Shown: piece by piece, positions 1 through 64,000 of the stretch | Layout of the letters: every line of letters starts with the position of its first letter | Position numbering within the stretch: position 1 is the first letter of the stretch | Origin: Thermanaerovibrio velox DSM 12556 | GTDB taxonomy: Bacteria; Synergistota; Synergistia; Synergistales; Synergistaceae | Direction of reading: 5' to 3' | Assembly (NCBI RefSeq): GCF_000237825.1 | Contig: NZ_CM001377.1 | Span: forward strand, 620,001 to 684,000 | Length of the DNA stretch: 64,000 bases | Notes under the pieces: generated by a model | Told to the model about the DNA's origin: nothing | Seen by the model: the letters and a program-made list of their open reading frames with translations, nothing else | Databases searched by the model: none | Made by a program: the position numbers and the translations under genes

Positions 1-1
1 G

Positions 2-3000
2 GGGGACTTCCCGGTGATGACGGACCGGGGGACCTTCATAATAAACGGCACCGAGAGGGTTGTGGTCAGCCAGCTGGCCAGGTCTGCGGGGGTTTACTTC
101 TCCGCCGATCTGTCCGCTCCCGGGCAGGAGGTTTACACCGCCAAGGTCATCCCGGACCGCGGGGCTTGGTTGGAGTTTGACCTCACCCCCAGTGAGTTCC
201 TCTCCGTGAAGATAGACAACCGGAAGAAGATACCGGTCACCATGTTTCTTAAGGCCCTTGGGGTCCCCTCGGACGATGAGCTTTTGGAGCTCTTCGGTGC
301 TTCCGTGGAAGAGGTTGACCTGGTGGAGGAGGATGTCAAGGGCATGCTCCTTGGGGAGCCCATAATCGCCGCCGACGGCAGGGTGATCTTCCCTAGGAAC
401 GATAGGATAACGAAGGAGCACCTGGACGAGCTTTGGAGGCAGGGCAGGACCAAGATAAAGGTATGGCGGGTGGATCACTCCATAGCCGCCACCATGGAGA
501 AGGACAACACCGACTCCTCTGACGAGGCCGTTTTGGAGCTCTTCCGGCGTCTTAAGCCCAACGAGCCTCCCAGGATGGAGAACGCCAAGGAGCACATGCA
601 CGGCCTGTTCTTCGACAGCCGCCGTTACAACCTTGGCAGGGTGGGGCGTTACAAGCTGAACCGTCGGCTTGGGTTGGACGTGGACGAGAACCAGCGGCTT
701 CTAACGATCCAGGACGTGGTGGCGATAGTCAACGGCCTGTTGAAGCTCAGGGACGGCCTTGAGCGGGAGGACGACATAGACCACCTGGGGAACCGCCGGG
801 TCAGGGCGGTGGGGGAGCTCTTGCAGAACCAGGTGAGGATAGGGCTTCTTAGGATGGAGCGGATAGCCAAGGAGAGGATGACCACCATCCCGGATCTGAG
901 CTCCGCCACTGCCAAGGACCTTATAAACGTGCGTCCCATAAGCGCCGCCCTGAGGGAGTTCTTTGGATCGGGACAGTTGTCTCAGTTCATGGATCAGACA
1001 AACCCGTTGGCGGAGCTTACCCACCGGCGCCGGCTTTCTGCCCTTGGCCCCGGAGGGCTTTCTCGGGAGAGGGCGGGTTTCGAGGCCCGGGACGTGCACT
1101 ACACTCACTACGGCAGGATATGTCCCATAGAGACCCCGGAAGGGGCCAACATAGGTCTGGTTACGTCCCTTGCCACCTATGCGAAGCTCAACGAGTACGG
1201 CTTCCTGGTCACGCCCAGGAGGCGGGTGGTGGACGGCAGGGTCACCGATGAGGTGGTTTACCTGTCCGCGGATGACGAGGACGAGTTCTACGTGGGGATG
1301 GCCAACACCCCGGTGGATGAGGAAGGCAACATCCTGGTGGACGAGGTCCACGTGCGTCATCGGGGGGACATAAAGGTGGTGCCGAAGTCCCAGGTGGACT
1401 TCCTGGATGTTTCGCCCAAGCAGATAGTTTCGGTTTCCACCGGGCTGATCCCGTTCTTGGAGCACGACGACGCCAACCGGGCCCTAATGGGGTCCAACAT
1501 GCAGCGCCAGGCGGTGCCCTTGGTGATAGCGGACTCTCCGTACGTGGGCACCGGGATAGAGGCCAAGATAGCCATGGACTCCGGTTCCTGTGTGCTCGCC
1601 AAACGGGCGGGTCGAGTGGAGTTTGTGGATGCGGACCGCATAGAGATACGGGCCGAGGATGGCACCCTTGATTGCTACAGGCTCATCAAGTTCCGTCGTT
1701 CCAACCAGGGGACGGTTATACATCAGAAGCCCCTGGCCAAGAAGGGGGATCTGGTGAAGGCCGGTGACGTTATAGCGGACGGCCAATCCTGCCAGGGTGG
1801 CGAGCTTGCGCTGGGGCGCAACGTCTTGGTGGCCTTCGTCTCCTGGGAGGGTTACAACTTCGAGGACGCGATCCTGCTCAGCCAGAGGGTTGTGAAGGAG
1901 GACTACTACACCTCGATCCACATAGAGGAATACGAGGTGGAGGCTCGGGATACCAAGTTGGGGCCCGAGGAGATAACCCGTGACATCCCGAACGTGGGCG
2001 ACGATGCCCTTAAGAACCTGGACGAGAGGGGAATAGTCCGCATAGGGGCGGAGGTCCGGGCGGGGGACATACTGGTGGGCAAGGTGACTCCCAAGGGCGA
2101 GTCCGACCAGTCCCCGGAGGAGAGGCTGCTGAGGGCCATATTCGGGGAGAAGGCCCGGGAGGTCCGGGATACCTCCCTTAGGGTTCCACACGGTGAGGGT
2201 GGCAAGGTGGTGGCCATAAAGCGCCTCAATCGGGAGCACAACAGCGAGGACCTGAGCCCCGGTGTCAACGAGGTCGTTAAGGTCTACGTAGCCCAGTTCC
2301 GCAAGATAACCGAGGGGGACAAGATGGCGGGTCGCCACGGCAACAAGGGTGTGGTGTCCAAGATATTGCCCGAGGAGGACATGCCGTTCCTCTCCGACGG
2401 GACCCCGGTGGACGTGGTGCTGAACCCCCTTGGGGTGCCCAGCCGAATGAACCTGGGGCAGGTGTTTGAGACCATAATGGGCTTTGTGGCCATGCACAAC
2501 GGCTGGAAGGTGGCCACCCCGGTGTTCGAGGGGGCGGACGAGGAGGAGATCTTCCGCCTGGTGGAGAAGATCCGGGACGAGAAGTATCCGGAGCTCACCA
2601 GGGATTGCAAGATAACCCTGTACGACGGCCGTACTGGGGAGCCCATGGACAAGAAGGTCACCGTGGGGGTCATGTACATGCTCAAGCTGATCCACCTGGT
2701 GGATGACAAGATCCACGCGAGGTCCACCGGGCCGTACAGCTTGATAACCCAGCAGCCCTTGGGCGGTAAGACCCAGTTTGGAGGTCAGCGCTTTGGGGAG
2801 ATGGAGGTCTGGGCCCTTGAGGGTTACGGGGCGGCCCACATGCTCCAGGAGATACTGACCGTCAAGTCCGATGACATAAGGGGTCGTCTTAAGACTTACG
2901 AGAGGATCGTAAAGGGTCAGAACCTGGCCAAGCCAGGGGTGCCCGAGAGCTTCCGGGTGCTCATCAAGGAGCTTCAGGGGCTTGGGCTTGACGTGGAGAT

Positions 3001-3244
3001 AGAGTACGACGACGGCACCGTGGGAGAGCTCATCATGGGTGACGATGAGGACGATTCCAGGCCCAGGCCCAAGAGGGAAGAGGGGCTCTTTGAGGCCGGT
3101 GATGTCAGCGCCGAGGATGCCTTTGGGGTGAGCGATGAGTCCCTTGCGGATCAGGAGGCCCGGGAGGGGCTTGGGGATATATTCACGGTCCGGGATTTAG
3201 AGGAGGACCCCTTTTTGGCGGGGGAAGAGGAGGGGGACGCTTAA
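2..3244 (+). CDS. rpoB: RNA polymerase subunit beta, 5'-truncated
   Basis: Beta subunit of RNA polymerase, which forms the catalytic cleft with beta'. The frame is open from base 2 (G-D-F-P-V-M-T-D), so the true start lies before the window; the match to the family begins at the conserved [11 protein letters not shown] segment. Visible landmarks are the fork/rifampicin region ([18 protein letters not shown]), the [10 protein letters not shown] motif and the C-terminal [18 protein letters not shown] clamp-contact segment. The last ~70 residues are an acidic tail. The stop TAA touches the rpoC ATG with no spacer, so the two are translationally coupled. Confidence 0.98.
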
Positions 3245-8210
<4,966 letters not shown>

Positions 8211-8259
8211 AAAAGGGGCTGGGATCTTCGCGGTTTGTGGTGGTTGATTTTTGGTTTGG

Positions 8260-8292
8260 CGGGCGGTCTTCCTTGACAGGTTTGGCCGCCCG
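8260..8292 (+). other. Inverted repeat around the str-operon promoter
   Basis: CGGGCGG (8260-8266) pairs perfectly with CCGCCCG (8286-8292); the loop holds the TTGACA box of the promoter below. It follows rpoC by 50 bases and is followed by TTGTT, so it could be a weak terminator of the rpo transcript, or an operator-like element. Pairing is seen; function is inferred. Confidence 0.4.
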
Positions 8293-8302
8293 TTGTTATG
8301 AT
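8273..8302 (+). promoter_or_regulatory. Sigma-70 type promoter for the str/ribosomal operon
   Basis: TTGACA (8273-8278), an 18-base spacer and TATGAT (8297-8302), close to the housekeeping consensus. A start near 8309 would give a leader of about 25 bases before the L7Ae-like gene. It is the only strong promoter-like sequence seen between rpoC and the ribosomal genes. Confidence 0.7.
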
Positions 8303-8333
8303 TCCTTGGTGCTTTTGCACGGGAGGGATAGGT

Positions 8334-8582
8334 ATGCCCTTGAGCGAGCTCGCTTCGGAGGATCGCGTTGTGGGGATCCGTTCGGTGATGAGGAGGTTGG
8401 AGAAGGGGGAGCTCAGGAAGGTGTTTCTCTCCCGGGATGCCGAGGCGGAGTTAGTCTTGGCGGTGGAGGAGGAGGCGCTCCGTCGCGGGGTGGACGTGGA
8501 GTGGGTGGATGAGTCCCTGCTGTTGGGCAGGGCCTGTGCCATATCTCGTCCAGCCGCTGCTGCGGGTTTGAGGAAGCGTTAA
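8334..8582 (+). CDS. L7Ae/L30e-family RNA-binding protein
   Basis: 82-residue protein of the L7Ae/L30e/Gadd45 family, whose members bind kink-turn RNA; the family matches YbxF/RplGB-type proteins found beside rpsL in Bacillus. Seen: the core pattern V-F-L-S-R-D-A-E...V...A...GV.V.WV and a C-terminal GRACAIS segment where the RNA-contacting loop lies. Start chosen at the ATG with an upstream GGGAGGGATAGG; an in-frame ATG 36 bases upstream lies on the promoter's -10 box and is unlikely. First gene of the str block. Its exact RNA target cannot be told from sequence. Confidence 0.85.
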   Translation: MPLSELASEDRVVGIRSVMRRLEKGELRKVFLSRDAEAELVLAVEEEALRRGVDVEWVDESLLLGRACAISRPAAAAGLRKR

Positions 8583-8583
8583 T

Positions 8584-8606
8584 AACCCCCGTTGATGTTG
8601 GGGGTT
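8584..8606 (+). other. Hairpin upstream of rpsL
   Basis: AACCCCC (8584-8590) and GGGGGTT (8600-8606) form a perfect 7-bp stem with a 9-base loop. No U-run follows, so it is not a standard terminator. It lies in the short gap before rpsL and might be a translational control structure. Confidence 0.4.
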
Positions 8607-8632
8607 GCGAAGCCTAGAAAGGAGGTAATTGT

Positions 8633-9013
8633 GTGCCCACTATAAGTCAGTTGATCAGGTACGGCCGTGAGGAGAAGAGGCGTAGGTCCAGTGCTCCCGC
8701 CCTGCAGGAGAACCCTCAGCGGAGGGGTGTTTGCACCCGGGTTTACACGGTGACCCCGAAGAAGCCGAACTCGGCTTTGAGGAAGGTTGCTCGTGTGCGT
8801 TTGACCAACGGGATAGAGGTGACCGCCTACATTCCCGGGGAGGGTCATAACCTTCAGGAGCACTCGGTGGTCCTGGTCCGGGGAGGCCGTGTGAAGGACC
8901 TTCCGGGTGTTCGTTACCACATAGTTCGCGGTACCCTTGACTGCGGCGGCGTGGAGAAGAGGCGTCAGGGCCGTTCTAAGTATGGGGCCCGTCGTCCGAA
9001 GCAGGGTGCGTAG
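8633..9013 (+). CDS. rpsL: Ribosomal protein S12
   Basis: Decoding-centre protein of the 30S subunit; 126 residues, usual length. Contains the conserved [17 protein letters not shown] loop (streptomycin-contact region) and the second loop around the GVRYHIVRG segment. The lysine in PKKPNS is the residue commonly altered in streptomycin resistance and appears wild type. GTG start preceded by AAAGGAGGTAATT. Head of the S12-S7-EF-G-EF-Tu order typical of bacteria. Confidence 0.98.
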
Positions 9014-9027
9014 GGAGGAATTCGAAT

Positions 9028-9498
9028 ATGCCTCGCAAGGGACATGTGAAGAAGCGGGTTGCGTCGCCGGACCCAAGGTTTCAGAGCCAGGGGATAAGCA
9101 AGTTTATCAACTGTCTGATGATCGGCGGCAAGAAGAGCATAGCGGAGAGGATCATGTACGGTGCCTTGGACTTGGCGGGACAGAGGCTTGGCATGGAGCC
9201 GGTGGATGTCTTTGAGAAGGCCATGTCCAACGTGAGGCCCGTGGTGGAGGTTCGTCCTCGCCGGGTTGGGGGTGCCACCTATCAGGTGCCGGTGGAGGTG
9301 GAGCCTGACAGGGCCCAGGCGCTGGCGATACGGTGGATCATAAGCTACGCCCGTTCCCGGAAGGGCATTCCCATGGTGGAGCGTCTCGCCCGGGAGTTCG
9401 CCGACGCATGCAAGGGCGAGGGCGGAGCGGTGAAGAAGAAGGAAGACACCCATCGCATGGCGGAGGCCAACAGGGCTTTCGCTCACTACAGGTGGTAG
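9028..9498 (+). CDS. rpsG: Ribosomal protein S7
   Basis: Primary binder of the 16S rRNA 3' major domain and nucleator of the 30S head; 156 residues, standard. Recognised by MPRKGHV, the VEVRPRRVGGATYQVPVEV beta-hairpin and a C-terminal helix ending in AHYRW. GGGAGGAATTC ribosome-binding site; 14 bases after rpsL. In the str operon of other bacteria S7 is the translational repressor; no matching operator structure was established here. Confidence 0.98.
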   Translation: MPRKGHVKKRVASPDPRFQSQGISKFINCLMIGGKKSIAERIMYGALDLAGQRLGMEPVDVFEKAMSNVRPVVEVRPRRVGGATYQVPVEVEPDRAQALAIRWIISYARSRKGIPMVERLAREFADACKGEGGAVKKKEDTHRMAEANRAFAHYRW

Positions 9499-9532
9499 TG
9501 GTGTGTAGTCTGGCTATAGGAAGGACGATTCT

Positions 9533-11599
9533 GTGGTGACCGCAACTAACCTTCAGTCGATAAGGAACATCGGTATAGCCGCCCATATAGACGCCGGCAA
9601 GACCACCACCAGTGAGCGGATACTCTTTTACACCGGCCGCAAGCACAAGATCGGTGAGGTCCACGAGGGTGCCGCCACCATGGACTGGATGGAGCAGGAG
9701 CGGGAGCGCGGAATCACCATAACTTCCGCCGCCACGACCTGTCAGTGGCGGGATTGCACCATCAACCTCATTGATACGCCCGGCCACGTGGACTTTACCG
9801 TAGAGGTGGAGCGCTCCATGCGGGTGCTCGACGGTGCGGTATCCGTGTTCTGTGCCGTGGGTGGTGTGGAGCCTCAGTCTGAGACCGTGTGGCGTCAGGC
9901 GGACAAGTATCGGGTGCCCCGCATAGCCTTTGTCAACAAGATGGACCGGGTGGGGGCTGACTTCTGGGGTGTGGTATCCCAGATGAAGGAGCGTCTTGGG
10001 GCCAGGCCGGTTCCCATTCAGATGCCCATAGGGGTTGAGGACGGCTTTGTGGGGGTGGTGGACCTTGTGGAGTTCAAGGCCGCCATCTACGAGGATGATC
10101 TTGGAACTGACTACAAGAAGGTGGAGGTTCCGGCGGAGCTCCTGGAGGAGGCGAAGCTCGCGAGGGACGCCATGCTCGAGCAGCTGGCGGACTTTGACGA
10201 GAGGATAATGAACGCCTACCTGGAGGGGCAGCCGGTGGAGGAGGCTTGGATAAGGGAGACCTTGAGGGCCCAGACCATAGGGCTTAACATAGTCCCGGTC
10301 TTGTGTGGCTCCGCCTTCAAGAACAAGGGGGTTCAGCTGCTGCTGGACGCGGTGGTTGACTACCTGCCGAGCCCGGTGGACATCCCTCCCTGCGAGGGGG
10401 TTAATCCGGACACCGGCGAGACCGTTTACGTTAAGGCGGATGTCGATGAGCCCTTCGTGGCCTTGGCGTTCAAGATAATGGTGGATCCCTACGTGGGCCG
10501 TCTCGCCTTCTGTCGGGTTTACTCCGGCAAGCTGGAGAGCGGGTCCGGCATATACAACTCCAACACCCGTCGTCGGGAGCGGGTGGGCCGAATCCTTAGG
10601 ATGCACGCCAACAAGAGGGAGGAGCTTGATTCTGCCAGTGCGGGGATGATAGTGGCGATCCCGGGGCTTAAGCAGGTTCGCACCGGTGACACCTTGTGTC
10701 TTGAGGACAAGCCGGTGGTCCTTGAGTCCTTGGAGTTCCCCGAGCCGGTGATCTCCTTGGCGGTGGAGCCCGCCAGCAAGGCGGATCAGATCAAGCTTGC
10801 CAAGGGCTTGGAGGCTCTCTCCGAGGAGGATCCCACCTTCCGGGTTCGGGTGGACGAGGAGACCGGCCAGACCATCATCCAGGGCATGGGTGAGCTTCAC
10901 CTGGAGATAATAGTGGACCGGCTCAAGAGGGAGTTCGGAGTGGACGTCAAGGTTGGCCGTCCTCAGGTGGCCTACCGGGAGGCCATACGGAAGCCCGCCC
11001 GTGCTCAGGGGCGTTTTGTGCGTCAGTCCGGAGGTCGCGGTCAGTACGGTGATGTGGTCCTGGAGATCGAGCCCATGGAGGGTCACAAGGGCTATGAGTT
11101 CTTGGACAAGATCGTGGGCGGTGTGGTTCCCAAGGAGTACATCCCCGCGGCCCAGAAGGGCGTGGAGGAGGCAATGAACAACGGCGTTCTCGGGGGTTAC
11201 CCGGTGATAGGTGTCAGGGTCTCCATAGTGGATGGTAGCTATCACGAGGTTGACTCTTCTGAGATGGCGTTTAAAATAGCTGGGTCGATGGCTTTCAAGG
11301 AGGCCATGAGGAAGGCAGATCCGGTGTTGATGGAACCCATCGTCAGCGTGGAGGTTGTCACCCCCGAGGAGTACATGGGGGATGTCATAGGCGACCTTTC
11401 CTCCCGGCGCGGCAAGGTGGAGGGCATGGGAGAGAGGGGCAACGCCAGGGTCGTGAAGGCCTTTGTGCCGCTGGCGGAGATGTTTGGGTATGCCACGGAC
11501 CTTAGGAGCAAGACCTCGGGTCGGGCTTCCTACACCATGGTGTTCAGCCACTATGAGGAAGTGCCCCGCGAGGTGGCGGAGAAGCTTCTTAAGGGTTAA
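9533..11599 (+). CDS. fusA: Translation elongation factor G
   Basis: GTPase that drives ribosomal translocation. 688 residues, five-domain length. P-loop [10 protein letters not shown] (about residues 17-26), switch [10 protein letters not shown] and NKMDR are all intact; domain IV carries the [10 protein letters not shown] segment and the C-terminal domain ends [14 protein letters not shown]. Two tandem GTG codons could start it (9533 or 9536); AGGAAGGA lies 8 bases upstream of the first. Between rpsG and tuf as usual. Confidence 0.97.
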
Positions 11600-11626
11600 C
11601 AGAGTTTTTGAGGAGGTATGGGTAAG

Positions 11627-12820
11627 ATGGCGAAGGAGAAGTTTACCAGGTCTAAGCCGCACCTTAACATTGGCACCATAGGTCACATAGACCACGGCAA
11701 GACCACGTTGACGGCGGCGATAACGAAGACGCTGTCGAAGAAGGGTTATGCGGACTTTACGCCCTTTGATCAGATAGACAAGGCGCCGGAGGAGCGGGAG
11801 CGCGGCATAACCATCAACATAGCGCACGTGGAGTATCAGACGGACAATCGTCACTATGCGCACATTGACTGCCCTGGGCACGCGGACTACATAAAGAACA
11901 TGATAACCGGTGCGGCTCAGATGGACGGTGCTATTTTGGTGGTTTCTGCGGCGGATGGTCCGATGCCTCAGACCCGTGAGCACGTGTTGTTGGCCCGCCA
12001 GGTTAACGTTCCTGCGTTGGTGGTGTTCATGAACAAGTGCGACATGGTGGACGATCCGGAGCTTTTGGATCTGGTGGAGATGGAGATCCGGGATCTTTTG
12101 AACAAGTACAACTTCCCTGGGGACGAGGTTCCCATCGTTCGGGGTTCTGCGTTGAAGGCGTTGGAGGCGGAGGGCGAGGACGAGTGGACCGACAAGATCT
12201 GGGAGTTGATGAAGGCTTGCGACGAGTACATCCCGACTCCTGTTCGTGAGACCGACAAGCCGTTCCTGATGCCCATAGAGGACGTGTTCACGATCACCGG
12301 GCGCGGCACGGTTGTTACCGGTCGTGTGGAGCGTGGCATAATCAAGCCCGGCGATGAGGTTGAGATAGTGGGTATGAGGGACACCCAGAAGACGGTGGCC
12401 ACGAGCCTTGAGATGTTCCGGAAGATATTGGACGAGGCAGTGGCTGGGGACAACGTGGGTGTTCTTTTGAGGGGGACTGGGAAGGACGAGGTTGAGCGTG
12501 GTCAGGTGTTGGCGAAGCCTGGCAGCATCAAGCCGCACAAGCACTTCAAGGCGGAGGTTTACGTGTTGAAGAAGGAGGAGGGTGGTCGTCACACGCCGTT
12601 CTTCTCTGGTTACAAGCCCCAGTTCTACTTCAGGACCACGGACGTGACGGGAGAGATAAAGCTTCCGGATGGTGTTGAGATGGTCATGCCTGGGGACAAC
12701 AGCCAGTTTGAGGTGAAGTTGATAGTGCCGGTGGCTCTTGAGCCGGGTCTTAGGTTTGCGGTTCGCGAGGGCGGCCGCACCGTGGGCGCCGGGGTGGTCA
12801 CCGAGATACTGGACAAGTAG
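11627..12820 (+). CDS. tuf: Translation elongation factor Tu
   Basis: Delivers aminoacyl-tRNA to the ribosome as a GTP complex. G1 [11 protein letters not shown]3 DCPGHADY and G4 NKCD are present; C-terminal beta-barrels end VVTEILDK. Start taken at the second ATG ([12 protein letters not shown]), because AGGAGG at 11611-11616 lies 10 bases upstream of it but only one base before the ATG at 11618. 397 residues. Codon choice is richer in TTG and GCG than in neighbouring genes, which may reflect high expression or gene conversion with another copy. Confidence 0.97.
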
Positions 12821-12838
12821 GCCTTAGGGGGAATCGTC

Positions 12839-13144
12839 GTGGCCAAGAACATCAGGATAAAGCTGAAGGCCTTTGATCACAGGGTCTTGGATGCTTCGGC
12901 GGTCCAGATTGCGGAGACGGCGGAGAGGACTGGAGCTCGGGTTTCGGGCCCCATTCCCCTCCCCACCCAGATAAGGAAGTTCACCATCCTTAAGTCTCCT
13001 CACAAGGACAAGGACGCCAGGGAGCAGTTTGAGCAGCGGGTTCACAAGCGTCTCATCGACATTTTGGATCCGACCCAGAAGACCATGGAGGCTCTTATGC
13101 AATTGAACCTTCCCTCTGGGGTCGACATTCAGATCAAATTGTAG
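12839..13144 (+). CDS. rpsJ: Ribosomal protein S10
   Basis: 30S head protein that also acts as NusE in antitermination; 101 residues. Shows the [11 protein letters not shown]-like N-terminus (here [17 protein letters not shown]), SGPIPLPTQ and a C-terminal GVDIQIKL strand. GTG start after AGGGGGAATC. First gene of the S10 cluster, 18 bases after tuf, so the str and S10 clusters probably share one transcript. Confidence 0.98.
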
Positions 13145-13182
13145 TAAGGTGAGCGCTTGGGGGAAAGGAGTTGAAGGTTGAT

Positions 13183-13812
13183 ATGAGCATGGGGATCTTG
13201 GGCCGCAAGGTCGGAATGACCCAGGTGTTCGACGCCGAGGGTAAGGCGGTCCCCGTAACCGTGGTTGAGGCGGGTCCCTGCCAGGTGGTGGAGGTCCGTA
13301 CGATGGAGAAGAACGGATACAGTGCCGTTCAGCTGGGGTTTGGGGAGGCGAATCCTCGCAAGCTCAGCAAGCCCATGAAGGGTTACTTCGCCAAGAACGG
13401 CGTGGAGCCCAAGCGTTGGCTCAGGGAGTTCCGGGTTGACGAGGGCCACGGTTATGAGAAGGGGCAGGAGGTAAGGGCGGACCTCTTCTCTGAGGGAGAG
13501 GTTGTGGACGTCATCGGCGTAAGCAAGGGTAAGGGTTACGCGGGCGTCATGAAGCGGTTCAACTTTGGTGGCGGTCCCGCCAGCCATGGTTCTTCCAAGT
13601 TCCACCGGCAGCCCGGTTCCAGCGGGGCCAACAGCTATCCGGGGCACATCTTCAAGGGGAAGACCATGCCTGGCCGCATGGGAGGGGAGAGGGTTACCGT
13701 TAAGAACCTCCGGGTGTTCGCGGTGGACGTGGAGAACAACCTCATCCTCCTGCGGGGGGCTATTCCTGGGGCCAAGGACGGACTCGTCCTCATCCGCAAG
13801 GCTTCTGTTTAA
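13183..13812 (+). CDS. rplC: Ribosomal protein L3
   Basis: Early-assembly 50S protein reaching the peptidyl transferase centre. GILGRKVGMTQVFD N-terminus, the FNFGGGPASHGS loop with the residues that approach the A-site, and PGRMGGERVTVKNL. Start ambiguous: a TTG (13171) is flush against AAAGGAG, while ATG 13183 sits 12 bases after it and gives MSMGILGRK, close to family length (209 residues). ATG 13189 is a third option. Confidence 0.95.
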   Translation: MSMGILGRKVGMTQVFDAEGKAVPVTVVEAGPCQVVEVRTMEKNGYSAVQLGFGEANPRKLSKPMKGYFAKNGVEPKRWLREFRVDEGHGYEKGQEVRADLFSEGEVVDVIGVSKGKGYAGVMKRFNFGGGPASHGSSKFHRQPGSSGANSYPGHIFKGKTMPGRMGGERVTVKNLRVFAVDVENNLILLRGAIPGAKDGLVLIRKASV

Positions 13813-13824
13813 GGAGGAAGGATC

Positions 13825-14451
13825 ATGCCTCGGGTGAAGCAGGTCAATTTCAATGGAGAAGTGATAGGGGAGGTCGAGCTCAGCGAAGCGGTCTTCGGCG
13901 CTCCCGTCCACGTGCCCGCCATGCATCAGGTTGTGGTGGCTCATCTGGCTAATTGCCGGGTTGGTACCCATGACACCAAGGACAGGGGAGATGTGAGCGG
14001 CGGTGGAAGGAAGCCCTGGCGTCAGAAGCACACCGGCAGGGCCCGTCAGGGTAGCATCAGGTCGCCTTTGTGGGTTGGTGGTGGGGTTGCTCACGGTCCT
14101 CATCCCAGGGACTATCACCAGAAGGTCAACAAGAAGGTTCGCAGGCTTGCTCTTCGCAGCGCCCTCACCTTGAAGGCCAAGGAGGATAACATGTTGGTCA
14201 TCGACGCCTTCCAGATGGAGGCTCCGAAGACCAAGGTCATGTTGGAGTTCCTTAACAAGGTGCAGGCTGGCAAGAAGCCTCTTTTGGTGGTGAACGACAA
14301 GGATCCTAACGTGAGGAAGTCCGCGGGCAACATTCCCGGTGCCATGGTGCTCCACGTGGACAGCCTGAACGTCTACGACATCCTTAACCACGACCGGCTG
14401 ATAGTGACCGCTGATGCGGTTAGGAAGATCGAGGAGGTGTTTGGCCGATGA
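13825..14451 (+). CDS. rplD: Ribosomal protein L4
   Basis: 50S protein lining the exit tunnel; 208 residues. The extended tunnel loop is visible (SGGGRKPWRQKHTGRARQGS). AAGGAGGAAGGATC before the ATG. In Escherichia coli L4 represses its own S10 operon; no leader of that kind lies ahead of rpsJ here. Its end overlaps the rplW start by 4 bases. Confidence 0.97.
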   Translation: MPRVKQVNFNGEVIGEVELSEAVFGAPVHVPAMHQVVVAHLANCRVGTHDTKDRGDVSGGGRKPWRQKHTGRARQGSIRSPLWVGGGVAHGPHPRDYHQKVNKKVRRLALRSALTLKAKEDNMLVIDAFQMEAPKTKVMLEFLNKVQAGKKPLLVVNDKDPNVRKSAGNIPGAMVLHVDSLNVYDILNHDRLIVTADAVRKIEEVFGR

Positions 14452-14744
14452 ACCTGGTGGCCCACGACATCATTCTTCGTCCGGTCATAACGGAGAAGAG
14501 CAGCAGGCTGATGGAGCACAACCAGTACACCTTTGAGGTGCACCGGGGGGCCAACAAGATACAGGTCCGCAAGGCGGTGGAGGAGATCTTCAAGGTGAAG
14601 GTGGTGCGGGTTAACACCATCAACGTGAAGTCGAAGCCCAAGAGGCTTGGCGCGTACTTAGGACGCTCGCGCTCGTGGAAGAAGGCCATCGTGACCCTGG
14701 CTCCAGGGGAGCGGATAGAGTTCTTCGAGGGCGCTGGAGCCTAG
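14448..14744 (+). CDS. rplW: Ribosomal protein L23
   Basis: Tunnel-exit protein that docks trigger factor and SRP; 98 residues. Typical [12 protein letters not shown] start, [16 protein letters not shown] core and [16 protein letters not shown] loop. The ATG overlaps the rplD stop as ATGA, implying coupled translation. Confidence 0.97.
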
Positions 14745-14761
14745 GGCAGGAGGGAGCAGTC

Positions 14762-15586
14762 ATGGGAATGAAGAAGTATAAGCCCATCACCCCCGGCCGG
14801 AGGTTCATGGTGACCCCCTCTTACGAGGAGGTGACCAAGAGCACCCCGGAGAGGAGTCTTGTGAGGGTGCTCAAGAAGCACGCGGGGCGGAACAACACGG
14901 GCCGCATAACAATGAGGCACCGGGGTGGCGGGGCGAAGATAAAGTACCGCATAGTGGATTTCAAGAGGGACAAGATAGGGGTTCCCGGCAGGGTGGCGGC
15001 CATCGAGTACGATCCCAACCGTTCCGCCCGGATTGCCCTCATCAACTACGTGGACGGGGAGAAGCGTTACATCCTTTGTCCGTCCGGGCTTAACGTGGGC
15101 GACATGGTGGAGGCGGGTCCCAATGCTGACATCAAGCCGGGCAACGCGTTGAAGCTCAAGGACATCCCGGTGGGTACTGTGATTCACAACATCGAGTTGG
15201 AGCCTGGTCGTGGCGGCGTCTTGGTTCGTTCTGCCGGGGTCAGCGCCCAGCTCATGGCCAAGGAGGGCAAGTACGCCTACGTCCGGATGCCCAGTGGTGA
15301 GCTGCGGTTGGTCCTTCAGGAGTGCTGCGCCACCGTTGGTCAGGTGGGCAACGAGGAGCATGAGAACGCGGTTTCCGGTAAGGCCGGCAGGACCCGTTGG
15401 ATGGGCCGCAGGCCCCACGTGCGGGGAATGGTCATGAACCCGGTGGACCATCCCATGGGTGGAGGCGAGGGTCGGAGCAAGTCTAACAAGCATCCCGTGT
15501 CCCCCTGGGGTACCCCGGCGAAGGGCTACAGGACCAGGAAGCCCAAGCCTTCCGACAAGTTCATCATTCGCCGCAGGGATAAGTAA
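14762..15586 (+). CDS. rplB: Ribosomal protein L2
   Basis: Core 50S protein needed for peptidyl transfer and subunit joining; 274 residues. Contains [16 protein letters not shown], the [15 protein letters not shown] segment and the C-terminal [19 protein letters not shown] loop with the histidine near the active centre. ATG preceded by GGAGGGAGCAGTC; an open frame continues upstream into rplW but has no homology there. Confidence 0.98.
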
Positions 15587-15604
15587 GGTAGGAGGGAGTA
15601 AGGA

Positions 15605-15886
15605 ATGGCTCGATCGCTGAAGAAGGGGCCCTACGTTGACGCCAAGCTCCTCCGCAGGATAGAGGAGATGAATGAGTCGGGCAAGAAGAGGGTTTTGAAG
15701 ACCTGGGCCAGGAGGTCCAGCATAACCCCCGAGATGGTTGGGCACACCATAGCGGTGCACAACGGGCGGACCCACGTTCCGGTGTACATCAGCGACAACA
15801 TGGTGGGCCACAAGCTTGGAGAGTTCGCTCCCACCCGCAAGTTCGGAGGACATGCGGGGCAGGAGCGGTCCACCAAGTCCAGGTAG
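15605..15886 (+). CDS. rpsS: Ribosomal protein S19
   Basis: 30S head protein near the decoding-site side of the A-site tRNA; 93 residues. [35 protein letters not shown] and [10 protein letters not shown] are diagnostic. GGAGGGAGTAAGG precedes the ATG. Confidence 0.98.
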
Positions 15887-15899
15887 GAGGTCGCAGGCT

Positions 15900-16232
15900 A
15901 TGGAAGCGAAGGCCGTTGCTAGGCGGGTCAGGATCGCCGCGTCCAAAGTTCGTCAGGTCCTTCCCCTGATAAGGGGCAAGGAAGTGGGAGAGGCCCTGAT
16001 GATCCTGAGGTACACCCCCAAGAAGGGTGCTCGGGTGGTGGAGAAGGTGCTTAAGAGCGCCGTTGCTAACGCGGAGCACAACTATGGCCTTGACGTGGAT
16101 AAGCTGGTGGTTGTCAGGGCCAGCGCCGATCAGGGTTCTTACATGAAGAGGTTCAGGCCGGTGTCCATGGGCAGGGCTCATGCTTACCGGCACCACACCA
16201 GCCACATCACAGTGGTAGTGGCGGAACGCTAG
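15900..16232 (+). CDS. rplV: Ribosomal protein L22
   Basis: 50S protein whose long hairpin lines the exit tunnel; 110 residues. ATG follows TAGGAGGTCGCAGGCT, giving [20 protein letters not shown]; the tunnel hairpin is at [20 protein letters not shown], where macrolide-resistance changes are known in other species, with no such change evident. Confidence 0.96.
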
Positions 16233-16246
16233 GAGGAGGGGTGACG

Positions 16247-16918
16247 GTGGGCCAGAAAGTTCACCCGATAGGGTACCGGCTTGGGGTCATATACGATTGG
16301 GAGTCTCGCTGGTATGCCGATAAGAAGGCTTACGCCAAGAATCTCCACGAGGACCTGGAGCTTAGGAAGTGGATCAAGGAGCGTTGGGGTCACGCGGGCA
16401 TAAGCCGCGTGGAGATAGAGCGGATAGGTAACGTTATGCGTTTTACTGTTTGGACCGCCCGGCCTGGTGTTGTTATAGGCAAGGGAGGGGCGGAGATCCA
16501 GGTGGTGAGGGACGAGCTTCAGAGGAAGACCGGAAACCGGGTGATGATCAACATACAGGAGATCAAGAACCCGGATGCGGACGCCCAGGTGGTGTCCGAG
16601 GGGATAGCCTCGGCGCTGGAGAGGCGGGTCAGCTTCCGGAGGGCGATGAAGCAGTCCATATTCCGGGCCATGAAGGCCGGTGCCAAGGGGATAAAGATTC
16701 AGTGTTCCGGCCGTCTTGGTGGGGCGGAGATAGCCAGGAGCGAGTGGTACCTGGAGGGACAGCTTCCGCTTTCTACCTTGAGGGCGGACATAAGCTACGG
16801 GTACTCTGTGGCTCGCACCATCTACGGGGTCATAGGGGTGAAGGTCTGGATATACCGAGGCGAGGTAATAGGCGGAGCCAAGGCCCAGGCCGAGGTTGCT
16901 TCCAGGGACAGGGGGTAA
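16247..16918 (+). CDS. rpsC: Ribosomal protein S3
   Basis: 30S head protein with a KH domain at the mRNA entry channel. Start set at the second GTG ([13 protein letters not shown]), 10 bases after AGGAGG; a GTG at 16241 would add two residues. KH motif [11 protein letters not shown] is present, and the C-terminal domain has [20 protein letters not shown]. 223 residues, normal length. Confidence 0.97.
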
Positions 16919-16925
16919 GCGCAAG

Positions 16926-17345
16926 ATGCTGTCGCCTAAGAGAGTTAAGTACCGCAAGCCTCACAGGACGCCCTTGAAGGGGGTTTCCAAGGGGGCCACT
17001 TCGGTGGACTTCGGGGAGTACGGCTTGCAGGCCCTGGAGAACGGCTGGATAACCGCTCGTCAGATTGAGGCGGTTCGTGTGGCCCTCTCCAGGAAGATGA
17101 AGAAGGGCGGGAAGATATGGATTCGGGTGTTCCCGGATCGTCCCGTTACCAGGAAGCCCTTGGAGACCAGGATGGGTAAGGGTAAGGGTAACGTGGAGTA
17201 TTGGACCGCAGCGGTCAAGAGGGGCCGTGTCATGTTTGAGGTGGCTGGTGTTCCCAGGGAGGTAGTGATGGAGGCCTTCCGGACCGCGTCCTACAAGCTC
17301 CCCATCAAGGTGAAGATGCTGGTGCGGGAAGGGGCAGGTGAGTAG
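16926..17345 (+). CDS. rplP: Ribosomal protein L16
   Basis: 50S protein by the A-site and 5S rRNA; 139 residues. [34 protein letters not shown] and [12 protein letters not shown] identify it. Starts 8 bases after the rpsC stop, with the purine-rich end of rpsC (AGGGGGTAAGCG) as ribosome-binding site. Confidence 0.97.
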
Positions 17346-17347
17346 AA

Positions 17348-17563
17348 ATGGACGCTAAGGAACTCCGCGAGCTTTCAGTTGAGGAGCTTAGGGAGAAGCA
17401 CAGGCAGTATAAGGAGGAGCTTTTCAACCTGCGGTTTCAGAACGCGGTGGGTCAGCTTTCCAACACTGCCCGCATAAGAGAGGTAAGGCGTACCATCGCG
17501 CGGGTGCTCACCGTTCTTCGTGAGAAGGAGACCGCCGGTGGTTCAGTAGGTGCGAGGAGGTAA
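17348..17563 (+). CDS. rpmC: Ribosomal protein L29
   Basis: Small helical-hairpin protein at the tunnel exit; 71 residues. Diagnostic [12 protein letters not shown] and [13 protein letters not shown] segments; ends with a short basic tail. Only 2 bases after the L16 stop, using the GGCAGGTGAG end of rplP as its ribosome-binding site. Confidence 0.96.
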
Positions 17564-17569
17564 CGGTCC

Positions 17570-17863
17570 ATGGAGGAGCGCAAGCCCTATAGGAAGGTAA
17601 GGACCGGCGTGGTGGTGAGCGACAAGATGGACAAGACCGTGGTGGTCAAGGTCTCTCGGATGTCGAAGCACGCCCTTTACGGTAAGCCGGTTTTGAGGGT
17701 CAAGAAGTACATGGCCCACGACGAGGCCAACGACTGCAGGGTGGGTGACCGGGTCAAGATAGAGGAGACCAGGCCGCTGAGCCGGCACAAGCGTTGGCGG
17801 GTTGTGGAGATTTTGGAGCGGGCGCCCATCTTTGGCGCAGCTGGCGCCTCCGAGGAGGAATAA
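17570..17863 (+). CDS. rpsQ: Ribosomal protein S17
   Basis: Primary-binding OB-fold protein of the 30S body; 97 residues. [18 protein letters not shown] and [15 protein letters not shown] are typical. The C-terminal 15 residues extend past the usual end. GCGAGGAGGTAACGG precedes the ATG. Confidence 0.97.
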
Positions 17864-17866
17864 GCC

Positions 17867-18235
17867 ATGATTCAGCTTCGCACGGTTCTTAACGTGGCGG
17901 ACAACTCCGGGGCCAAGAAGATAATGTGCATTCAGGTCCGCGGCGGCAGCTACCGTAAGGTAGGTTCCGTGGGGGATGTGATAGTGGCCTCGGTGAAGGA
18001 GGCCATCCCCAACAGCAACATAAGCAAGGGGGACGTGGTCAAGGCGGTGATCGTTAGGACTCGCAAGGAGGTTCGTCGTAAGGACGGTTCCTACGTGAGG
18101 TTCGACGACAACGCGGCGGTCATAATAGACAACAACGGAGACCCGAAGGGTACTCGTATCTTCGGACCCGTGGCCCGGGAGCTCAGGGAGAAGCGGTACA
18201 TGAGGATCGTATCCCTTGCTCCGGAAGTAATATAG
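17867..18235 (+). CDS. rplN: Ribosomal protein L14
   Basis: 50S interface protein; 122 residues, the invariant length. [26 protein letters not shown]-like IQVRGGS and [22 protein letters not shown] are classic. GAGGAGGAATAAGCC covers the rpsQ stop and serves as ribosome-binding site. Confidence 0.98.
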
Positions 18236-18248
18236 GAGGCGAATTCCC

Positions 18249-18572
18249 ATGGCCATGAGGATAAAGACCGGTGACAGGGTCTACGTGATATCCGGGAAGG
18301 ACCGGGGTAAGGAGGGCAAGGTTTTAAGGCGCGATCTTGGTAAGGACCTGGTGGTGGTTGAGAACGTCAACATGGTCACCAAGAGCGTCAGGCCCTCTCA
18401 GAAGAACCCCAGGGGAGGTCTTGTTAAGCAGGAGGCTCCCCTTAGGGCCTGCAAGGTTATGTTGGTCTGTCCCGCCTGTGGCAAGCCCACCAGGGTGGGG
18501 CGGGCGTTTCTGGACGACGGCCGCAAGGTAAGGGTTTGCAAGAAGTGCGGCGAGATAGTGGACAAGGTTTAG
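18249..18572 (+). CDS. rplX: Ribosomal protein L24 with C-terminal zinc knuckle
   Basis: 50S assembly initiator with a KOW motif ([19 protein letters not shown]). The C-terminal part carries two paired cysteines (CPACGK and CKKCGE), a likely zinc-binding knuckle found in some but not all bacterial L24s. 107 residues. A second ATG two codons on is an alternative start. Confidence 0.96.
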
Positions 18573-18586
18573 GGGGTGGAACGAAG

Positions 18587-19129
18587 ATGGAACCTCGTCT
18601 TCTGAGCAAGTATAGGTCCGAGGCCGTCCCCCGCCTGAAGTCGCGCTTCCAGTACAGCAATGTGATGGAAGTGCCCAAGCTGGTGAAGGTGGTCATCAAC
18701 ATAGGGGTAAACGAGGCCAAGCAGGACATGAAGTACATGGATGCCAGCATGAACGAGCTGGCCGCCATAACCGGGCAGAGGCCGATGATGAAGAGGGCCA
18801 AGAAGTCCGTGGCGGGCTTCAAGGTTCGTGAGGGCATGCCTGTTGCCTGCTACGTGACTCTCCGGGGTGCTAAGATGTGGGAGTTTGTGGACCGGCTTAT
18901 AAGCCTTGCCCTTCCCAGGATAAAGGACTTCCAGGGCGTGTCCAAGCGGGGCTTCGACGGCCGGGGGAACTACAATCTTGGCCTGAAGGAGCAGCTCATA
19001 TTCCCCGAGATAGATTATGACAAGGTCATTCGCCAGAGGGGCATGAACATCTCCTTTGTTACCACTGCGAAGACCGATGAGGAAGCCCAGGCTTTGCTTT
19101 CGGAGCTTGGGATGCCGTTCGCCCGCTGA
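18587..19129 (+). CDS. rplE: Ribosomal protein L5
   Basis: 5S rRNA-binding protein contacting P-site tRNA; 180 residues. [20 protein letters not shown] and the [20 protein letters not shown] block are diagnostic. ATG follows GGGGGTGGAACGAAG; an open frame extends upstream into rplX without homology. Confidence 0.97.
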
Positions 19130-19147
19130 GGAGGAGGTAAGGACTGA

Positions 19148-19333
19148 ATGTCCCGTAAGTGTTTGGAGAACAAGGCCAAGCAAGAGCCTAAGTTCAAGGT
19201 ACGTCGTTACAACCGTTGCCCCATATGTGGTCGCCCCCGGGGGTTCATGCGGTTGTTCAACATGTGCCGCTGCTGTTTCAGGAGCCTGGCCCGCGAGGGG
19301 AAGATCCCCGGCGTGGTCAAGTCCAGCTGGTAG
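19148..19333 (+). CDS. rpsN: Ribosomal protein S14, zinc type
   Basis: 30S head protein. The short 61-residue form with [10 protein letters not shown] and CRCCF, i.e. two C-x2-C pairs, which is the zinc-binding 'type Z' S14 rather than the ~100-residue zinc-free form. AGGAGGTAAGGACTGA precedes the ATG. With L24, S4 and L36 here also in zinc form, the ribosome looks zinc-rich. Confidence 0.97.
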
Positions 19334-19357
19334 CGGTTCTGGAGGGGGGATTTGCAG

Positions 19358-19762
19358 ATGCATTTAACTGATCCCATAGCGGACATGCTGACTCGCATAA
19401 GGAACGCCAACACGGTGTGCCACGAGATGGTTGACGTTCCCATGTCGAAGGTGAAGGTGGAGATAGCCCGGATCCTCAAGGAGGAGGGCTACATCAAGAA
19501 CTACAAGACCGTTACCGAGGGGGAGGGTTCCTTCCCGGTGCTTCGGATCTTCTTGAACTACGGACCTAACCGTGAGAGGGTGATCCAGGGCATAAGGCGG
19601 ATAAGCAAGCCTGGCAGGCGGGTTTACGCGGGCCGGGATGAGCTCCCCAAGGTGATGGGTGGTCTTGGGGTGGCGGTGATCTCCACGTCCAAGGGCATGA
19701 TGACCGACGCGCGGGCCCGTAGAGAGGGTTTGGGCGGCGAGGTCGTCTGCTACGTATGGTAG
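19358..19762 (+). CDS. rpsH: Ribosomal protein S8
   Basis: Central-domain 30S protein and, in E. coli, repressor of the spc operon. [17 protein letters not shown] start and [20 protein letters not shown] end. ATG chosen over a TTG two codons earlier because GGAGGGGGG ends 9 bases before the ATG. 134 residues. Confidence 0.97.
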
Positions 19763-19775
19763 GAGGGTTAATGGG

Positions 19776-20315
19776 ATGTCTCGTATAGGTCGCAAGCCCA
19801 TTCCCCTTCCCAAGGGGGTTACGGTTGCAGTCGAAGGGGCGGAGGTCAAGGTTAAGGGCCCCAAGGGTTCTCTTGACTTCAAGGTATTGCCCGGGATATC
19901 CGTGGAGGTCCGGGACGACCAGGTGATGGTCAGCCGCTCCAGCGATGATAAGGCCATGAGGGCTGCTCACGGCATGACCAGGGCGATAATCAACAACATG
20001 GTGGTTGGTGTCAGTCAGGGTTTTGAGAAGCAGCTGGAGATAATCGGTGTGGGTTACAGGGCTCAGATGCAGGGGAAGAACCTTGTCCTGTCCCTGGGTT
20101 TTTCCCACCCGGTAGAGGTGGTTCCCCCGGCGGGGATAGAGTTGGCCACCGATGGTCCCACTAAGATCTTCGTTCGCGGCATAGACCGCCAGAAGGTGGG
20201 CCAGGTGGCGGCGGAGATCAGGGGTCATCGTCCGCCGGAGCCTTACAAGGGTAAGGGCATTCGGTACGTGGGCGAGTACGTTATTCGCAAGGCCGGTAAG
20301 GCTGGAAGCAAGTAA
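19776..20315 (+). CDS. rplF: Ribosomal protein L6
   Basis: 50S protein near the factor-binding site; 179 residues, two repeated domains. SRIGRKPIPLPKGV, the MVVGVSQGFEKQLEIIGVGY core and the RPPEPYKGKGIRYVGE end are standard. GGAGGGTTAATGGG precedes the ATG. Confidence 0.98.
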   Translation: MSRIGRKPIPLPKGVTVAVEGAEVKVKGPKGSLDFKVLPGISVEVRDDQVMVSRSSDDKAMRAAHGMTRAIINNMVVGVSQGFEKQLEIIGVGYRAQMQGKNLVLSLGFSHPVEVVPPAGIELATDGPTKIFVRGIDRQKVGQVAAEIRGHRPPEPYKGKGIRYVGEYVIRKAGKAGSK

Positions 20316-20330
20316 GGCGAGGTGAAGGCC

Positions 20331-20699
20331 GTGATATCAGAACGCAGCAGGAGCACCATGCGGGAACTGCGCCACCGCCGGCTTCGCCGGGAGCTAGCCG
20401 GCACCCCTGAGCGTCCCAGGCTGGCGGTTTTCCGCAGTCTAAAGCACATATACGCTCAGATAATAGACGATCAGGCGGGGCACACCCTGGTTTCCGCCTC
20501 CACCATGGAGAGGGATCTCCGTGGGGAGCTGAAGTCCACCGGTGATCAGAACGCCGCCCGCGAGGTTGGCAAGAGGATAGCCGAGAGGGCCCTCGCCAAG
20601 GGGATAACCGAGGTGGTCTTCGACAGGGGTGGCCACATGTACCATGGCCGGGTCAAGGCCTTGGCGGAGGCCGCTCGCGAAGCGGGCCTCAAGTTCTAA
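20331..20699 (+). CDS. rplR: Ribosomal protein L18
   Basis: 5S rRNA-binding protein; about 122 residues. Contains [20 protein letters not shown] and [21 protein letters not shown]. Start is GTG at 20331, 6 bases after GAGGTG; a GTG at 20322 sits inside the ribosome-binding site and is less likely. Confidence 0.95.
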
Positions 20700-20713
20700 G
20701 GGGGGTACTTCCT

Positions 20714-21235
20714 GTGGCGATGAATGGCAAGAGTTCGCTTTCTAGGGGGGCGGAGCTTCAGGAGCGCGTTGTGGCCATCAACCGGGTTAGCAAGGTTGTT
20801 AAGGGCGGTAAGCGCTTCAAGTTCAGCGTCCTCGTGGTGGTAGGTGATGGAATGGGCCGGGTTGGCATGGGTCTTGGCAAGGCCAAGGAGGTCTCCGAGG
20901 CGGTGCGCAAGGGCATAGAGCACGCCAAGAAGGAGATGGTGACCTTGAAGCAGGTGGGTCACACCATTCCCCACCCGGTTACCGGCAAGCATGGGGCCGC
21001 GGAGGTGCTTTTGAAGCCCGCTTCCCCCGGTACGGGAGTTATCGCCGGTGGTGTGGTACGGGCCATAATGGAGCTCGGCGGGGTTAAGGACGTGCTCACC
21101 AAGGTGATCGGTAGGACCTCCAATCCCATCAACGTGGCCTATGCCACCTTGGCGGGGGTTAAGGCTTTGAGGACCCCTGAGGAGATCCTCCGGCTCCGGG
21201 GCAAGGAGCGCAAGGCGGCTTCCCAGGAGGCTTGA
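20714..21235 (+). CDS. rpsE: Ribosomal protein S5
   Basis: 30S protein at the mRNA entry site. The double-stranded-RNA-binding-like N-domain has [20 protein letters not shown] and [20 protein letters not shown]; the C-domain has [17 protein letters not shown]. 173 residues; GTG start after AAGGGGGG. Confidence 0.97.
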
Positions 21236-21241
21236 TGAGAG

Positions 21242-21424
21242 ATGGCTAAGCTTGTGATAACTTGGAAGAAGAGCCACATAGGCAGGCACTATCGGCAGGG
21301 TTTGACCATAAAGGCCCTTGGTTTGAAGAAGCTGAACCAGACGGTGGTGCACGAGGATACCCCTCAGATTAGGGGCATGATCCGCAAGGTGGAGCACCTT
21401 GTGGAGTGGACCCTTGAGGAGTAA
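21242..21424 (+). CDS. rpmD: Ribosomal protein L30
   Basis: 60-residue 50S protein with the family signature K-x-L-x-I-T-x-x-KS-x-IG, then [31 protein letters not shown] links it to rpsE with a 6-base gap. Confidence 0.96.
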
Positions 21425-21436
21425 GGAGGGTTTTCG

Positions 21437-21883
21437 ATGAGGCTGCACGATCTTTCTCCGGTACCGGGGTCCAACAGGAAGCCCAAGAGGATAGGTTTTG
21501 GGCTTGGCAGCGGGCACGGCAAGACCGCTTGTAAGGGTACCAAGGGGCACAAGTCCCGCGCCGGCGGTGGCGTGCGTCCCGGCTTCGAGGGTGGTCAGAT
21601 GCCCTTGGTGCGCCGGATCCCCAAGAGGGGGTTCAGCAATGCCAGGCATCGGGTGGATTTTCAGGGCATTAACGTTGGGGACATCAACGATCGCTTCGAG
21701 GCCGGAGCCGTGGTTGATCCCGCTGCCCTCTTGGCGGTGGGTCTTATCCGCAGGGCCGGCATGCCCGTGAAGATCCTGGGCGATGGGGAGCTCACGAAGG
21801 CCCTTACCGTCCGGGCTCATGGCTTTAGCGCCAGCGCCGCCAAGAAGATAGAGGCCGCGGGTGGCAAGTCCGAGGTGATATAA
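21437..21883 (+). CDS. rplO: Ribosomal protein L15
   Basis: Late-assembling 50S protein; 148 residues. MRLHDLSPVPGSNRKPKRIG, the glycine-rich GSGHGKTACKGTKGHKSRAG and RRIPKRGFSN are diagnostic. Its TAA is followed after one base by the TTG of secY. Confidence 0.98.
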   Translation: MRLHDLSPVPGSNRKPKRIGFGLGSGHGKTACKGTKGHKSRAGGGVRPGFEGGQMPLVRRIPKRGFSNARHRVDFQGINVGDINDRFEAGAVVDPAALLAVGLIRRAGMPVKILGDGELTKALTVRAHGFSASAAKKIEAAGGKSEVI

Positions 21884-21884
21884 G

Positions 21885-23180
21885 TTGATCGACTCCTTCC
21901 GGGACGCGTTCCGTTTGCCGGATCTGAAGAATCGCTTTCTCTTCGTCCTGGCGGCGCTGTTCGTGTATCGTCTCGGGGCTCACATCCCCACTCCGGGGAT
22001 TGACCCCGAGGCGATGGCCCGGCTCTTCGAGCGAGGAGGCGTTCTGGGGTTTTTGGATCTCTTTGCTGGGGGGGCCTTGAGCAGGTTTAGCATCTTCGCG
22101 TTGGGCGTTGTGCCCTATATCAACTCCAGCATAGTAATGCAGCTTTTGACCGTCGTGGTTCCCTCCTTGGAGAAGATGCAGAAGGAGGGGGAGGACGGCC
22201 GGAAGAAGATAACCCAGTACACCCGTTACGGCACGGTGATCTTCGCCTTGGTCCAGTCCATAGGCATGGTGAGCTGGCTTAGGGGTCTTGGGGTCTTCTA
22301 TGGTGGCTTCCTGGATGGTGTGTTGGCGGTAGCCACTGTTACTACCGGTTCTCTGGCGGTGATGTGGCTTGGGGAGGTCATGTCCGATCACGGCATAGGG
22401 AACGGCATCTCCATGCTGATCTTCGCTGGTATCGTGGCCAGGATTCCCGGTGCCATAGCCCAGACCTTCACCATGGTGAGGATGGGGGAGATGAACATCC
22501 TGGTGGTCCTGCTGGCGTTGGTCATAATGGTGGCGGTGGTGGCGGGTTGCGTGATGCTCCAGGAGGGGCAGCGGAAGCTCCCTGTCCAGTACGCCAAGCG
22601 GGTGGTTGGCAACCGTGTGTACGGGGGTCAGAGCACGTACATCCCCCTCAGGGTTAACACCGCCGGTGTTATCCCGATAATATTCGCCTCCTCGGTGCTG
22701 CTGTTTCCTTATACCATAGCCCGTTTCTTCTCCGGCCCTGTGGCGGAGGCGGTGCAGCGGATCTTCTCGCCGGGAAGCGTGGTGTACATGATCCTTTATG
22801 TGGCTCTGATAGTGTTCTTCTCCTTCTTTTACACCGCGGTGGTGTTCAACCCCGCGGAGCTGGCGGAGAACATGAAGAAGTATGGGGGCTTCATCCTGGG
22901 CATAAGGCCTGGCAAGCCCACCGCGGACTACATAGAGAAGGTCATGTCCAGGATAACCTTGGGTGGTGCGTTAGCGCTGGCGGCGGTGGCCATTGTTCCT
23001 ACCCTGATGTCCGGGCTCCTGAACGTGAACACCTTCTACTTCGGAGGCACCTCGGTCCTCATCGTGGTGGGGGTTGCCCTTGATACGGTTCATCAGTTGG
23101 AGGGACAGCTTCTCATGAGGCATTACGAGGGTATCCTCAAGCGCCGGGGAGGAAAGTCCGGCGGACTGCTAAAGCTGTAA
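21885..23180 (+). CDS. secY: Protein translocase channel subunit SecY
   Basis: Inner-membrane pore of the Sec system. 431 residues with ten hydrophobic segments. LGAHIPTPGID loop, SIVMQLLTVVVPSLE (TM2b/plug side), ISNGS-like SDHGIGNGISMLIFAG and the VVYXXLIVFFSFFYT segment near the C-terminus match the family. TTG start one base after rplO, so translation is probably coupled. Followed by adk and map as in Bacillus and other spc operons. Confidence 0.97.
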   Translation: MIDSFRDAFRLPDLKNRFLFVLAALFVYRLGAHIPTPGIDPEAMARLFERGGVLGFLDLFAGGALSRFSIFALGVVPYINSSIVMQLLTVVVPSLEKMQKEGEDGRKKITQYTRYGTVIFALVQSIGMVSWLRGLGVFYGGFLDGVLAVATVTTGSLAVMWLGEVMSDHGIGNGISMLIFAGIVARIPGAIAQTFTMVRMGEMNILVVLLALVIMVAVVAGCVMLQEGQRKLPVQYAKRVVGNRVYGGQSTYIPLRVNTAGVIPIIFASSVLLFPYTIARFFSGPVAEAVQRIFSPGSVVYMILYVALIVFFSFFYTAVVFNPAELAENMKKYGGFILGIRPGKPTADYIEKVMSRITLGGALALAAVAIVPTLMSGLLNVNTFYFGGTSVLIVVGVALDTVHQLEGQLLMRHYEGILKRRGGKSGGLLKL

Positions 23181-23193
23181 GGGGGTGCTTCGG

Positions 23194-23829
23194 ATGAGGG
23201 TTATCCTTTTGGGGCCTCCCGGTGCGGGGAAGGGCACCCAGGCGGCGGCGGTGAAGGAGAGGTTTCAGATCCCCCATATCTCCACTGGTGACATGTTGAG
23301 GGAGCATGTGAAGGAGGGCACCGAGCTGGGCCGCAAGGCCAAGGAGTACATGGACGGAGGCAAGCTGGTGCCGGACGACCTCATCATTGCCATGATGGAG
23401 GATAGGCTTTCCAAGGAGGACTGTGCTGGGGGTTTTCTTTTGGATGGATTCCCCAGGACGTTGCCTCAGGCGGAGGCGCTTGACCGGTTGCTCTCCAAGA
23501 TGGGCATAAAGCTCGACGGGGTGGTCCTTTTGGACGTTTCGGACGATGTTGTGGTGGAGCGTCTTTCTGGCCGTCGGGTCTGTCGTTCCTGTGGGGCCAT
23601 ATACCACGTTTCGTTCCACCCGTCCTCCAGGGGGGATCTTTGCGAGGCCTGTGGCGGTGAGCTCTACCAGAGGGACGACGACAGGGAAGAGGTTATTCGT
23701 CGCAGGCTTAAGGTTTATCACGAGCAGACGGCCCCCCTTGAGTCTTACTACGAGGGCAAGGGGCTTCTCCGCAGGGTGAGCGGGGAAGGGGCCACCGACG
23801 CGGTGCTCAAGGTTCTCCAGGGGAACTAG
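23194..23829 (+). CDS. adk: Adenylate kinase, zinc-LID type
   Basis: Interconverts 2 ADP with ATP and AMP. MRVILLGPPGAGKGTQ P-loop at the N-terminus, FLLDGFPRT for the AMP site, and a long LID with CRSCGAIYH and CEACGG, giving the four-cysteine zinc form. 211 residues. ATG chosen over a GTG at 23185 that lies inside the GGGGG ribosome-binding site. Confidence 0.96.
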   Translation: MRVILLGPPGAGKGTQAAAVKERFQIPHISTGDMLREHVKEGTELGRKAKEYMDGGKLVPDDLIIAMMEDRLSKEDCAGGFLLDGFPRTLPQAEALDRLLSKMGIKLDGVVLLDVSDDVVVERLSGRRVCRSCGAIYHVSFHPSSRGDLCEACGGELYQRDDDREEVIRRRLKVYHEQTAPLESYYEGKGLLRRVSGEGATDAVLKVLQGN

Positions 23830-23839
23830 GAGGCGTTGT

Positions 23840-24613
23840 ATGATAACCTTCAAGGGCCCGGAGGATCTGGAGCAGATGCGCAGGGCCGGTAAGTTGGTGG
23901 CGGAAGTCCTTAGAGCTTTGCGGGAGTTGATCAAACCTGGGGTAGACACCTTGACCCTTGATCGTTTTGCGGAGGATCTCATTGTGAGATCCGGTGGCAT
24001 TCCGGCTTTCAAGGGTTACAAGGTTCCGGGGATTAGGCGTCCTTTCCCGGGCACCATATGCGTCTCTATAAACGAAGAGGTGGTTCATGGGATCCCGTCA
24101 AGGGATAAGGTGCTGTCGGAGGGGGATATCCTGAGCGTCGATGTGGGGGTTTCCCTGGGTGGCTGGTATGGGGATGCCGCTTGTACCTACCCGGTTGGAG
24201 AGGTGTCTTTTGAGAGGCGCAGGCTTCTTGAGGTCACCCTTGGGGGGCTTAAGGCAGCCATAGCGGTCATCCGGGACGGTGCCACCCTTGGCGATGTGGG
24301 TCATGCGGTGGAGTCGGTGGTTAAGGGTGCTGGTATGGGGCTTGTAAGGGAGTATGCGGGTCACGGCATAGGCCGGCGGCTTCATGAGTCCCCTCAGATA
24401 CCAAACTACGGGCGGCCTGGGGTTGGTATAACCCTGAAGGCTGGGATGACCATCTGCGTGGAGCCCATGGTTATGACCGGCGGGGAAGCGGTTAAGAGTC
24501 TCTCGGACGGCTGGACCGTGGTTACCGCGGATGGTTCCGACTCGGCCCATTTTGAGCACACCCTTCTGGTAACTCCGGAAGGATGCGAGGTGCTGACCCC
24601 ATGGGAGGATTAG
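23840..24613 (+). CDS. map: Methionine aminopeptidase, type I
   Basis: Removes the initiator methionine from nascent proteins. 257 residues. The pita-bread metal site is complete: Asp in LSVDVGVSLGG, Asp in YGDAACTYPV, His in GHGIGRRLHE, Glu in CVEPMV and Glu in FEHTLLV. Follows adk by 10 bases; its 3' end overlaps the KOW gene by 13 bases. Confidence 0.96.
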   Translation: MITFKGPEDLEQMRRAGKLVAEVLRALRELIKPGVDTLTLDRFAEDLIVRSGGIPAFKGYKVPGIRRPFPGTICVSINEEVVHGIPSRDKVLSEGDILSVDVGVSLGGWYGDAACTYPVGEVSFERRRLLEVTLGGLKAAIAVIRDGATLGDVGHAVESVVKGAGMGLVREYAGHGIGRRLHESPQIPNYGRPGVGITLKAGMTICVEPMVMTGGEAVKSLSDGWTVVTADGSDSAHFEHTLLVTPEGCEVLTPWED

Positions 24614-24897
24614 ATGGGGAGGTCTTCGTCCCCGGAAGGCTCGTCCTGGTCAAGCGCGGGAGCTGCGCCGGCAAGTGGTGTGTGGTCTTGGGGATTGACC
24701 GGGACGGGCGGGTTCTCGTGGCTGACGGGAGGAGCAGGTCTGCCAGGAGACCCAAGAGGAAGAACCCGAGGCACCTTCAGCCCTCGGGGGTGGTTATAGA
24801 GGAGGTGGCCCGTCTTTTGTCTCAGGGGTCGGAGCTGGACGATGGCAGGCTTTCGTTTCTCATAGCCGCTGTGATTGAAGGGATCCCGCAGGTTTGA
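24601..24897 (+). CDS. KOW-domain RNA-binding protein (L14e/L6e-like)
   Basis: About 98 residues. Begins GEVFVPGRLVLVKRGSCAGKWCVVLGID, a KOW-type fold entry, and continues RRPKRKNPRHLQPSG, a basic segment similar to archaeal/eukaryotic L14e/L6e-like proteins. Small KOW proteins occur between map and infA in several Firmicutes and relatives, where their role is not established. Start is an ATG inside the map 3' end. Position in the spc block argues for a ribosomal or RNA-related job; that is inference. Confidence 0.75.
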   Translation: MGGLDGEVFVPGRLVLVKRGSCAGKWCVVLGIDRDGRVLVADGRSRSARRPKRKNPRHLQPSGVVIEEVARLLSQGSELDDGRLSFLIAAVIEGIPQV

Positions 24898-24919
24898 TCG
24901 AGGAGGTTGATGGGACCGC

Positions 24920-25138
24920 ATGTCTAAGGATGACGTCATCGAGATTAAGGGCAAGGTTGTTGAGCCGTTGCCCAACGCCATGTTTCGGGTGGAGCTGGAC
25001 AACGGGCACAAGATTTTGGCCCACGTCTCTGGGAAGATGAGGATGCACTTCATCCGAATCCTTCCGGGGGACAAGGTTTTGGTTCAGATATCGCCTTACG
25101 ACTTGACACGGGGACGAATAGTGTATAGATATAAATAG
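24920..25138 (+). CDS. infA: Translation initiation factor IF-1
   Basis: OB-fold factor that fills the 30S A-site during initiation; 72 residues, invariant length. [34 protein letters not shown] and [12 protein letters not shown] are classic. GAGGAGGTTGATGGGACCGC precedes the ATG. Confidence 0.98.
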
Positions 25139-25156
25139 TTTGCCCTTAGTAATACG

Positions 25157-25174
25157 GCCGCGGGGGCGGCTTTT
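25157..25174 (+). terminator. Short hairpin with T-run between infA and rpmJ
   Basis: GCCGC (25157-25161) and GCGGC (25166-25170) form a 5-bp stem followed by TTTT. A weak intrinsic terminator or attenuator inside the operon; the stem is short, so read-through is expected. Confidence 0.4.
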
Positions 25175-25205
25175 ATACGTGTGGTTTTGAGGAGGATGTC
25201 CGGTC

Positions 25206-25331
25206 ATGAAGGTTAGGACTTCGGTTAAGCCGATATGTGAGTATTGCCGCATAATAAAGAGGCATGGTGTGGTTATGGTGATATGCAGCCGGAACCCTCG
25301 GCATAAGCAGCGCCAGGGAGCGAGGAGGTAG
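25206..25331 (+). CDS. rpmJ: Ribosomal protein L36, zinc form
   Basis: Smallest ribosomal protein, here 41 residues ([16 protein letters not shown]... [12 protein letters not shown]). Zinc ligands are Cys11, Cys14, Cys27 and His33, the C-x2-C-x12-C-x5-H pattern. ATG follows GAGGAGGATGTCCGGTC. It sits between infA and rpsM as in most bacteria. Confidence 0.97.
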
Positions 25332-25339
25332 TAGGTAGA

Positions 25340-25717
25340 ATGGCACGTATCGCAGGTGTGGACCTTCCCAGGGAGAAGCGGATAGAGATAGCGCTGACCT
25401 ACATTTACGGCATAGGGCTCACCACGTCCAGGAGGATCCTTGCTGCCACCGGGGTTAACCCGGACACGAGGACCAAGGACCTCACCGACGAGGAGGCCCA
25501 GCGGATAAGGAACGAGATAGAGAACAACTACAAGGTGGAAGGTGACCTTCGTCGGGAGGTGGCCATGAACATCAAGAGGTTGATGGACATTGGCTGCTAC
25601 CGGGGGCTCCGTCATCGTTTGGGCCTTCCCGTCAGGGGTCAGAGGACCAGGACCAATGCTAGGACCAGGAAGGGTCCGAAGAGGACCGTGGCGGGCAAGA
25701 AGAAGGCAGTTAAGTAG
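25340..25717 (+). CDS. rpsM: Ribosomal protein S13
   Basis: 30S head protein bridging to the 50[26 protein letters not shown] and the [20 protein letters not shown] block are diagnostic; a lysine-rich tail ends the 125-residue protein. Confidence 0.98.
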
Positions 25718-25744
25718 GCCTTTGATTTAGGGAGGGAAAAAGGC

Positions 25745-26137
25745 GTGGCCAAGCGTGTACAGCGTAGGAGTAAGCGCAGGGACAGGAAGCATGTGAGCTA
25801 CGGGGTGGCCCACATATATTCCACCTTCAACAACACGATAGTTACTTTGACGGATAAGCAGGGGAATGCCCTTTCGTGGGCATCTGGAGGGAACGTTGGC
25901 TTCAAGGGGACTCGTAAGTCCACTCCCTATGCGGCCCAGATGTCCGCTGCCCAGGCGGCCAAGCTGGCTCAGGAGTACGGGGTTACGGAGATCGACGTGG
26001 TGGTGAAGGGGCCTGGCCCTGGCCGGGAGTCCGCTATCCGTTCCCTGCAGGCGGCGGGTCTTCAGGTGAACCAGATAAAGGATGCCACCCCCATACCGCA
26101 CAACGGTTGCCGGCCGCCCAAGCGGCGCCGGGTGTAA
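25745..26137 (+). CDS. rpsK: Ribosomal protein S11
   Basis: 30S platform protein; 130 residues. [40 protein letters not shown] and [11 protein letters not shown] identify it. GTG start after AGGGAGGGAAAAAGGC. Confidence 0.98.
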
Positions 26138-26167
26138 GTTTCGGCACTGAAGGAGGGCCTTTGCCAG

Positions 26168-26794
26168 ATGAGCAGATATACCGGTCCCGTTTGCAGGCTC
26201 TGCCGGGCGGAGGGGACGAAGCTATTTCTTAAGGGAGATCGTTGCTACACCGAGAAGTGCGCCATGGCCAGGCGTAACAGCAGGCCGGGTCAGCACGGGG
26301 CTCGGAAGGGCAAGATGAGCGAGTACGGGATACGTCTGAGGGAGAAGCAGAAGCTTCGCCGTTTCTACGGTCTCAACGAGTCCCAGTTCGCCAAGATGTA
26401 TGAGATGGCCACCAAGATGCCTGGCCAGACCGGCCACGACTTCCTGCAGCTTTTGGAGCGGCGGTTGGACAACGTGGTGTACAGGCTGGGCTTTGCGGTG
26501 AGCCGCAAGCAGGCCAGGGAGCTGGTGCGTCACGGTCATTTCCTGGTGAACGGCCGGAAGCTGGACATCCCAAGCGCCCTTCTCAAGGCGGGGGACGTGG
26601 TGTCCGTTAGGGAGAAGAGCCGTGACGTGGAGGTGTTGAAGCAGAACGCGGAGGTGGCTTCCCAGAGGGCGGTTCCCGCCTGGCTGGAGGTCAACCCGGA
26701 GGCCATGAGCGGCAGGGTGGTAAGCCTGCCCGCCCGGGATCAGATAGAGGTGCCGGTGAACGAACAGCTCGTGGTTGAGTTCTATGCCCGATAG
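26168..26794 (+). CDS. rpsD: Ribosomal protein S4, zinc type
   Basis: 16S rRNA primary binder and translational-fidelity protein; 208 residues. N-terminus has CRLCR plus CYTEKC, four cysteines that form the zinc finger kept in some S4 proteins. The S4 RNA-binding domain spans about residues 98-160 ([31 protein letters not shown]). Its end overlaps a possible early start of rpoA. Confidence 0.97.
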
Positions 26795-26816
26795 GGCTGT
26801 GAAAGGTGGGGGAGCC

Positions 26817-27839
26817 TTGGAGCACGATCGTCACGAGATAATCGTGGAGGAAGAGTCCCCATCCCATGGCCGGGTGGTTCTGGAGCCCCTTGAGAGGGGC
26901 TACGGCACCACCCTGGGCAATGCCCTAAGGCGCGTCCTTCTCTCCTCCATCCCTGGGGCTGGGATAGTGGCGGTTCGCATAGACGGGGTTTTGCACGAGT
27001 TCAGCACCATACCGGGGGTTAGGGAGGACGTAATAGAGCTTCTGGTGAACCTTAAGCACGTTCCGGTCCGCATAAATGGTCAGTGCGGCGGGGACGTTAA
27101 GGTGCTTCGCCTGGAGGCGGAGGGTCCAAAGGTTGTCAAGGCCTCGGACATTCAGGGGGACGCGGACGTGGAGTTCGTGGACCCGGAGGCGGTGATCTGC
27201 ACTTTGGACGAAGGGCACCGGGTGTCGATGGACCTATACTTGGAGAGGGGGGTGGGTTACGCCCCGATAGACAGGCCCAGGCCGGCCTACCTGCCGGTGG
27301 ATGCTCTGTTGATCGATGCCATCTTCTCCCCCGTCAAGAGGGTTAAGTATGAGGTCCAAGACGTTAGGAGCGGCCAGAGGACCGACTATGACCGGTTGGT
27401 GCTGGAGGTTTGGACCAACGGGGCGGTGAGTTTCAAGGATGCGGTGGCGGAGGCGTCTTCCATCCTGTCCGGTTACTTCCGCGGCCTCTCCACGTTCCTG
27501 TGGGGGCAGAGCAGTGCCGTGAGCGCCGCTGATGAGGATTTCTTCGAGGAGGAGACCGGCGAGGAGGAGTCTTCTGCGGCCTCTTCCGAGGACTCCATCC
27601 TCATGAGGCCGATCAAGGATCTTGAGCTCTCGGTGAGGAGTGAGAACTGCCTTCTGAGGGGCGGGATTCACTTAATCGGTGATCTGGTGGGTCGGCCTCG
27701 GGAGGAGTTGCTTAAGATAAGGAACCTTGGAAAGATCTCCCTTAGGGAGATAGAGGAGAAGCTTGGGAAGTTCGGTTTGAGCCTTGGCGGGGAGGTCCCT
27801 GCCGACGACGAGGTGCAGGCCGAGGATTTTCCATCCTGA
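26817..27839 (+). CDS. rpoA: RNA polymerase subunit alpha
   Basis: Assembles RNA polymerase through its N-domain and contacts UP elements and activators through its C-domain. [28 protein letters not shown] is near the N-terminus; an acidic linker ([10 protein letters not shown]) leads to the alphaCTD with [16 protein letters not shown] and [19 protein letters not shown]. Start uncertain: TTG 26817 has GGTGGGGGAG just upstream; GTG 26799 and ATG 26784 (overlapping rpsD) are also possible and would add 6 or 11 residues. Confidence 0.95.
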
Positions 27840-27865
27840 AGATCCTGAAGGAGGAATAGTATCCA

Positions 27866-28219
27866 ATGAGACATCGCATGAGCATGCGCCGTCTGGGCCG
27901 TTATGGTTCCCATCGGCGCGCCATGTTGGGCAACATGGCGGCCAGCCTTTTCCTGGAGGGCCGGATAGAGACCACCGTGACCAGGGCTAAGGAGCTTCGC
28001 CGGGTGGCGGAGAGATTGATAACCAAGGCCAAGTCCGGCACGCTGGCGGATAGGCGTCTTGTGATAGCCCGGATGCCCCACAAGGCGGCGGTGCTGAGGC
28101 TCTTTAACGACATAGCGCCGAAGTTTGCCAACCGTCCCGGCGGTTACACCAGGATAGTGAAGCTTGGTCACCGCGCCGGGGACGCCTCTCCCATGGCTGT
28201 GATAGAGCTGGTGGATTAA
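27866..28219 (+). CDS. rplQ: Ribosomal protein L17
   Basis: 50S protein at the tunnel exit; 117 residues. [42 protein letters not shown] and the [20 protein letters not shown] end are diagnostic. AAGGAGGAATAGTATCCA precedes the ATG. Last ribosomal gene of the block; the ECF genes follow after 9 bases. Confidence 0.98.
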
Positions 28220-28228
28220 CCGGTAGGT

Positions 28229-29062
28229 ATGAGTTTTGCACTAGGGGCGGCGTGCTCGTTCCGAGGGGTCGGGTACGCCTATCCCGGATCCTCGGTCCCC
28301 GCCTTGGAGGACCTGACCTTCTCGGTAGGAGAGGGAGAGTGGGTGGCCCTCTTGGGGGCCAACGGTTCCGGGAAGTCTACGGTGGCCCGGATTTGCAACG
28401 CCCTGCTGATTCCTACGCAGGGCGATTGTTCTGTTTTTGGGCTCAGCACGTCTGACCCGGCCAACGCCTTTGCCATAAGGTCAATGGTGGGGTTGGTGTT
28501 CCAGAACCCGGATAATCAGATAGTTGCCTCCGTGGTGGAGGAGGACGTGGCCTTTGGGCCCGAGAACCTGGGGTTGCCTCCCCAGGAGATAGAGGCCAGG
28601 GTGAGAGGGGCCCTTGAGGCGGTTGGTCTCTGGGACCGTAGGAGGTCCGCCACCTATGCCCTTTCCGGGGGGCAGAAGCAGCGTCTAGCCCTTGCGGGGG
28701 CTTTAGCGATGAATCCCAGGATGTTGGTATTGGACGAGGCCACGGCGATGATAGACCCCCTTGGCAGGAGGAAATTCGTGTCCCTTATAGGGGAGCTTAA
28801 GCGCAGCGGCAAGGCGATCCTGCAGATAACCCACAGGCTTGAGGAGATAGTGGGAGCTGACAGGGTGTTGGTCCTCAAGGGGGGACGTAAGGTGTTTGAG
28901 GGTACCCCGCGGGAGCTCTTCTCCTCAAGGAAGGAGCTTGGGTCTCTGGGGCTGGGGGTGCCTCCGCTGGTGGAGCTCCGGCAGGAGCTGGTTGAAAGGG
29001 GGCTTGTATCCCCGCAGGTGTCCCCCACCGTTGAGGCCCTGGCGGGGGAGATATGTCCATAG
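28229..29062 (+). CDS. ecfA1: ECF transporter ATPase A1
   Basis: One of two ATPases that power energy-coupling-factor vitamin/metal uptake. Walker A GANGSGKST (about residues 44-52), Q-loop VFQNPDNQIVASVVEEDVAF, signature LSGGQKQR, Walker B MLVLDEATAMIDP and a switch histidine in QITHRLEEI. 277 residues. The rplQ-ecfA1-ecfA2-ecfT-truA order is that of many Firmicutes. No substrate-binding S component lies nearby, so this is a shared (group II) module. Confidence 0.95.
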   Translation: MSFALGAACSFRGVGYAYPGSSVPALEDLTFSVGEGEWVALLGANGSGKSTVARICNALLIPTQGDCSVFGLSTSDPANAFAIRSMVGLVFQNPDNQIVASVVEEDVAFGPENLGLPPQEIEARVRGALEAVGLWDRRRSATYALSGGQKQRLALAGALAMNPRMLVLDEATAMIDPLGRRKFVSLIGELKRSGKAILQITHRLEEIVGADRVLVLKGGRKVFEGTPRELFSSRKELGSLGLGVPPLVELRQELVERGLVSPQVSPTVEALAGEICP

Positions 29063-29892
29063 AGGTCTTCGATCTGCATCATACATATCACAAGGGCACC
29101 CCCTTGGAGTTTGAGTCCCTCAAGGGGGTGTCCTTCCAGTTGTCCCCCGGGGAGTGGATATCCGTGGTGGGACATACCGGGAGCGGTAAGTCCACCTTGG
29201 CACAGCACCTCAACGGTCTTATACAGCCCCAGCGCGGGAGGGTTGAGGTGGATGGGCTTAGCACCGGGGGGTCCAAGCGAGACCTCCGGGAGGTTCGTCG
29301 CAGGGTGGGATTGGTCTTTCAGTTCCCGGAGCAGCAGCTCTTTGCCGATACGGTTTACGAGGAGATAGCCTTTGGACCCAGGAACTGGGGTTTCTCCGAT
29401 GAAGAGGTTCGGAGGTCGGTGGAGGATGCGGTTGAGGCTGTTGGGCTGGACGGTTCCCTTCTGGACCGAAACCCCATGGCGTTGTCCGGTGGTCAGAGGC
29501 GCCGGGTGGCCATAGGGTCCGTCATATCCTCCAATCCCCGTTATTTGGTGCTGGACGAGCCCACCGCGGGGCTTGATGCGAAGGGAGTGGAGGAGCTTTT
29601 GGTCCTGCTGGGGCGTCTCCGGGAAAAGGGGATCGGCATATGCCACATAACCCATGACCTGGAGATGGCGCTGGAGCACAGCTCCAGGATCTTGGTCTTG
29701 TCCAAGGGGGAGGTCGTGTTTTGGGGGACCCCTCAGGAGGCGGCGGGGTTTTTGTCCGAGCGGTCCGTTGATGGCTTGGTCCTGCCGGAGGTCTTGGAGC
29801 TATGCTCGAGGTTGAGGGCCCGGGGGTTTAATGTCCCGTTGACATGGGATCCCGGCAGGCTCTCAAGGGCCATAGAGGAGATGAGGTCATGA
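29053..29892 (+). CDS. ecfA2: ECF transporter ATPase A2
   Basis: Partner ATPase of EcfA1. Walker A GHTGSGKST, VFQFPEQQLFADTVYEEIAFGP, signature LSGGQRRR, Walker B YLVLDEPTAGLD and ITHDLEMAL. 279 residues; starts 10 bases inside the ecfA1 end and overlaps ecfT by 4 bases. Confidence 0.95.
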   Translation: MSIEVFDLHHTYHKGTPLEFESLKGVSFQLSPGEWISVVGHTGSGKSTLAQHLNGLIQPQRGRVEVDGLSTGGSKRDLREVRRRVGLVFQFPEQQLFADTVYEEIAFGPRNWGFSDEEVRRSVEDAVEAVGLDGSLLDRNPMALSGGQRRRVAIGSVISSNPRYLVLDEPTAGLDAKGVEELLVLLGRLREKGIGICHITHDLEMALEHSSRILVLSKGEVVFWGTPQEAAGFLSERSVDGLVLPEVLELCSRLRARGFNVPLTWDPGRLSRAIEEMRS

Positions 29893-30699
29893 GTTTCGTC
29901 GATAAGATAGCCTTGGGGCAGTATGTGCCTTGCGAGTCCCCGGTGCACTCCCTGGATCCAAGGGTCAAGATCCTGTCAACCTTGATCCTGCTCTTCTCCC
30001 TTTTCGGCGTCAAGGATCCCGTTTTCTTCGCCGGTTGGGCCCTCCTCCTGGCGGGGATAGTGGTCTTATCCAGGATCAGCTTCTCGATGGTGTTGAGATC
30101 CGTTAGGCCCGTGCTTTGGCTTCTCCTGTTCACCGTGGTGCTTCATGTTTTTTTTACCCCCGGCGAGGCGATTTTCACTTTCCATTGGATAAAGGTCAGC
30201 CGGGAGGGGTTACACATGGCGTCCCTCATGGGGGTAAGGTTGCTTCTGTTGGTGGCCTTTGCGGGGCTTCTCACCCTTACCACCAGTCCCATGGAGTTGG
30301 CGGATGGCATGGAGCGTTTGATGTCTCCGTTTGGCAGATTGGGTTTCCCGGCCCACGAGATGGCCATGATGATGACCATAGCTTTGCGGTTCATACCCAC
30401 CCTTTTGGAGGAGACCGACAGGATACTAAAGGCCCAGGTGTCCAGGGGTGCGGATCTTGAGGGGGGGAGCATAGTAAGGCGTCTTAGGGCCTTTGTGCCT
30501 GTCCTGGTGCCGCTGTTCATCATAGTGTTCCAGCGGGCGGAGGACCTGGCTTTGGCCATGGAGTCCCGGTGTTACGGTGGGGGGGCGCGGCAGGACCCGG
30601 ATGAGACCTCTTCGCTGGAGGGTGAGGGATACCGTTGCCCTTGGGGCGGTGGTCTTGTTATCGTTTGGCCTTTTGGCGATGGAGCGGGTGATTCGGTGA
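29889..30699 (+). CDS. ecfT: ECF transporter membrane subunit T, frameshifted
   Basis: Membrane scaffold linking the two ATPases to S components. From ATG 29889 (overlapping the ecfA2 stop as ATGA) the frame encodes YVPCESPVHSLDPRVKIL, several hydrophobic segments and the coupling helix motifs (ADLEGG, ESRCYGGG). At G7 (30579-30585) the expected ending GRTRMRPLRWRVRDTVALG... LLAMERVIR moves to the +1 frame and stops at TGA 30697-30699. As written the frame runs on into truA, giving a 523-residue artificial-looking fusion. Restored length about 269. Confidence 0.9.
30579..30585 (+). repeat. G7 homopolymer at the ecfT frameshift
   Basis: Seven consecutive G at the codons for YGGG of EcfT. Six would restore the reading frame. 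Either an assembly indel or a slippage site. Confidence 0.8.
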
Positions 30700-31457
30700 C
30701 GTTTCGTTACGTGGCGGAGGTTTCCTACGACGGGGGGGCCTTTTTCGGTTTTCAGCGTCAGAACGGCCTCATTACCGTTCAGGGGGCCCTGGAGGATGCC
30801 CTTTCGGTGCTGGCCAAAGGGGACGTGCGCTGCGTTGGTGCGGGTCGTACCGACCGGGGGGTTCATGCGAGGGGACAGGTGGTACACTTTGACATGCCCT
30901 CCCGCTGGGACCCGCGGAGGCTTAGGTTGGCCATCAAGGGATCATTGCCGCCGGGGATTGAGGTGATCCGGGTTGCCGAAGCCCCCCCGGGGTTTCATGC
31001 CCGTTATGGGGCGGTCTTTCGGGAGTATAGGTACTTCGTGTGGAACGCCCCTTGGCGTTATCCCCACCTTGGGGGTGTTACGTGGCACGTCAGGAGGCCC
31101 TTGGACCACCGGCGTCTTAGCGGGCTTGCGGGTTTTCTGGTAGGGGAGAGGGATTTTGGGGCCTTCTGCAGGTCCGCGGACAGGCGGGACAACACGGTTC
31201 GGCACATGATGAGGGCCTCGGTTAGGAGGAAGGGGCCGCTGCTTGTGTTCACCTTTAGGGCGGACGGTTTTCTGACCAACATGGTTCGCATACTGGTGGG
31301 CACCATGGTCGAGGTTGAGTCGGGTACGATGTCAGAGGGCGAGTTCGTTGGTCTGCTTGGCGGGGGGGACAGGTCCATGTCCGGCAGGACCGCTCCGCCG
31401 GAGGGGTTGTTCTTTTGGCGGGTTCATTACGACCCATCCCCTTGGTCATGCGGTTGA
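30696..31457 (+). CDS. truA: tRNA pseudouridine synthase A
   Basis: Isomerises uridines 38-40 of tRNA anticodon arms. GTG start within the ecfT stop (GTGA) gives MTFRYVAEVSYDGGAFFGFQRQ, the usual TruA N-terminus. Catalytic Asp in GAGRTDRGVHARGQV; the C-terminal FLTNMVRILVGTMVEV block is present. 253 residues. It is in the same frame as the first part of ecfT, which is why the two merge in a raw translation. Confidence 0.95.
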   Translation: MTFRYVAEVSYDGGAFFGFQRQNGLITVQGALEDALSVLAKGDVRCVGAGRTDRGVHARGQVVHFDMPSRWDPRRLRLAIKGSLPPGIEVIRVAEAPPGFHARYGAVFREYRYFVWNAPWRYPHLGGVTWHVRRPLDHRRLSGLAGFLVGERDFGAFCRSADRRDNTVRHMMRASVRRKGPLLVFTFRADGFLTNMVRILVGTMVEVESGTMSEGEFVGLLGGGDRSMSGRTAPPEGLFFWRVHYDPSPWSCG

Positions 31458-31483
31458 GGTGGTGCCCCTGTAGGGGATAAAAT
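31454..31483 (+). promoter_or_regulatory. Possible promoter for mbl/flagellar genes
   Basis: TTGAGG (31454-31459), 18 bases, TAAAAT (31478-31483), at the end of truA and ahead of an 80-base leader. The leader also has CCCCTTCGCGGGG and GCCCCATGGGGGC hairpin-forming stretches. Confidence 0.4.
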
Positions 31484-31564
31484 ACGCTACGGTTCTCTTC
31501 TGCCCCTTCGCGGGGTTCTGAGGCAATAAAAGAGCCCCATGGGGGCGTTAAGGAGGAATCCTTC

Positions 31565-32599
31565 GTGTGGGGAAAGGATATAGGAATTGACCTCGGCACC
31601 GCCACGGTGATCATATTCATAAGGGATAAGGGCGTGGTCTTGAGGGAGCCGTCGGTGGTAGCCATGGATCAGAACAACGGTCGTATCTTGGCGGTTGGTG
31701 AGGATGCCAAGCAGATGCTTGGCAGGACCCCTGGCAACGTGGTGGCGGTTAGGCCCCTTCGGGACGGGGTTATAGCGGACTACACCATGACTGAGGTCAT
31801 GTTGAGGCAGTTCATAAAGAAGGTCACCTCTGGCTTCGAGCGTTTGGTGAGGCACCGGGTTATGATATGCGTTCCCTCCGGTGCCACCGACGTGGAGAGG
31901 CGGGCGGTTTTGGAGGCCGCCATAGAGGTGGGGGCCAAGGAGGCCTATCTGATAGAGGAGCCCATGGCGGCGGCCATAGGGGCTGGGTTGGACATAGCGG
32001 AGCCCAGGGGCAACATGGTGGTGGACATAGGCGGCGGAACCACCGACATAGCGGTGATATCGCTTGGAGGCATAGTGGTGGCGGAGTCCCTCCGGGTTGG
32101 GGGAGACAAGTTCGATGAGGGCATATCCCGGTACGTCAGGAAGCAGTTCAACCTGGCCATAGGGGAGCAGACCGCGGAGGACCTGAAGATAAGCATAGGC
32201 ACCTGTTATCCCCAGGGTGAGGAGATGTCCATGGAGATTAGGGGCAGGGACCTCATCCAGGGGCTTCCGAGGCAGATAAGGATAACCAGCTCCGATGTGG
32301 CCAAGGCCATAGAGGAGTCGGTGAACGCCATAGTTGGTGGGATAAGGCGGGTTCTTGAGCTAACGCCCCCGGAGTTGGCTGCCGATATAATAGACAGGGG
32401 TATAATCCTGACCGGTGGTGGCGCTCTTCTGCGGGGTCTTCCCCAGTTGGTCACGGAGCAGACGGAGATAAACACCATCGTGGCGGATCATCCTTTGGAG
32501 TGTGTGGCGTTGGGGACTGGCAAGGCCCTTTTGGAGCTGGACAAGCTCAAGGAATCGGGCACGGTGTTGTCCGCGTTCCGGAGGGGAAGGCGGAGGTAG
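31565..32599 (+). CDS. mbl: MreB/Mbl-family actin-like cell-shape protein
   Basis: Bacterial actin that guides lateral wall synthesis. 344 residues. GIDLGTATVIIFIRDKGVVL phosphate-1 loop, MICVPSGATDVERRAV, phosphate-2 loop VDIGGGTTDIAVISLGG and LTGGGALLRGL (adenosine region). GTG start with AAGGAGG 8 bases upstream. Followed directly by two rod genes, which is the mbl-flhO-flhP order of Bacillus subtilis; whether it is called MreB or Mbl cannot be settled without a tree. Confidence 0.92.
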   Translation: MWGKDIGIDLGTATVIIFIRDKGVVLREPSVVAMDQNNGRILAVGEDAKQMLGRTPGNVVAVRPLRDGVIADYTMTEVMLRQFIKKVTSGFERLVRHRVMICVPSGATDVERRAVLEAAIEVGAKEAYLIEEPMAAAIGAGLDIAEPRGNMVVDIGGGTTDIAVISLGGIVVAESLRVGGDKFDEGISRYVRKQFNLAIGEQTAEDLKISIGTCYPQGEEMSMEIRGRDLIQGLPRQIRITSSDVAKAIEESVNAIVGGIRRVLELTPPELAADIIDRGIILTGGGALLRGLPQLVTEQTEINTIVADHPLECVALGTGKALLELDKLKESGTVLSAFRRGRRR

Positions 32600-32693
32600 G
32601 TTTTCCGGTGGCCCCGCGGGGAGGGACGTTATACTCTTAAGGAGTGTTTAGCGGTTCTTGTTGCCCTTGGAGGATCTGCCCTAGCTAGGAGGG

Positions 32694-33494
32694 ATGGAGC
32701 TCGTGTTCAGGGGGATATATGCGGGTACGTCCGCCATGTTGGTTCAGGAGAAGATGCTGGACGTGGTGGGCAACAACCTTGCCAACGTTGATACGTCTGG
32801 ATTCCGGGCCAGGATAGGGGTTAACAAGTCCTTCCCGGAGGAGCTGATGGACCGGATAGAGAAGGTGATGGACCCGGTTCTGAAGGAGTCCTTTGTGCCG
32901 GGTGGGAGGATAACCATAGGGGATCTGTCCTTGGCGAACGTTCTTCACGAGACCGCCATGAGGACCGCTAAGGGTGCTTTTGAGAGGACCGGATCGGTCT
33001 TCGATTTGGCCATAGATGGGGATGGGTTCTTCGTGGTGCAGGACGGAACGGGCAATACGTTCTACACTAGGTCCGGGCACTTTCAAAGGAACGATCAGGG
33101 GCAGTTGGTCACCCATGATGGCATGTTGGTCATGGGTGATGGGGGGCCCATAGAGATAGGCGAGGGAGTTGACGTTCACATAGGTGACGACGGACAGGTC
33201 TTCGTTGACGGGGAGGCCCAGGGTAGGATAAGGGTTGTTCGGTTTGCCACCCCTTCGAGGCTTAGGCATGAGGGGAAATCCCTGCTTTCCGAGACCCAGT
33301 ACTCCGGAGCTCCTGAGGACGTAGAGGACGTGAAGCTGGCGGTGGGGTTCCTTGAGAGGTCCAACGTCAACGTGGTTGAGGAGATGACCAAGATGATAGA
33401 GGCCAACAGGGCCTACGAGGCGGCGGCCAAGACGGTGACGATACAGGACGAGCTGTCCTCTCGGCTGTCCAACTCCTTCGGCAGGCCCAGTTAA
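32694..33494 (+). CDS. flgF: Flagellar rod protein FlgF (FlhO-like)
   Basis: Proximal-rod subunit in the periplasm. 266 residues. N-terminal heptad region with MLDVVGNNLANVDTSGFRA, the central DLAIDGDGFFVVQDG and the C-terminal NVNVVEEMTKMIEANRAYEA helix are the family's terminal signatures. TAGGAGGG precedes the ATG. No cleavable signal is expected, since rod proteins use the flagellar export apparatus. Confidence 0.92.
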   Translation: MELVFRGIYAGTSAMLVQEKMLDVVGNNLANVDTSGFRARIGVNKSFPEELMDRIEKVMDPVLKESFVPGGRITIGDLSLANVLHETAMRTAKGAFERTGSVFDLAIDGDGFFVVQDGTGNTFYTRSGHFQRNDQGQLVTHDGMLVMGDGGPIEIGEGVDVHIGDDGQVFVDGEAQGRIRVVRFATPSRLRHEGKSLLSETQYSGAPEDVEDVKLAVGFLERSNVNVVEEMTKMIEANRAYEAAAKTVTIQDELSSRLSNSFGRPS

Positions 33495-33509
33495 AGGAGG
33501 TAGAGAGGG

Positions 33510-34298
33510 ATGATACGTTCCCTTTGGTCCGGTGCCACCGGCATGATAGCCCAGCAGACCAACCTGGACGTGGTGAGCCATAACCTGGCTAACGTCAACA
33601 CCTCGGGGTTTAAGAAGCTTCGGGCGGATTTTCAGGACCTCATGTATCAGATAGATCGTGAGCCCGGGGCGCCGGTGGAGCCCGCGTCTATGATACCCAA
33701 GGGCATTCAGGTGGGGTTGGGTTCCCGGGTGGCGGGTACCAGCAGGATAATGGGGCAGGGGAACATGCAGGTGACTGGTAATCCCACCGATGTGGCCATA
33801 GAGGGGGACGGGTTTTTCCAGGTCACCATGCCGGACGGCACCGTGGCTTACACCCGGGATGGGTCTTGGCGTATCGACGGCAACGGCCAGATAGTCACCG
33901 CTGACGGTTACCTTTTAGAGCCTGCGGTGACGGTTCCCAACAACGCCAAGGAGATAATAATAAGCCCCACTGGTCAGGTATCGGTGCTGCTTCCGGGGGA
34001 TCCCAACCCTCAGGAGATAGGGCAGATTCAGCTTGCTCGCTTCGTGAACCCCGGCGGTTTGAAGGCCCTGGGGAAGAACCTGTTCATAGAGACCCCTGCG
34101 AGCGGGGCTCCGATAGTTGGGAACCCCGGGGAGGAAGGGTTAGGCAACACGATCCAGAGGACCTTGGAGATGGCCAACGTTCAGGTGGTGGAGGAGATGG
34201 TGAACATGATAGTGGCCCAGCGGGCATATGAGGCCAACTCCAAGACCATATCCACCGCGGACGAGCTTTTGAGGATAGCGAACAACTTGAGGCGGTAG
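33510..34298 (+). CDS. flgG: Flagellar distal-rod protein FlgG
   Basis: Main subunit of the distal rod (drive shaft). 262 residues, typical. MIRSLWSGATGMIAQQTNLD, SHNLANVNTSGFKK, DVAIEGDGFFQV and EMVNMIVAQRAYEANSKTI are hallmark segments. AAAGGAGGTAGAGAGG lies upstream, 15 bases after flgF. Confidence 0.95.
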   Translation: MIRSLWSGATGMIAQQTNLDVVSHNLANVNTSGFKKLRADFQDLMYQIDREPGAPVEPASMIPKGIQVGLGSRVAGTSRIMGQGNMQVTGNPTDVAIEGDGFFQVTMPDGTVAYTRDGSWRIDGNGQIVTADGYLLEPAVTVPNNAKEIIISPTGQVSVLLPGDPNPQEIGQIQLARFVNPGGLKALGKNLFIETPASGAPIVGNPGEEGLGNTIQRTLEMANVQVVEEMVNMIVAQRAYEANSKTISTADELLRIANNLRR

Positions 34299-34305
34299 CT
34301 TTGAT

Positions 34306-35250
34306 GTGGTGGTTTTGAGGAGGTACTTCCCCTTTTCTTTTGAGATCCGGCGGTGCCCTTTTGAGGTCCGCCGGCGTTGTTTTTGTCGGGTGTTTTCCCT
34401 CTTCATCCTCGTCCTTTCGCTTTCCCGTGAGGCCCTGGGCGGGGAGGTTTTAGTAAGGCTTCCTGGGGAGGTTGAGGCCCGGGATCTGAGGTTTTACCTT
34501 GGGGAGTACGGGGTGATAGAGGGGGAGAGAAGGGACTGTCTGTTGGCCGGGGGTGTTCTCGTAGATGCTCCGGGTGGGGTCATTTTGAGGGAGCGATTGG
34601 TGAGCGTCCTTGGCAAGCTTAAGGCCTTTGGCATATCGGTTAGGGTTGACATGCCGGGGGTGGTTAGGGTGAGGCGTAAGGGGGAGGACTCCTTGGAGGT
34701 ACGGCTTGCCAGGCTTGCCAAGTGGCCTTGGCGGGTTGAGGTCTTGTCGGACATCCCTTCGGGGGAGGTTGTAGTGCCGTTTGGTTTCCGGGATGGCTTC
34801 CCGTTCGTGTACGTGAAGGTTCCTGGATTGGATGAGCCTAGGAAGGTCCTCCTTAAGTGGCATCAGCCGGTGGTGGTGGCGCTTTCTCCGCTTCGGCGCG
34901 GCCAGCGGGTGGATAGGTCTTCGGTGGCCCTTGGTCTTTCGGAGAAAACGGGTTTCGGCTATCTTCCCAGTTCCATCGAGCAGGTGGAAGGACGGACGGT
35001 TCGTCTTCCGATTCGGTCCGGCGGAGTGCTTAGGGGTTCCTCTTTGGATGGGGAGGTTGCGGTATCCGGGGGTCAGCAGGTGACGTTGGTGTGTGCGGTA
35101 GGGGGAGTTGAGGTCATGGCGTCCGGCAGGAGCGTGGATAGCGGTCGGATTGGAGAGAGGGTTAGGGTCATGAACCTTGCCAGCAGGAGGGTGGTCTCCG
35201 GTGTGGTGGAGGCCCCTGGGGTTGTGCGGGTGGAAGGGGGAGACGGCTGA
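34306..35250 (+). CDS. flgA: P-ring assembly chaperone FlgA
   Basis: Periplasmic chaperone for FlgI. The last ~130 residues form the SAF-type region (VVVALSPLRRGQRVDRSSVAL, a second SLDGEVAVSGGQQVTLVCAVGGVEV half and the IGERVRVMNLASRRVVSGVV end). A hydrophobic stretch (VFSLFILVLSLSREALGG) is the likely signal peptide. The start is unclear: GTG 34306 gives 28 arginine- and cysteine-rich residues before it, and a GTG at 34390 would begin directly at the signal peptide. Stop overlaps flgH as TGATG. Confidence 0.85.
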   Translation: MVVLRRYFPFSFEIRRCPFEVRRRCFCRVFSLFILVLSLSREALGGEVLVRLPGEVEARDLRFYLGEYGVIEGERRDCLLAGGVLVDAPGGVILRERLVSVLGKLKAFGISVRVDMPGVVRVRRKGEDSLEVRLARLAKWPWRVEVLSDIPSGEVVVPFGFRDGFPFVYVKVPGLDEPRKVLLKWHQPVVVALSPLRRGQRVDRSSVALGLSEKTGFGYLPSSIEQVEGRTVRLPIRSGGVLRGSSLDGEVAVSGGQQVTLVCAVGGVEVMASGRSVDSGRIGERVRVMNLASRRVVSGVVEAPGVVRVEGGDG

Positions 35251-35831
35251 TGTTTCCTTGGGGCAGGTTTTTGGGGATTCCTGTGCTTTTGTGCTTGTTG
35301 TTTGGTTCCCCTGGTTTTTGTGAGTCCCTTTGGCAGGATGGCAACGGTGGTCTTTTTGCGGATCGGCGGCCCTCAAGGGTGGGGGACATAGTGACCGTTC
35401 AGGTCTCTGAGACCACGGACACCAAGGACGAGGGCAAGCTCACCACCAGCAAGAGCGACAGCAGCGGAATAAAGGACGGCACGGGCATCCTGGATTTCAT
35501 AAAGGCCTTTTCTATAGGGGGGTCTTCTAACTCGTCGGGGAACAGCAAGACCGAGAGGAAGCACAACCTGACCACTTCCATAAGCTGTGTGGTTACGGAG
35601 GTGCTGCCAAACGGCAACATGGTTATAGTTGGGCAGAGGGACGTGGTCACCCAGGAGGAGAAGTTGAAGGTAAGCTTCACCGGTGTGATAAGGCCCGAGG
35701 ACGTGGGGACTGGTAACACGATACCCAGCAACCGGGTGGCGAACGCGGAGATAAGGGTGGAGGGGAAGGGTTCTGTTAGCAGGGTTCAGCGGCCCGGGCT
35801 CTTTACCCAGATAATACAGGCGTTGTTTTAG
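35250..35831 (+). CDS. flgH: Flagellar L-ring protein FlgH
   Basis: Forms the outer-membrane ring around the rod. 193 residues. RRPSRVGDIVTVQVSETT near the start, KHNLTTSISCVVTEVLPNGNMVIVG and GVIRPEDVGTGNTIPSNRVA are typical. The signal peptide ends GSPGFCESLW; the residue before Cys is Phe, so the usual lipobox is not clear. Its presence implies a two-membrane envelope. Confidence 0.93.
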   Translation: MFPWGRFLGIPVLLCLLFGSPGFCESLWQDGNGGLFADRRPSRVGDIVTVQVSETTDTKDEGKLTTSKSDSSGIKDGTGILDFIKAFSIGGSSNSSGNSKTERKHNLTTSISCVVTEVLPNGNMVIVGQRDVVTQEEKLKVSFTGVIRPEDVGTGNTIPSNRVANAEIRVEGKGSVSRVQRPGLFTQIIQALF

Positions 35832-35859
35832 CTGTTTTGACGTATTGGGGGTTTATCGA

Positions 35860-36951
35860 ATGAGGCTTAAGGCCGTAGTTCCGATTTTATTGGTGTTTTT
35901 CTCGTGCTCTGCCGCTTTGGGGGTTGATGTTAGGATAAAGGACCTGGTGGACCTTGAGGGGGCGAGACCCAACCAGCTGGTGGGGATGGGATTGGTGGTG
36001 GGGCTTTCCGGCACCGGTGACAAGGGTGACATGGCCATGAGGATGTTATCGAACATGGCCATGAACTACGGTCTCAACGTGGATCCGAAGGTGATAAAGT
36101 CTAAGAACGCGGCGGTCGTATCGGTGACTTGTGAGCTGCCTGCCTTCGTATCCCCGGGGCAGACGCTGGACGTGCTCGTAAGCGCCTTGGGGGATGCCAA
36201 GAGCCTTCAGGGGGGGGTATTGCTTCAGACCCCGCTTAAGGCCGCCAACGGCAGGGTTTATGCGGTGGCCCAGGGGCCTGTTTCGATAGGGGGGTTCAGC
36301 GCCGGGGGGCAGGGGGCCCAGACGGTGAAGAACTTCCAGACGGTGGCTCGGATACCCGGTGGAGCCATAGTCGAGCAGGGGGTTGATTCGTCGGTGGCCC
36401 CGGCGGGACGGCTGGTGTTGTTGCTTAGGCGGCCGGACTTTACAACTGCCCAGCGGATTGCGGATGCCATAAACAAGAAGTACGGTGGGGTTGCCTTTCC
36501 TGTGGATGCCGGCAGGGTTGAGGTTCAGCCCCCTGGTGGGGTAAGGGGTGGGATAACGGGTTTCATATCCTCCATAGAGGGTCTGAGGGTTGCGCCGGAC
36601 GTTGTGGCCCGGGTGGTGGTTAACGAGAGAACTGGGACCGTGGTCATGGGTGGGGAGGTTAAGCTTTCCCCTGCCGCGGTGGCTCACGGGAACCTCACTG
36701 TGAAGGTCTCTGAGAGGCCCGAGGCCAGCCAGCCGAATCCGCTGTCCGGGGGGAGGACCCAGGTGCTCCCCAGGACCGATGTGAGCGCCACGGAGGGTAG
36801 TGGGCAGGTGGTGATGTTGCCGGAGGCCTCTACGGTGTCTGATTTGGTGAAGGCGTTGAACGCCGTTGGGGCAAGCCCAAGGGACCTCATCCCCATCCTT
36901 CAGGCCCTGGATCAGGCTGGGGCTCTTCAGGGGCAGTTGGTTATACAGTAG
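35860..36951 (+). CDS. flgI: Flagellar P-ring protein FlgI
   Basis: Forms the periplasmic ring at the peptidoglycan layer. ATG 35860 gives a clear signal peptide (MRLKAVVPILLVFFSCSAALG) with GGGGG 9 bases upstream; a TTG at 35845 lies on that ribosome-binding site. VRIKDLVDLEGARPNQLVGM, GLVVGLSGTGDKGD and DLIPILQALDQAGALQGQLV match the family. About 363 residues. Confidence 0.95.
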   Translation: MRLKAVVPILLVFFSCSAALGVDVRIKDLVDLEGARPNQLVGMGLVVGLSGTGDKGDMAMRMLSNMAMNYGLNVDPKVIKSKNAAVVSVTCELPAFVSPGQTLDVLVSALGDAKSLQGGVLLQTPLKAANGRVYAVAQGPVSIGGFSAGGQGAQTVKNFQTVARIPGGAIVEQGVDSSVAPAGRLVLLLRRPDFTTAQRIADAINKKYGGVAFPVDAGRVEVQPPGGVRGGITGFISSIEGLRVAPDVVARVVVNERTGTVVMGGEVKLSPAAVAHGNLTVKVSERPEASQPNPLSGGRTQVLPRTDVSATEGSGQVVMLPEASTVSDLVKALNAVGASPRDLIPILQALDQAGALQGQLVIQ

Positions 36952-37007
36952 TCGGGGTTTGACCTTTCCGGTGGTGTGGAGGTTGTTTTTCTTGGGGGTG
37001 ATCTTCG

Positions 37008-37325
37008 GTGGCTGTGGAGAGGGTGGTCTCCGGTGCGATGGGGGCGGCCAAGGATGTAGCGGGGGATAAGCTGAAGAAGCTTGAGAGGGCTTGCAAGCAG
37101 TTCGAGGGCATATTCTTGTCCCAGTTGTGGAAGGAGATGCTGGCTTCCTCCAGGAGGATAGGGGGGGATGAGCGCAAGCGTCCTTTTGGTCCTTTGGAGG
37201 ACACGGCGGTGGAGATGGCGTCGGAGGCCTTGAGCGAGGCTGGTGGAGTGGGGCTTTGGAGGGTTCTGTACGAGCAGATGAAGGGTGCGGTGAAAGCGGA
37301 GGGGGAAGGGGATGGAAGGGGGTAG
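37008..37325 (+). CDS. flgJ: Rod-binding protein, FlgJ N-terminal-domain type
   Basis: 105 residues matching only the N-terminal rod-binding domain of FlgJ: LERACKQFEGIFLSQLWKEML and ALSEAGGVGLWRVLYEQM. The muramidase domain of enterobacterial FlgJ is absent, as in many bacteria. GTG start after GGGGGTGA. Last gene of the rod/ring set; it overlaps the next gene by 14 bases. Confidence 0.85.
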   Translation: MAVERVVSGAMGAAKDVAGDKLKKLERACKQFEGIFLSQLWKEMLASSRRIGGDERKRPFGPLEDTAVEMASEALSEAGGVGLWRVLYEQMKGAVKAEGEGDGRG

Positions 37326-37737
37326 GTGGTACTCTCTTGGGGTGAGGTTTACCTGTCTTGGTTGTGGCAGGTGCTGTCGTGGGGAGCCCGGGGCGATTTG
37401 GATGACCCCCCAGGAGGTCTTAGCGATGGCGGAGTATCTTGGCATGTCGGAGGAGGAGTTCCGGCGTCGCTACATGACCTTTCGCTGGGGAAGGCAAAGC
37501 CTGAGGGAGCGTCCCAACGGGGACTGTATCATGTTGGATCCTGAGGGCAATCGGTGTTTGGTTTATCCGGTGCGTCCTGCTCAGTGTTCGCTTTTCCCCT
37601 TTTGGCCCTCTGTGATGTCCTCCGAGGAGAACTGGGAGCGGGAGTCCCGCCGATGTCCAGGGATGGGGGAGGGCAGGTTGTGGTGTTTGGAGGAGATAGA
37701 GGAGCTTCTCAAGTCGTCTCCGTTTCCCGATCTGTAG
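37312..37737 (+). CDS. YkgJ-family cysteine-cluster protein
   Basis: 141 residues. FTCLGCGRCCRG near the N-terminus, CIMLDPEGNRCLVYPVRPAQC in the middle and a further C-P-G pair form the 8-Cys pattern of the CxxCxxCC (YkgJ/UPF0153) family, thought to bind a metal or Fe-S cluster. No substrate is known. Translationally coupled to flgJ, so it may be only a passenger or may serve flagellar assembly; sequence does not decide. Confidence 0.85.
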   Translation: MEGGRWYSLGVRFTCLGCGRCCRGEPGAIWMTPQEVLAMAEYLGMSEEEFRRRYMTFRWGRQSLRERPNGDCIMLDPEGNRCLVYPVRPAQCSLFPFWPSVMSSEENWERESRRCPGMGEGRLWCLEEIEELLKSSPFPDL

Positions 37738-37833
37738 CTGGCTTCGTAGTGGTGTAAACCACCGCTGTCCAAAGTAAACTCTGAAACACAAAGCCCCCCT
37801 TATTGATGAAACTTAGGTCAAAATAAAATGGTT

Positions 37834-37853
37834 AATAAAAACTAGTTTTTATT
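37834..37853 (+). repeat. Perfect 20-bp AT-rich palindrome upstream of lat
   Basis: AATAAAAACT followed by its exact reverse complement. It lies in the AT-rich 223-base gap before the lysine aminotransferase gene and about 34 bases upstream of a plausible -35 box, a place where a dimeric regulator could bind. It is a candidate operator only. Confidence 0.5.
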
Positions 37854-37886
37854 CTGAATTGTTAGATATTTTCGTTCTTCTCTGGC

Positions 37887-37915
37887 TTGTGTATGGGGCA
37901 TAATAGTCGTAATAT
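37887..37915 (+). promoter_or_regulatory. Possible lat promoter
   Basis: TTGTGT (37887-37892), 17 bases, TAATAT (37910-37915). The transcript would start about 40 bases before the ATG and include GGGGC-GCT-GCCCC (37932-37944), a small hairpin directly ahead of the GGGAGGG ribosome-binding site. Confidence 0.4.
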
Positions 37916-37960
37916 TTACCCACTAAACTTGGGGGCGCTGCCCCGGGAGGGTAGAGAAGA

Positions 37961-39318
37961 ATGGTTAAGTGCTCTGTATCTGCGGCGGAGGTCTTCAGGG
38001 AGATCGAGTCTGTGATGCTCCGGGACGGTTTTGACATAGTGATAGACATGGAGAAGTCCCAGGGGAGCCGTATAGTTAACGCCATCAACGGGGAATCTTG
38101 GCTTGATTTCTATACCTTCTTCGCATCTGCGCCGTTCGGCATGAACCACCCCAAGTTGGCGAACGACGAGTTTAAGGAGAGGATATTCAGGGCCGCCATA
38201 AACAAGGTTGCCAACTCCGTATATACACCCAGGAGATGGGGGAGTTCGTTAAGACCTTTAGGGAGGTCGCGATGCCCAGGGGGTTCAACCACCTCTTCCT
38301 CATAGATTACGGGACTTTGGCGGTGGAGAACGCCTTCAAGGTGGCCATGGACTGGAAGGTCCGCAAGCTCCTTCAGGCGGGCAAGATAGGCAAGGGGGAT
38401 GCGGTGGCGGGCCGCAGGGGTACCAAGGTAATCCACTTCCATGAGGCGTTTCACGGCCGCAGCGGCTACACCCTTTCGGTTACCAACACCCACGATCCCA
38501 ATAAGTATCAGTTCTTTGCCAAGTATCAGTGGCCTCGGGTTCTGAATCCCAAGATAACGTTCCCCCTGGAGGAGCACCTCGGCGAGGTGGAGTGGCTGGA
38601 GTCGGTGGCGATAAAGCAGATAAAGCAGGCCATCGCGGACAACCCGGATGACATCTGCGCCATCATAATAGAGACCATCCAGGGTGAGGGTGGGGACAAC
38701 CATTTCCGTACCGAGTTCTTCAAGGCCCTTCGTGAGATAGCGGACGAGAACGACATACTCCTGATATTCGACGAGGTCCAGTGCGGCATGGGCATCACCG
38801 GCAAGATGTGGGCCTTTGAGCACCACGGTGTCATGCCCGACATCTTCAGTTTCGGGAAGAAGGCCCAGGTGTGCGGCATAGTGGCGGGGCCCAGGATAGA
38901 TGAGGTTCCGGAGAACTGCTTCTCCGTGTCAAGCCGCATAAACTCCACCTGGGGTGGTTCGGTGGTGGACATGGTGAGGGCCACCAGGTACCTGGAGATA
39001 TACAGGGACGACAATATCCTTGACTACGTCTCTAACACCGCGGGGCCTGCGTTGCTCAGCGGTTTGGAGGAGATAGGACGGGAGTTCCCGGATGTGGTGT
39101 CCAACGTGAGGGGCAAGGGGCTGATGTGCGCCTACGACCTTAAGGACTCCCAGCTGAGGGACAAGTTCATCAGGGCCTGCTGGGCCAAGCGCATGCTGGT
39201 CCTCCCGTGCGGTGATAGGTCCGTGAGGTTCCGCCCGGCCCTCAACGTTCCTCTGGAGGACGTAAAAGAAGGGCTTGAGACAACCCGTAGCTGTCTTAAG
39301 GAGGTTCTTGGCCGTTAG
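37961..39318 (+). CDS. lat: L-lysine 6-aminotransferase, frameshifted
   Basis: PLP enzyme that transfers the epsilon-amino group of lysine to 2-oxoglutarate, giving 2-aminoadipate 6-semialdehyde. The first 86 codons (GFDIVIDMEKSQGSRIV, FFASAPFGMNHPKLA, AINKVANS) and the rest (YTQEMGEFVKTFRE onward, HFHEAFHGRSGYTLSVTN, GEGGDNHFR, FDEVQCGMGITG, PLP lysine in FGKKAQVCG, STWGG) are in different frames. One missing base near 38219 in TCCGTATATAC explains it; an added A would give the family's N-S-D-I-Y-T. Restored length about 452 residues. Confidence 0.88.
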
Positions 39319-39357
39319 CCTGTAAGCCCTGTTCTTTGGGGTAGAGGTACTTAGGTT

Positions 39358-39397
39358 ATACGGGCCCTGGGTTGCCGGGGCTCGTATGTTTTTTAAA
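39358..39397 (+). terminator. Intrinsic terminator after lat
   Basis: Stem of TACGGGCCC with GGGGCTCGTA (some G-U pairing), followed by GTTTTTT. It separates lat from the glycine reductase promoter and riboswitch. Confidence 0.65.
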
Positions 39398-39403
39398 ACC
39401 CTC

Positions 39404-39431
39404 TTGACCCCTATGGGGGGAGGTGTAAAAT
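39404..39431 (+). promoter_or_regulatory. Promoter of the glycine reductase operon
   Basis: TTGACC (39404-39409), 16 bases, TAAAAT (39426-39431). A start near 39438 would place the riboswitch at the very 5' end of the transcript. Confidence 0.65.
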
Positions 39432-39450
39432 TCTATATGGCCGGATGATC

Positions 39451-39650
39451 GTCGCAAGAGAGTTCCCCGGATAGGATATCCTTGAGGGGACGCCGAAGGG
39501 GCAAGACCTTGGAAGGTTGAATCTCTCAGGCTAAAGGATTGCGGCGGGACGGTCCTCTGCAGATGGCCGGTTGGGGCCACCCCGGGGGCAAACGTCAGGC
39601 ATGCGATGCCTGAGTGTGAATCCCCTCATCAGGGGCGAAGCCAGAGGAGA
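39451..39650 (+). promoter_or_regulatory. Glycine riboswitch, second aptamer divergent
   Basis: Aptamer 1 (about 39454-39542) shows the conserved AGAGAG, CGCCGAAGGGGCAAG and AATCTCTCAGGCTAAAGGA blocks. A second aptamer-like unit follows (39553-39648), closed by TCCTCTG with CAGAGGA and holding GGGGGCAAAC plus a perfect hairpin TCAGGCAT-GCG-ATGCCTGA; its core is further from consensus (GAATCCCCTCATCAGGGG). In this class, glycine binding normally turns on glycine-use genes, which fits the grd operon directly downstream. Confidence 0.85.
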
Positions 39651-39685
39651 CACCTCTTATTGAGTAGTGAAGGGGGGGCGTCCTT

Positions 39686-40054
39686 TTGCGGGCTTCGCTT
39701 TGCATCACTAACAACCCACTGGTGATCCGAAGGGTTCCTGGAGCGCTCTGAGTTTCAGGGCATGGCGGGGAGGTGCTCCTCGCGTCCCGGGACATGGTTC
39801 ACAGGGGTCACAGACTCCTTTCCCATCCCCTTTATGGAAACATGAGGCCCCACCAGCAGCCTTTCAGGACCGTGCTCCTGGATGGTTCTTTGGGGCGGTT
39901 GGATTACGATTCCCTGAATCTCATAGAGGAGGCCCTTGGGGTCTACAGGTCCTATGGGGATCTTCCTTCCCCGGAGAGTTTCCCTCACAAGGACGACTTG
40001 GCTTACGTGGATCTTAAGCTCATAGAGCATACCCTGGACATCTACGGCCTTTAG
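39686..40054 (+). CDS. grdX: GrdX family protein, two compensating frameshifts
   Basis: Small protein of unknown role that accompanies glycine reductase genes. TTG start (39686) with AGGGGGGG upstream gives M-R-A-S-L-C-ITNNPLVIRR, the family N-terminus. The frame then hits TGA, but the neighbouring frame reads FLERSEFQGMAG and the original frame resumes EVLLASRDMVHRGHRLLSHPL... An extra G in AAGGGTT (about 39730) and a missing G in GCGGGGAGG (about 39765) explain both, and total length stays a multiple of 3 (122 residues). Confidence 0.8.
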
Positions 40055-40101
40055 GCGGTTGATGAAGTTCTGTCATTCCCCATGGAAGGGAGGTGATATG
40101 C

Positions 40102-40422
40102 ATGATCGAGGTTAACAAGGACAACTACGAGGCGGAGGTTCTTGGTTCTTCCCTGCCCGTGGTGGTGGATTTCTGGGGGCCCTCCTGCGGTCCGTGTCTT
40201 GCGTTGATGCCGGAGGTCACCAAGATGGCGGAGGAGTTTGAAGGACGGGTTAAGTTCTGCAAGCTCAACGCCGCGGAGAACCGGAGGCTTTGTGCGGGTT
40301 TGAAGGTTATGGGGCTCCCCACCTTCCTGTTCTACAAGAACGGCGAGCTGGTAGACAGGATAACCGGGGCGGAGGTAACCCTCGAGGCCATAAGGGAGAG
40401 GGCTGAGAAGCTCCTGGGGTGA
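40102..40422 (+). CDS. trxA: Thioredoxin of the glycine reductase operon
   Basis: Electron donor that reduces the selenoprotein of glycine reductase. 106 residues with VVVDFWGPSCGPC; the active-site pair is C-G-P-C, preceded by Ser rather than the usual Trp. VMGLPTFLFYKNGE gives the cis-proline loop. ATG 40102 follows GGGAGGTGA. A thioredoxin reductase gene, often next to it, is not in the window. Confidence 0.92.
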   Translation: MIEVNKDNYEAEVLGSSLPVVVDFWGPSCGPCLALMPEVTKMAEEFEGRVKFCKLNAAENRRLCAGLKVMGLPTFLFYKNGELVDRITGAEVTLEAIRERAEKLLG

Positions 40423-40467
40423 TGGTGATGCCTGCGGGTTCTTCATGCAGTGGAAGGGAGGGATAAC

Positions 40468-41766
40468 ATGAGGCTGGAGCTTAACGAATTTTGCGTTAAA
40501 GCATTGGAGTGGGGGAGCTCGACTAGGCTTGAGGGCGGCACGCTCTACGTCTCCAAGGAGGAGATCATAGAGCACCTTAAGGGTGATGAGCGCCTTAAGT
40601 CTGTTGACGTGGACCTGGCTCGTCCGGGAGAGAAGGTTAGGATAACCCCGGTCAAGGATGCGGTGGAGCCCCGGTGCAAGCTGGAGGGCCCCGGGGAGGT
40701 GTTCCCCGGTTTCATCGGTGACGTGGAAACCGTTGGGAGCGGAAGGACCTTGGTTCTCAAAGGGGCGGCGGTGCTAACCTGTGGGCGTATAGTGGGCTTC
40801 CAGGAGGGCATCGTTGACATGAGCGGTCCTGGGGCGGAGTATACCCCCTTCTCGAAGACCTTCAACGTGGTGCTCGTCTTTGAGCCCCGGGATGGCCTGG
40901 AGAAACACGATTACGAAGCTGCCTGCCGTCTAGCGGGGTTGAAGTGTGCCCACTTCCTGGCGAGGAAGGCGATGGAATCGGTCGGTGGGGTTAAGCCTGA
41001 CAACGTGGAGGTGTTTGAGCTGCCTTCCCTCAGGGAGGCCATGACGTCCCATCCGGGGCTTCCCAAGGTGGCCTACCTCTACATGCTTCAGACCCAGGGT
41101 TTGCTGCACGATACCTACGTTTATGGGGTGGATGCCAAGAGGATAATCCCCACCCTTATCCATCCTAATGAGGTTATGGACGGGGCCATAGTATCCGGGA
41201 ACTGCGTCTCCGCCTGCGACAAGAACAGCACCTACGTACATCTCAACAACCCGGTGATAAGGGCCCTTTACGCCAGGCACGGGGTGGATCTCAACTTCGT
41301 GGGGTGCATAATCACCAACGAGAACGTGACCCTGGCGGATAAGAAGAGGAGCTCTTCGTATGCCACCAAGCTGGCCGCCATGTTGGGGGTTGACGGGGTG
41401 GTCATAAGCGAGGAGGGCTTTGGCAACCCTGACACGGATCTCATCATGAACTGCCGCAAGGCGGAGGCCCTTGGGATCAAGACGGTGCTCATAACCGACG
41501 AGTACGCCGGAAGGGACGGGGCAAGCCAGTCCCTGGCGGACGCCGCCAAGGAGGCGGATGCGGTTGTCACCGCGGGCAACGCCAACGCCATGATAGTGCT
41601 GCCTCCCATGGAGAAGGTGATAGGCTTCACCGAGTACGTGGATGTCATAGCCGGCGGCTTCTCCGGGTCCTTGCGGGAGGATGGCTCCATAGAAGTGGAG
41701 CTTCAGGCCATAACCGGGGCCACCTGCGAACTTGGTTTCGGTAAGCTTAGCGCCACCACGTACTAG
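40468..41766 (+). CDS. grdE: Glycine reductase component B, alpha/beta proprotein
   Basis: Substrate-binding component B proprotein. It is cleaved at an internal cysteine to give a pyruvoyl group that forms a Schiff base with glycine. The site is in SGNCVSACDKN, Cys about residue 246. Also visible are GRIVGFQEGIVDMSGPGAEY and the C-terminal ITGATCELGFGKLSATTY. ATG 40468 has GGAGGG 5 bases upstream. 432 residues, normal length. Confidence 0.93.
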   Translation: MRLELNEFCVKALEWGSSTRLEGGTLYVSKEEIIEHLKGDERLKSVDVDLARPGEKVRITPVKDAVEPRCKLEGPGEVFPGFIGDVETVGSGRTLVLKGAAVLTCGRIVGFQEGIVDMSGPGAEYTPFSKTFNVVLVFEPRDGLEKHDYEAACRLAGLKCAHFLARKAMESVGGVKPDNVEVFELPSLREAMTSHPGLPKVAYLYMLQTQGLLHDTYVYGVDAKRIIPTLIHPNEVMDGAIVSGNCVSACDKNSTYVHLNNPVIRALYARHGVDLNFVGCIITNENVTLADKKRSSSYATKLAAMLGVDGVVISEEGFGNPDTDLIMNCRKAEALGIKTVLITDEYAGRDGASQSLADAAKEADAVVTAGNANAMIVLPPMEKVIGFTEYVDVIAGGFSGSLREDGSIEVELQAITGATCELGFGKLSATTY

Positions 41767-41864
41767 CCTGGGGATAGTGGGGTTAGAGCCCGGTATTAGG
41801 GGCGTTGCTTTTAATTCGTGAGCTCTTTAGCGAACTTAACAAACTAGAAAGGGGAGGTGAGGAC

Positions 41865-42341
41865 ATGGGGAAGCTGGCTGGTAAGAAGCTCATTCTGTTG
41901 GGTGAGCGAGATGGAGTGCCCGGGCCCGCCATGGAGGCGTGCCTTAAGGACTGCGGGGCGGAGATAGCCTTTGCGGTCACCGAGTGCTTCGTCTGAACCG
42001 CCGCTGGAGCCATGGACCTGCAGAATCAGCAGAGGGTTAAGGACATCGCCGAGAAGTTCGGTGCGGAGAACGTGGTAGTCATCTTGGGTTCCTCCGATGC
42101 GGAGGGGGCTGAGATCTACGCGGAGACCGTAACCGCTGGTGATCCCACCTATGCGGGTCCGTTGGCGGGAGTCTCGTTGGGACTTCCCGTATATCACATC
42201 TTTGATCCAGAGATAAAGGCGGAGGCTGACCCAGCCCAGTGGGAGGAGCAGGTCAGCATGATGGAGATGGTCCTCGATCCGGAGGCCTTGTCCGAGGCGG
42301 TTAGGAAGATTAGGGAGACCCACAGCAAGCATACCCTCTAA
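41865..42341 (+). CDS. grdA: Glycine reductase selenoprotein A
   Basis: Carries the selenocysteine that takes the carboxymethyl group from component B and passes it to component C. In-frame TGA at 41994-41996 falls at C-F-V-U, the known C-x-x-U redox site of the family (U is residue 44); the protein continues [22 protein letters not shown] and ends 158 codons later. A raw translation breaks it in two. ATG follows GGGGAGGTGAGGAC. Reduced by the thioredoxin encoded upstream. Also used by sarcosine and betaine reductases in other organisms. Confidence 0.95.
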
Positions 42342-42377
42342 TCGGCGCTTACAGGAGAGGGAAAGGAGGGAGACAGA

Positions 42378-43685
42378 ATGGCCTATAGAATAGTTCACTA
42401 CCTCAACCAGTTCTTCGCCGGCTTAGGGGGAGAGGAAAAGGCGGACACCACGCCGCTCAAGAAGGACGGCCCCGTGGGGCCTGGCATGGCCCTTAACGCG
42501 GCCTTTGGCGGCGAGGCGGAGGTTGTGGGCACCGTGATATGCGGTGACGGTTACTTTGCGGAGCACATGGATGAGGCTACGGATCAGGTCCTCGAGCTCA
42601 TCTCGTCCTTCTCCCCCGACGCGGTGGTCTTGGGGCCCGCTTTCAACGCGGGGCGTTACGGGACCGCATGCGGCGCCGTGGGGGATGCGGTTTCTAAGAG
42701 GCTTGGCATACCGGTAGTGGGTGGCATGTATCCCGAGAACCCGGGCGTTGAGATGTACCGTAAGAGTTTCCCCATAGTGAGGACCTCTGACAACGCCAGG
42801 GGGATAAAGGACGCGGTGCCCGCCATGGCGGGGATAGCCCTTAAGCTGCTAAAGGGTGAGCCCCTTGGTGCTCCTGCTGAGGAGGGCTACATCGAGCGTG
42901 GGGTGCGGGTTAACCTTTTCAGGGACGTTATAGGAGCAGAGCGGGCGGTGGAAATGTTGGTCCGCAAGCTCAAGGGTGAGCCCTTTACCACCGAGTATCC
43001 CATGCCGGTTTTTGACAGGGTGCCTCCTGCAGGGGCTCTCAAGGACCTGAAGAACGCCACCATAGCCCTTGTTACCTCCGGTGGGATAGTGCCCAAGGGT
43101 AATCCGGATCACATCGAGGCGTCCAGCGCCACGAAGTACGGCGAGTACTCCATAGACGGAGTTGCGAGCCTTACCAGCGATGGTTATGCCACTGCTCACG
43201 GTGGATATGATCCGACCTACGCCAACTCCGACCCCAACCGGGTGCTCCCGGTGGACGTGCTTCGCCAGATGGAGTCCGAAGGGGTGTTCAAGAAGCTGTA
43301 CCCCTACTTCTACAGCACCGTTGGCAACGGTACCCCTGTGGCCAACGCCAAGAGGTTCGGGCAGGAGATAGCCTCAAAGCTTAAGAAGGATGGGGTGGAT
43401 GCGGTCATCCTCACATCCACCTGAGGAACCTGTACTCGTTGCGGTGCAACGATGGTAAAGGAGATAGAGAGAGCGGGCATTCCGGTGGTGCACGTGTGTA
43501 CCATCGTGCCGATATCCTTGACCGTGGGGGCTAACCGTATAGTTCCTGCGGTTGCCATACCGCACCCCCTGGGAGATCCCAACAGGACCAGGGAGGAGGA
43601 GCTGGACATCAGGCGCCGCCTGGTGGAGAAGGCCCTTAAGGCCCTTCAGACCGAGGTCAGCGACCAGACCGTGTTTGCCGACTGA
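42378..43685 (+). CDS. grdB: Glycine reductase component B selenoprotein subunit
   Basis: Gamma subunit of component B; it activates the glycine amine adduct. In-frame TGA at 43422-43424 is residue 349 in T-S-T-U-G-T-C-T-R-C, the U-x-x-C-x-x-C pattern of GrdB. Reading through gives 435 residues, with AFNAGRYGTACGAVG and MYPENPGVEMYRK in the first half and NRIVPAVAIPHPLGDPN after the Sec. A perfect hairpin follows the TGA (see SECIS entry). AAAGGAGGGAGACAG lies upstream of the ATG. Confidence 0.95.
43436..43452 (+). promoter_or_regulatory. Selenocysteine insertion (SECIS) hairpin in grdB
   Basis: TCGTTGC and GCAACGA form a perfect 7-bp stem closing a GGT loop, starting 11 bases after the TGA. 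Bacterial SECIS elements are short hairpins with G/U in the loop in this position, recruiting SelB. Confidence 0.75.
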
Positions 43686-43700
43686 GGTCCTTTGAAAAAT

Positions 43701-43744
43701 GGGCGGTCCTGTCGTTCTCGTCTGAGGCGGTGGGACCGCCCTTT
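43701..43744 (+). terminator. Hairpin between grdB and grdC
   Basis: GGGCGGTCC (43701-43709) pairs perfectly with GGACCGCCC (43733-43741); AAAAA precedes and TTT follows. It may partly end transcripts so that A and B components are made in excess over C, or protect mRNA ends. Confidence 0.6.
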
Positions 43745-43767
43745 CACACATAAAAGGGGTCCTAAGA

Positions 43768-45330
43768 TTGCCCACGAGGGAGGTTGTTTTAAAGATGGCT
43801 AACTGTTCTGTCCTGGGGACGTCGTACTGCCTCAATCACGTCCCCAACCTGGCTTATCATTACGGAAATACACCTTGGGTGGAGAGGGAGACCGCGGGGG
43901 AGACGGATTTTCTGAAGACCCTTAGGAATGCCATGTGCAGCCATCAGTTTGCTTGTTCCTACGCCCCCAACGGGGCTTACATAGGTGCCATGGACCTGTC
44001 TGAGCTTGAGGCACACCCTAAGCCGTGGGTGGAGAACCCCATGAAGGAGCCCAAGCGCTTTGGCCGCTACGGGGAGATAATGCCCGAGGACGAGTTCCTT
44101 GGTTTGATGGACCTCTGTGATGTGTTCGACCTCATATGGCTTGAGGAGTCCTTCGCGAGGGAGGTCCGGGAGAAGCTTTCCTCCCATCCCCTGATGAAGG
44201 ATCATATGATCCAGCGTCTCGAGGCTGGACATCCCCTTGATGAGATTCAGGAGGAGACCTCCAAGGGGGCCCTTCCGCTGTACCTGGGAGACCGGGTTGT
44301 GGGATGTTGCAGGAAGGGGCACGAGATAGACGAGTGTTTGTCGTCTTACGTGCTTCTTGAGAACCTGGCCTGCAAGGCCGGGGGTGTTCTAGCCCTCTTG
44401 CACCTTTTGGACAAGACCGGCCTTGCCCCTGAGGAAGTGGACTTCGTAGTGGAGTGCTCCGAGGAGGCCTGCGGGGACATGAACCAGCGGGGTGGCGGTA
44501 ACTTTGCCAAGGCGGTGGCGGAGATATGCGGGTGCGTCAATGCCAGCGGTTGTGACGTGAGGGGGTTCTGCGCCGGTCCGGTTAACGCCTTGATAGTGGG
44601 TGGATCCATGGTGGCCGCTGGGGCCAGGAAGAACGTGGTGGTTTTGGCTGGAGGAGCGGTGCCCAAGCTCTACATGAACAGCCGGGACCACGTTAAGAAG
44701 GGCCTGCCCCCCCTGGAGGACTGCCTTGGGAACTTTGCGGTGTTGTTGGGTCCTGAGGACGGTAAGAACCCGGTGATCCGGCTTGATGCCCTCGGTAAGC
44801 ATTCTGTTGGTGCTGGGGCATCTCCTCAGGCGGTTACCACCGTTTTGGTTTACGACCCGCTGGTCAAGCTGGGGCTTGGTTTCCTGGACGTGGACAAGTA
44901 TGCCGCGGAGCTCCACATACCGGAGATAACCCTGCCCGCAGGGGCTGGGGATCCCGCCAACGGGAACCTCAAGATGATAGCTGCGCTGGCGGCCATGAAG
45001 GGTCAGATAGAGAAGGCCAAGATGAATGACTTTGTTGTGGAGCGTGGGATGCCGGGTTTTGCCCATACCCAGGGGCACATTCCCTCTGGCGTGCCGTTCC
45101 TTGGGCATGCCAGGGATTGGATCTTGGAGGGGCGCATAAAGCGGGCCATGATAATAGGCAAGGGGAGTCTTTTCCTCGCCAGGATGACCAACCTATCCGA
45201 TGGGGCTTCCTTTGTGCTTGAGGGTGCTTCGGGTGCGGGTACTTCCTCTGAGGGGCTAGGGAAGGAGCAGGTCAAGGCCATCATCCTGGAGGCCCTTGAG
45301 GAGGCCCTGTCCTCCCTCCGCAAGTCTTAA
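43768..45330 (+). CDS. grdC: Glycine reductase component C, beta subunit
   Basis: Component C releases acetyl phosphate from the acetyl group that reaches it from selenoprotein A. 520 residues of the FabH/thiolase-like GrdC family: VLGTSYCLNHVPNLAYHYG at the start, CGCVNASGCDVRGFCAGPVNAL in the middle and MPGFAHTQGHIPSGVPFLGHA near the end. TTG start with AAAGGGG upstream; an ATG at 43795 is an alternative. Follows grdB after the hairpin. Confidence 0.93.
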   Translation: MPTREVVLKMANCSVLGTSYCLNHVPNLAYHYGNTPWVERETAGETDFLKTLRNAMCSHQFACSYAPNGAYIGAMDLSELEAHPKPWVENPMKEPKRFGRYGEIMPEDEFLGLMDLCDVFDLIWLEESFAREVREKLSSHPLMKDHMIQRLEAGHPLDEIQEETSKGALPLYLGDRVVGCCRKGHEIDECLSSYVLLENLACKAGGVLALLHLLDKTGLAPEEVDFVVECSEEACGDMNQRGGGNFAKAVAEICGCVNASGCDVRGFCAGPVNALIVGGSMVAAGARKNVVVLAGGAVPKLYMNSRDHVKKGLPPLEDCLGNFAVLLGPEDGKNPVIRLDALGKHSVGAGASPQAVTTVLVYDPLVKLGLGFLDVDKYAAELHIPEITLPAGAGDPANGNLKMIAALAAMKGQIEKAKMNDFVVERGMPGFAHTQGHIPSGVPFLGHARDWILEGRIKRAMIIGKGSLFLARMTNLSDGASFVLEGASGAGTSSEGLGKEQVKAIILEALEEALSSLRKS

Positions 45331-45345
45331 GGCTGGTGATCTTCG

Positions 45346-46500
45346 ATGCTGCGTCATAAAGAGATTGTAGCGGAGGCCCTGGAGGAGATAATAGCCCTTG
45401 CCAAGGGTGAGGGGCGGAAGCCCGTCAGGATAGCGCTCATGGCCAGGGGCAATGAGGTTGGGGTGCAGGAGCTCTTGATGGGGGCCCGACGGGCCATGAG
45501 GGAGGACAGGGCCCTCAAGGTGGTGATGGTGGGTCCCCGGGTGAGCGGTTTTGACGACCTTGAGTGGATTGAGACCGAGGACTGCGAGGAGGCGGTCTCC
45601 TCTGCCATTGAGAAGGGGCTGTCGGATCCCGCGGGTTTTGACGGTGCGGTGGCGCTTCACTATCCGTTCCCCCTGGGTGTTGCGACCGTGGGTATGGTGG
45701 TGACCCCGGGGCGAGGTCGACCAATGCTCATATCCAGCACCACCGGAACCGCTTCTGCGGACCGGGTGGAGGCCATGGTCATCAACGGTGTGCTGGGTAG
45801 GGCGGTCGCCCGGTGTCTTGGAATTGAGGACCCCACATTGGGGGTGCTTAACGTTGAAGGGGCCGCATCTGCAGTGCGAGCTCTTGGGAGGCTGAAGGAT
45901 GCGGGGTATCCGCTGAGGTTCGGCTCGAGTCTTAGGTCTGACGGGGGGGCGCTCCTCAGGGGAAACGACATACTTGCCGGTGCGGTGGACGTCTGTGTGT
46001 GCGACAGCCTGACCGGCAACGTGCTCAACAAGATGTTCTCCGCCTTCACCACCGGCGGTGCCTATGAGGCGGTGGGTTGGGGATACGGCCCCTCGGTTGG
46101 CATTGGTTGGGGGCGGGTGATATCCATAATATCCCGGGCATCCGGGGAGCCGGTGGTGGCGGGAGCCATTGCATACACCGCCAAGATGGTGAGAGGTTGT
46201 CTGCCCAAGGTGGTCGAGCAGGAGGTGGCCTGGGCTAAGGGAGCCGGTTTGGAGGATGTATTGACGAGTCTTAAGGGCACCGCAACGGTGCAGCCGGATG
46301 TTCAGTGTCCCCCTAAGGAGCCCACCGATGAGGAGATATCCGGAGTGGACGTCCTCGAGGTGGAGGTGGCCACAAGGGTCCTTTGGCGGGAGGGCATATA
46401 TGCGGAGTCAGCCATGGGCTGTACCGGTCCGGTGATCAAGCTCGCCTCAAGGAACCACGCAAGGGCGGTGGAGCTGTTAAGATCCGCCGGGTACATTTAA
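45346..46500 (+). CDS. grdD: Glycine reductase component C, alpha subunit
   Basis: Acetyl-carrying subunit of component C, of the PlsX-like GrdD family. 384 residues. The cysteine in SAMGCTGPV is residue 359, the position known to be acetylated in the Eubacterium acidaminophilum enzyme. Also TTGTASADRVEAMVING and VGWGYGPSVGIGWGR. The product is acetyl phosphate, used for ATP by acetate kinase (gene not in window). Last gene before a strong terminator. Confidence 0.93.
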   Translation: MLRHKEIVAEALEEIIALAKGEGRKPVRIALMARGNEVGVQELLMGARRAMREDRALKVVMVGPRVSGFDDLEWIETEDCEEAVSSAIEKGLSDPAGFDGAVALHYPFPLGVATVGMVVTPGRGRPMLISSTTGTASADRVEAMVINGVLGRAVARCLGIEDPTLGVLNVEGAASAVRALGRLKDAGYPLRFGSSLRSDGGALLRGNDILAGAVDVCVCDSLTGNVLNKMFSAFTTGGAYEAVGWGYGPSVGIGWGRVISIISRASGEPVVAGAIAYTAKMVRGCLPKVVEQEVAWAKGAGLEDVLTSLKGTATVQPDVQCPPKEPTDEEISGVDVLEVEVATRVLWREGIYAESAMGCTGPVIKLASRNHARAVELLRSAGYI

Positions 46501-46580
46501 AAAAATAAGATTATCACATGGGTCCTTTGTGTTTGATTTGAATGGTGTCTCTTTTATGTGAGAGGGCCTGTGTGGGATTG

Positions 46581-46622
46581 AGGGCAGGGATGGCACGGGA
46601 TGCCGTCCCTGCCCTGATCTTT
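46581..46622 (+). terminator. Terminator of the grd operon
   Basis: AGGGCAGGGA (46581-46590) pairs with TCCCTGCCCT (46606-46615), with a further GGCA/TGCC pairing inside, followed by GATCTTTT. A strong intrinsic terminator about 80 bases after grdD. Confidence 0.85.
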
Positions 46623-46945
46623 TGTGGTTTTGAGGGAGGCGTTGATATTCTGGCCATCGATTTGATGGGTTAGTTTCGGTTGAGGGATAGAGGGGTTTGT
46701 CTAAATTTAACTAAAAGCCAATGAGATTTAACTGAGGTTATCAATTTAGGTTGATGATTAATGATATATTCCCATCTTGACGAGGCTGCCTATGTTTTGC
46801 AAGAATGAGAACGGTTAGAATATTCATAGTGAAGCTTGTAACTTTTAGGGGGGATATGGGGCATAGGGTAACGTTTGTTAGCGGTTGCTGTTGGTGCAGG
46901 CGAGAGAACAGAGAAAGGGGCCTAAGACGAGGGGAGGGTGATGTG
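46623..46945 (+). promoter_or_regulatory. Intergenic region with candidate symporter promoter
   Basis: About 320 bases, AT-rich between 46690 and 46775. TGATATATT (46762-46770) resembles an extended -10 with a weak TTATCA (46738-46743) 21 bases upstream. Two similar stretches, AATTTAACTAAAA and GATTTAACTGAGG, are repeated 20 bases apart. An open frame continues upstream from the symporter ATG but has no signal or homology. Confidence 0.35.
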
Positions 46946-48322
46946 ATGGAAGCCATAATGAAACTGAATGGCATAGTGAACGGCATCGTGTGGGGGCCTT
47001 GGATGTTGGTCCTTTTCGTGGGAACCGGGGTATATCTCACGGTCATCTTGGGTTTCCCGCAGCTGAGGTACTTCGGTTTCATGTTTAAAGAGGTTTTGGG
47101 TAAGATCGGCAAGGGGGGAGAAGGGGAGGGCAGCATATCGTCCTTCGCGGCCTTGGCCACCGCTCTCTCCGCCACCGTGGGAACTGGCAACATCGCCGGA
47201 GTCGCTACGGCCCTTCATCTTGGCGGTCCCGGAGCTCTGGTGTGGATGCTGATATCTGCCGTTTTCGGCATGACCACCAAGTTCTGTGAGGTCCTGCTGG
47301 CGGTTCGCTTCAGGGAGAAGGATTCCCTGGGCAACTGGCGGGGTGGGACCATGTACATCATAGAGAAGGCCCTGGGGCTCAAGTGGTTGGCGGTGCTCTT
47401 CGCGGTGTTCACTTTCTTCGCCTCCTTCGGGATCGGCAACATGGTTCAGGCCAACTCCACCGCGGAGGGATTGTCCTTGGGCTTTGGGATCCCCCACATA
47501 TACACGGCGGTGATCCTGGCGGTGCTTACCGCTTTGGTCATATGGGGCGGTCTTGGCAGCATAGCTAAGGTCACGACCTACCTCACTCCCATAATGGCCC
47601 TCATATACATAGTAGGTGGGCTCTTGGTGATATTCACCAATATATCCGCCGTACCTGCGGCCATAGCCAACGCCATAAAGTATGCCTTCTCTGATCCCAG
47701 TGCCATGCCCGGCGCCATAGCGGGCTGGTCCATCAAGATAGCCATGACCAAGGGGGTTGCTCGGGGTGTGTTTTCCAATGAGGCGGGCCTTGGCTCTGCC
47801 CCCATGGTTCATGCCACGGCGGTGGTGGATCATCCGGTCCGCCAGGGTGTTTACGGGCTGTTTGAGGTGTTTACCGACACCATCGTGATCTGCTCCATAA
47901 CCGCCATAGCCATCATGTCCAGCGGTGTCCTGACTGGGCAGCCGGAGCTTACCGGTGCCAAGCTCACCCTATCGGCGTTCCATACGGTGTTGGGCAGCGT
48001 GGGGACCATGGTTTTGTCGGTGGGGCTTTCCCTCTTCGCCTTCTCCACCATATTGGGTTGGTACTGGTATGGGGAGACCGCGGGGACGTACCTGTTTGGT
48101 CCGAAGGTGATCACCCCGTTCAAAATGCTTTGGGTCATATGTGTTGTCCTTGGCGGATGGGGTGGTGCAGAGATACTGGTTAACCTCTGGGACCTGGCGG
48201 ATACCCTGAACGGTTTGATGGCGATCCCCAACATAATAGCCCTGTTGCTGCTATCCGGTGAGGTGCGGCGTCTGGTTAAGGATTTTGACGAAAAGAGGAG
48301 TTCTGGTAGCCTTAAGCTTTAG
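46946..48322 (+). CDS. Alanine/glycine:cation symporter (AGCS)
   Basis: Sodium- or proton-coupled uptake of alanine or glycine. 458 residues, about 11 hydrophobic segments. The AGCS pattern is visible: SSFAALATALSATVGTGNIA (cation/substrate loop), GPGALVWMLISAVFGMTTKF and GVFSNEAGLGSAPMVHATA. ATG set by GGGGAGGGTGATGTG just upstream. Lies between glycine reductase and alanine genes, so either amino acid is a sensible substrate. Confidence 0.93.
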   Translation: MEAIMKLNGIVNGIVWGPWMLVLFVGTGVYLTVILGFPQLRYFGFMFKEVLGKIGKGGEGEGSISSFAALATALSATVGTGNIAGVATALHLGGPGALVWMLISAVFGMTTKFCEVLLAVRFREKDSLGNWRGGTMYIIEKALGLKWLAVLFAVFTFFASFGIGNMVQANSTAEGLSLGFGIPHIYTAVILAVLTALVIWGGLGSIAKVTTYLTPIMALIYIVGGLLVIFTNISAVPAAIANAIKYAFSDPSAMPGAIAGWSIKIAMTKGVARGVFSNEAGLGSAPMVHATAVVDHPVRQGVYGLFEVFTDTIVICSITAIAIMSSGVLTGQPELTGAKLTLSAFHTVLGSVGTMVLSVGLSLFAFSTILGWYWYGETAGTYLFGPKVITPFKMLWVICVVLGGWGGAEILVNLWDLADTLNGLMAIPNIIALLLLSGEVRRLVKDFDEKRSSGSLKL

Positions 48323-48330
48323 TTCTTCCA

Positions 48331-48354
48331 GGAGGGGGGGTATCCCCCCCCTCC
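48331..48354 (+). terminator. Hairpin between the symporter and alr
   Basis: GGAGGGGGGG (48331-48340), loop TAT, then CCCCCCCCTCC. A very stable G-C stem without a following T-run; may pause or protect transcripts and lies 20 bases before the alr ATG. Confidence 0.5.
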
Positions 48355-48374
48355 ATCCTGAGGAGGGATTTTTG

Positions 48375-49496
48375 ATGTTAAGGCCTACTCGGATGGAGGT
48401 AGACCTCAAGGCGATAAGGCATAACTACAGGCAGATAGCTTCTTATGTTGGTGGCCGGGCCCAGGTGATATGTGTGGTCAAGGCTAACGCCTACGGCCTT
48501 GGGGCCAGAAGGGTGGTTGAGTCCCTCAGGGCTGAAGGGGTGACCAGGTTCGCGGTGGCAACCCCCGATGAGGCGGTTCAGCTTAGGGAGTGGGGAGCGG
48601 GGGAGCCCATCCTGGTGTTGGGGCAGAGCCTGCCGTCCGCCGCGGGGGAGATGGTGGCCCGGGACGTGGCTTGCGCGGTGGGAGACATGGCCTTTGCGGA
48701 GGCGTTGAGCTTGGAGTCGAGGCGCCAGGGCCGCCAGGGTAGGGTTCACATAAAGGTCGACACCGGTATGGGGAGGATCGGTTTCCTCCCCCGAGAGGCA
48801 GAGGAAGCGGTCCCCCAGATCATGTCCATGGGTAACTTGGACGTGGAGGGGATCTTTACCCACTTCTCCACCGCTGACGAGCCCAGGCTGTCCTTTGCGG
48901 AGGAGCAGTTTACCAGGTTCGGAGACCTGTTGGATCGGATGAGGTCAAGGGGGTTCCGCTTCAGGCTAAGGCACGCTTGCAACAGTGCGGCCCTCATAAG
49001 GATGCCCCATGCACACCTTGATGCGGTGAGACCGGGCATAGTTCTCTATGGCATGAGACCGTCGCCGGTGTGCCCGGTGCCATTGGACCTCAAGGTACCC
49101 TTTCAGGTTAAGACCCAGGTGGTGGCGGTAAGGGATCTGCCTCCCATGTGGGGGGTGAGTTACGGGATGAGGTACGTCACCCGGGGTGAGGAGAGGCTTG
49201 CGGTGCTCCCCATTGGCTACAGGGACGGGTATCTAAGATGCCTTACCGGCAAGGCCCAGGTTCTCATAAGGGGCAGGCGTTTCCCGGTGGTGGGAACCAT
49301 ATGCATGGATCAGTGCATGGTGGATGTAACCGATGATCCCTCCGTAAGAGTTGGAGATGAGGTTGTTCTATTGGGATCTCAAGGAGAGGAGACCATAACG
49401 CCCGATGAGTTTGCCTCCTGGCTTGGCACGATAGTCTACGAGGTGCCGGGCATTTTCTCCGAGAGGGTGCCGAGGGTGTACGTGGGTGAGGACTGA
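48375..49496 (+). CDS. alr: Alanine racemase
   Basis: Interconverts L- and D-alanine; needed for cell wall and, here, for feeding D-alanine into catabolism. PLP lysine in VVKANAYGLGA (about residue 39), catalytic tyrosine in WGVSYGMRY, KVDTGMGRIGF and TICMDQCMVDVT. 373 residues. ATG follows GAGGAGGGATTTTTG. Between the alanine symporter and alanine dehydrogenase, which supports a catabolic role in addition to the wall role. Confidence 0.93.
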   Translation: MLRPTRMEVDLKAIRHNYRQIASYVGGRAQVICVVKANAYGLGARRVVESLRAEGVTRFAVATPDEAVQLREWGAGEPILVLGQSLPSAAGEMVARDVACAVGDMAFAEALSLESRRQGRQGRVHIKVDTGMGRIGFLPREAEEAVPQIMSMGNLDVEGIFTHFSTADEPRLSFAEEQFTRFGDLLDRMRSRGFRFRLRHACNSAALIRMPHAHLDAVRPGIVLYGMRPSPVCPVPLDLKVPFQVKTQVVAVRDLPPMWGVSYGMRYVTRGEERLAVLPIGYRDGYLRCLTGKAQVLIRGRRFPVVGTICMDQCMVDVTDDPSVRVGDEVVLLGSQGEETITPDEFASWLGTIVYEVPGIFSERVPRVYVGED

Positions 49497-49599
49497 GGAT
49501 GTAAAAGCAGGGGGTAGGAAGGTTCCCTTTGTGGTTGAAAGTGAAAGCCGGCACAAATGGGGCTATATAGGCCCCAATAGCAGAGAGGAGGAAGTGCAG

Positions 49600-50712
49600 A
49601 TGAAGATAGGATGTCCGAAGGAGATCAAGAACCACGAGTACCGGGTGGGGTTGATACCCGCGTCGGTAAGGGTTTACGTGTCATCGGGCCACGAGGTGTT
49701 CATCCAGAAGGGTGCGGGCCTTGGGTCCGGTATAACCGATGAGGAATACTTGGCGGCGGGAGCCAAGATACTGGAGACCGCGGAGGAAGTGTGGGCCCAG
49801 TCGGACATGATAGTGAAGGTTAAGGAGCCCCTTTCCCAGGAGTACCCCCTCATGAGGGAGGGACAGCTTGTTTACACTTACTTCCACTTTGCCTCTGATG
49901 AGGAGCTTACGAAGGCCTGTATGGAGAAGAAGATCGTGGCCTTGGCTTACGAGACCGTTCAGGAGGCAGACGGTTCTCTGCCGCTTCTTAAGCCCATGAG
50001 CGAGGTGGCGGGCCGCATGGCCCCCTTGATGGGCAGCTTCTACCTTGGGCGGGCCCATGGGGGCAGGGGGCTTTTGGTCTCTGGAGTGCCTGGGGTTGCA
50101 CCGATTAACGTGCTGGTGTTAGGGGGAGGCGTGGTGGGCCGCAACGCCGCAAAGATGGCGGCGGGGCTCGGGGCGAAGGTCACCATATTGGACGTCAAGG
50201 CTAACGTTCTTGAGTATCTGGATGACACCATGCCCAGCAACGTTTTCCCCGTGTACAGCGACCCGGTTACCCTGGAGGAGGGGCTCAAGGAGGCCGACAT
50301 GGTTATAGGGGCGGTGCTGATACCCGGTGCTAAGGCCCCCAAGTTGGTGCGCAAGGAGCACCTCAAGATGATGAAGCCCGGTGCTGTGCTGGTGGACGTG
50401 GCCATAGACCAGGGTGGTTGTTTTGAGACCTCCCATGCCACCACTCACAGCGATCCGATCTATGTGGTGGACGGCATAGTGCACTACTGTGTGGCCAACA
50501 TGCCCGGGGCCTACGCCAGGACCTCCACCTTCGCCCTCAACAACGCCACCATCTACTACGGCAAGCAGCTGGCCAACAAGGGGTACGTGCAGGCCTGCAA
50601 GGACAACCCGGCCCTTAAGAAGGGGCTCAACATGGTGATGGGCAAGGTGACCTGTGAACCCGTGGCGGAGGCGTTCAACCTTCCCTACACCCCGGTGGAC
50701 GAGGTGCTGTAG
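49600..50712 (+). CDS. ald: Alanine dehydrogenase
   Basis: Oxidative deamination of L-alanine to pyruvate with NAD. 370 residues. MKIGCPKEIKNHEYRVGLIP, substrate-side KVKEPLSQEY and TYFHFASDEELT, the NAD-binding VLVLGGGVVGRNAA and DVAIDQGGCFETSHATTH. ATG preceded by GAGGAGGAAGTGCAG; the frame is open into the upstream spacer without homology. Together with grd genes it gives an alanine (donor) / glycine (acceptor) pair. Confidence 0.96.
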   Translation: MKIGCPKEIKNHEYRVGLIPASVRVYVSSGHEVFIQKGAGLGSGITDEEYLAAGAKILETAEEVWAQSDMIVKVKEPLSQEYPLMREGQLVYTYFHFASDEELTKACMEKKIVALAYETVQEADGSLPLLKPMSEVAGRMAPLMGSFYLGRAHGGRGLLVSGVPGVAPINVLVLGGGVVGRNAAKMAAGLGAKVTILDVKANVLEYLDDTMPSNVFPVYSDPVTLEEGLKEADMVIGAVLIPGAKAPKLVRKEHLKMMKPGAVLVDVAIDQGGCFETSHATTHSDPIYVVDGIVHYCVANMPGAYARTSTFALNNATIYYGKQLANKGYVQACKDNPALKKGLNMVMGKVTCEPVAEAFNLPYTPVDEVL

Positions 50713-50757
50713 GTCCGGTTCTGACCTTTTGATATTGCAGGACCAGAATTGAATCCA

Positions 50758-50783
50758 GGGGCGGGGTTATCCCCGCCCTTTTC
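50758..50783 (+). terminator. Terminator after ald
   Basis: GGGCGGGG, TTAT loop, CCCCGCCC, then TTTTCTT. A textbook intrinsic terminator ending the alanine gene cluster. Confidence 0.88.
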
Positions 50784-50845
50784 TTATGGCTTTTATGGTT
50801 TAAAATTACCCTTGACCCAAGCCAAAGGGAAGGAGATAAAGTCCT

Positions 50846-51718
50846 ATGGAATCGCTTAAGAGGTATCTTGAGGAGATGAGGGATGCAGAGCTCCGCGGGG
50901 ATTACGCGGAGCTCCTTCGTGAGGGAGCCCGCAGGGGCAGGATAGACTCGATTATGATGACTTCCTGTGCTTCCAGCGGCCATCCCGGAGGTTCCATGTC
51001 CAGCATGGAGATCTACATGACCGCCTATGGGTGCGCAAGGATCAACCGGGAAAACCTTCATGATCCCGACAGGGACCGAGTGGTCATAAGCCATGGGCAC
51101 ACGTCCCCTGGGGCGTACAGCGCCCTGATCTTCTGGGGGCTTTTGGATCGCCAGCAGGTGGTGCCTAACTTCAGGCGGGCGGGGAGCCCTTACCAGGGGC
51201 ACGTGGAGCGGGAGGTCCCCGGAATAGATTGGGGTACTGGGAACCTGGGACAGGGGTTGTCCGCTGGGGTGGGGTTTGCGTTGGCCGCCCGGGCCAGGGG
51301 TTCCTCTGCCCACGTGTACGTCCTAATGGGGGACGGTGAGCAGGTAAAAGGGCAGGTTGCGGAGGCCAGGCGTCTAGCCTCTAAAGAGAAACTGTCCAAC
51401 ATAACCGTCCTGGTGGACTACAACCGGATTCAGATATGCGGCCGTATAGACGAGATAATGCCCGCGGACATAGAGGCCCTCTGGCGGGCCGATGGTTGGC
51501 GGGTCTTGAGGGCGGATGGGCACGACTTCCAGTCCCTCTACAGTGCCGTCAGGGACGCCAAGGCCTGTGATGTCCCCACGGTGATATTGTGCGACACCGT
51601 TATGGGCAAGGGCGTGTCCTTCATGGAGGGCATCCCCGATTATCATGGCAAGGCCCTTTCTGGGGATAAGCTGGAGAAGGCCCTTGAGGAGCTGGGGGGC
51701 GTCCATGGAGGAGTATGA
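50846..51718 (+). CDS. Transketolase, N-terminal subunit
   Basis: Thiamine-diphosphate-binding half of a split transketolase of the non-oxidative pentose phosphate route. 290 residues. SGHPGGSMSSMEIYM, SHGHTSPGAYSAL and LMGDGEQVKGQVAEARRLAS followed by DYNRIQICG form the TPP/Mg site. AAGGGAAGGAGATAAAG precedes the ATG. Overlaps the C-terminal subunit gene by 14 bases, as expected for a matched pair. Confidence 0.93.
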   Translation: MESLKRYLEEMRDAELRGDYAELLREGARRGRIDSIMMTSCASSGHPGGSMSSMEIYMTAYGCARINRENLHDPDRDRVVISHGHTSPGAYSALIFWGLLDRQQVVPNFRRAGSPYQGHVEREVPGIDWGTGNLGQGLSAGVGFALAARARGSSAHVYVLMGDGEQVKGQVAEARRLASKEKLSNITVLVDYNRIQICGRIDEIMPADIEALWRADGWRVLRADGHDFQSLYSAVRDAKACDVPTVILCDTVMGKGVSFMEGIPDYHGKALSGDKLEKALEELGGVHGGV

Positions 51719-52796
51719 ACGGATGTTGTCCCTGCGCAGCGGACCTCTGCCGGAGGTATTGCACGTGTGTCCCCTGAAGCCCTCTCTAGACATTGGGGAG
51801 CCCTTTACCTATGACTCCTCCTCCAAGATGGATAACCGGTCCTCGTTCGGCAAGGCCTTGGCGGATGTGGGGGTAAGAAACAAAGGGGTGTGTGGCCGCA
51901 CCCCGATACTTGCGTTCGACTGTGATCTCATGGGATCCGTAAAGCTGGATGGTTTTGCCAAGGCATGTCCGGAGGGATTCATCCAGGCGGGTATACAGGA
52001 GCACAACACCGCCACCGTGGCAGGGGCGGCTTCGGTGGCCGGGGTGGTCTCCGTGTGGGCGGACTTCGGCGTATTCGGCCTCGATGAGGTGTACAACCAG
52101 CAGAGGCTTAACGACATAAACGGTTCCTCTCTAAAGCTTTTCCTGACCCACGTGGGCCTCGACGTGGGGGAGGATGGCAAGACCCACCAGTGCGTGGACT
52201 ACGTGGGGCTTTTCGCCAACACCTTTGGGTGGAAGGTCGTGGTCCCCGCGGATCCCAACCAGACCGATAGGGCGGTCCGCTGGGCCCTTTCCCAAGAGGG
52301 CAACGTGTGTGTGGCCATGGGGCGGAGCGTCCTTCCGGTGCTGACCTACCCTGATGGCAACCCCATATTCGCCGGTGACTACTCGTTCCGTTACGGTGCC
52401 GTAGACGTGGTAAGGGATGGGGTCCATGGAACGATCCTGGCGTTGGGACCCATGGTGGGAAGGGCTCTCAAGGGGGCGGAGATCCTGGCGGATCGGGGTA
52501 TCCAAGTAAGGGTACTTTGTACCGCCTCCCCCCTTGGCATGTCCGCCGATGAGCTCTTTGACCTGGTTGGTAAGGGGCCCCTGCTTACCGTGGAGGATCA
52601 CAACGTAAACACCGGTCTTGGGGCTGTGGTGGCTAACCTTATGGCCAGGAGCGGGGTCTCGATCCCCTTCATGCCCATCGGGGTATCCCGGTATGGCGAC
52701 TCTGGGGCGTCTGATGATGTATACCGCAGGATGGGTCTTGATCCGGAGGGCATAGCCAAGTCCTTTTTGAGGCTCAAGGAGCGAAACGATGCTTAA
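51705..52796 (+). CDS. Transketolase, C-terminal subunit
   Basis: Pyrimidine-binding and C-terminal domains of the split enzyme. 363 residues. IQAGIQEHNTATVAGAASVAG holds the catalytic glutamate region; LGPMVGRALKGAEILADRGI begins the C-domain. The N-terminal ~60 residues precede the core and differ from shorter homologues. Overlap with trmI is 8 bases. Confidence 0.9.
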   Translation: MEEYERMLSLRSGPLPEVLHVCPLKPSLDIGEPFTYDSSSKMDNRSSFGKALADVGVRNKGVCGRTPILAFDCDLMGSVKLDGFAKACPEGFIQAGIQEHNTATVAGAASVAGVVSVWADFGVFGLDEVYNQQRLNDINGSSLKLFLTHVGLDVGEDGKTHQCVDYVGLFANTFGWKVVVPADPNQTDRAVRWALSQEGNVCVAMGRSVLPVLTYPDGNPIFAGDYSFRYGAVDVVRDGVHGTILALGPMVGRALKGAEILADRGIQVRVLCTASPLGMSADELFDLVGKGPLLTVEDHNVNTGLGAVVANLMARSGVSIPFMPIGVSRYGDSGASDDVYRRMGLDPEGIAKSFLRLKERNDA

Positions 52797-53640
52797 CTAC
52801 GGGGATCTGGTCTTTCTTTGGTCTCCCAGGAAGGGGGACTGCTTCCTCTTGAGGCTCTCAAAGGGGGCGGTTCAAGGTTCCCGGCTTGGCCAGCTTCGGC
52901 ACGATGACTTCGTAGGCAGGACCTACGGGGAAGTGGTGCAAAGCCACAACGGGGAGGTTTTCGCCCTTCTTAGGCCCACCCTGGGAGAGTATTTAAGACG
53001 TGTTAAGAGGAACACCCAGATAGTCTTCCCCAAGGAGGCGGGGTTTATCCTCATGCACCTTAACGTGGGTCCCGGCTCCAAGATAGTGGAGTGCGGGACC
53101 GGTTCCGGCAGCCTCACCTGCGCCTTTGCCCACTTCGTCGGGGATCATGGCCATGTTTACACCTACGACCGCCGGGAGGAGTTCTCCCAGTTGGCCCGGC
53201 GAAACGCGGAGCGTTGGGGAGTGGCGGACCGGATAACCTTTAAGGTTAGGTCCCTGGATGAGGGGTTTGACGAGAGGGATGCGGACGCGGTCTTCCTAGA
53301 CCTACCAACCCCGTGGGACTACATAGACAAGGCCAGGGAGGCACTGGCGCCGGGCAACCGGATAGGCATCTTGGTCCCCACCTTCAACCAGATAGAGAGG
53401 ACCCTTGATGAGCTCAGATCCCAGGGGTTTGCGGACCCTCAGGTGGTGGAGATACTGCTCAGGTATCTCAAGACCGATCCAAGGCGTCTTCGCCCCGAGG
53501 ATGTGATGGTGGGGCACACTGGATACCTTATCTTCGCCAGCAAGTGCGAGCCGGGGCTGTACGATGGGCTCACGAGCAGATCCAAGGGTTCAGAGCCGGA
53601 ACAGCCGTTGGAGGATATCCAGGAGGACTGTGTTGACTGA
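52789..53640 (+). CDS. trmI: tRNA (adenine-N1) methyltransferase TrmI
   Basis: SAM-dependent enzyme that makes m1A58 in the T-loop of tRNA. 283 residues. Class I fold: IVECGTGSGSLTCAFA (motif I), VYTYDRREEFSQLARRNAERWG, and the conserved acidic motif VFLDLPTPWDYI, the family's L-D-x-P site. TrmI is common in thermophiles, archaea and Actinobacteria, which fits a warm-loving host. In a co-transcribed run with queH. Confidence 0.9.
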   Translation: MLNYGDLVFLWSPRKGDCFLLRLSKGAVQGSRLGQLRHDDFVGRTYGEVVQSHNGEVFALLRPTLGEYLRRVKRNTQIVFPKEAGFILMHLNVGPGSKIVECGTGSGSLTCAFAHFVGDHGHVYTYDRREEFSQLARRNAERWGVADRITFKVRSLDEGFDERDADAVFLDLPTPWDYIDKAREALAPGNRIGILVPTFNQIERTLDELRSQGFADPQVVEILLRYLKTDPRRLRPEDVMVGHTGYLIFASKCEPGLYDGLTSRSKGSEPEQPLEDIQEDCVD

Positions 53641-53651
53641 GGACTGAGGAT

Positions 53652-54197
53652 ATGTCTGACTGGTCGTCCAAACCCAAGCTTCTTTTGCACATATGCTGCG
53701 CTCCCGATGGGACGGTCCCTTGGGAGGAGCTGAGAGGGCGGTTCCACGTGACCGGGTACTTCTACGGTTCCAACGTACACCCCGAGGAGGAGTATTTAAA
53801 AAGACTCCAAGCGGTGATGACCCTTAAGGAACATATGGCGGGGGATCTAATTACGGAGCCTTACGACCCGGAAGGTTGGATGAGGCGCACCTGGGCACTC
53901 CGGGAAGAGGCGGAGGGAGGGGGCCGTTGCGGGTTGTGCTTCGCCGTTCAACTTATGGAGTGTGCCAGGAGGGCCGTTGAAGGGGGCTTTGAATGGATAT
54001 GTACCACCCTTACCATAAGCCCTCACAAGGATCCTGTTAGGATAAACGCCATAGGCAGGTCCTTGGCGAAGATGAACGGCCTTATGTGGGAGGAACGGGT
54101 TTGGAGGAAGGGCGGAGGCTTTGTGAGGTCCGTTGAGATGAGCCGCAGGATGGGGCTTTACAGACAGACCTGGTGCGGGTGTCTATGGGCCCGTTAA
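53652..54197 (+). CDS. queH: Epoxyqueuosine reductase QueH
   Basis: Last step of queuosine synthesis in tRNA: reduces epoxyqueuosine to queuosine. 181 residues. LLHICCAPDGTVPWEEL, GRCGLCFAVQLMECAR and the final QTWCGCLWAR supply the paired cysteines for the Fe-S cluster and metal site of the QueH (DUF208) family. Replaces the unrelated, cobalamin-dependent QueG of E. coli. Confidence 0.9.
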   Translation: MSDWSSKPKLLLHICCAPDGTVPWEELRGRFHVTGYFYGSNVHPEEEYLKRLQAVMTLKEHMAGDLITEPYDPEGWMRRTWALREEAEGGGRCGLCFAVQLMECARRAVEGGFEWICTTLTISPHKDPVRINAIGRSLAKMNGLMWEERVWRKGGGFVRSVEMSRRMGLYRQTWCGCLWAR

Positions 54198-54218
54198 GGG
54201 TTTGGAGGTGACTTTACC

Positions 54219-55191
54219 TTGACGTTGTCTTGTGAGCTCTCCGGCAAGCTTCCGCCGGAGATGCTGAAGAAGTGCGTCTTCCCTTTCACAGGCTGTCCCA
54301 GGGAGGATTTGGTGGTGGGCCCCTCGGTGGGAGAGGATGCGGCGGTGATAAGGTGGCCCCAGGGGAAATATCTGGTGTTCACCTCCGATCCCATAGTGGG
54401 TGCGAGCAAGGGGGCCGGCAAGCTTCTGGTGCGGGTGAACGCCAACGACGTGGCCTCGAAGGGCGGTGAGCCCATGTTCCTAGGGGTGACCATGATAGTT
54501 CCCCCCCCCACTGGGGCTTTCATTGGCGTCGGAGCTGATGGAGGAGATCCACAGGGAGTGTTGTGCCATGGGCATAGCGGTGGCTGGGGGTCACACGGAG
54601 ATAAACGATCGGTACGATAGCCCAGTGTTGATGGGGGCCATGATAGGCTCCGCTGACAGGGTGTTAAGGGCCTCAGACGTTCGGCCTGGGCATCGGCTGA
54701 TAGTTACCAAGCACCTTGGGATAGAGGGCATGAGCATCCTTGCCCAGGACCGGCGGGACCTGCTCTTGTCATGTCTGTCTGAAGAGGAGGTCCGTAGGGC
54801 CGCATCCTGGGGGGACCTCACCTCCGTCCTCCCCGAGGCCATGGCGTTGAGGGATCTGGCGGACTTCATGCACGATCCCACCGAGGGAGGCTTTTTGGGC
54901 GGTCTAAGCGAGGTGGAGAGCTTGGTGGGGCTCAAGGTGCAGTTGGACCGTTCAAAGCTCCCGGTGGATTCCATAACGGTTAAGGCCTCCTCTGCCCTGG
55001 GCTTTGATCCCCTGTGCCTCATATCCTCCGGCAGCCTAATGGCGTTCGTCAGCGATGAGAGGATCGAGGAGGCCCAGGAGAGGCTCAGCCGTACGGGTTG
55101 TCCTTTTGCGGTGGTTGGCACCGTATCGGACGAGCCTTTCGATGGGGTTGTGAGCGTTAAGGAGGAGCTTTGGGGCCTTCTTAAGAGGTGA
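54219..55191 (+). CDS. PurM/AIR-synthase-like ATP-binding protein, frameshifted
   Basis: Belongs to the PurM/HypE/ThiL/SelD fold family; the reaction is unknown. Seen: VVGPSVGEDAAVIRW (ATP/phosphate), VNANDVASKGGEPMFLGVTMIVPPP and, in the +1 frame, SELMEEIHRECCAMGIAVAGGHTEI and DPTEGGFLGGLSEV. The frames join at a nine-C run (54501-54509); eight C give VPPPLGLSLASELMEE. TTG start with TGGAGGTG 8 bases upstream; 323 residues restored. It lacks the C-terminal P-R-I-C tail of HypE and the Sec/Cys of SelD. Confidence 0.8.
54501..54509 (+). repeat. C9 homopolymer at a frameshift
   Basis: Nine consecutive C encoding the PPP stretch. Removing one C restores the reading frame to TGA 55189-55191. Confidence 0.8.
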
Positions 55192-55212
55192 CATGGTGAT
55201 TACAGGGGGTTG

Positions 55213-56328
55213 ATGCGTTTGGTTTTCGATGCTTACGCTGCAAGGGTAGAGAGGCTTAGGGGGATTCTCGAGGACCGGGGGCTGGATGGGTTTTTCGTGA
55301 TGGTTAATGAGGGGCTGAACTGGGAGAGTGCCTATTACCTAAGCGGTTACAGGGGAAGCAGTGCCGCCTTTTTGATAACCAAGGATGAGGGGATTCTCAT
55401 AACCGACGGCAGGTACATGACCCAGGCTAGGTCCCAGTGCCCATTCCACGTGGAGGATCAGGGCAGCAGGTCGTTGGTGGAGGCCTTGGCGGACTTTGTA
55501 CACGCCACGGGGATGAAGAGGGTTGGATTTGAGGCCTCCAGGGTTTTCCACGCCACTTACCTGGAGCTGTCTCAACGTTTCAGGGCGTCCCTAGTGGATG
55601 CCTCTGACGTAATGCCCACGATGAGGAGGTTTAAGGACAGGGCGGAGGCCAATCTGATAGCCGAGGCGTCCAGGATAGCTGCGTCGGCGTTCCTTGAGAC
55701 CTTGAGCTTGGCAGGTCCTGGGATGACCGAAAAGGAGTTCGCCGCGATACTTGAGCACAAGCTTATACTGGGTGGTGCCGAGGGAGGCTGGGGCAGCCAC
55801 TCGTTCATCGTGGCTTCCGGTCCCAGGAGTGCCATGCCTCATGGGGTGGCCACCGAAAGGGCTTTTGGGGTGGGTGAATGGTTCACCGTGGACTTTGGGG
55901 CCCGATACGGCGGATACGTTTGCGACGTTACCAGGAACGTGGCGGTAGGTTCCATAGATCCGTGGGCCATGGACGTTTATGAGGTCCTTATCGCTGCTCA
56001 GGATGAGGCGGTTAAGGCCTTGGCATCCGGCGAGAGACGGGCCTTTGAGGTGGACAGGAGGGCTAGATCGGTGGTGGAGGAAGCGGGTTTTGGCAGCCTC
56101 TTTACCCATGGATTGGGTCATGGTCTAGGGTTGGAGGTGCACGAAGCTCCAAGGGTATCGAAGACCAGCCCCGACGAGCTTAAGGATGGGGATGTCATAA
56201 CCGTGGAGCCCGGGATTTACCTGGAGGGTCGTGGGGGACTAAGGGTTGAGGATGATTACCTCATAGGGCCCGAGGGTCCCGAATGCCTGTCCGCTCCACT
56301 ACCGAAGGAGTTTTTCGTGATCCGGTAG
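55213..56328 (+). CDS. Xaa-Pro peptidase, M24 family
   Basis: Metallopeptidase that removes N-terminal residues before proline. 371 residues with a creatinase-like N-domain (LSGYRGSSAAFLITKDEGILITDGRY) and a catalytic C-domain with ligands in VDFGARYGGYVCDVTRN, THGLGHGLGLEVHE, TVEPGIYL and RVEDDYLI. Fits a peptide- and amino-acid-using lifestyle. ATG follows AGGGGGT closely; a TTG one codon earlier is possible. Confidence 0.92.
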   Translation: MRLVFDAYAARVERLRGILEDRGLDGFFVMVNEGLNWESAYYLSGYRGSSAAFLITKDEGILITDGRYMTQARSQCPFHVEDQGSRSLVEALADFVHATGMKRVGFEASRVFHATYLELSQRFRASLVDASDVMPTMRRFKDRAEANLIAEASRIAASAFLETLSLAGPGMTEKEFAAILEHKLILGGAEGGWGSHSFIVASGPRSAMPHGVATERAFGVGEWFTVDFGARYGGYVCDVTRNVAVGSIDPWAMDVYEVLIAAQDEAVKALASGERRAFEVDRRARSVVEEAGFGSLFTHGLGHGLGLEVHEAPRVSKTSPDELKDGDVITVEPGIYLEGRGGLRVEDDYLIGPEGPECLSAPLPKEFFVIR

Positions 56329-56357
56329 CTGATCTAGCGAATTAAGCCTATGGTTTG

Positions 56358-56388
56358 TTGAAAACTCTTCTGGTTTCTCTGATATAAT
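56358..56388 (+). promoter_or_regulatory. Rubredoxin promoter
   Basis: TTGAAA (56358-56363), 19 bases, TGATATAAT with a TG-extended perfect -10 (56383-56388). Gives a leader of about 33 bases before the rubredoxin ATG with GGGGAGG. Confidence 0.7.
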
Positions 56389-56427
56389 GGTCTACACACA
56401 TAAACCCTCTGTGGGGAGGTATGATCT

Positions 56428-56589
56428 ATGAAGAAGTACGTATGCACCGTGTGCGGTTACGTTTACGATCCCGCCAACGGGGATCCCGACTCCGGAATCG
56501 CCCCTGGAACCCCCTTTGAGGAGATCCCCGACGATTGGGTCTGCCCGGTGTGTGGGGTTGGGAAGGACATGTTTGAGGTATCTGAGTAA
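56428..56589 (+). CDS. rub: Rubredoxin
   Basis: Small iron electron carrier, 53 residues. The two ligand loops C-T-V-C-G-Y and C-P-V-C-G-V and the aromatic core ([13 protein letters not shown]) are standard. In anaerobes it feeds rubredoxin:oxygen reductases, superoxide reductase or rubrerythrin; none of these is next to it. Stands alone between its own promoter and terminator. Confidence 0.96.
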
Positions 56590-56621
56590 CCGTCCTACAT
56601 CGCTCTTTGGGACTTAATGCT

Positions 56622-56668
56622 TAAGGGCTCGACCCGGGGTGATCCCGGTCGAGCCCTTTCGTTTTGAA
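56622..56668 (+). terminator. Terminator after rubredoxin
   Basis: AAGGGCTCGACCCGGG pairs with CCCGGTCGAGCCCTT (one bulged base), followed by TCGTTTT. Placed between the rubredoxin gene and the end of the opposing gene. Confidence 0.85.
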
Positions 56669-56741
56669 CACGATTTGTTGGGTTGTAGAGGCGAATTGGC
56701 CAAACGTAGTACCCCTCATAGGGCTGTCTCCCCGTACGGCT

Positions 56742-57191
56742 TTACTGCTTGGGGTTTGGAATTAAAAGTTCTTTCGCCAGGCCCACAGCGTCCTCCATGG
56801 CATCAGGCGGAGCTTCTACGGTTATCACCGAGTTCCCCCTTTTGCCCGTCACTGATACGCCCCACATGGGATGGGTCTCAATCGCCACGGTGGTCTCTCC
56901 GTCAATGGTAAGGGTCTTGTAGGTGCTGCCGAAGCCAAGCGGTGCGTCGGTTCCTTCCTCTGGCCTTTCGGGTATCTCCCAGGATCCGAAGCTCTTGCCG
57001 TCGAGTATTTCCGCCCTTAGCTTGATCCCCGAGGGGCTCCTGTACTCCCGCCTTATCCAGCTCTCCTTCTGACCTTCCCCTCTGGAGAGTACGGTGATCA
57101 CGTCTTCCCTTATCTTGGTGAACTCTTCTGCCGCCGCCAGGGAGGCGGTTAGCAACGTGCAGGTCAAGGCTGCTGCTATTTTTAACTTCAA
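56742..57191 (-). CDS. Secreted protein of unknown function
   Basis: Only clear minus-strand gene. A TTG start (complement of 57189-57191) with AGGGGA upstream gives M-K-L-K-I-AAALTCTLLTASLAAAEE, a typical cleavable signal peptide. The mature ~125 residues (KESWIRREYRSPSGIKLRAEIL, TYKTLTIDGETTVAIETHPMWG, VTGKRGNSVITVEAP) suggest a small beta-rich periplasmic protein; no family recognised. Divergent from miaB with an 82-base gap holding both starts' signals. Confidence 0.75.
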   Translation of the reverse strand: MKLKIAAALTCTLLTASLAAAEEFTKIREDVITVLSRGEGQKESWIRREYRSPSGIKLRAEILDGKSFGSWEIPERPEEGTDAPLGFGSTYKTLTIDGETTVAIETHPMWGVSVTGKRGNSVITVEAPPDAMEDAVGLAKELLIPNPKQ

Positions 57192-57273
57192 TCTGATCGT
57201 CCCCTTTCTTACGCAAGGCCACGATATGATAGACTTTTCCCCGTGGTGTAGGCAATAAGGTTGGGAGGCAGTC

Positions 57274-58575
57274 ATGAGGACATTTAGCGTTAACGTGTTT
57301 GGATGTCAGATGAACGTTTACGACGGGGACAAGCTTAAGTCCGCGTTCCTGGAAAGGGGTTGGGTCCAGGGGGAGCCTGGGTCTTCCGATGTGGAGGTGT
57401 ACGTTACCTGCAGCATAAGGGATAAGGCGGAGCAGAAGGTGATGAGTGAGATAGGCCGTTTTGGCAAGTTTAAGACTCCGCCCCTTGTGGTGTTGGTGGG
57501 GTGCATGGCCCAGCGCGTTGGTTCCGCCGTGGCGGCCCGTTTCCCCTGGGTGAAGGTGGTTGCAGGGCCAAGACATCTTGGCATGGTGCCCGAGGCGGTG
57601 GAGGAGAGCCTTACGGACAATAGGGTTCGCATGCTTCTCGACGAGGATCCCATGGAGGCGGACGATCTTTGCTGTACCCCCCACGTGGAGGAGGGGACTG
57701 TGAGGGGGTACGTCACCATAGCTCACGGGTGCGATCACTTCTGTGCCTACTGCATAGTCCCCTATGTGAGAGGTCGTTTCCGCTCCAGGGAAGGGGATGA
57801 GATCCTTCGGGAGGTGGCTGAGTTGGCCCGGAAGGGAGTAAAGGAGCTCACCCTTCTTGGGCAGAACGTCAACCGCTATGGCAAGGACCTCCCCAACGGG
57901 CCGTCTTTCCCGGAGCTCCTTAGGATGGTTGCTCGCGTGGATGGGCTTGTTCGGGTGCGTTTTGCCACTAACCACCCGGTGGACTTCTCCAGGGAGCTGG
58001 TGGAGGTAATGGCCACGGAGGATAAGGTTTGTCCCTCCATAAACCTGCCGGTCCAGTCCGGCAGCGACCGGGTGCTTCGGCTCATGGGGAGGGGGTATAC
58101 CAGGGATCAATACCTCAGCATGGTGGAGATGCTGAGGGATGCGGTCCCCGATGTCGGCATAACGTCGGACCTCATCGTTGGTTTCCCAGGGGAGACCGAG
58201 GAGGACTTCCTTGCGTCTTTGGATCTGTTGGAGCGGGTTAGGTTTGATCTGGTGCATACCGCCGCGTACTCCGTGAGACCTGGTACCAGGGCGGAGAGGA
58301 TGGAGGGGCACTTGGACGTGGCGGAGAAGGCCAGGAGGCTAAACAGGGTGAATCAGCTTCAGGCGGAGATATCCTTGGATATAAACCGTTCTTGGGTTGG
58401 TAAGACCTGTCCGGTTTTAGTAGAGGGGCCTGCTCCGAAGGGACAGGGGCTGTGGCACGGCAGGACCCCCCAGGATAAGGTGGTGTTGTTCCAGGGGCCA
58501 TCGAAGGCGGGGGAGGTGGTGTCGGTTAAGATAACGTCTGCCTTGGCATGGTATCTGCAAGGGGAGTTGGTATAG
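57274..58575 (+). CDS. miaB: tRNA methylthiotransferase MiaB
   Basis: Radical-SAM enzyme making ms2i6A37 in tRNA anticodon loops. 433 residues. N-terminal UPF0004 cluster cysteines in FGCQMNVYD, VTCSIRDKAEQK and VGCMAQR; radical-SAM cluster in HGCDHFCAYCIVPYVRGRFRS; LLGQNVNRYG and NLPVQSGSDRVL; C-terminal TRAM domain ending in VKITSALAWYLQGE. ATG start after GGGAGGCAGTC. Confidence 0.95.
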   Translation: MRTFSVNVFGCQMNVYDGDKLKSAFLERGWVQGEPGSSDVEVYVTCSIRDKAEQKVMSEIGRFGKFKTPPLVVLVGCMAQRVGSAVAARFPWVKVVAGPRHLGMVPEAVEESLTDNRVRMLLDEDPMEADDLCCTPHVEEGTVRGYVTIAHGCDHFCAYCIVPYVRGRFRSREGDEILREVAELARKGVKELTLLGQNVNRYGKDLPNGPSFPELLRMVARVDGLVRVRFATNHPVDFSRELVEVMATEDKVCPSINLPVQSGSDRVLRLMGRGYTRDQYLSMVEMLRDAVPDVGITSDLIVGFPGETEEDFLASLDLLERVRFDLVHTAAYSVRPGTRAERMEGHLDVAEKARRLNRVNQLQAEISLDINRSWVGKTCPVLVEGPAPKGQGLWHGRTPQDKVVLFQGPSKAGEVVSVKITSALAWYLQGELV

Positions 58576-58578
58576 TTT

Positions 58579-58612
58579 CCCGCCAGGGGGGATCTTAAGG
58601 ATTCCCGGCGGG
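58579..58612 (+). other. Hairpin between miaB and comEA
   Basis: CCCGCC (58579-58584) pairs with GGCGGG (58607-58612), extended by GGG/CCC with one bulged A. No clear T-run, so a weak terminator or mRNA-end structure. Confidence 0.4.
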
Positions 58613-58636
58613 CGCGCATTTCCCGTTTGGGGGTGG

Positions 58637-59386
58637 TTGCCCTTGTTAGATGCGAGGAGGAAGGCGGTTTTTGCCGTTGCGGGGGCTTTGGGGTGTTTCC
58701 TCGTGGCGTTCCTTGCGGTGATGGCCTTTTCCGGGCGTTTTGACAAGAGGGAGGGGCAAAACGTTGCGGGGGACATTACAAGGCTTAACGGTTCGGTGAA
58801 GCCCTTTGAACCCAAAGGGGCGGAGGAGTCGGTTGTGCCTAGAGAGGGGGAGGTTCCGTCTCGGCCTCAAGGGTCCTCGGAGTGGGTGGTTTACGTGACC
58901 GGGGCGGTGATGAGGCCCGGGGTGGTGCGAGTCCCGGTTGGCAGCCGGGTCTATCAGGCGGTGGATGCCGCGGGGGGACCCGCATCCAGGGCGGATCTTG
59001 AGTCCATAAACCTGGCGAGCCCCTTGCAGGATGGGCAGCACGTGAGGGTGCCCTTTAAGGGGGAGCCCCTTAAGGTTAGAGCCTCTGGCGGTGGAGCTTT
59101 GACGGCGGTTCAAGGGGTTCAAGGGGCGGAAGTGGCAAGCCCCAGTGTGGCTCAGGCCGTTCCAACCCGCACGGAGATGGCTGCAAGCAACAGGGTCAAC
59201 GTTAACCGTGCGGGGTTGGAGGAGCTTAAGTCCTTGCCCGGGGTGGGGGATAAGACCGCCCAGGCCATCCTGGATTACCGGGCTGCCAACGGCCCATTCA
59301 GGGATGTTAAAGACCTGCTCAAGGTCAAGGGCATAGGGCCAAAGAAGCTGGAGAAGATGGCTCCCATGGTGGAGGTTTCTCCTTAA
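58637..59386 (+). CDS. comEA: DNA-uptake receptor ComEA
   Basis: Membrane-anchored DNA-binding protein of natural transformation. One N-terminal membrane segment (AVFAVAGALGCFLVAFLAVM), an SLBB-like domain (VVYVTGAVMRPGVVRVPVGS... LQDGQHVRVP) and a C-terminal helix-hairpin-helix domain (RVNVNRAGLEELKSLPGVGD, VKGIGPKKLEKMAPMV). 249 residues. TTG start after GGGGGTGG. Directly upstream of comEC. Confidence 0.92.
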   Translation: MPLLDARRKAVFAVAGALGCFLVAFLAVMAFSGRFDKREGQNVAGDITRLNGSVKPFEPKGAEESVVPREGEVPSRPQGSSEWVVYVTGAVMRPGVVRVPVGSRVYQAVDAAGGPASRADLESINLASPLQDGQHVRVPFKGEPLKVRASGGGALTAVQGVQGAEVASPSVAQAVPTRTEMAASNRVNVNRAGLEELKSLPGVGDKTAQAILDYRAANGPFRDVKDLLKVKGIGPKKLEKMAPMVEVSP

Positions 59387-59390
59387 GCCC

Positions 59391-60851
59391 TTGAAGACGC
59401 AAGACGAGCTCATGGGACCTTCTTCCCGCGTTCCCGCCATGCCGATGTTCATATCTGCTTTCCTGGGTGCCCTCATGGGGAGGTCTTCTATGCCTGGGTA
59501 CCTTGTGGTTCTGGCGTCGTCCATGGCGGGGATCGGCTGGCTCTTGATCTCCCTTGCTGCGACGGGTTTCCCCAAGGGATCAAGGGGTGTGGCTTTGGGG
59601 TGTGCCTTCCTATCCATTGTGGGGGTTATGAGGTGCCAGCATGCGGTATCTTACAGGTTGGAGCCTCAGCGTATCTCATGCGTTGGGGAGGTCACCATGG
59701 AAAGGACGTGGGGCTCAGGGCAGAAGGGCATCGTAAGCTCCCCCTTGGGGTCGTTGGTGGTGTCCCCTGCTGTGCCCATTGAGGAGGGGCAAGAGGTAAG
59801 GCTGGAGGGTATGTCGGGGCCTTTTGATGAGGTTAGTCCCAGGACCGCTGATGGTTTTGACGAGGAGGCTTATTGGAGGTCCAAGGGGGCGGTGGGGGTT
59901 TTTAAGGGGCATGTGAGCCCCGCGGGGCCTTCCTCCGGCATCGTGGGGAGCTTCCTCAGGCTAAGGTTGGCGTTGAAAAGGCGTGCGATGTTGGGACTGC
60001 CACCCCTTTCTAGGGGTTACCTTTTGGCGTCCTGGTTTGGTGTCAAGGACCCGGAGCTGGTGGAAGATCATCGCAGGTGGGGGACGAGTCACATACTTGC
60101 GGTATCAGGGTTCCACGTGGCCCTTCTTTTAGGTGGGCTTTGGTTTGTTTTTAAGCCTCGCAGGTCAGGGCTTTTGTTGGGTTCTTTGGCCTTGTGGGTG
60201 TACGTGTTGATGGCCGGTTGTCCCCCGAGCGCGGTGAGGGCCGCCTGTATGGCCCAGTTAGGGATGCTGGGTTTCCTTTTAGGCAGAGGGGTAAGGGGCA
60301 TGAACCTCCTTTTTTCCGGTGGTTGGTTGATGTTGATGTTCAACCCCTGGATGGCCTTTGACGTTGGGTTCAGGCTGTCGGTGTTAAGCGTGGCGGTCTT
60401 GCTGGGAGTAGGGGGTGCTGTGAGGGGGGCCTGGTATCCCATGGTTAGCCTTGCGGTTTGGCTTGCCACGTACCCCTTGGCGGCATCCACGTTCGGCGCG
60501 GTTCCCGTGGTTGGGATACTTTCAAACTTGGTGGCCTTGCCGTTCTTTTCCATTTACCTCGCCGCGGTGTTCATCCTTGGTGTCCCCTCCATGCTTTTTA
60601 ACCTTGGGGAGGTCCTTATGTTGCCCTTGGAGTTTGTGGGCGAACTTTTTGCTTCGTTTATGGACTCGCTGTGTCGGTTTATCCCCGGCTGGGTTCCTTA
60701 TGTTCCGTTTTTGGCCGCGGTTTCCGTCACGGTCATGTCTTCCTCGGTCCTTTGGGGCTGCGGGTTCCGGGGGGTGCACTTGGTAATTGGATTTCTTGCG
60801 TGGGTTGGCCTTTGGAGCCTTTGCTTTTTATCCGTTGGATTTGGGCTTTAG
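59391..60851 (+). CDS. comEC: DNA-uptake channel ComEC/Rec2, without nuclease domain
   Basis: Polytopic membrane protein for DNA passage. 486 residues with about ten hydrophobic segments. The competence domain is visible (WGTSHILAVSGFHVALLLGG, CPPSAVRAACMAQLGML, NPWMAFDVGFRLSVLSVAVL). The C-terminal metallo-beta-lactamase-like domain of full-length ComEC (~750 residues) is missing, and the N-terminal OB-like part is short. Starts 4 bases after comEA with a TTG. The frame shows no break, so it may be a natural short form. Confidence 0.88.
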   Translation: MKTQDELMGPSSRVPAMPMFISAFLGALMGRSSMPGYLVVLASSMAGIGWLLISLAATGFPKGSRGVALGCAFLSIVGVMRCQHAVSYRLEPQRISCVGEVTMERTWGSGQKGIVSSPLGSLVVSPAVPIEEGQEVRLEGMSGPFDEVSPRTADGFDEEAYWRSKGAVGVFKGHVSPAGPSSGIVGSFLRLRLALKRRAMLGLPPLSRGYLLASWFGVKDPELVEDHRRWGTSHILAVSGFHVALLLGGLWFVFKPRRSGLLLGSLALWVYVLMAGCPPSAVRAACMAQLGMLGFLLGRGVRGMNLLFSGGWLMLMFNPWMAFDVGFRLSVLSVAVLLGVGGAVRGAWYPMVSLAVWLATYPLAASTFGAVPVVGILSNLVALPFFSIYLAAVFILGVPSMLFNLGEVLMLPLEFVGELFASFMDSLCRFIPGWVPYVPFLAAVSVTVMSSSVLWGCGFRGVHLVIGFLAWVGLWSLCFLSVGFGL

Positions 60852-60936
60852 ATGGGGGATAATCGGCCTTTAGGGTGTCTTGTTCTCATAAGGTAGTTCT
60901 CATCCCATTGAAGTTGACCGTAAGGGGTTGGTGATT

Positions 60937-61698
60937 TTGCTTCTTGTGGTGGACATAGGTAACACGAACACGGTCATAGGGGCCTACGAGGGTGATGACC
61001 TTTCTGGCCATTGGAGGATAATGTCCGACAGGAGGACCTCCGATGAGCTTGGCCTGATGCTCCTTAACCTGTTGGGTTTAAGCGGATCCAGGGGGTCGGT
61101 GGAAGGGGCTGTGGTGTCCAGCGTGGTGCCCAGCCTTGATGAGGTTTGGAGCGATGCCTTGAGCAGATATCTGTCCGTGCGACCCATTTTCGTAAGCCCT
61201 CAGCTTGAACTTGGCATTGGGGTGGCTTACGGGAATCCTCAGGAGGTCGGGGCGGATCGATTGGTCAACGCCGTAGCCGGGGTGGCCCTTTATGGGAAGC
61301 CTTTAGCTTTGGTGGATCTGGGTACCGCCATAACTCTTGATGTGGTGGATGGGCGGGGTACCTACCTTGGGGGAGCCATAGCCCCGGGGATGGTGCTAAG
61401 CATGGAGACCCTTTTCTCCAGGACCGCAAAGCTTCCCCAGGTAAGCCTTGAGGCCCCCAGGAGCGTCATAGGCAGGTCCACCATGGAGTCCATAAGGTCC
61501 GGAATAATCTACGGCTATGCGGGAATGATAGATGCCCTTGTGGAGCGGGTCTTTGCGGAGCTTGGGGAGTCCTTCCCGGTGGTTGCCACCGGCGGTCACG
61601 CCAAGGTCTTGGCGGAGCACTCGAAGTTCAAGGTGATCGTGGACCCGTGGCTCACCCTTAAGGGGCTCAAGATGATATACGAGAAGAACCGTCCATGA
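60937..61698 (+). CDS. coaX: Type III pantothenate kinase
   Basis: First step of coenzyme A synthesis. 253 residues. LLVVDIGNTNTVIGAYEGD (phosphate-binding), GADRLVNAVAG and ALVDLGTAITLDVVD are the CoaX signatures. TTG 60937 gives the usual M-L-L-V-V-D start 9 bases after AAGGGG; TTG 60928 and GTG 60931 lie on or near that site. Type III enzymes need a monovalent cation and are not inhibited by CoA in known cases. Overlaps dus by 4 bases. Confidence 0.94.
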   Translation: MLLVVDIGNTNTVIGAYEGDDLSGHWRIMSDRRTSDELGLMLLNLLGLSGSRGSVEGAVVSSVVPSLDEVWSDALSRYLSVRPIFVSPQLELGIGVAYGNPQEVGADRLVNAVAGVALYGKPLALVDLGTAITLDVVDGRGTYLGGAIAPGMVLSMETLFSRTAKLPQVSLEAPRSVIGRSTMESIRSGIIYGYAGMIDALVERVFAELGESFPVVATGGHAKVLAEHSKFKVIVDPWLTLKGLKMIYEKNRP

Positions 61699-62657
61699 GC
61701 GGTTGGGCTTATCCGTCGTCCATAGGCGGTTTGTTGGTGGATGGTCCCCTGTGGCTGGCGCCTATGGCGGGCATTACGACCCCTTCGGTCCGCCTGTTCC
61801 AGAGGAGGCTGGGGGTATCCCTGGTTCACACCGAGATGGTGAGCGCCTTTGGCCTGATGTATGGTGGGAGGAAGAGCGCGGAGATACTGGTGCCCGCGGA
61901 GGGGGAGGAACCCATCGTGCCCCAGCTGTTTGGACCTCATGGGGATTGTCTCCTAGCCGGTGCGAGGATAGCCTTGGAGGCCTATCCGTTTAAGGTCTTG
62001 GAGGTTAACATGGCCTGTCCCATGCCCAAGGTTACGAAAAAGGGGGCAGGGGCTGCGATGATGGATAGGCCTTTGGAGGCCTTCAGAGCCGTTCGGCTGC
62101 TCAAGGGGCTTGGGCTTCCCGTGTGGGTAAAGTGCAGGGTCATGCCCGGGGGTTTTGCGGATACCGCAAGGTTTTGCGGTGGACTGCTGGACGCCGGGGC
62201 GGACCTTTTGATGGTGCACGGAAGAACCGCTTCGCAGCGGTACGAGGGGAAGGCCGACGTTGAGCAGGTGATCGGGCTTGCGAGGAGCTTTCCTGGTCTT
62301 GTGGTGGGGTCCGGTGATGTGTTCTCCGCCAGCGATGTGCTGCGCTATCTTGAGGGGGGATGCCCCGCGGTGCTTCTGGCCCGGGGTTTTCTCAGGGATC
62401 CGCTTCTTGCATGGCGTTGTTCAACGGAGTTGGGTTTGAACTCCAGTTACCCTGCGGTGAGCCCCGTGGAGGCCCTTGTGGAGCTTGGGGACATGCTGTT
62501 CGTCCGTGAGGGGGAGAGGACGTGTCTTCTGCTCGTTAAGCGCATGGCCGCGTCTGCCCTCCGGGGACATCCCGGTGATGCGGAGAGAAGAAACCGCATG
62601 ATGGGGATTAAGAGCTGGATTGAACTTAAGGGTTTCATTGCGGGGTTGGAAATTTAA
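61695..62657 (+). CDS. dus: tRNA-dihydrouridine synthase
   Basis: FMN enzyme that reduces uridine in tRNA D-loops. 320 residues. LAPMAGITTPSVRLF, the NMACPMPKVTKKGAGAAM loop with the catalytic cysteine, VKCRVM, MVHGRTASQRYEG and GSGDVFSASD are typical of the TIM-barrel Dus fold. Closest named subclass cannot be fixed from motifs. Fourth tRNA-modification gene in this 12-kb stretch. Confidence 0.93.
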   Translation: MSGWAYPSSIGGLLVDGPLWLAPMAGITTPSVRLFQRRLGVSLVHTEMVSAFGLMYGGRKSAEILVPAEGEEPIVPQLFGPHGDCLLAGARIALEAYPFKVLEVNMACPMPKVTKKGAGAAMMDRPLEAFRAVRLLKGLGLPVWVKCRVMPGGFADTARFCGGLLDAGADLLMVHGRTASQRYEGKADVEQVIGLARSFPGLVVGSGDVFSASDVLRYLEGGCPAVLLARGFLRDPLLAWRCSTELGLNSSYPAVSPVEALVELGDMLFVREGERTCLLLVKRMAASALRGHPGDAERRNRMMGIKSWIELKGFIAGLEI

Positions 62658-62690
62658 CTAAGGTTTTCTGGGTTTGGCTTTGGTAAATTT

Positions 62691-62731
62691 GATAGAATCG
62701 ATGCGGAAAAGCGTAAATACGCCTGCCGCAT
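62691..62731 (+). promoter_or_regulatory. Extended -10 promoter and structured lysS leader
   Basis: TGATAGAAT (-10 at 62693-62698, TG-extended, no good -35) is followed by GATGCGG (62700-62706) pairing with CCGCATC (62725-62731), with GCGTAAATACGC (62711-62722) forming a second hairpin inside. This lies 57 bases before the lysS ATG. It is not a T-box: no specifier stem or antiterminator seen. Confidence 0.45.
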
Positions 62732-62788
62732 CTGATTGGTGATTTGAGCTGCGGTGAGGCGAAGATGATGTTAAGGGAGGACTAAGAT

Positions 62789-64000
62789 ATGAGTGATGGG
62801 AACGAGCGAAACCAGGCTCAGGGGTGCATGCCCGAGGAGGAGATATTTCGTCAGAGGAAGGAGAAGCTCTTTCGACTTAGGCAGGAAGAGGGGTATGACC
62901 CTTTTGCGATCGACAAGTTTGACCGCCGGCATTCGGTGGCTTGGGTAAGGGGGAAGTATGAATCGCTTAGCCAGGATGAGGAGGGCGATGAGGAGCTTTC
63001 CCTGGCGGGTCGTGTGATGACCTTAAGACGGCATGGGAAGGCTTCCTTTGCCACCATGGAGGAGGACACCGGCAGGATTCAGCTTTACTTCCAGCTGGAC
63101 AACATGGGGGAGGATGCCTACGGGTTCTTCAAGAAGTGGGTGGACACCGGTGACATCCTGGGAGTTAAGGGCACCCCCTTCAGGACCCAGAGGGGTGAGC
63201 TGTCCATCAAGGTCAGGGAGTTCAAACTTCTTAGCAAGGCCCTAAGGCCCCTTCCCGAGAAGTGGCATGGTCTTAAGGACCAGGAGGTGCGCTACAGGCA
63301 GCGTTACTTGGACCTCATGGTGAACCCGGAGGTTAGGGAGACCTTCCGCAGGAGGACCAGGATAATCCAGACCGTGAGGAGGGTCTTGGATTCCCACGGC
63401 ACCTTGGAGGTCACGACCCCGATATTGTCCACCCTTGCCGGGGGGGCCAACGCGAGGCCCTTCGTAACCTTCCATAACGCTTTGGGCATACCCATGTACC
63501 TCAGGATAGCCACGGAGCTTTACCTCAAGAGGCTTGTGGTGGGGATGTTCGACCGGGTTTACGAGATAGGTCCCAACTTCAGGAACGAGGGGATAGACCT
63601 TAAGCACAACCCGGAGTTTACCGCCATGGAGGTTTACTGGGCTTACGCCAACAACGAGGACATGATGAACCTCTGTGAGGAGATATTGGTGGCCTGTGCG
63701 GATGAGATGGGCTCGAGGGTGTTCACCTATCAGGGGCGTGAGATCTCCTTTGAACCACCGTTCCGCAGGGCCACTATGATGGATCTGGTTAAGGAGCATA
63801 CCGGGATAGACTTCTCCACCATAAGCGATGAAGAGGCCAGGAGGATAGCCTTGGAGAGGCATGTGGTGGACGAGCTAAAGGGCTACGAGACCAGGTATCA
63901 CCTCCTGCCCGAGTTCTTCGACGCCTACGTGGAGGACAAGCTGATCCAGCCCACGTTCGTTATAGGGCATCCCACGGTTATATCCCCTCTTGCGAAGCGT
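62789..64000 (+). CDS. lysS: Lysyl-tRNA synthetase, class II, 3'-truncated
   Basis: Charges tRNA-Lys. 404 codons present, cut by the window end in frame. OB-fold anticodon-binding domain (about residues 60-150, LSLAGRVMTLRRHGKASFAT), then the catalytic core with RYRQRYLDLMVNP, LYLKRLVVGMFDRVYEIGPN and motif 2 FRNEGIDLKHNPEFTAMEVY. AAGGGAGGACTAAG precedes the ATG. Motif 3 is beyond the window. Confidence 0.96.
   Translation, partial: MSDGNERNQAQGCMPEEEIFRQRKEKLFRLRQEEGYDPFAIDKFDRRHSVAWVRGKYESLSQDEEGDEELSLAGRVMTLRRHGKASFATMEEDTGRIQLYFQLDNMGEDAYGFFKKWVDTGDILGVKGTPFRTQRGELSIKVREFKLLSKALRPLPEKWHGLKDQEVRYRQRYLDLMVNPEVRETFRRRTRIIQTVRRVLDSHGTLEVTTPILSTLAGGANARPFVTFHNALGIPMYLRIATELYLKRLVVGMFDRVYEIGPNFRNEGIDLKHNPEFTAMEVYWAYANNEDMMNLCEEILVACADEMGSRVFTYQGREISFEPPFRRATMMDLVKEHTGIDFSTISDEEARRIALERHVVDELKGYETRYHLLPEFFDAYVEDKLIQPTFVIGHPTVISPLAKR

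Follow-up and report, generated by a model that had tools for sequence, protein, structure and literature searches.

A glycine riboswitch with a full-size second unit lacking the canonical glycine core, upstream of a glycine reductase operon in Thermanaerovibrio velox

Introduction

The route by which tandem glycine riboswitches gave rise to singlets is a matter of debate. Ghost aptamers and the decay of tandems into singlets have been published previously (PMC6944388, PMC9481103, PMC7357161); in the model proposed, one aptamer degrades slowly into a ghost that retains only its contacts (PMC6944388), and singlets are reported to need the ghost aptamer for these contacts (PMC7357161, PMC6944388).

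A leader in Thermanaerovibrio velox DSM 12556 raises the question of what a second aptamer may still do once its ligand pocket has gone. It lies in a window of 64,000 nucleotides (the whole stretch of DNA analysed), whose initial annotation placed a glycine aptamer before a degenerate second unit and suggested for the latter a decayed aptamer, an ON/OFF switch, or an aptamer for another ligand. Based on sequence, conservation, structure models, mutually exclusive predicted pairings and gene context, we consider it likely that the element is a glycine ON switch for a grd operon, in which one working aptamer is joined by a naturally pocketless second aptamer acting as docking scaffold and switching arm. 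The second unit is best read as a known element, the ghost aptamer, in full-size form. Variant units of this kind were recovered in four families, where they look like an intermediate in the published decay model; with the pocket gone and the docking parts kept, they are natural constructs with which to separate the requirements of folding and switching from those of ligand binding. A non-exhaustive search of the open-access literature, whose listings included papers naming both the glycine riboswitch and glycine reductase (e.g. PMC12674515 and PMC11477304), found no description of a large pocketless unit or of glycine riboswitches upstream of grd genes in Synergistota.

Results and discussion

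Aptamer 1 and the leader

The whole 1.88 Mb genome contains a single match to the glycine riboswitch model RF00504, a canonical aptamer with intact core at 39445-39551 (forward strand, as are all features below). The match is full length (model positions 1-94 of 94; 67.6 bits, E 6.4e-12, gathering 32), bearing out the annotated good fit of aptamer 1 to the consensus. The preceding leader, CCGGAUGA (39441-39448), was delimited by alignment to the tandem model RF03166 and by a fold with P1 forced, both of which pair its CCG (39441-39443) with CGG of the linker (39550-39552), the leader-linker pairing (P0) of glycine riboswitches. By analogy with the known family, P0 may bend as a kink-turn. A promoter-like site, TTGACC-16-TAAAAT (39404-39431; 10/12 in a consensus scan), is a candidate by sequence likeness and would put the start of transcription roughly at the leader. 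Upstream of it, a terminator-like hairpin followed by TTTTTT (39357-39388) lies 3' of an aminotransferase gene resembling L-lysine 6-transaminase (478.6 bits, under the model cut-off of 520.8).

A second unit without the glycine core

The second unit, delimited by fold and by the two covariance models described below (R1 and R2), is an aptamer-like domain of 94 nt at 39554-39647 that appears pocketless. Its closing stem is retained as annotated: the P1 5' strand CCUCUG (39554-39559) pairs with CAGAGG (39642-39647) according to folds and covariation. P2 is a predicted hairpin, UGGCC/GGCCA (39564-39579). The 5' side of P3a (39580-39588) reads CCCC, an unpaired G39584 and GGGG, where the canonical aptamer has GCC-GAAG-GAG, and its 3' side (39622-39635) reads CCCC-UCAUCA-GGGG in place of CUC-UCA-GGC, as judged from sequence and relatives and, for the 5' side, also from the fold. 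Folded alone, the unit pairs CCCC 39580-39583 with GGGG 39632-39635 and GGGG 39585-39588 with CCCC 39622-39625, and is mildly better than shuffles (z -1.67). The conserved junction strands CAA (39589-39591) and GAAU (39618-39621) flank P3b (39592-39617), the whole segment covering 39589-39621. J3/1 (CGAAGC) and the P1 3' strand CAGAGG together form an arm (39636-39647) that folds either into P1 or into an alternative, OFF hairpin.

The altered core sequences had been reported correctly, with GGGGGCAAAC at 39584-39593 and CCCCTCATCAGGGG at 39622-39635, and both core motifs, CCGAAG and CUCUCAGG, are absent from the unit. The RF00504 search proposed with the initial annotation, which returned aptamer 1 at 67.6 bits, gave no match to the second unit at E ≤ 10 when 39550-39780 was scanned alone. 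Another known riboswitch class was likewise rejected for the second unit, since 4227 Rfam families searched at E ≤ 10 gave only four unrelated matches of 7.3-10.1 bits, far under their cut-offs. A separate hairpin at CCCCTCATCAGGGG was also considered and discarded: its CCCC and GGGG pair into P3, relatives carry 1 to 7 bases between them, and the CCCC-A-GGGG found there in locus L014 cannot close on itself, so that a hairpin is most likely not what this sequence forms.

Model R2 was built from five second units of families f4 and f5 only, none of them from the family of the window (f1). Run at E ≤ 1 on the 64 kb window, it found two matches only, aptamer 1 (23.5 bits) and, over its entire length, 39554-39647 (22.5 bits, E 0.0021), and on the whole genome, with candidates preselected by a loose first pass, nothing at E ≤ 1. 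Among 44 loci it recovered the second unit in 10/10 variant loci of f1 and f3 (22.5-41.2 bits), and 29 ghost loci gave two weak matches at the place of the second unit (L052, 18.5 bits; L033, 16.1 bits). Since R2 also matches canonical aptamers, several above 22.5 bits and up to 35.0 bits, it recognises aptamer-like architecture rather than a separate class. The second unit of the window thus holds as real, structured and more than a chance resemblance.

Relation to known glycine riboswitches

The element shares with tandem glycine riboswitches (two RF00504 units) the leader-linker pairing, two three-helix units, a single expression platform and docking elements in both units, but differs in that its second unit is without the glycine core and unmatched by RF00504. 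With RF03166 (glycine-GGAnGA, probably named after the leader GGAUGA of its consensus) it has in common the end-to-end tandem span (39441-39648, both units) and the leader GGAUGA, and the second-aptamer consensus of RF03166, to our reading, also departs from the canonical core. The core letters differ, however, and the score of 71.4 bits against a gathering cut-off of 110 led us to reject RF03166 as the family of this element. Three canonical tandems of relatives score higher against it (82.7-87.5 bits), so the match is unspecific and indicates tandem architecture, not membership.

A closer likeness is to type-1 singlets with a 3' ghost aptamer, in which an intact aptamer is followed by a unit that has kept P1 and lost the pocket, the ghost has a scaffold role, and the expression platform lies on the ghost's 3' strand. 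An intact aptamer and a 3' partner retaining P1 are both present in the window; the partner is not reduced to the stem-loop described for this type, its 94 nt keeping P2, P3a, J3a/3b and P3b.

Occurrence in relatives

Of 52 genomes in the family, 31 have RF00504 matches, as do 117 of 180 in the order, and 128 loci were assembled from the two sets. In most of these, by approximate reading, a small stem-loop with CUCUG/CAGAG as its closing stem comes after aptamer 1, which is the layout of type-1 singlets. Variant second units occur at 16 loci in four families of one order: f1 (four loci: the window, L002 and L011 of the same genus, and L014 of another genus in the family), f3 (six), f4 (two) and f5 (four). 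All 16 sit between a normal aptamer 1 and a GrdX-like frame directly downstream. This count derives from sequence reading and model R1, not from a regular-expression sorting of the loci (92 ghost, 25 variant or full, 11 none) that mislabelled some rows, e.g. L031, L032, L062 and L114. R1, built from 13 variant units, finds 16/16 at 57.2-72.5 bits, with seven other matches in the 180 genomes at no more than 40.9 bits; the score of the window's unit is not independent, since that unit was among those used to train it.

Two RF00504 matches in tandem are present at loci L008, L012, L023, L025 and L030 (genera g11 and g12), and none of the GrdX matches listed falls in these five genomes. A scan of the genome_contigs collection with the DNA pattern GGGGCAA...GAATCC...GGG...GGACAG returned six stretches, three of which are Synergistota riboswitches of the variant-unit kind; the other three, which have no leader or aptamer 1 beside them and no glycine match at gathering, are taken as chance. 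The pattern is strict, missing the window's unit and those of f3 and f4, and is therefore silent on occurrence outside the order. A repeat-like sequence was seen in the second unit of L113 (genome G145), where three near-copies of CAGCAGCGCTA(A/G)C lie within the ghost loop.

Conserved docking parts and a drifting core

All 16 variant units have GCAA and GAATC, and none has CCGAAG or an CUCUCAGG-like motif; GGACAG before P1 is present in 12 and lost in the four of f1. (Counts of 100/100 in aptamer 1 for GCAA, CCGAAG and CTCTCAGG are uninformative because the loci were chosen by a pattern including the core.) The replaced core varies in sequence and length. Three species of the window's genus carry UCAUCA, UUUGCUA or GAU between CCCC and GGGG/GGGU, opposite a single base, with J3a/3b kept, while the core is AAC, AAU or AAA opposite AG in f5, UAA opposite GG in f4 and AAA(A) opposite UG-rich strands in f3. 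The GCAA/GAAU flanking P3b are taken to be J3a/3b, which would dock onto the partner aptamer; structures solved to date show P3 adenines docked by A-minor contacts into the partner's P1 (PMC7357161). With GCAA/GAAU kept and the core varying, the parts facing the partner thus appear fixed and the part facing the ligand drifting.

Covariation was assessed on an imperfect automatic alignment of 13 variant units against 500 shuffles. The score was 0.271 compared with 0.177 for shuffled alignments, none of the 500 reaching it, and 77.6% of cells were paired against 72.2% shuffled and 38.5-54.0% slid. Pairs changed on both sides numbered 10 (7.1 shuffled; 9/500 as high) and cells with both-side changes 30 (14.4 shuffled; 0/500 as high), with no excess of further pair types over the shuffles (21 vs 21.0; 307/500). 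P1 was paired in 91.0% of cells and lower P3a in 46.2%, a value that is partly due to misalignment. Unaided, RNAalifold recovered P1, upper P3a, P3b and two P2 pairs, 8 of its 15 pairs being compensated.

These data bear on whether the second unit could be a weakened glycine aptamer, binding poorly and providing a second threshold. A strong covariance-model score for both units had been named at the outset as the outcome that would speak against a degenerate second aptamer; it is absent in the window, yet three of the 16 variant units exceed the RF00504 cut-off (39.9, 38.9 and 36.8 bits), so some units of f3 and f4 are near canonical, and the score alone cannot decide ligand binding. Cores of canonical length in f4 and f5 point the same way. 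We nevertheless regard a weakened aptamer as unlikely: both core motifs are gone from all 16 units, RF00504 leaves the window's unit unmatched at E ≤ 10, and its internal loop is 1 by 6, compared with the larger and more even loop of the consensus. The loss of the part that holds glycine, with the shape retained, suggests instead that the second unit is probably a structural brace and switching arm, not a sensor.

Expression platform and proposed mechanism

The OFF hairpin (39636-39698) spans the Shine-Dalgarno sequence and start codon of the downstream gene, grdX, with a predicted -25.0 kcal/mol (z -2.3 vs mononucleotide shuffles), and is the minimum-energy state of the full leader. By sequence and fold, the Shine-Dalgarno-like AAGGGGGGG (39670-39678) is mostly paired within it. 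When the leader is folded up to 39652, P1 of the second unit forms; folded to 39720, the OFF hairpin wins, J3/1 and the P1 3' strand pairing with 39683-39697, and forcing P1 costs 5.3 kcal/mol, a gap that a bound, docked aptamer pair could pay. The fold of the whole leader is hardly better than shuffles (z -0.92). The ON/OFF switch first suggested for this unit is thus borne out in part, with J3/1 and the P1 3' strand (39636-39647), rather than CCCCTCATCAGGGG, as the predicted switching strand.

We infer from these features a mechanism comprising docking, a second unit that binds no ligand, an ON response and translational control. The second unit, through its P1 acceptor helix and A-rich J3a/3b, would hold aptamer 1 in a head-to-tail docked arrangement; G-C pairs and an internal loop that drifts now occupy the place of its own ligand core, and it would not be expected to bind glycine. 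Pairing of its P1 3' strand and J3/1 with downstream sequence would bury the grdX Shine-Dalgarno and start codon (OFF); glycine on aptamer 1, together with the docked pair, would stabilise P1 of the second unit, breaking the OFF hairpin and turning the operon ON. Since the hairpin open to this arm covers both the Shine-Dalgarno sequence and the start codon, glycine is predicted to activate the operon, a direction that suits a glycine-consuming operon. An ON switch with a pocketless aptamer 2 also agrees with the B. subtilis gcvT tandem, where mutation of the aptamer-2 pocket is reported to leave regulation intact (PMC5666159). This mutant, M2, reportedly retains glycine regulation and may be seen as a laboratory version of the state of the window, differing in that its mutation is engineered and in belonging to a gcvT operon under terminator control.

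Hairpins at 18 loci, of which 13 carry the large unit, were compared with mononucleotide shuffles; as only the real sequence had its hairpin length optimised, the z values look better than they should. Within f1, L002 has an OFF hairpin (-26.1 kcal/mol, z -2.5), L011 has it as an 8-pair form with no long form (z -0.8), and L014 has no clear one (z -0.7). All four f3 loci tested place the shared arm in a strong terminator-like hairpin (z -5.3 to -7.1); in three of them a U-run comes next, L080 being the exception. In f5, a terminator-like hairpin with U-run is present in L084 (z -5.0) and L094 (z -2.9), and the hairpin of L087 (z -1.3) is not formed as such; in f4, L085 has no OFF hairpin and L086 gives z -2.0. 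Competition between P1 of the second unit and an OFF hairpin looks like a logic common across families with different outputs, transcription in families with the terminator-like hairpin and probably translation in the window. At L059, L071 and L074 (f3) and L005 (f1), the leader ends in a U-run that doubles as the start of the grdX frame (e.g. ATG TCC TTT TTT TAT in L059), so that the terminator-like element and the N-terminus overlap.

The shared arm is also relevant to the proposal that the second unit serves a ligand other than glycine, for instance a further substrate of glycine reductase (sarcosine or betaine), in a two-input switch. Variants of the glycine riboswitch have been published in which the core of one aptamer or of both is altered, which reject glycine and whose ligand has probably changed (PMC9481103, citing Weinberg 2017), the architecture and junctions of the second unit are conserved, and in f1 J1/2 AGAUGG and J3/1 (C/A)GA(A/G)(G/A)C are common to 4/4 species. 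It is conceivable, though we judge it very unlikely, that the unit has been re-tooled to sense another metabolite from the glycine reductase pathway as part of a two-input gate on the docked pair, its three-way junction and not the vanished P3 core reading the ligand. The altered core varies in sequence and length between families and even within a genus, unlike a ligand pocket; conservation of J3/1 in the window is accounted for by its pairing in the OFF hairpin; and the next gene downstream is GrdX-like at 16/16 loci. Another ligand, as first suggested, thus found no positive support here and seems a decidedly improbable explanation next to that of a docking scaffold and switching arm.

Evolution of the second unit

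On a GrdE tree (73 of 100 GrdE rows, with family f6 cut to 15 and some rows under half filled), the large unit occurs in four separate places, requiring four changes, at least two of them forced by starred branches; 0/500 label shuffles were as low. The second units share homologous landmarks, and we therefore favour a tandem ancestor from which the large unit was retained in these places and collapsed to a ghost several times elsewhere; formally, it could also have been gained repeatedly. That the unit is a relic in neutral decay, serving now only to supply a 3' strand for the expression platform, would fit these scattered places and the much smaller stem-loop at the same position in many relatives, but is highly improbable given the compensatory changes in P1, P3a and P3b and the GCAA/GAAU shared by 16/16 units across families, which argue for selection on its fold. 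The early description of a decayed aptamer is consequently half the story: it applies to the glycine core, with its motifs in 0/16 units, the junction in 16/16 and core length varying within a genus, and not to the fold, which is conserved and covaries.

The grd operon and GrdX

The first gene downstream is grdX (39686-40054), for which a TTG start is proposed and which matches NF038093 (GrdX, 104.9 bits, residues 6-118) when an in-frame TGA at codon 22 (39749-39751) is read through. The remainder of the operon (40093-46500; Pfam and NCBIfam) encodes thioredoxin, grdE, the part of grdA that follows its Sec codon, the first part of grdB, grdC and grdD. By tblastn, grdE was found at 100 of the 128 loci, indicating that the RNA serves chiefly to regulate glycine reductase in this order.

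In the order, at least 13 GrdX matches contain one TGA (that of the window and those of at least 12 other genomes), and none among the matches listed contains TAA or TAG. Aligned by eye, the TGA coincides with one or other of two cysteine positions in other GrdX proteins, and in 11 of the 12 loci folded a SECIS-like hairpin begins 13-18 bases downstream of the first base of the TGA; the minimum-energy fold of L037 lacks it. To judge from these sequence features, the TGA looks like a selenocysteine codon, which would make GrdX an undescribed selenoprotein in three lineages; the available parts of the literature on GrdX and selenocysteine contained no such statement. Further downstream, just 3' of the first grdB part, a SECIS_4 element (RF01990, 62.6 bits) is present at 43425-43462, as expected for a selenoprotein B subunit.
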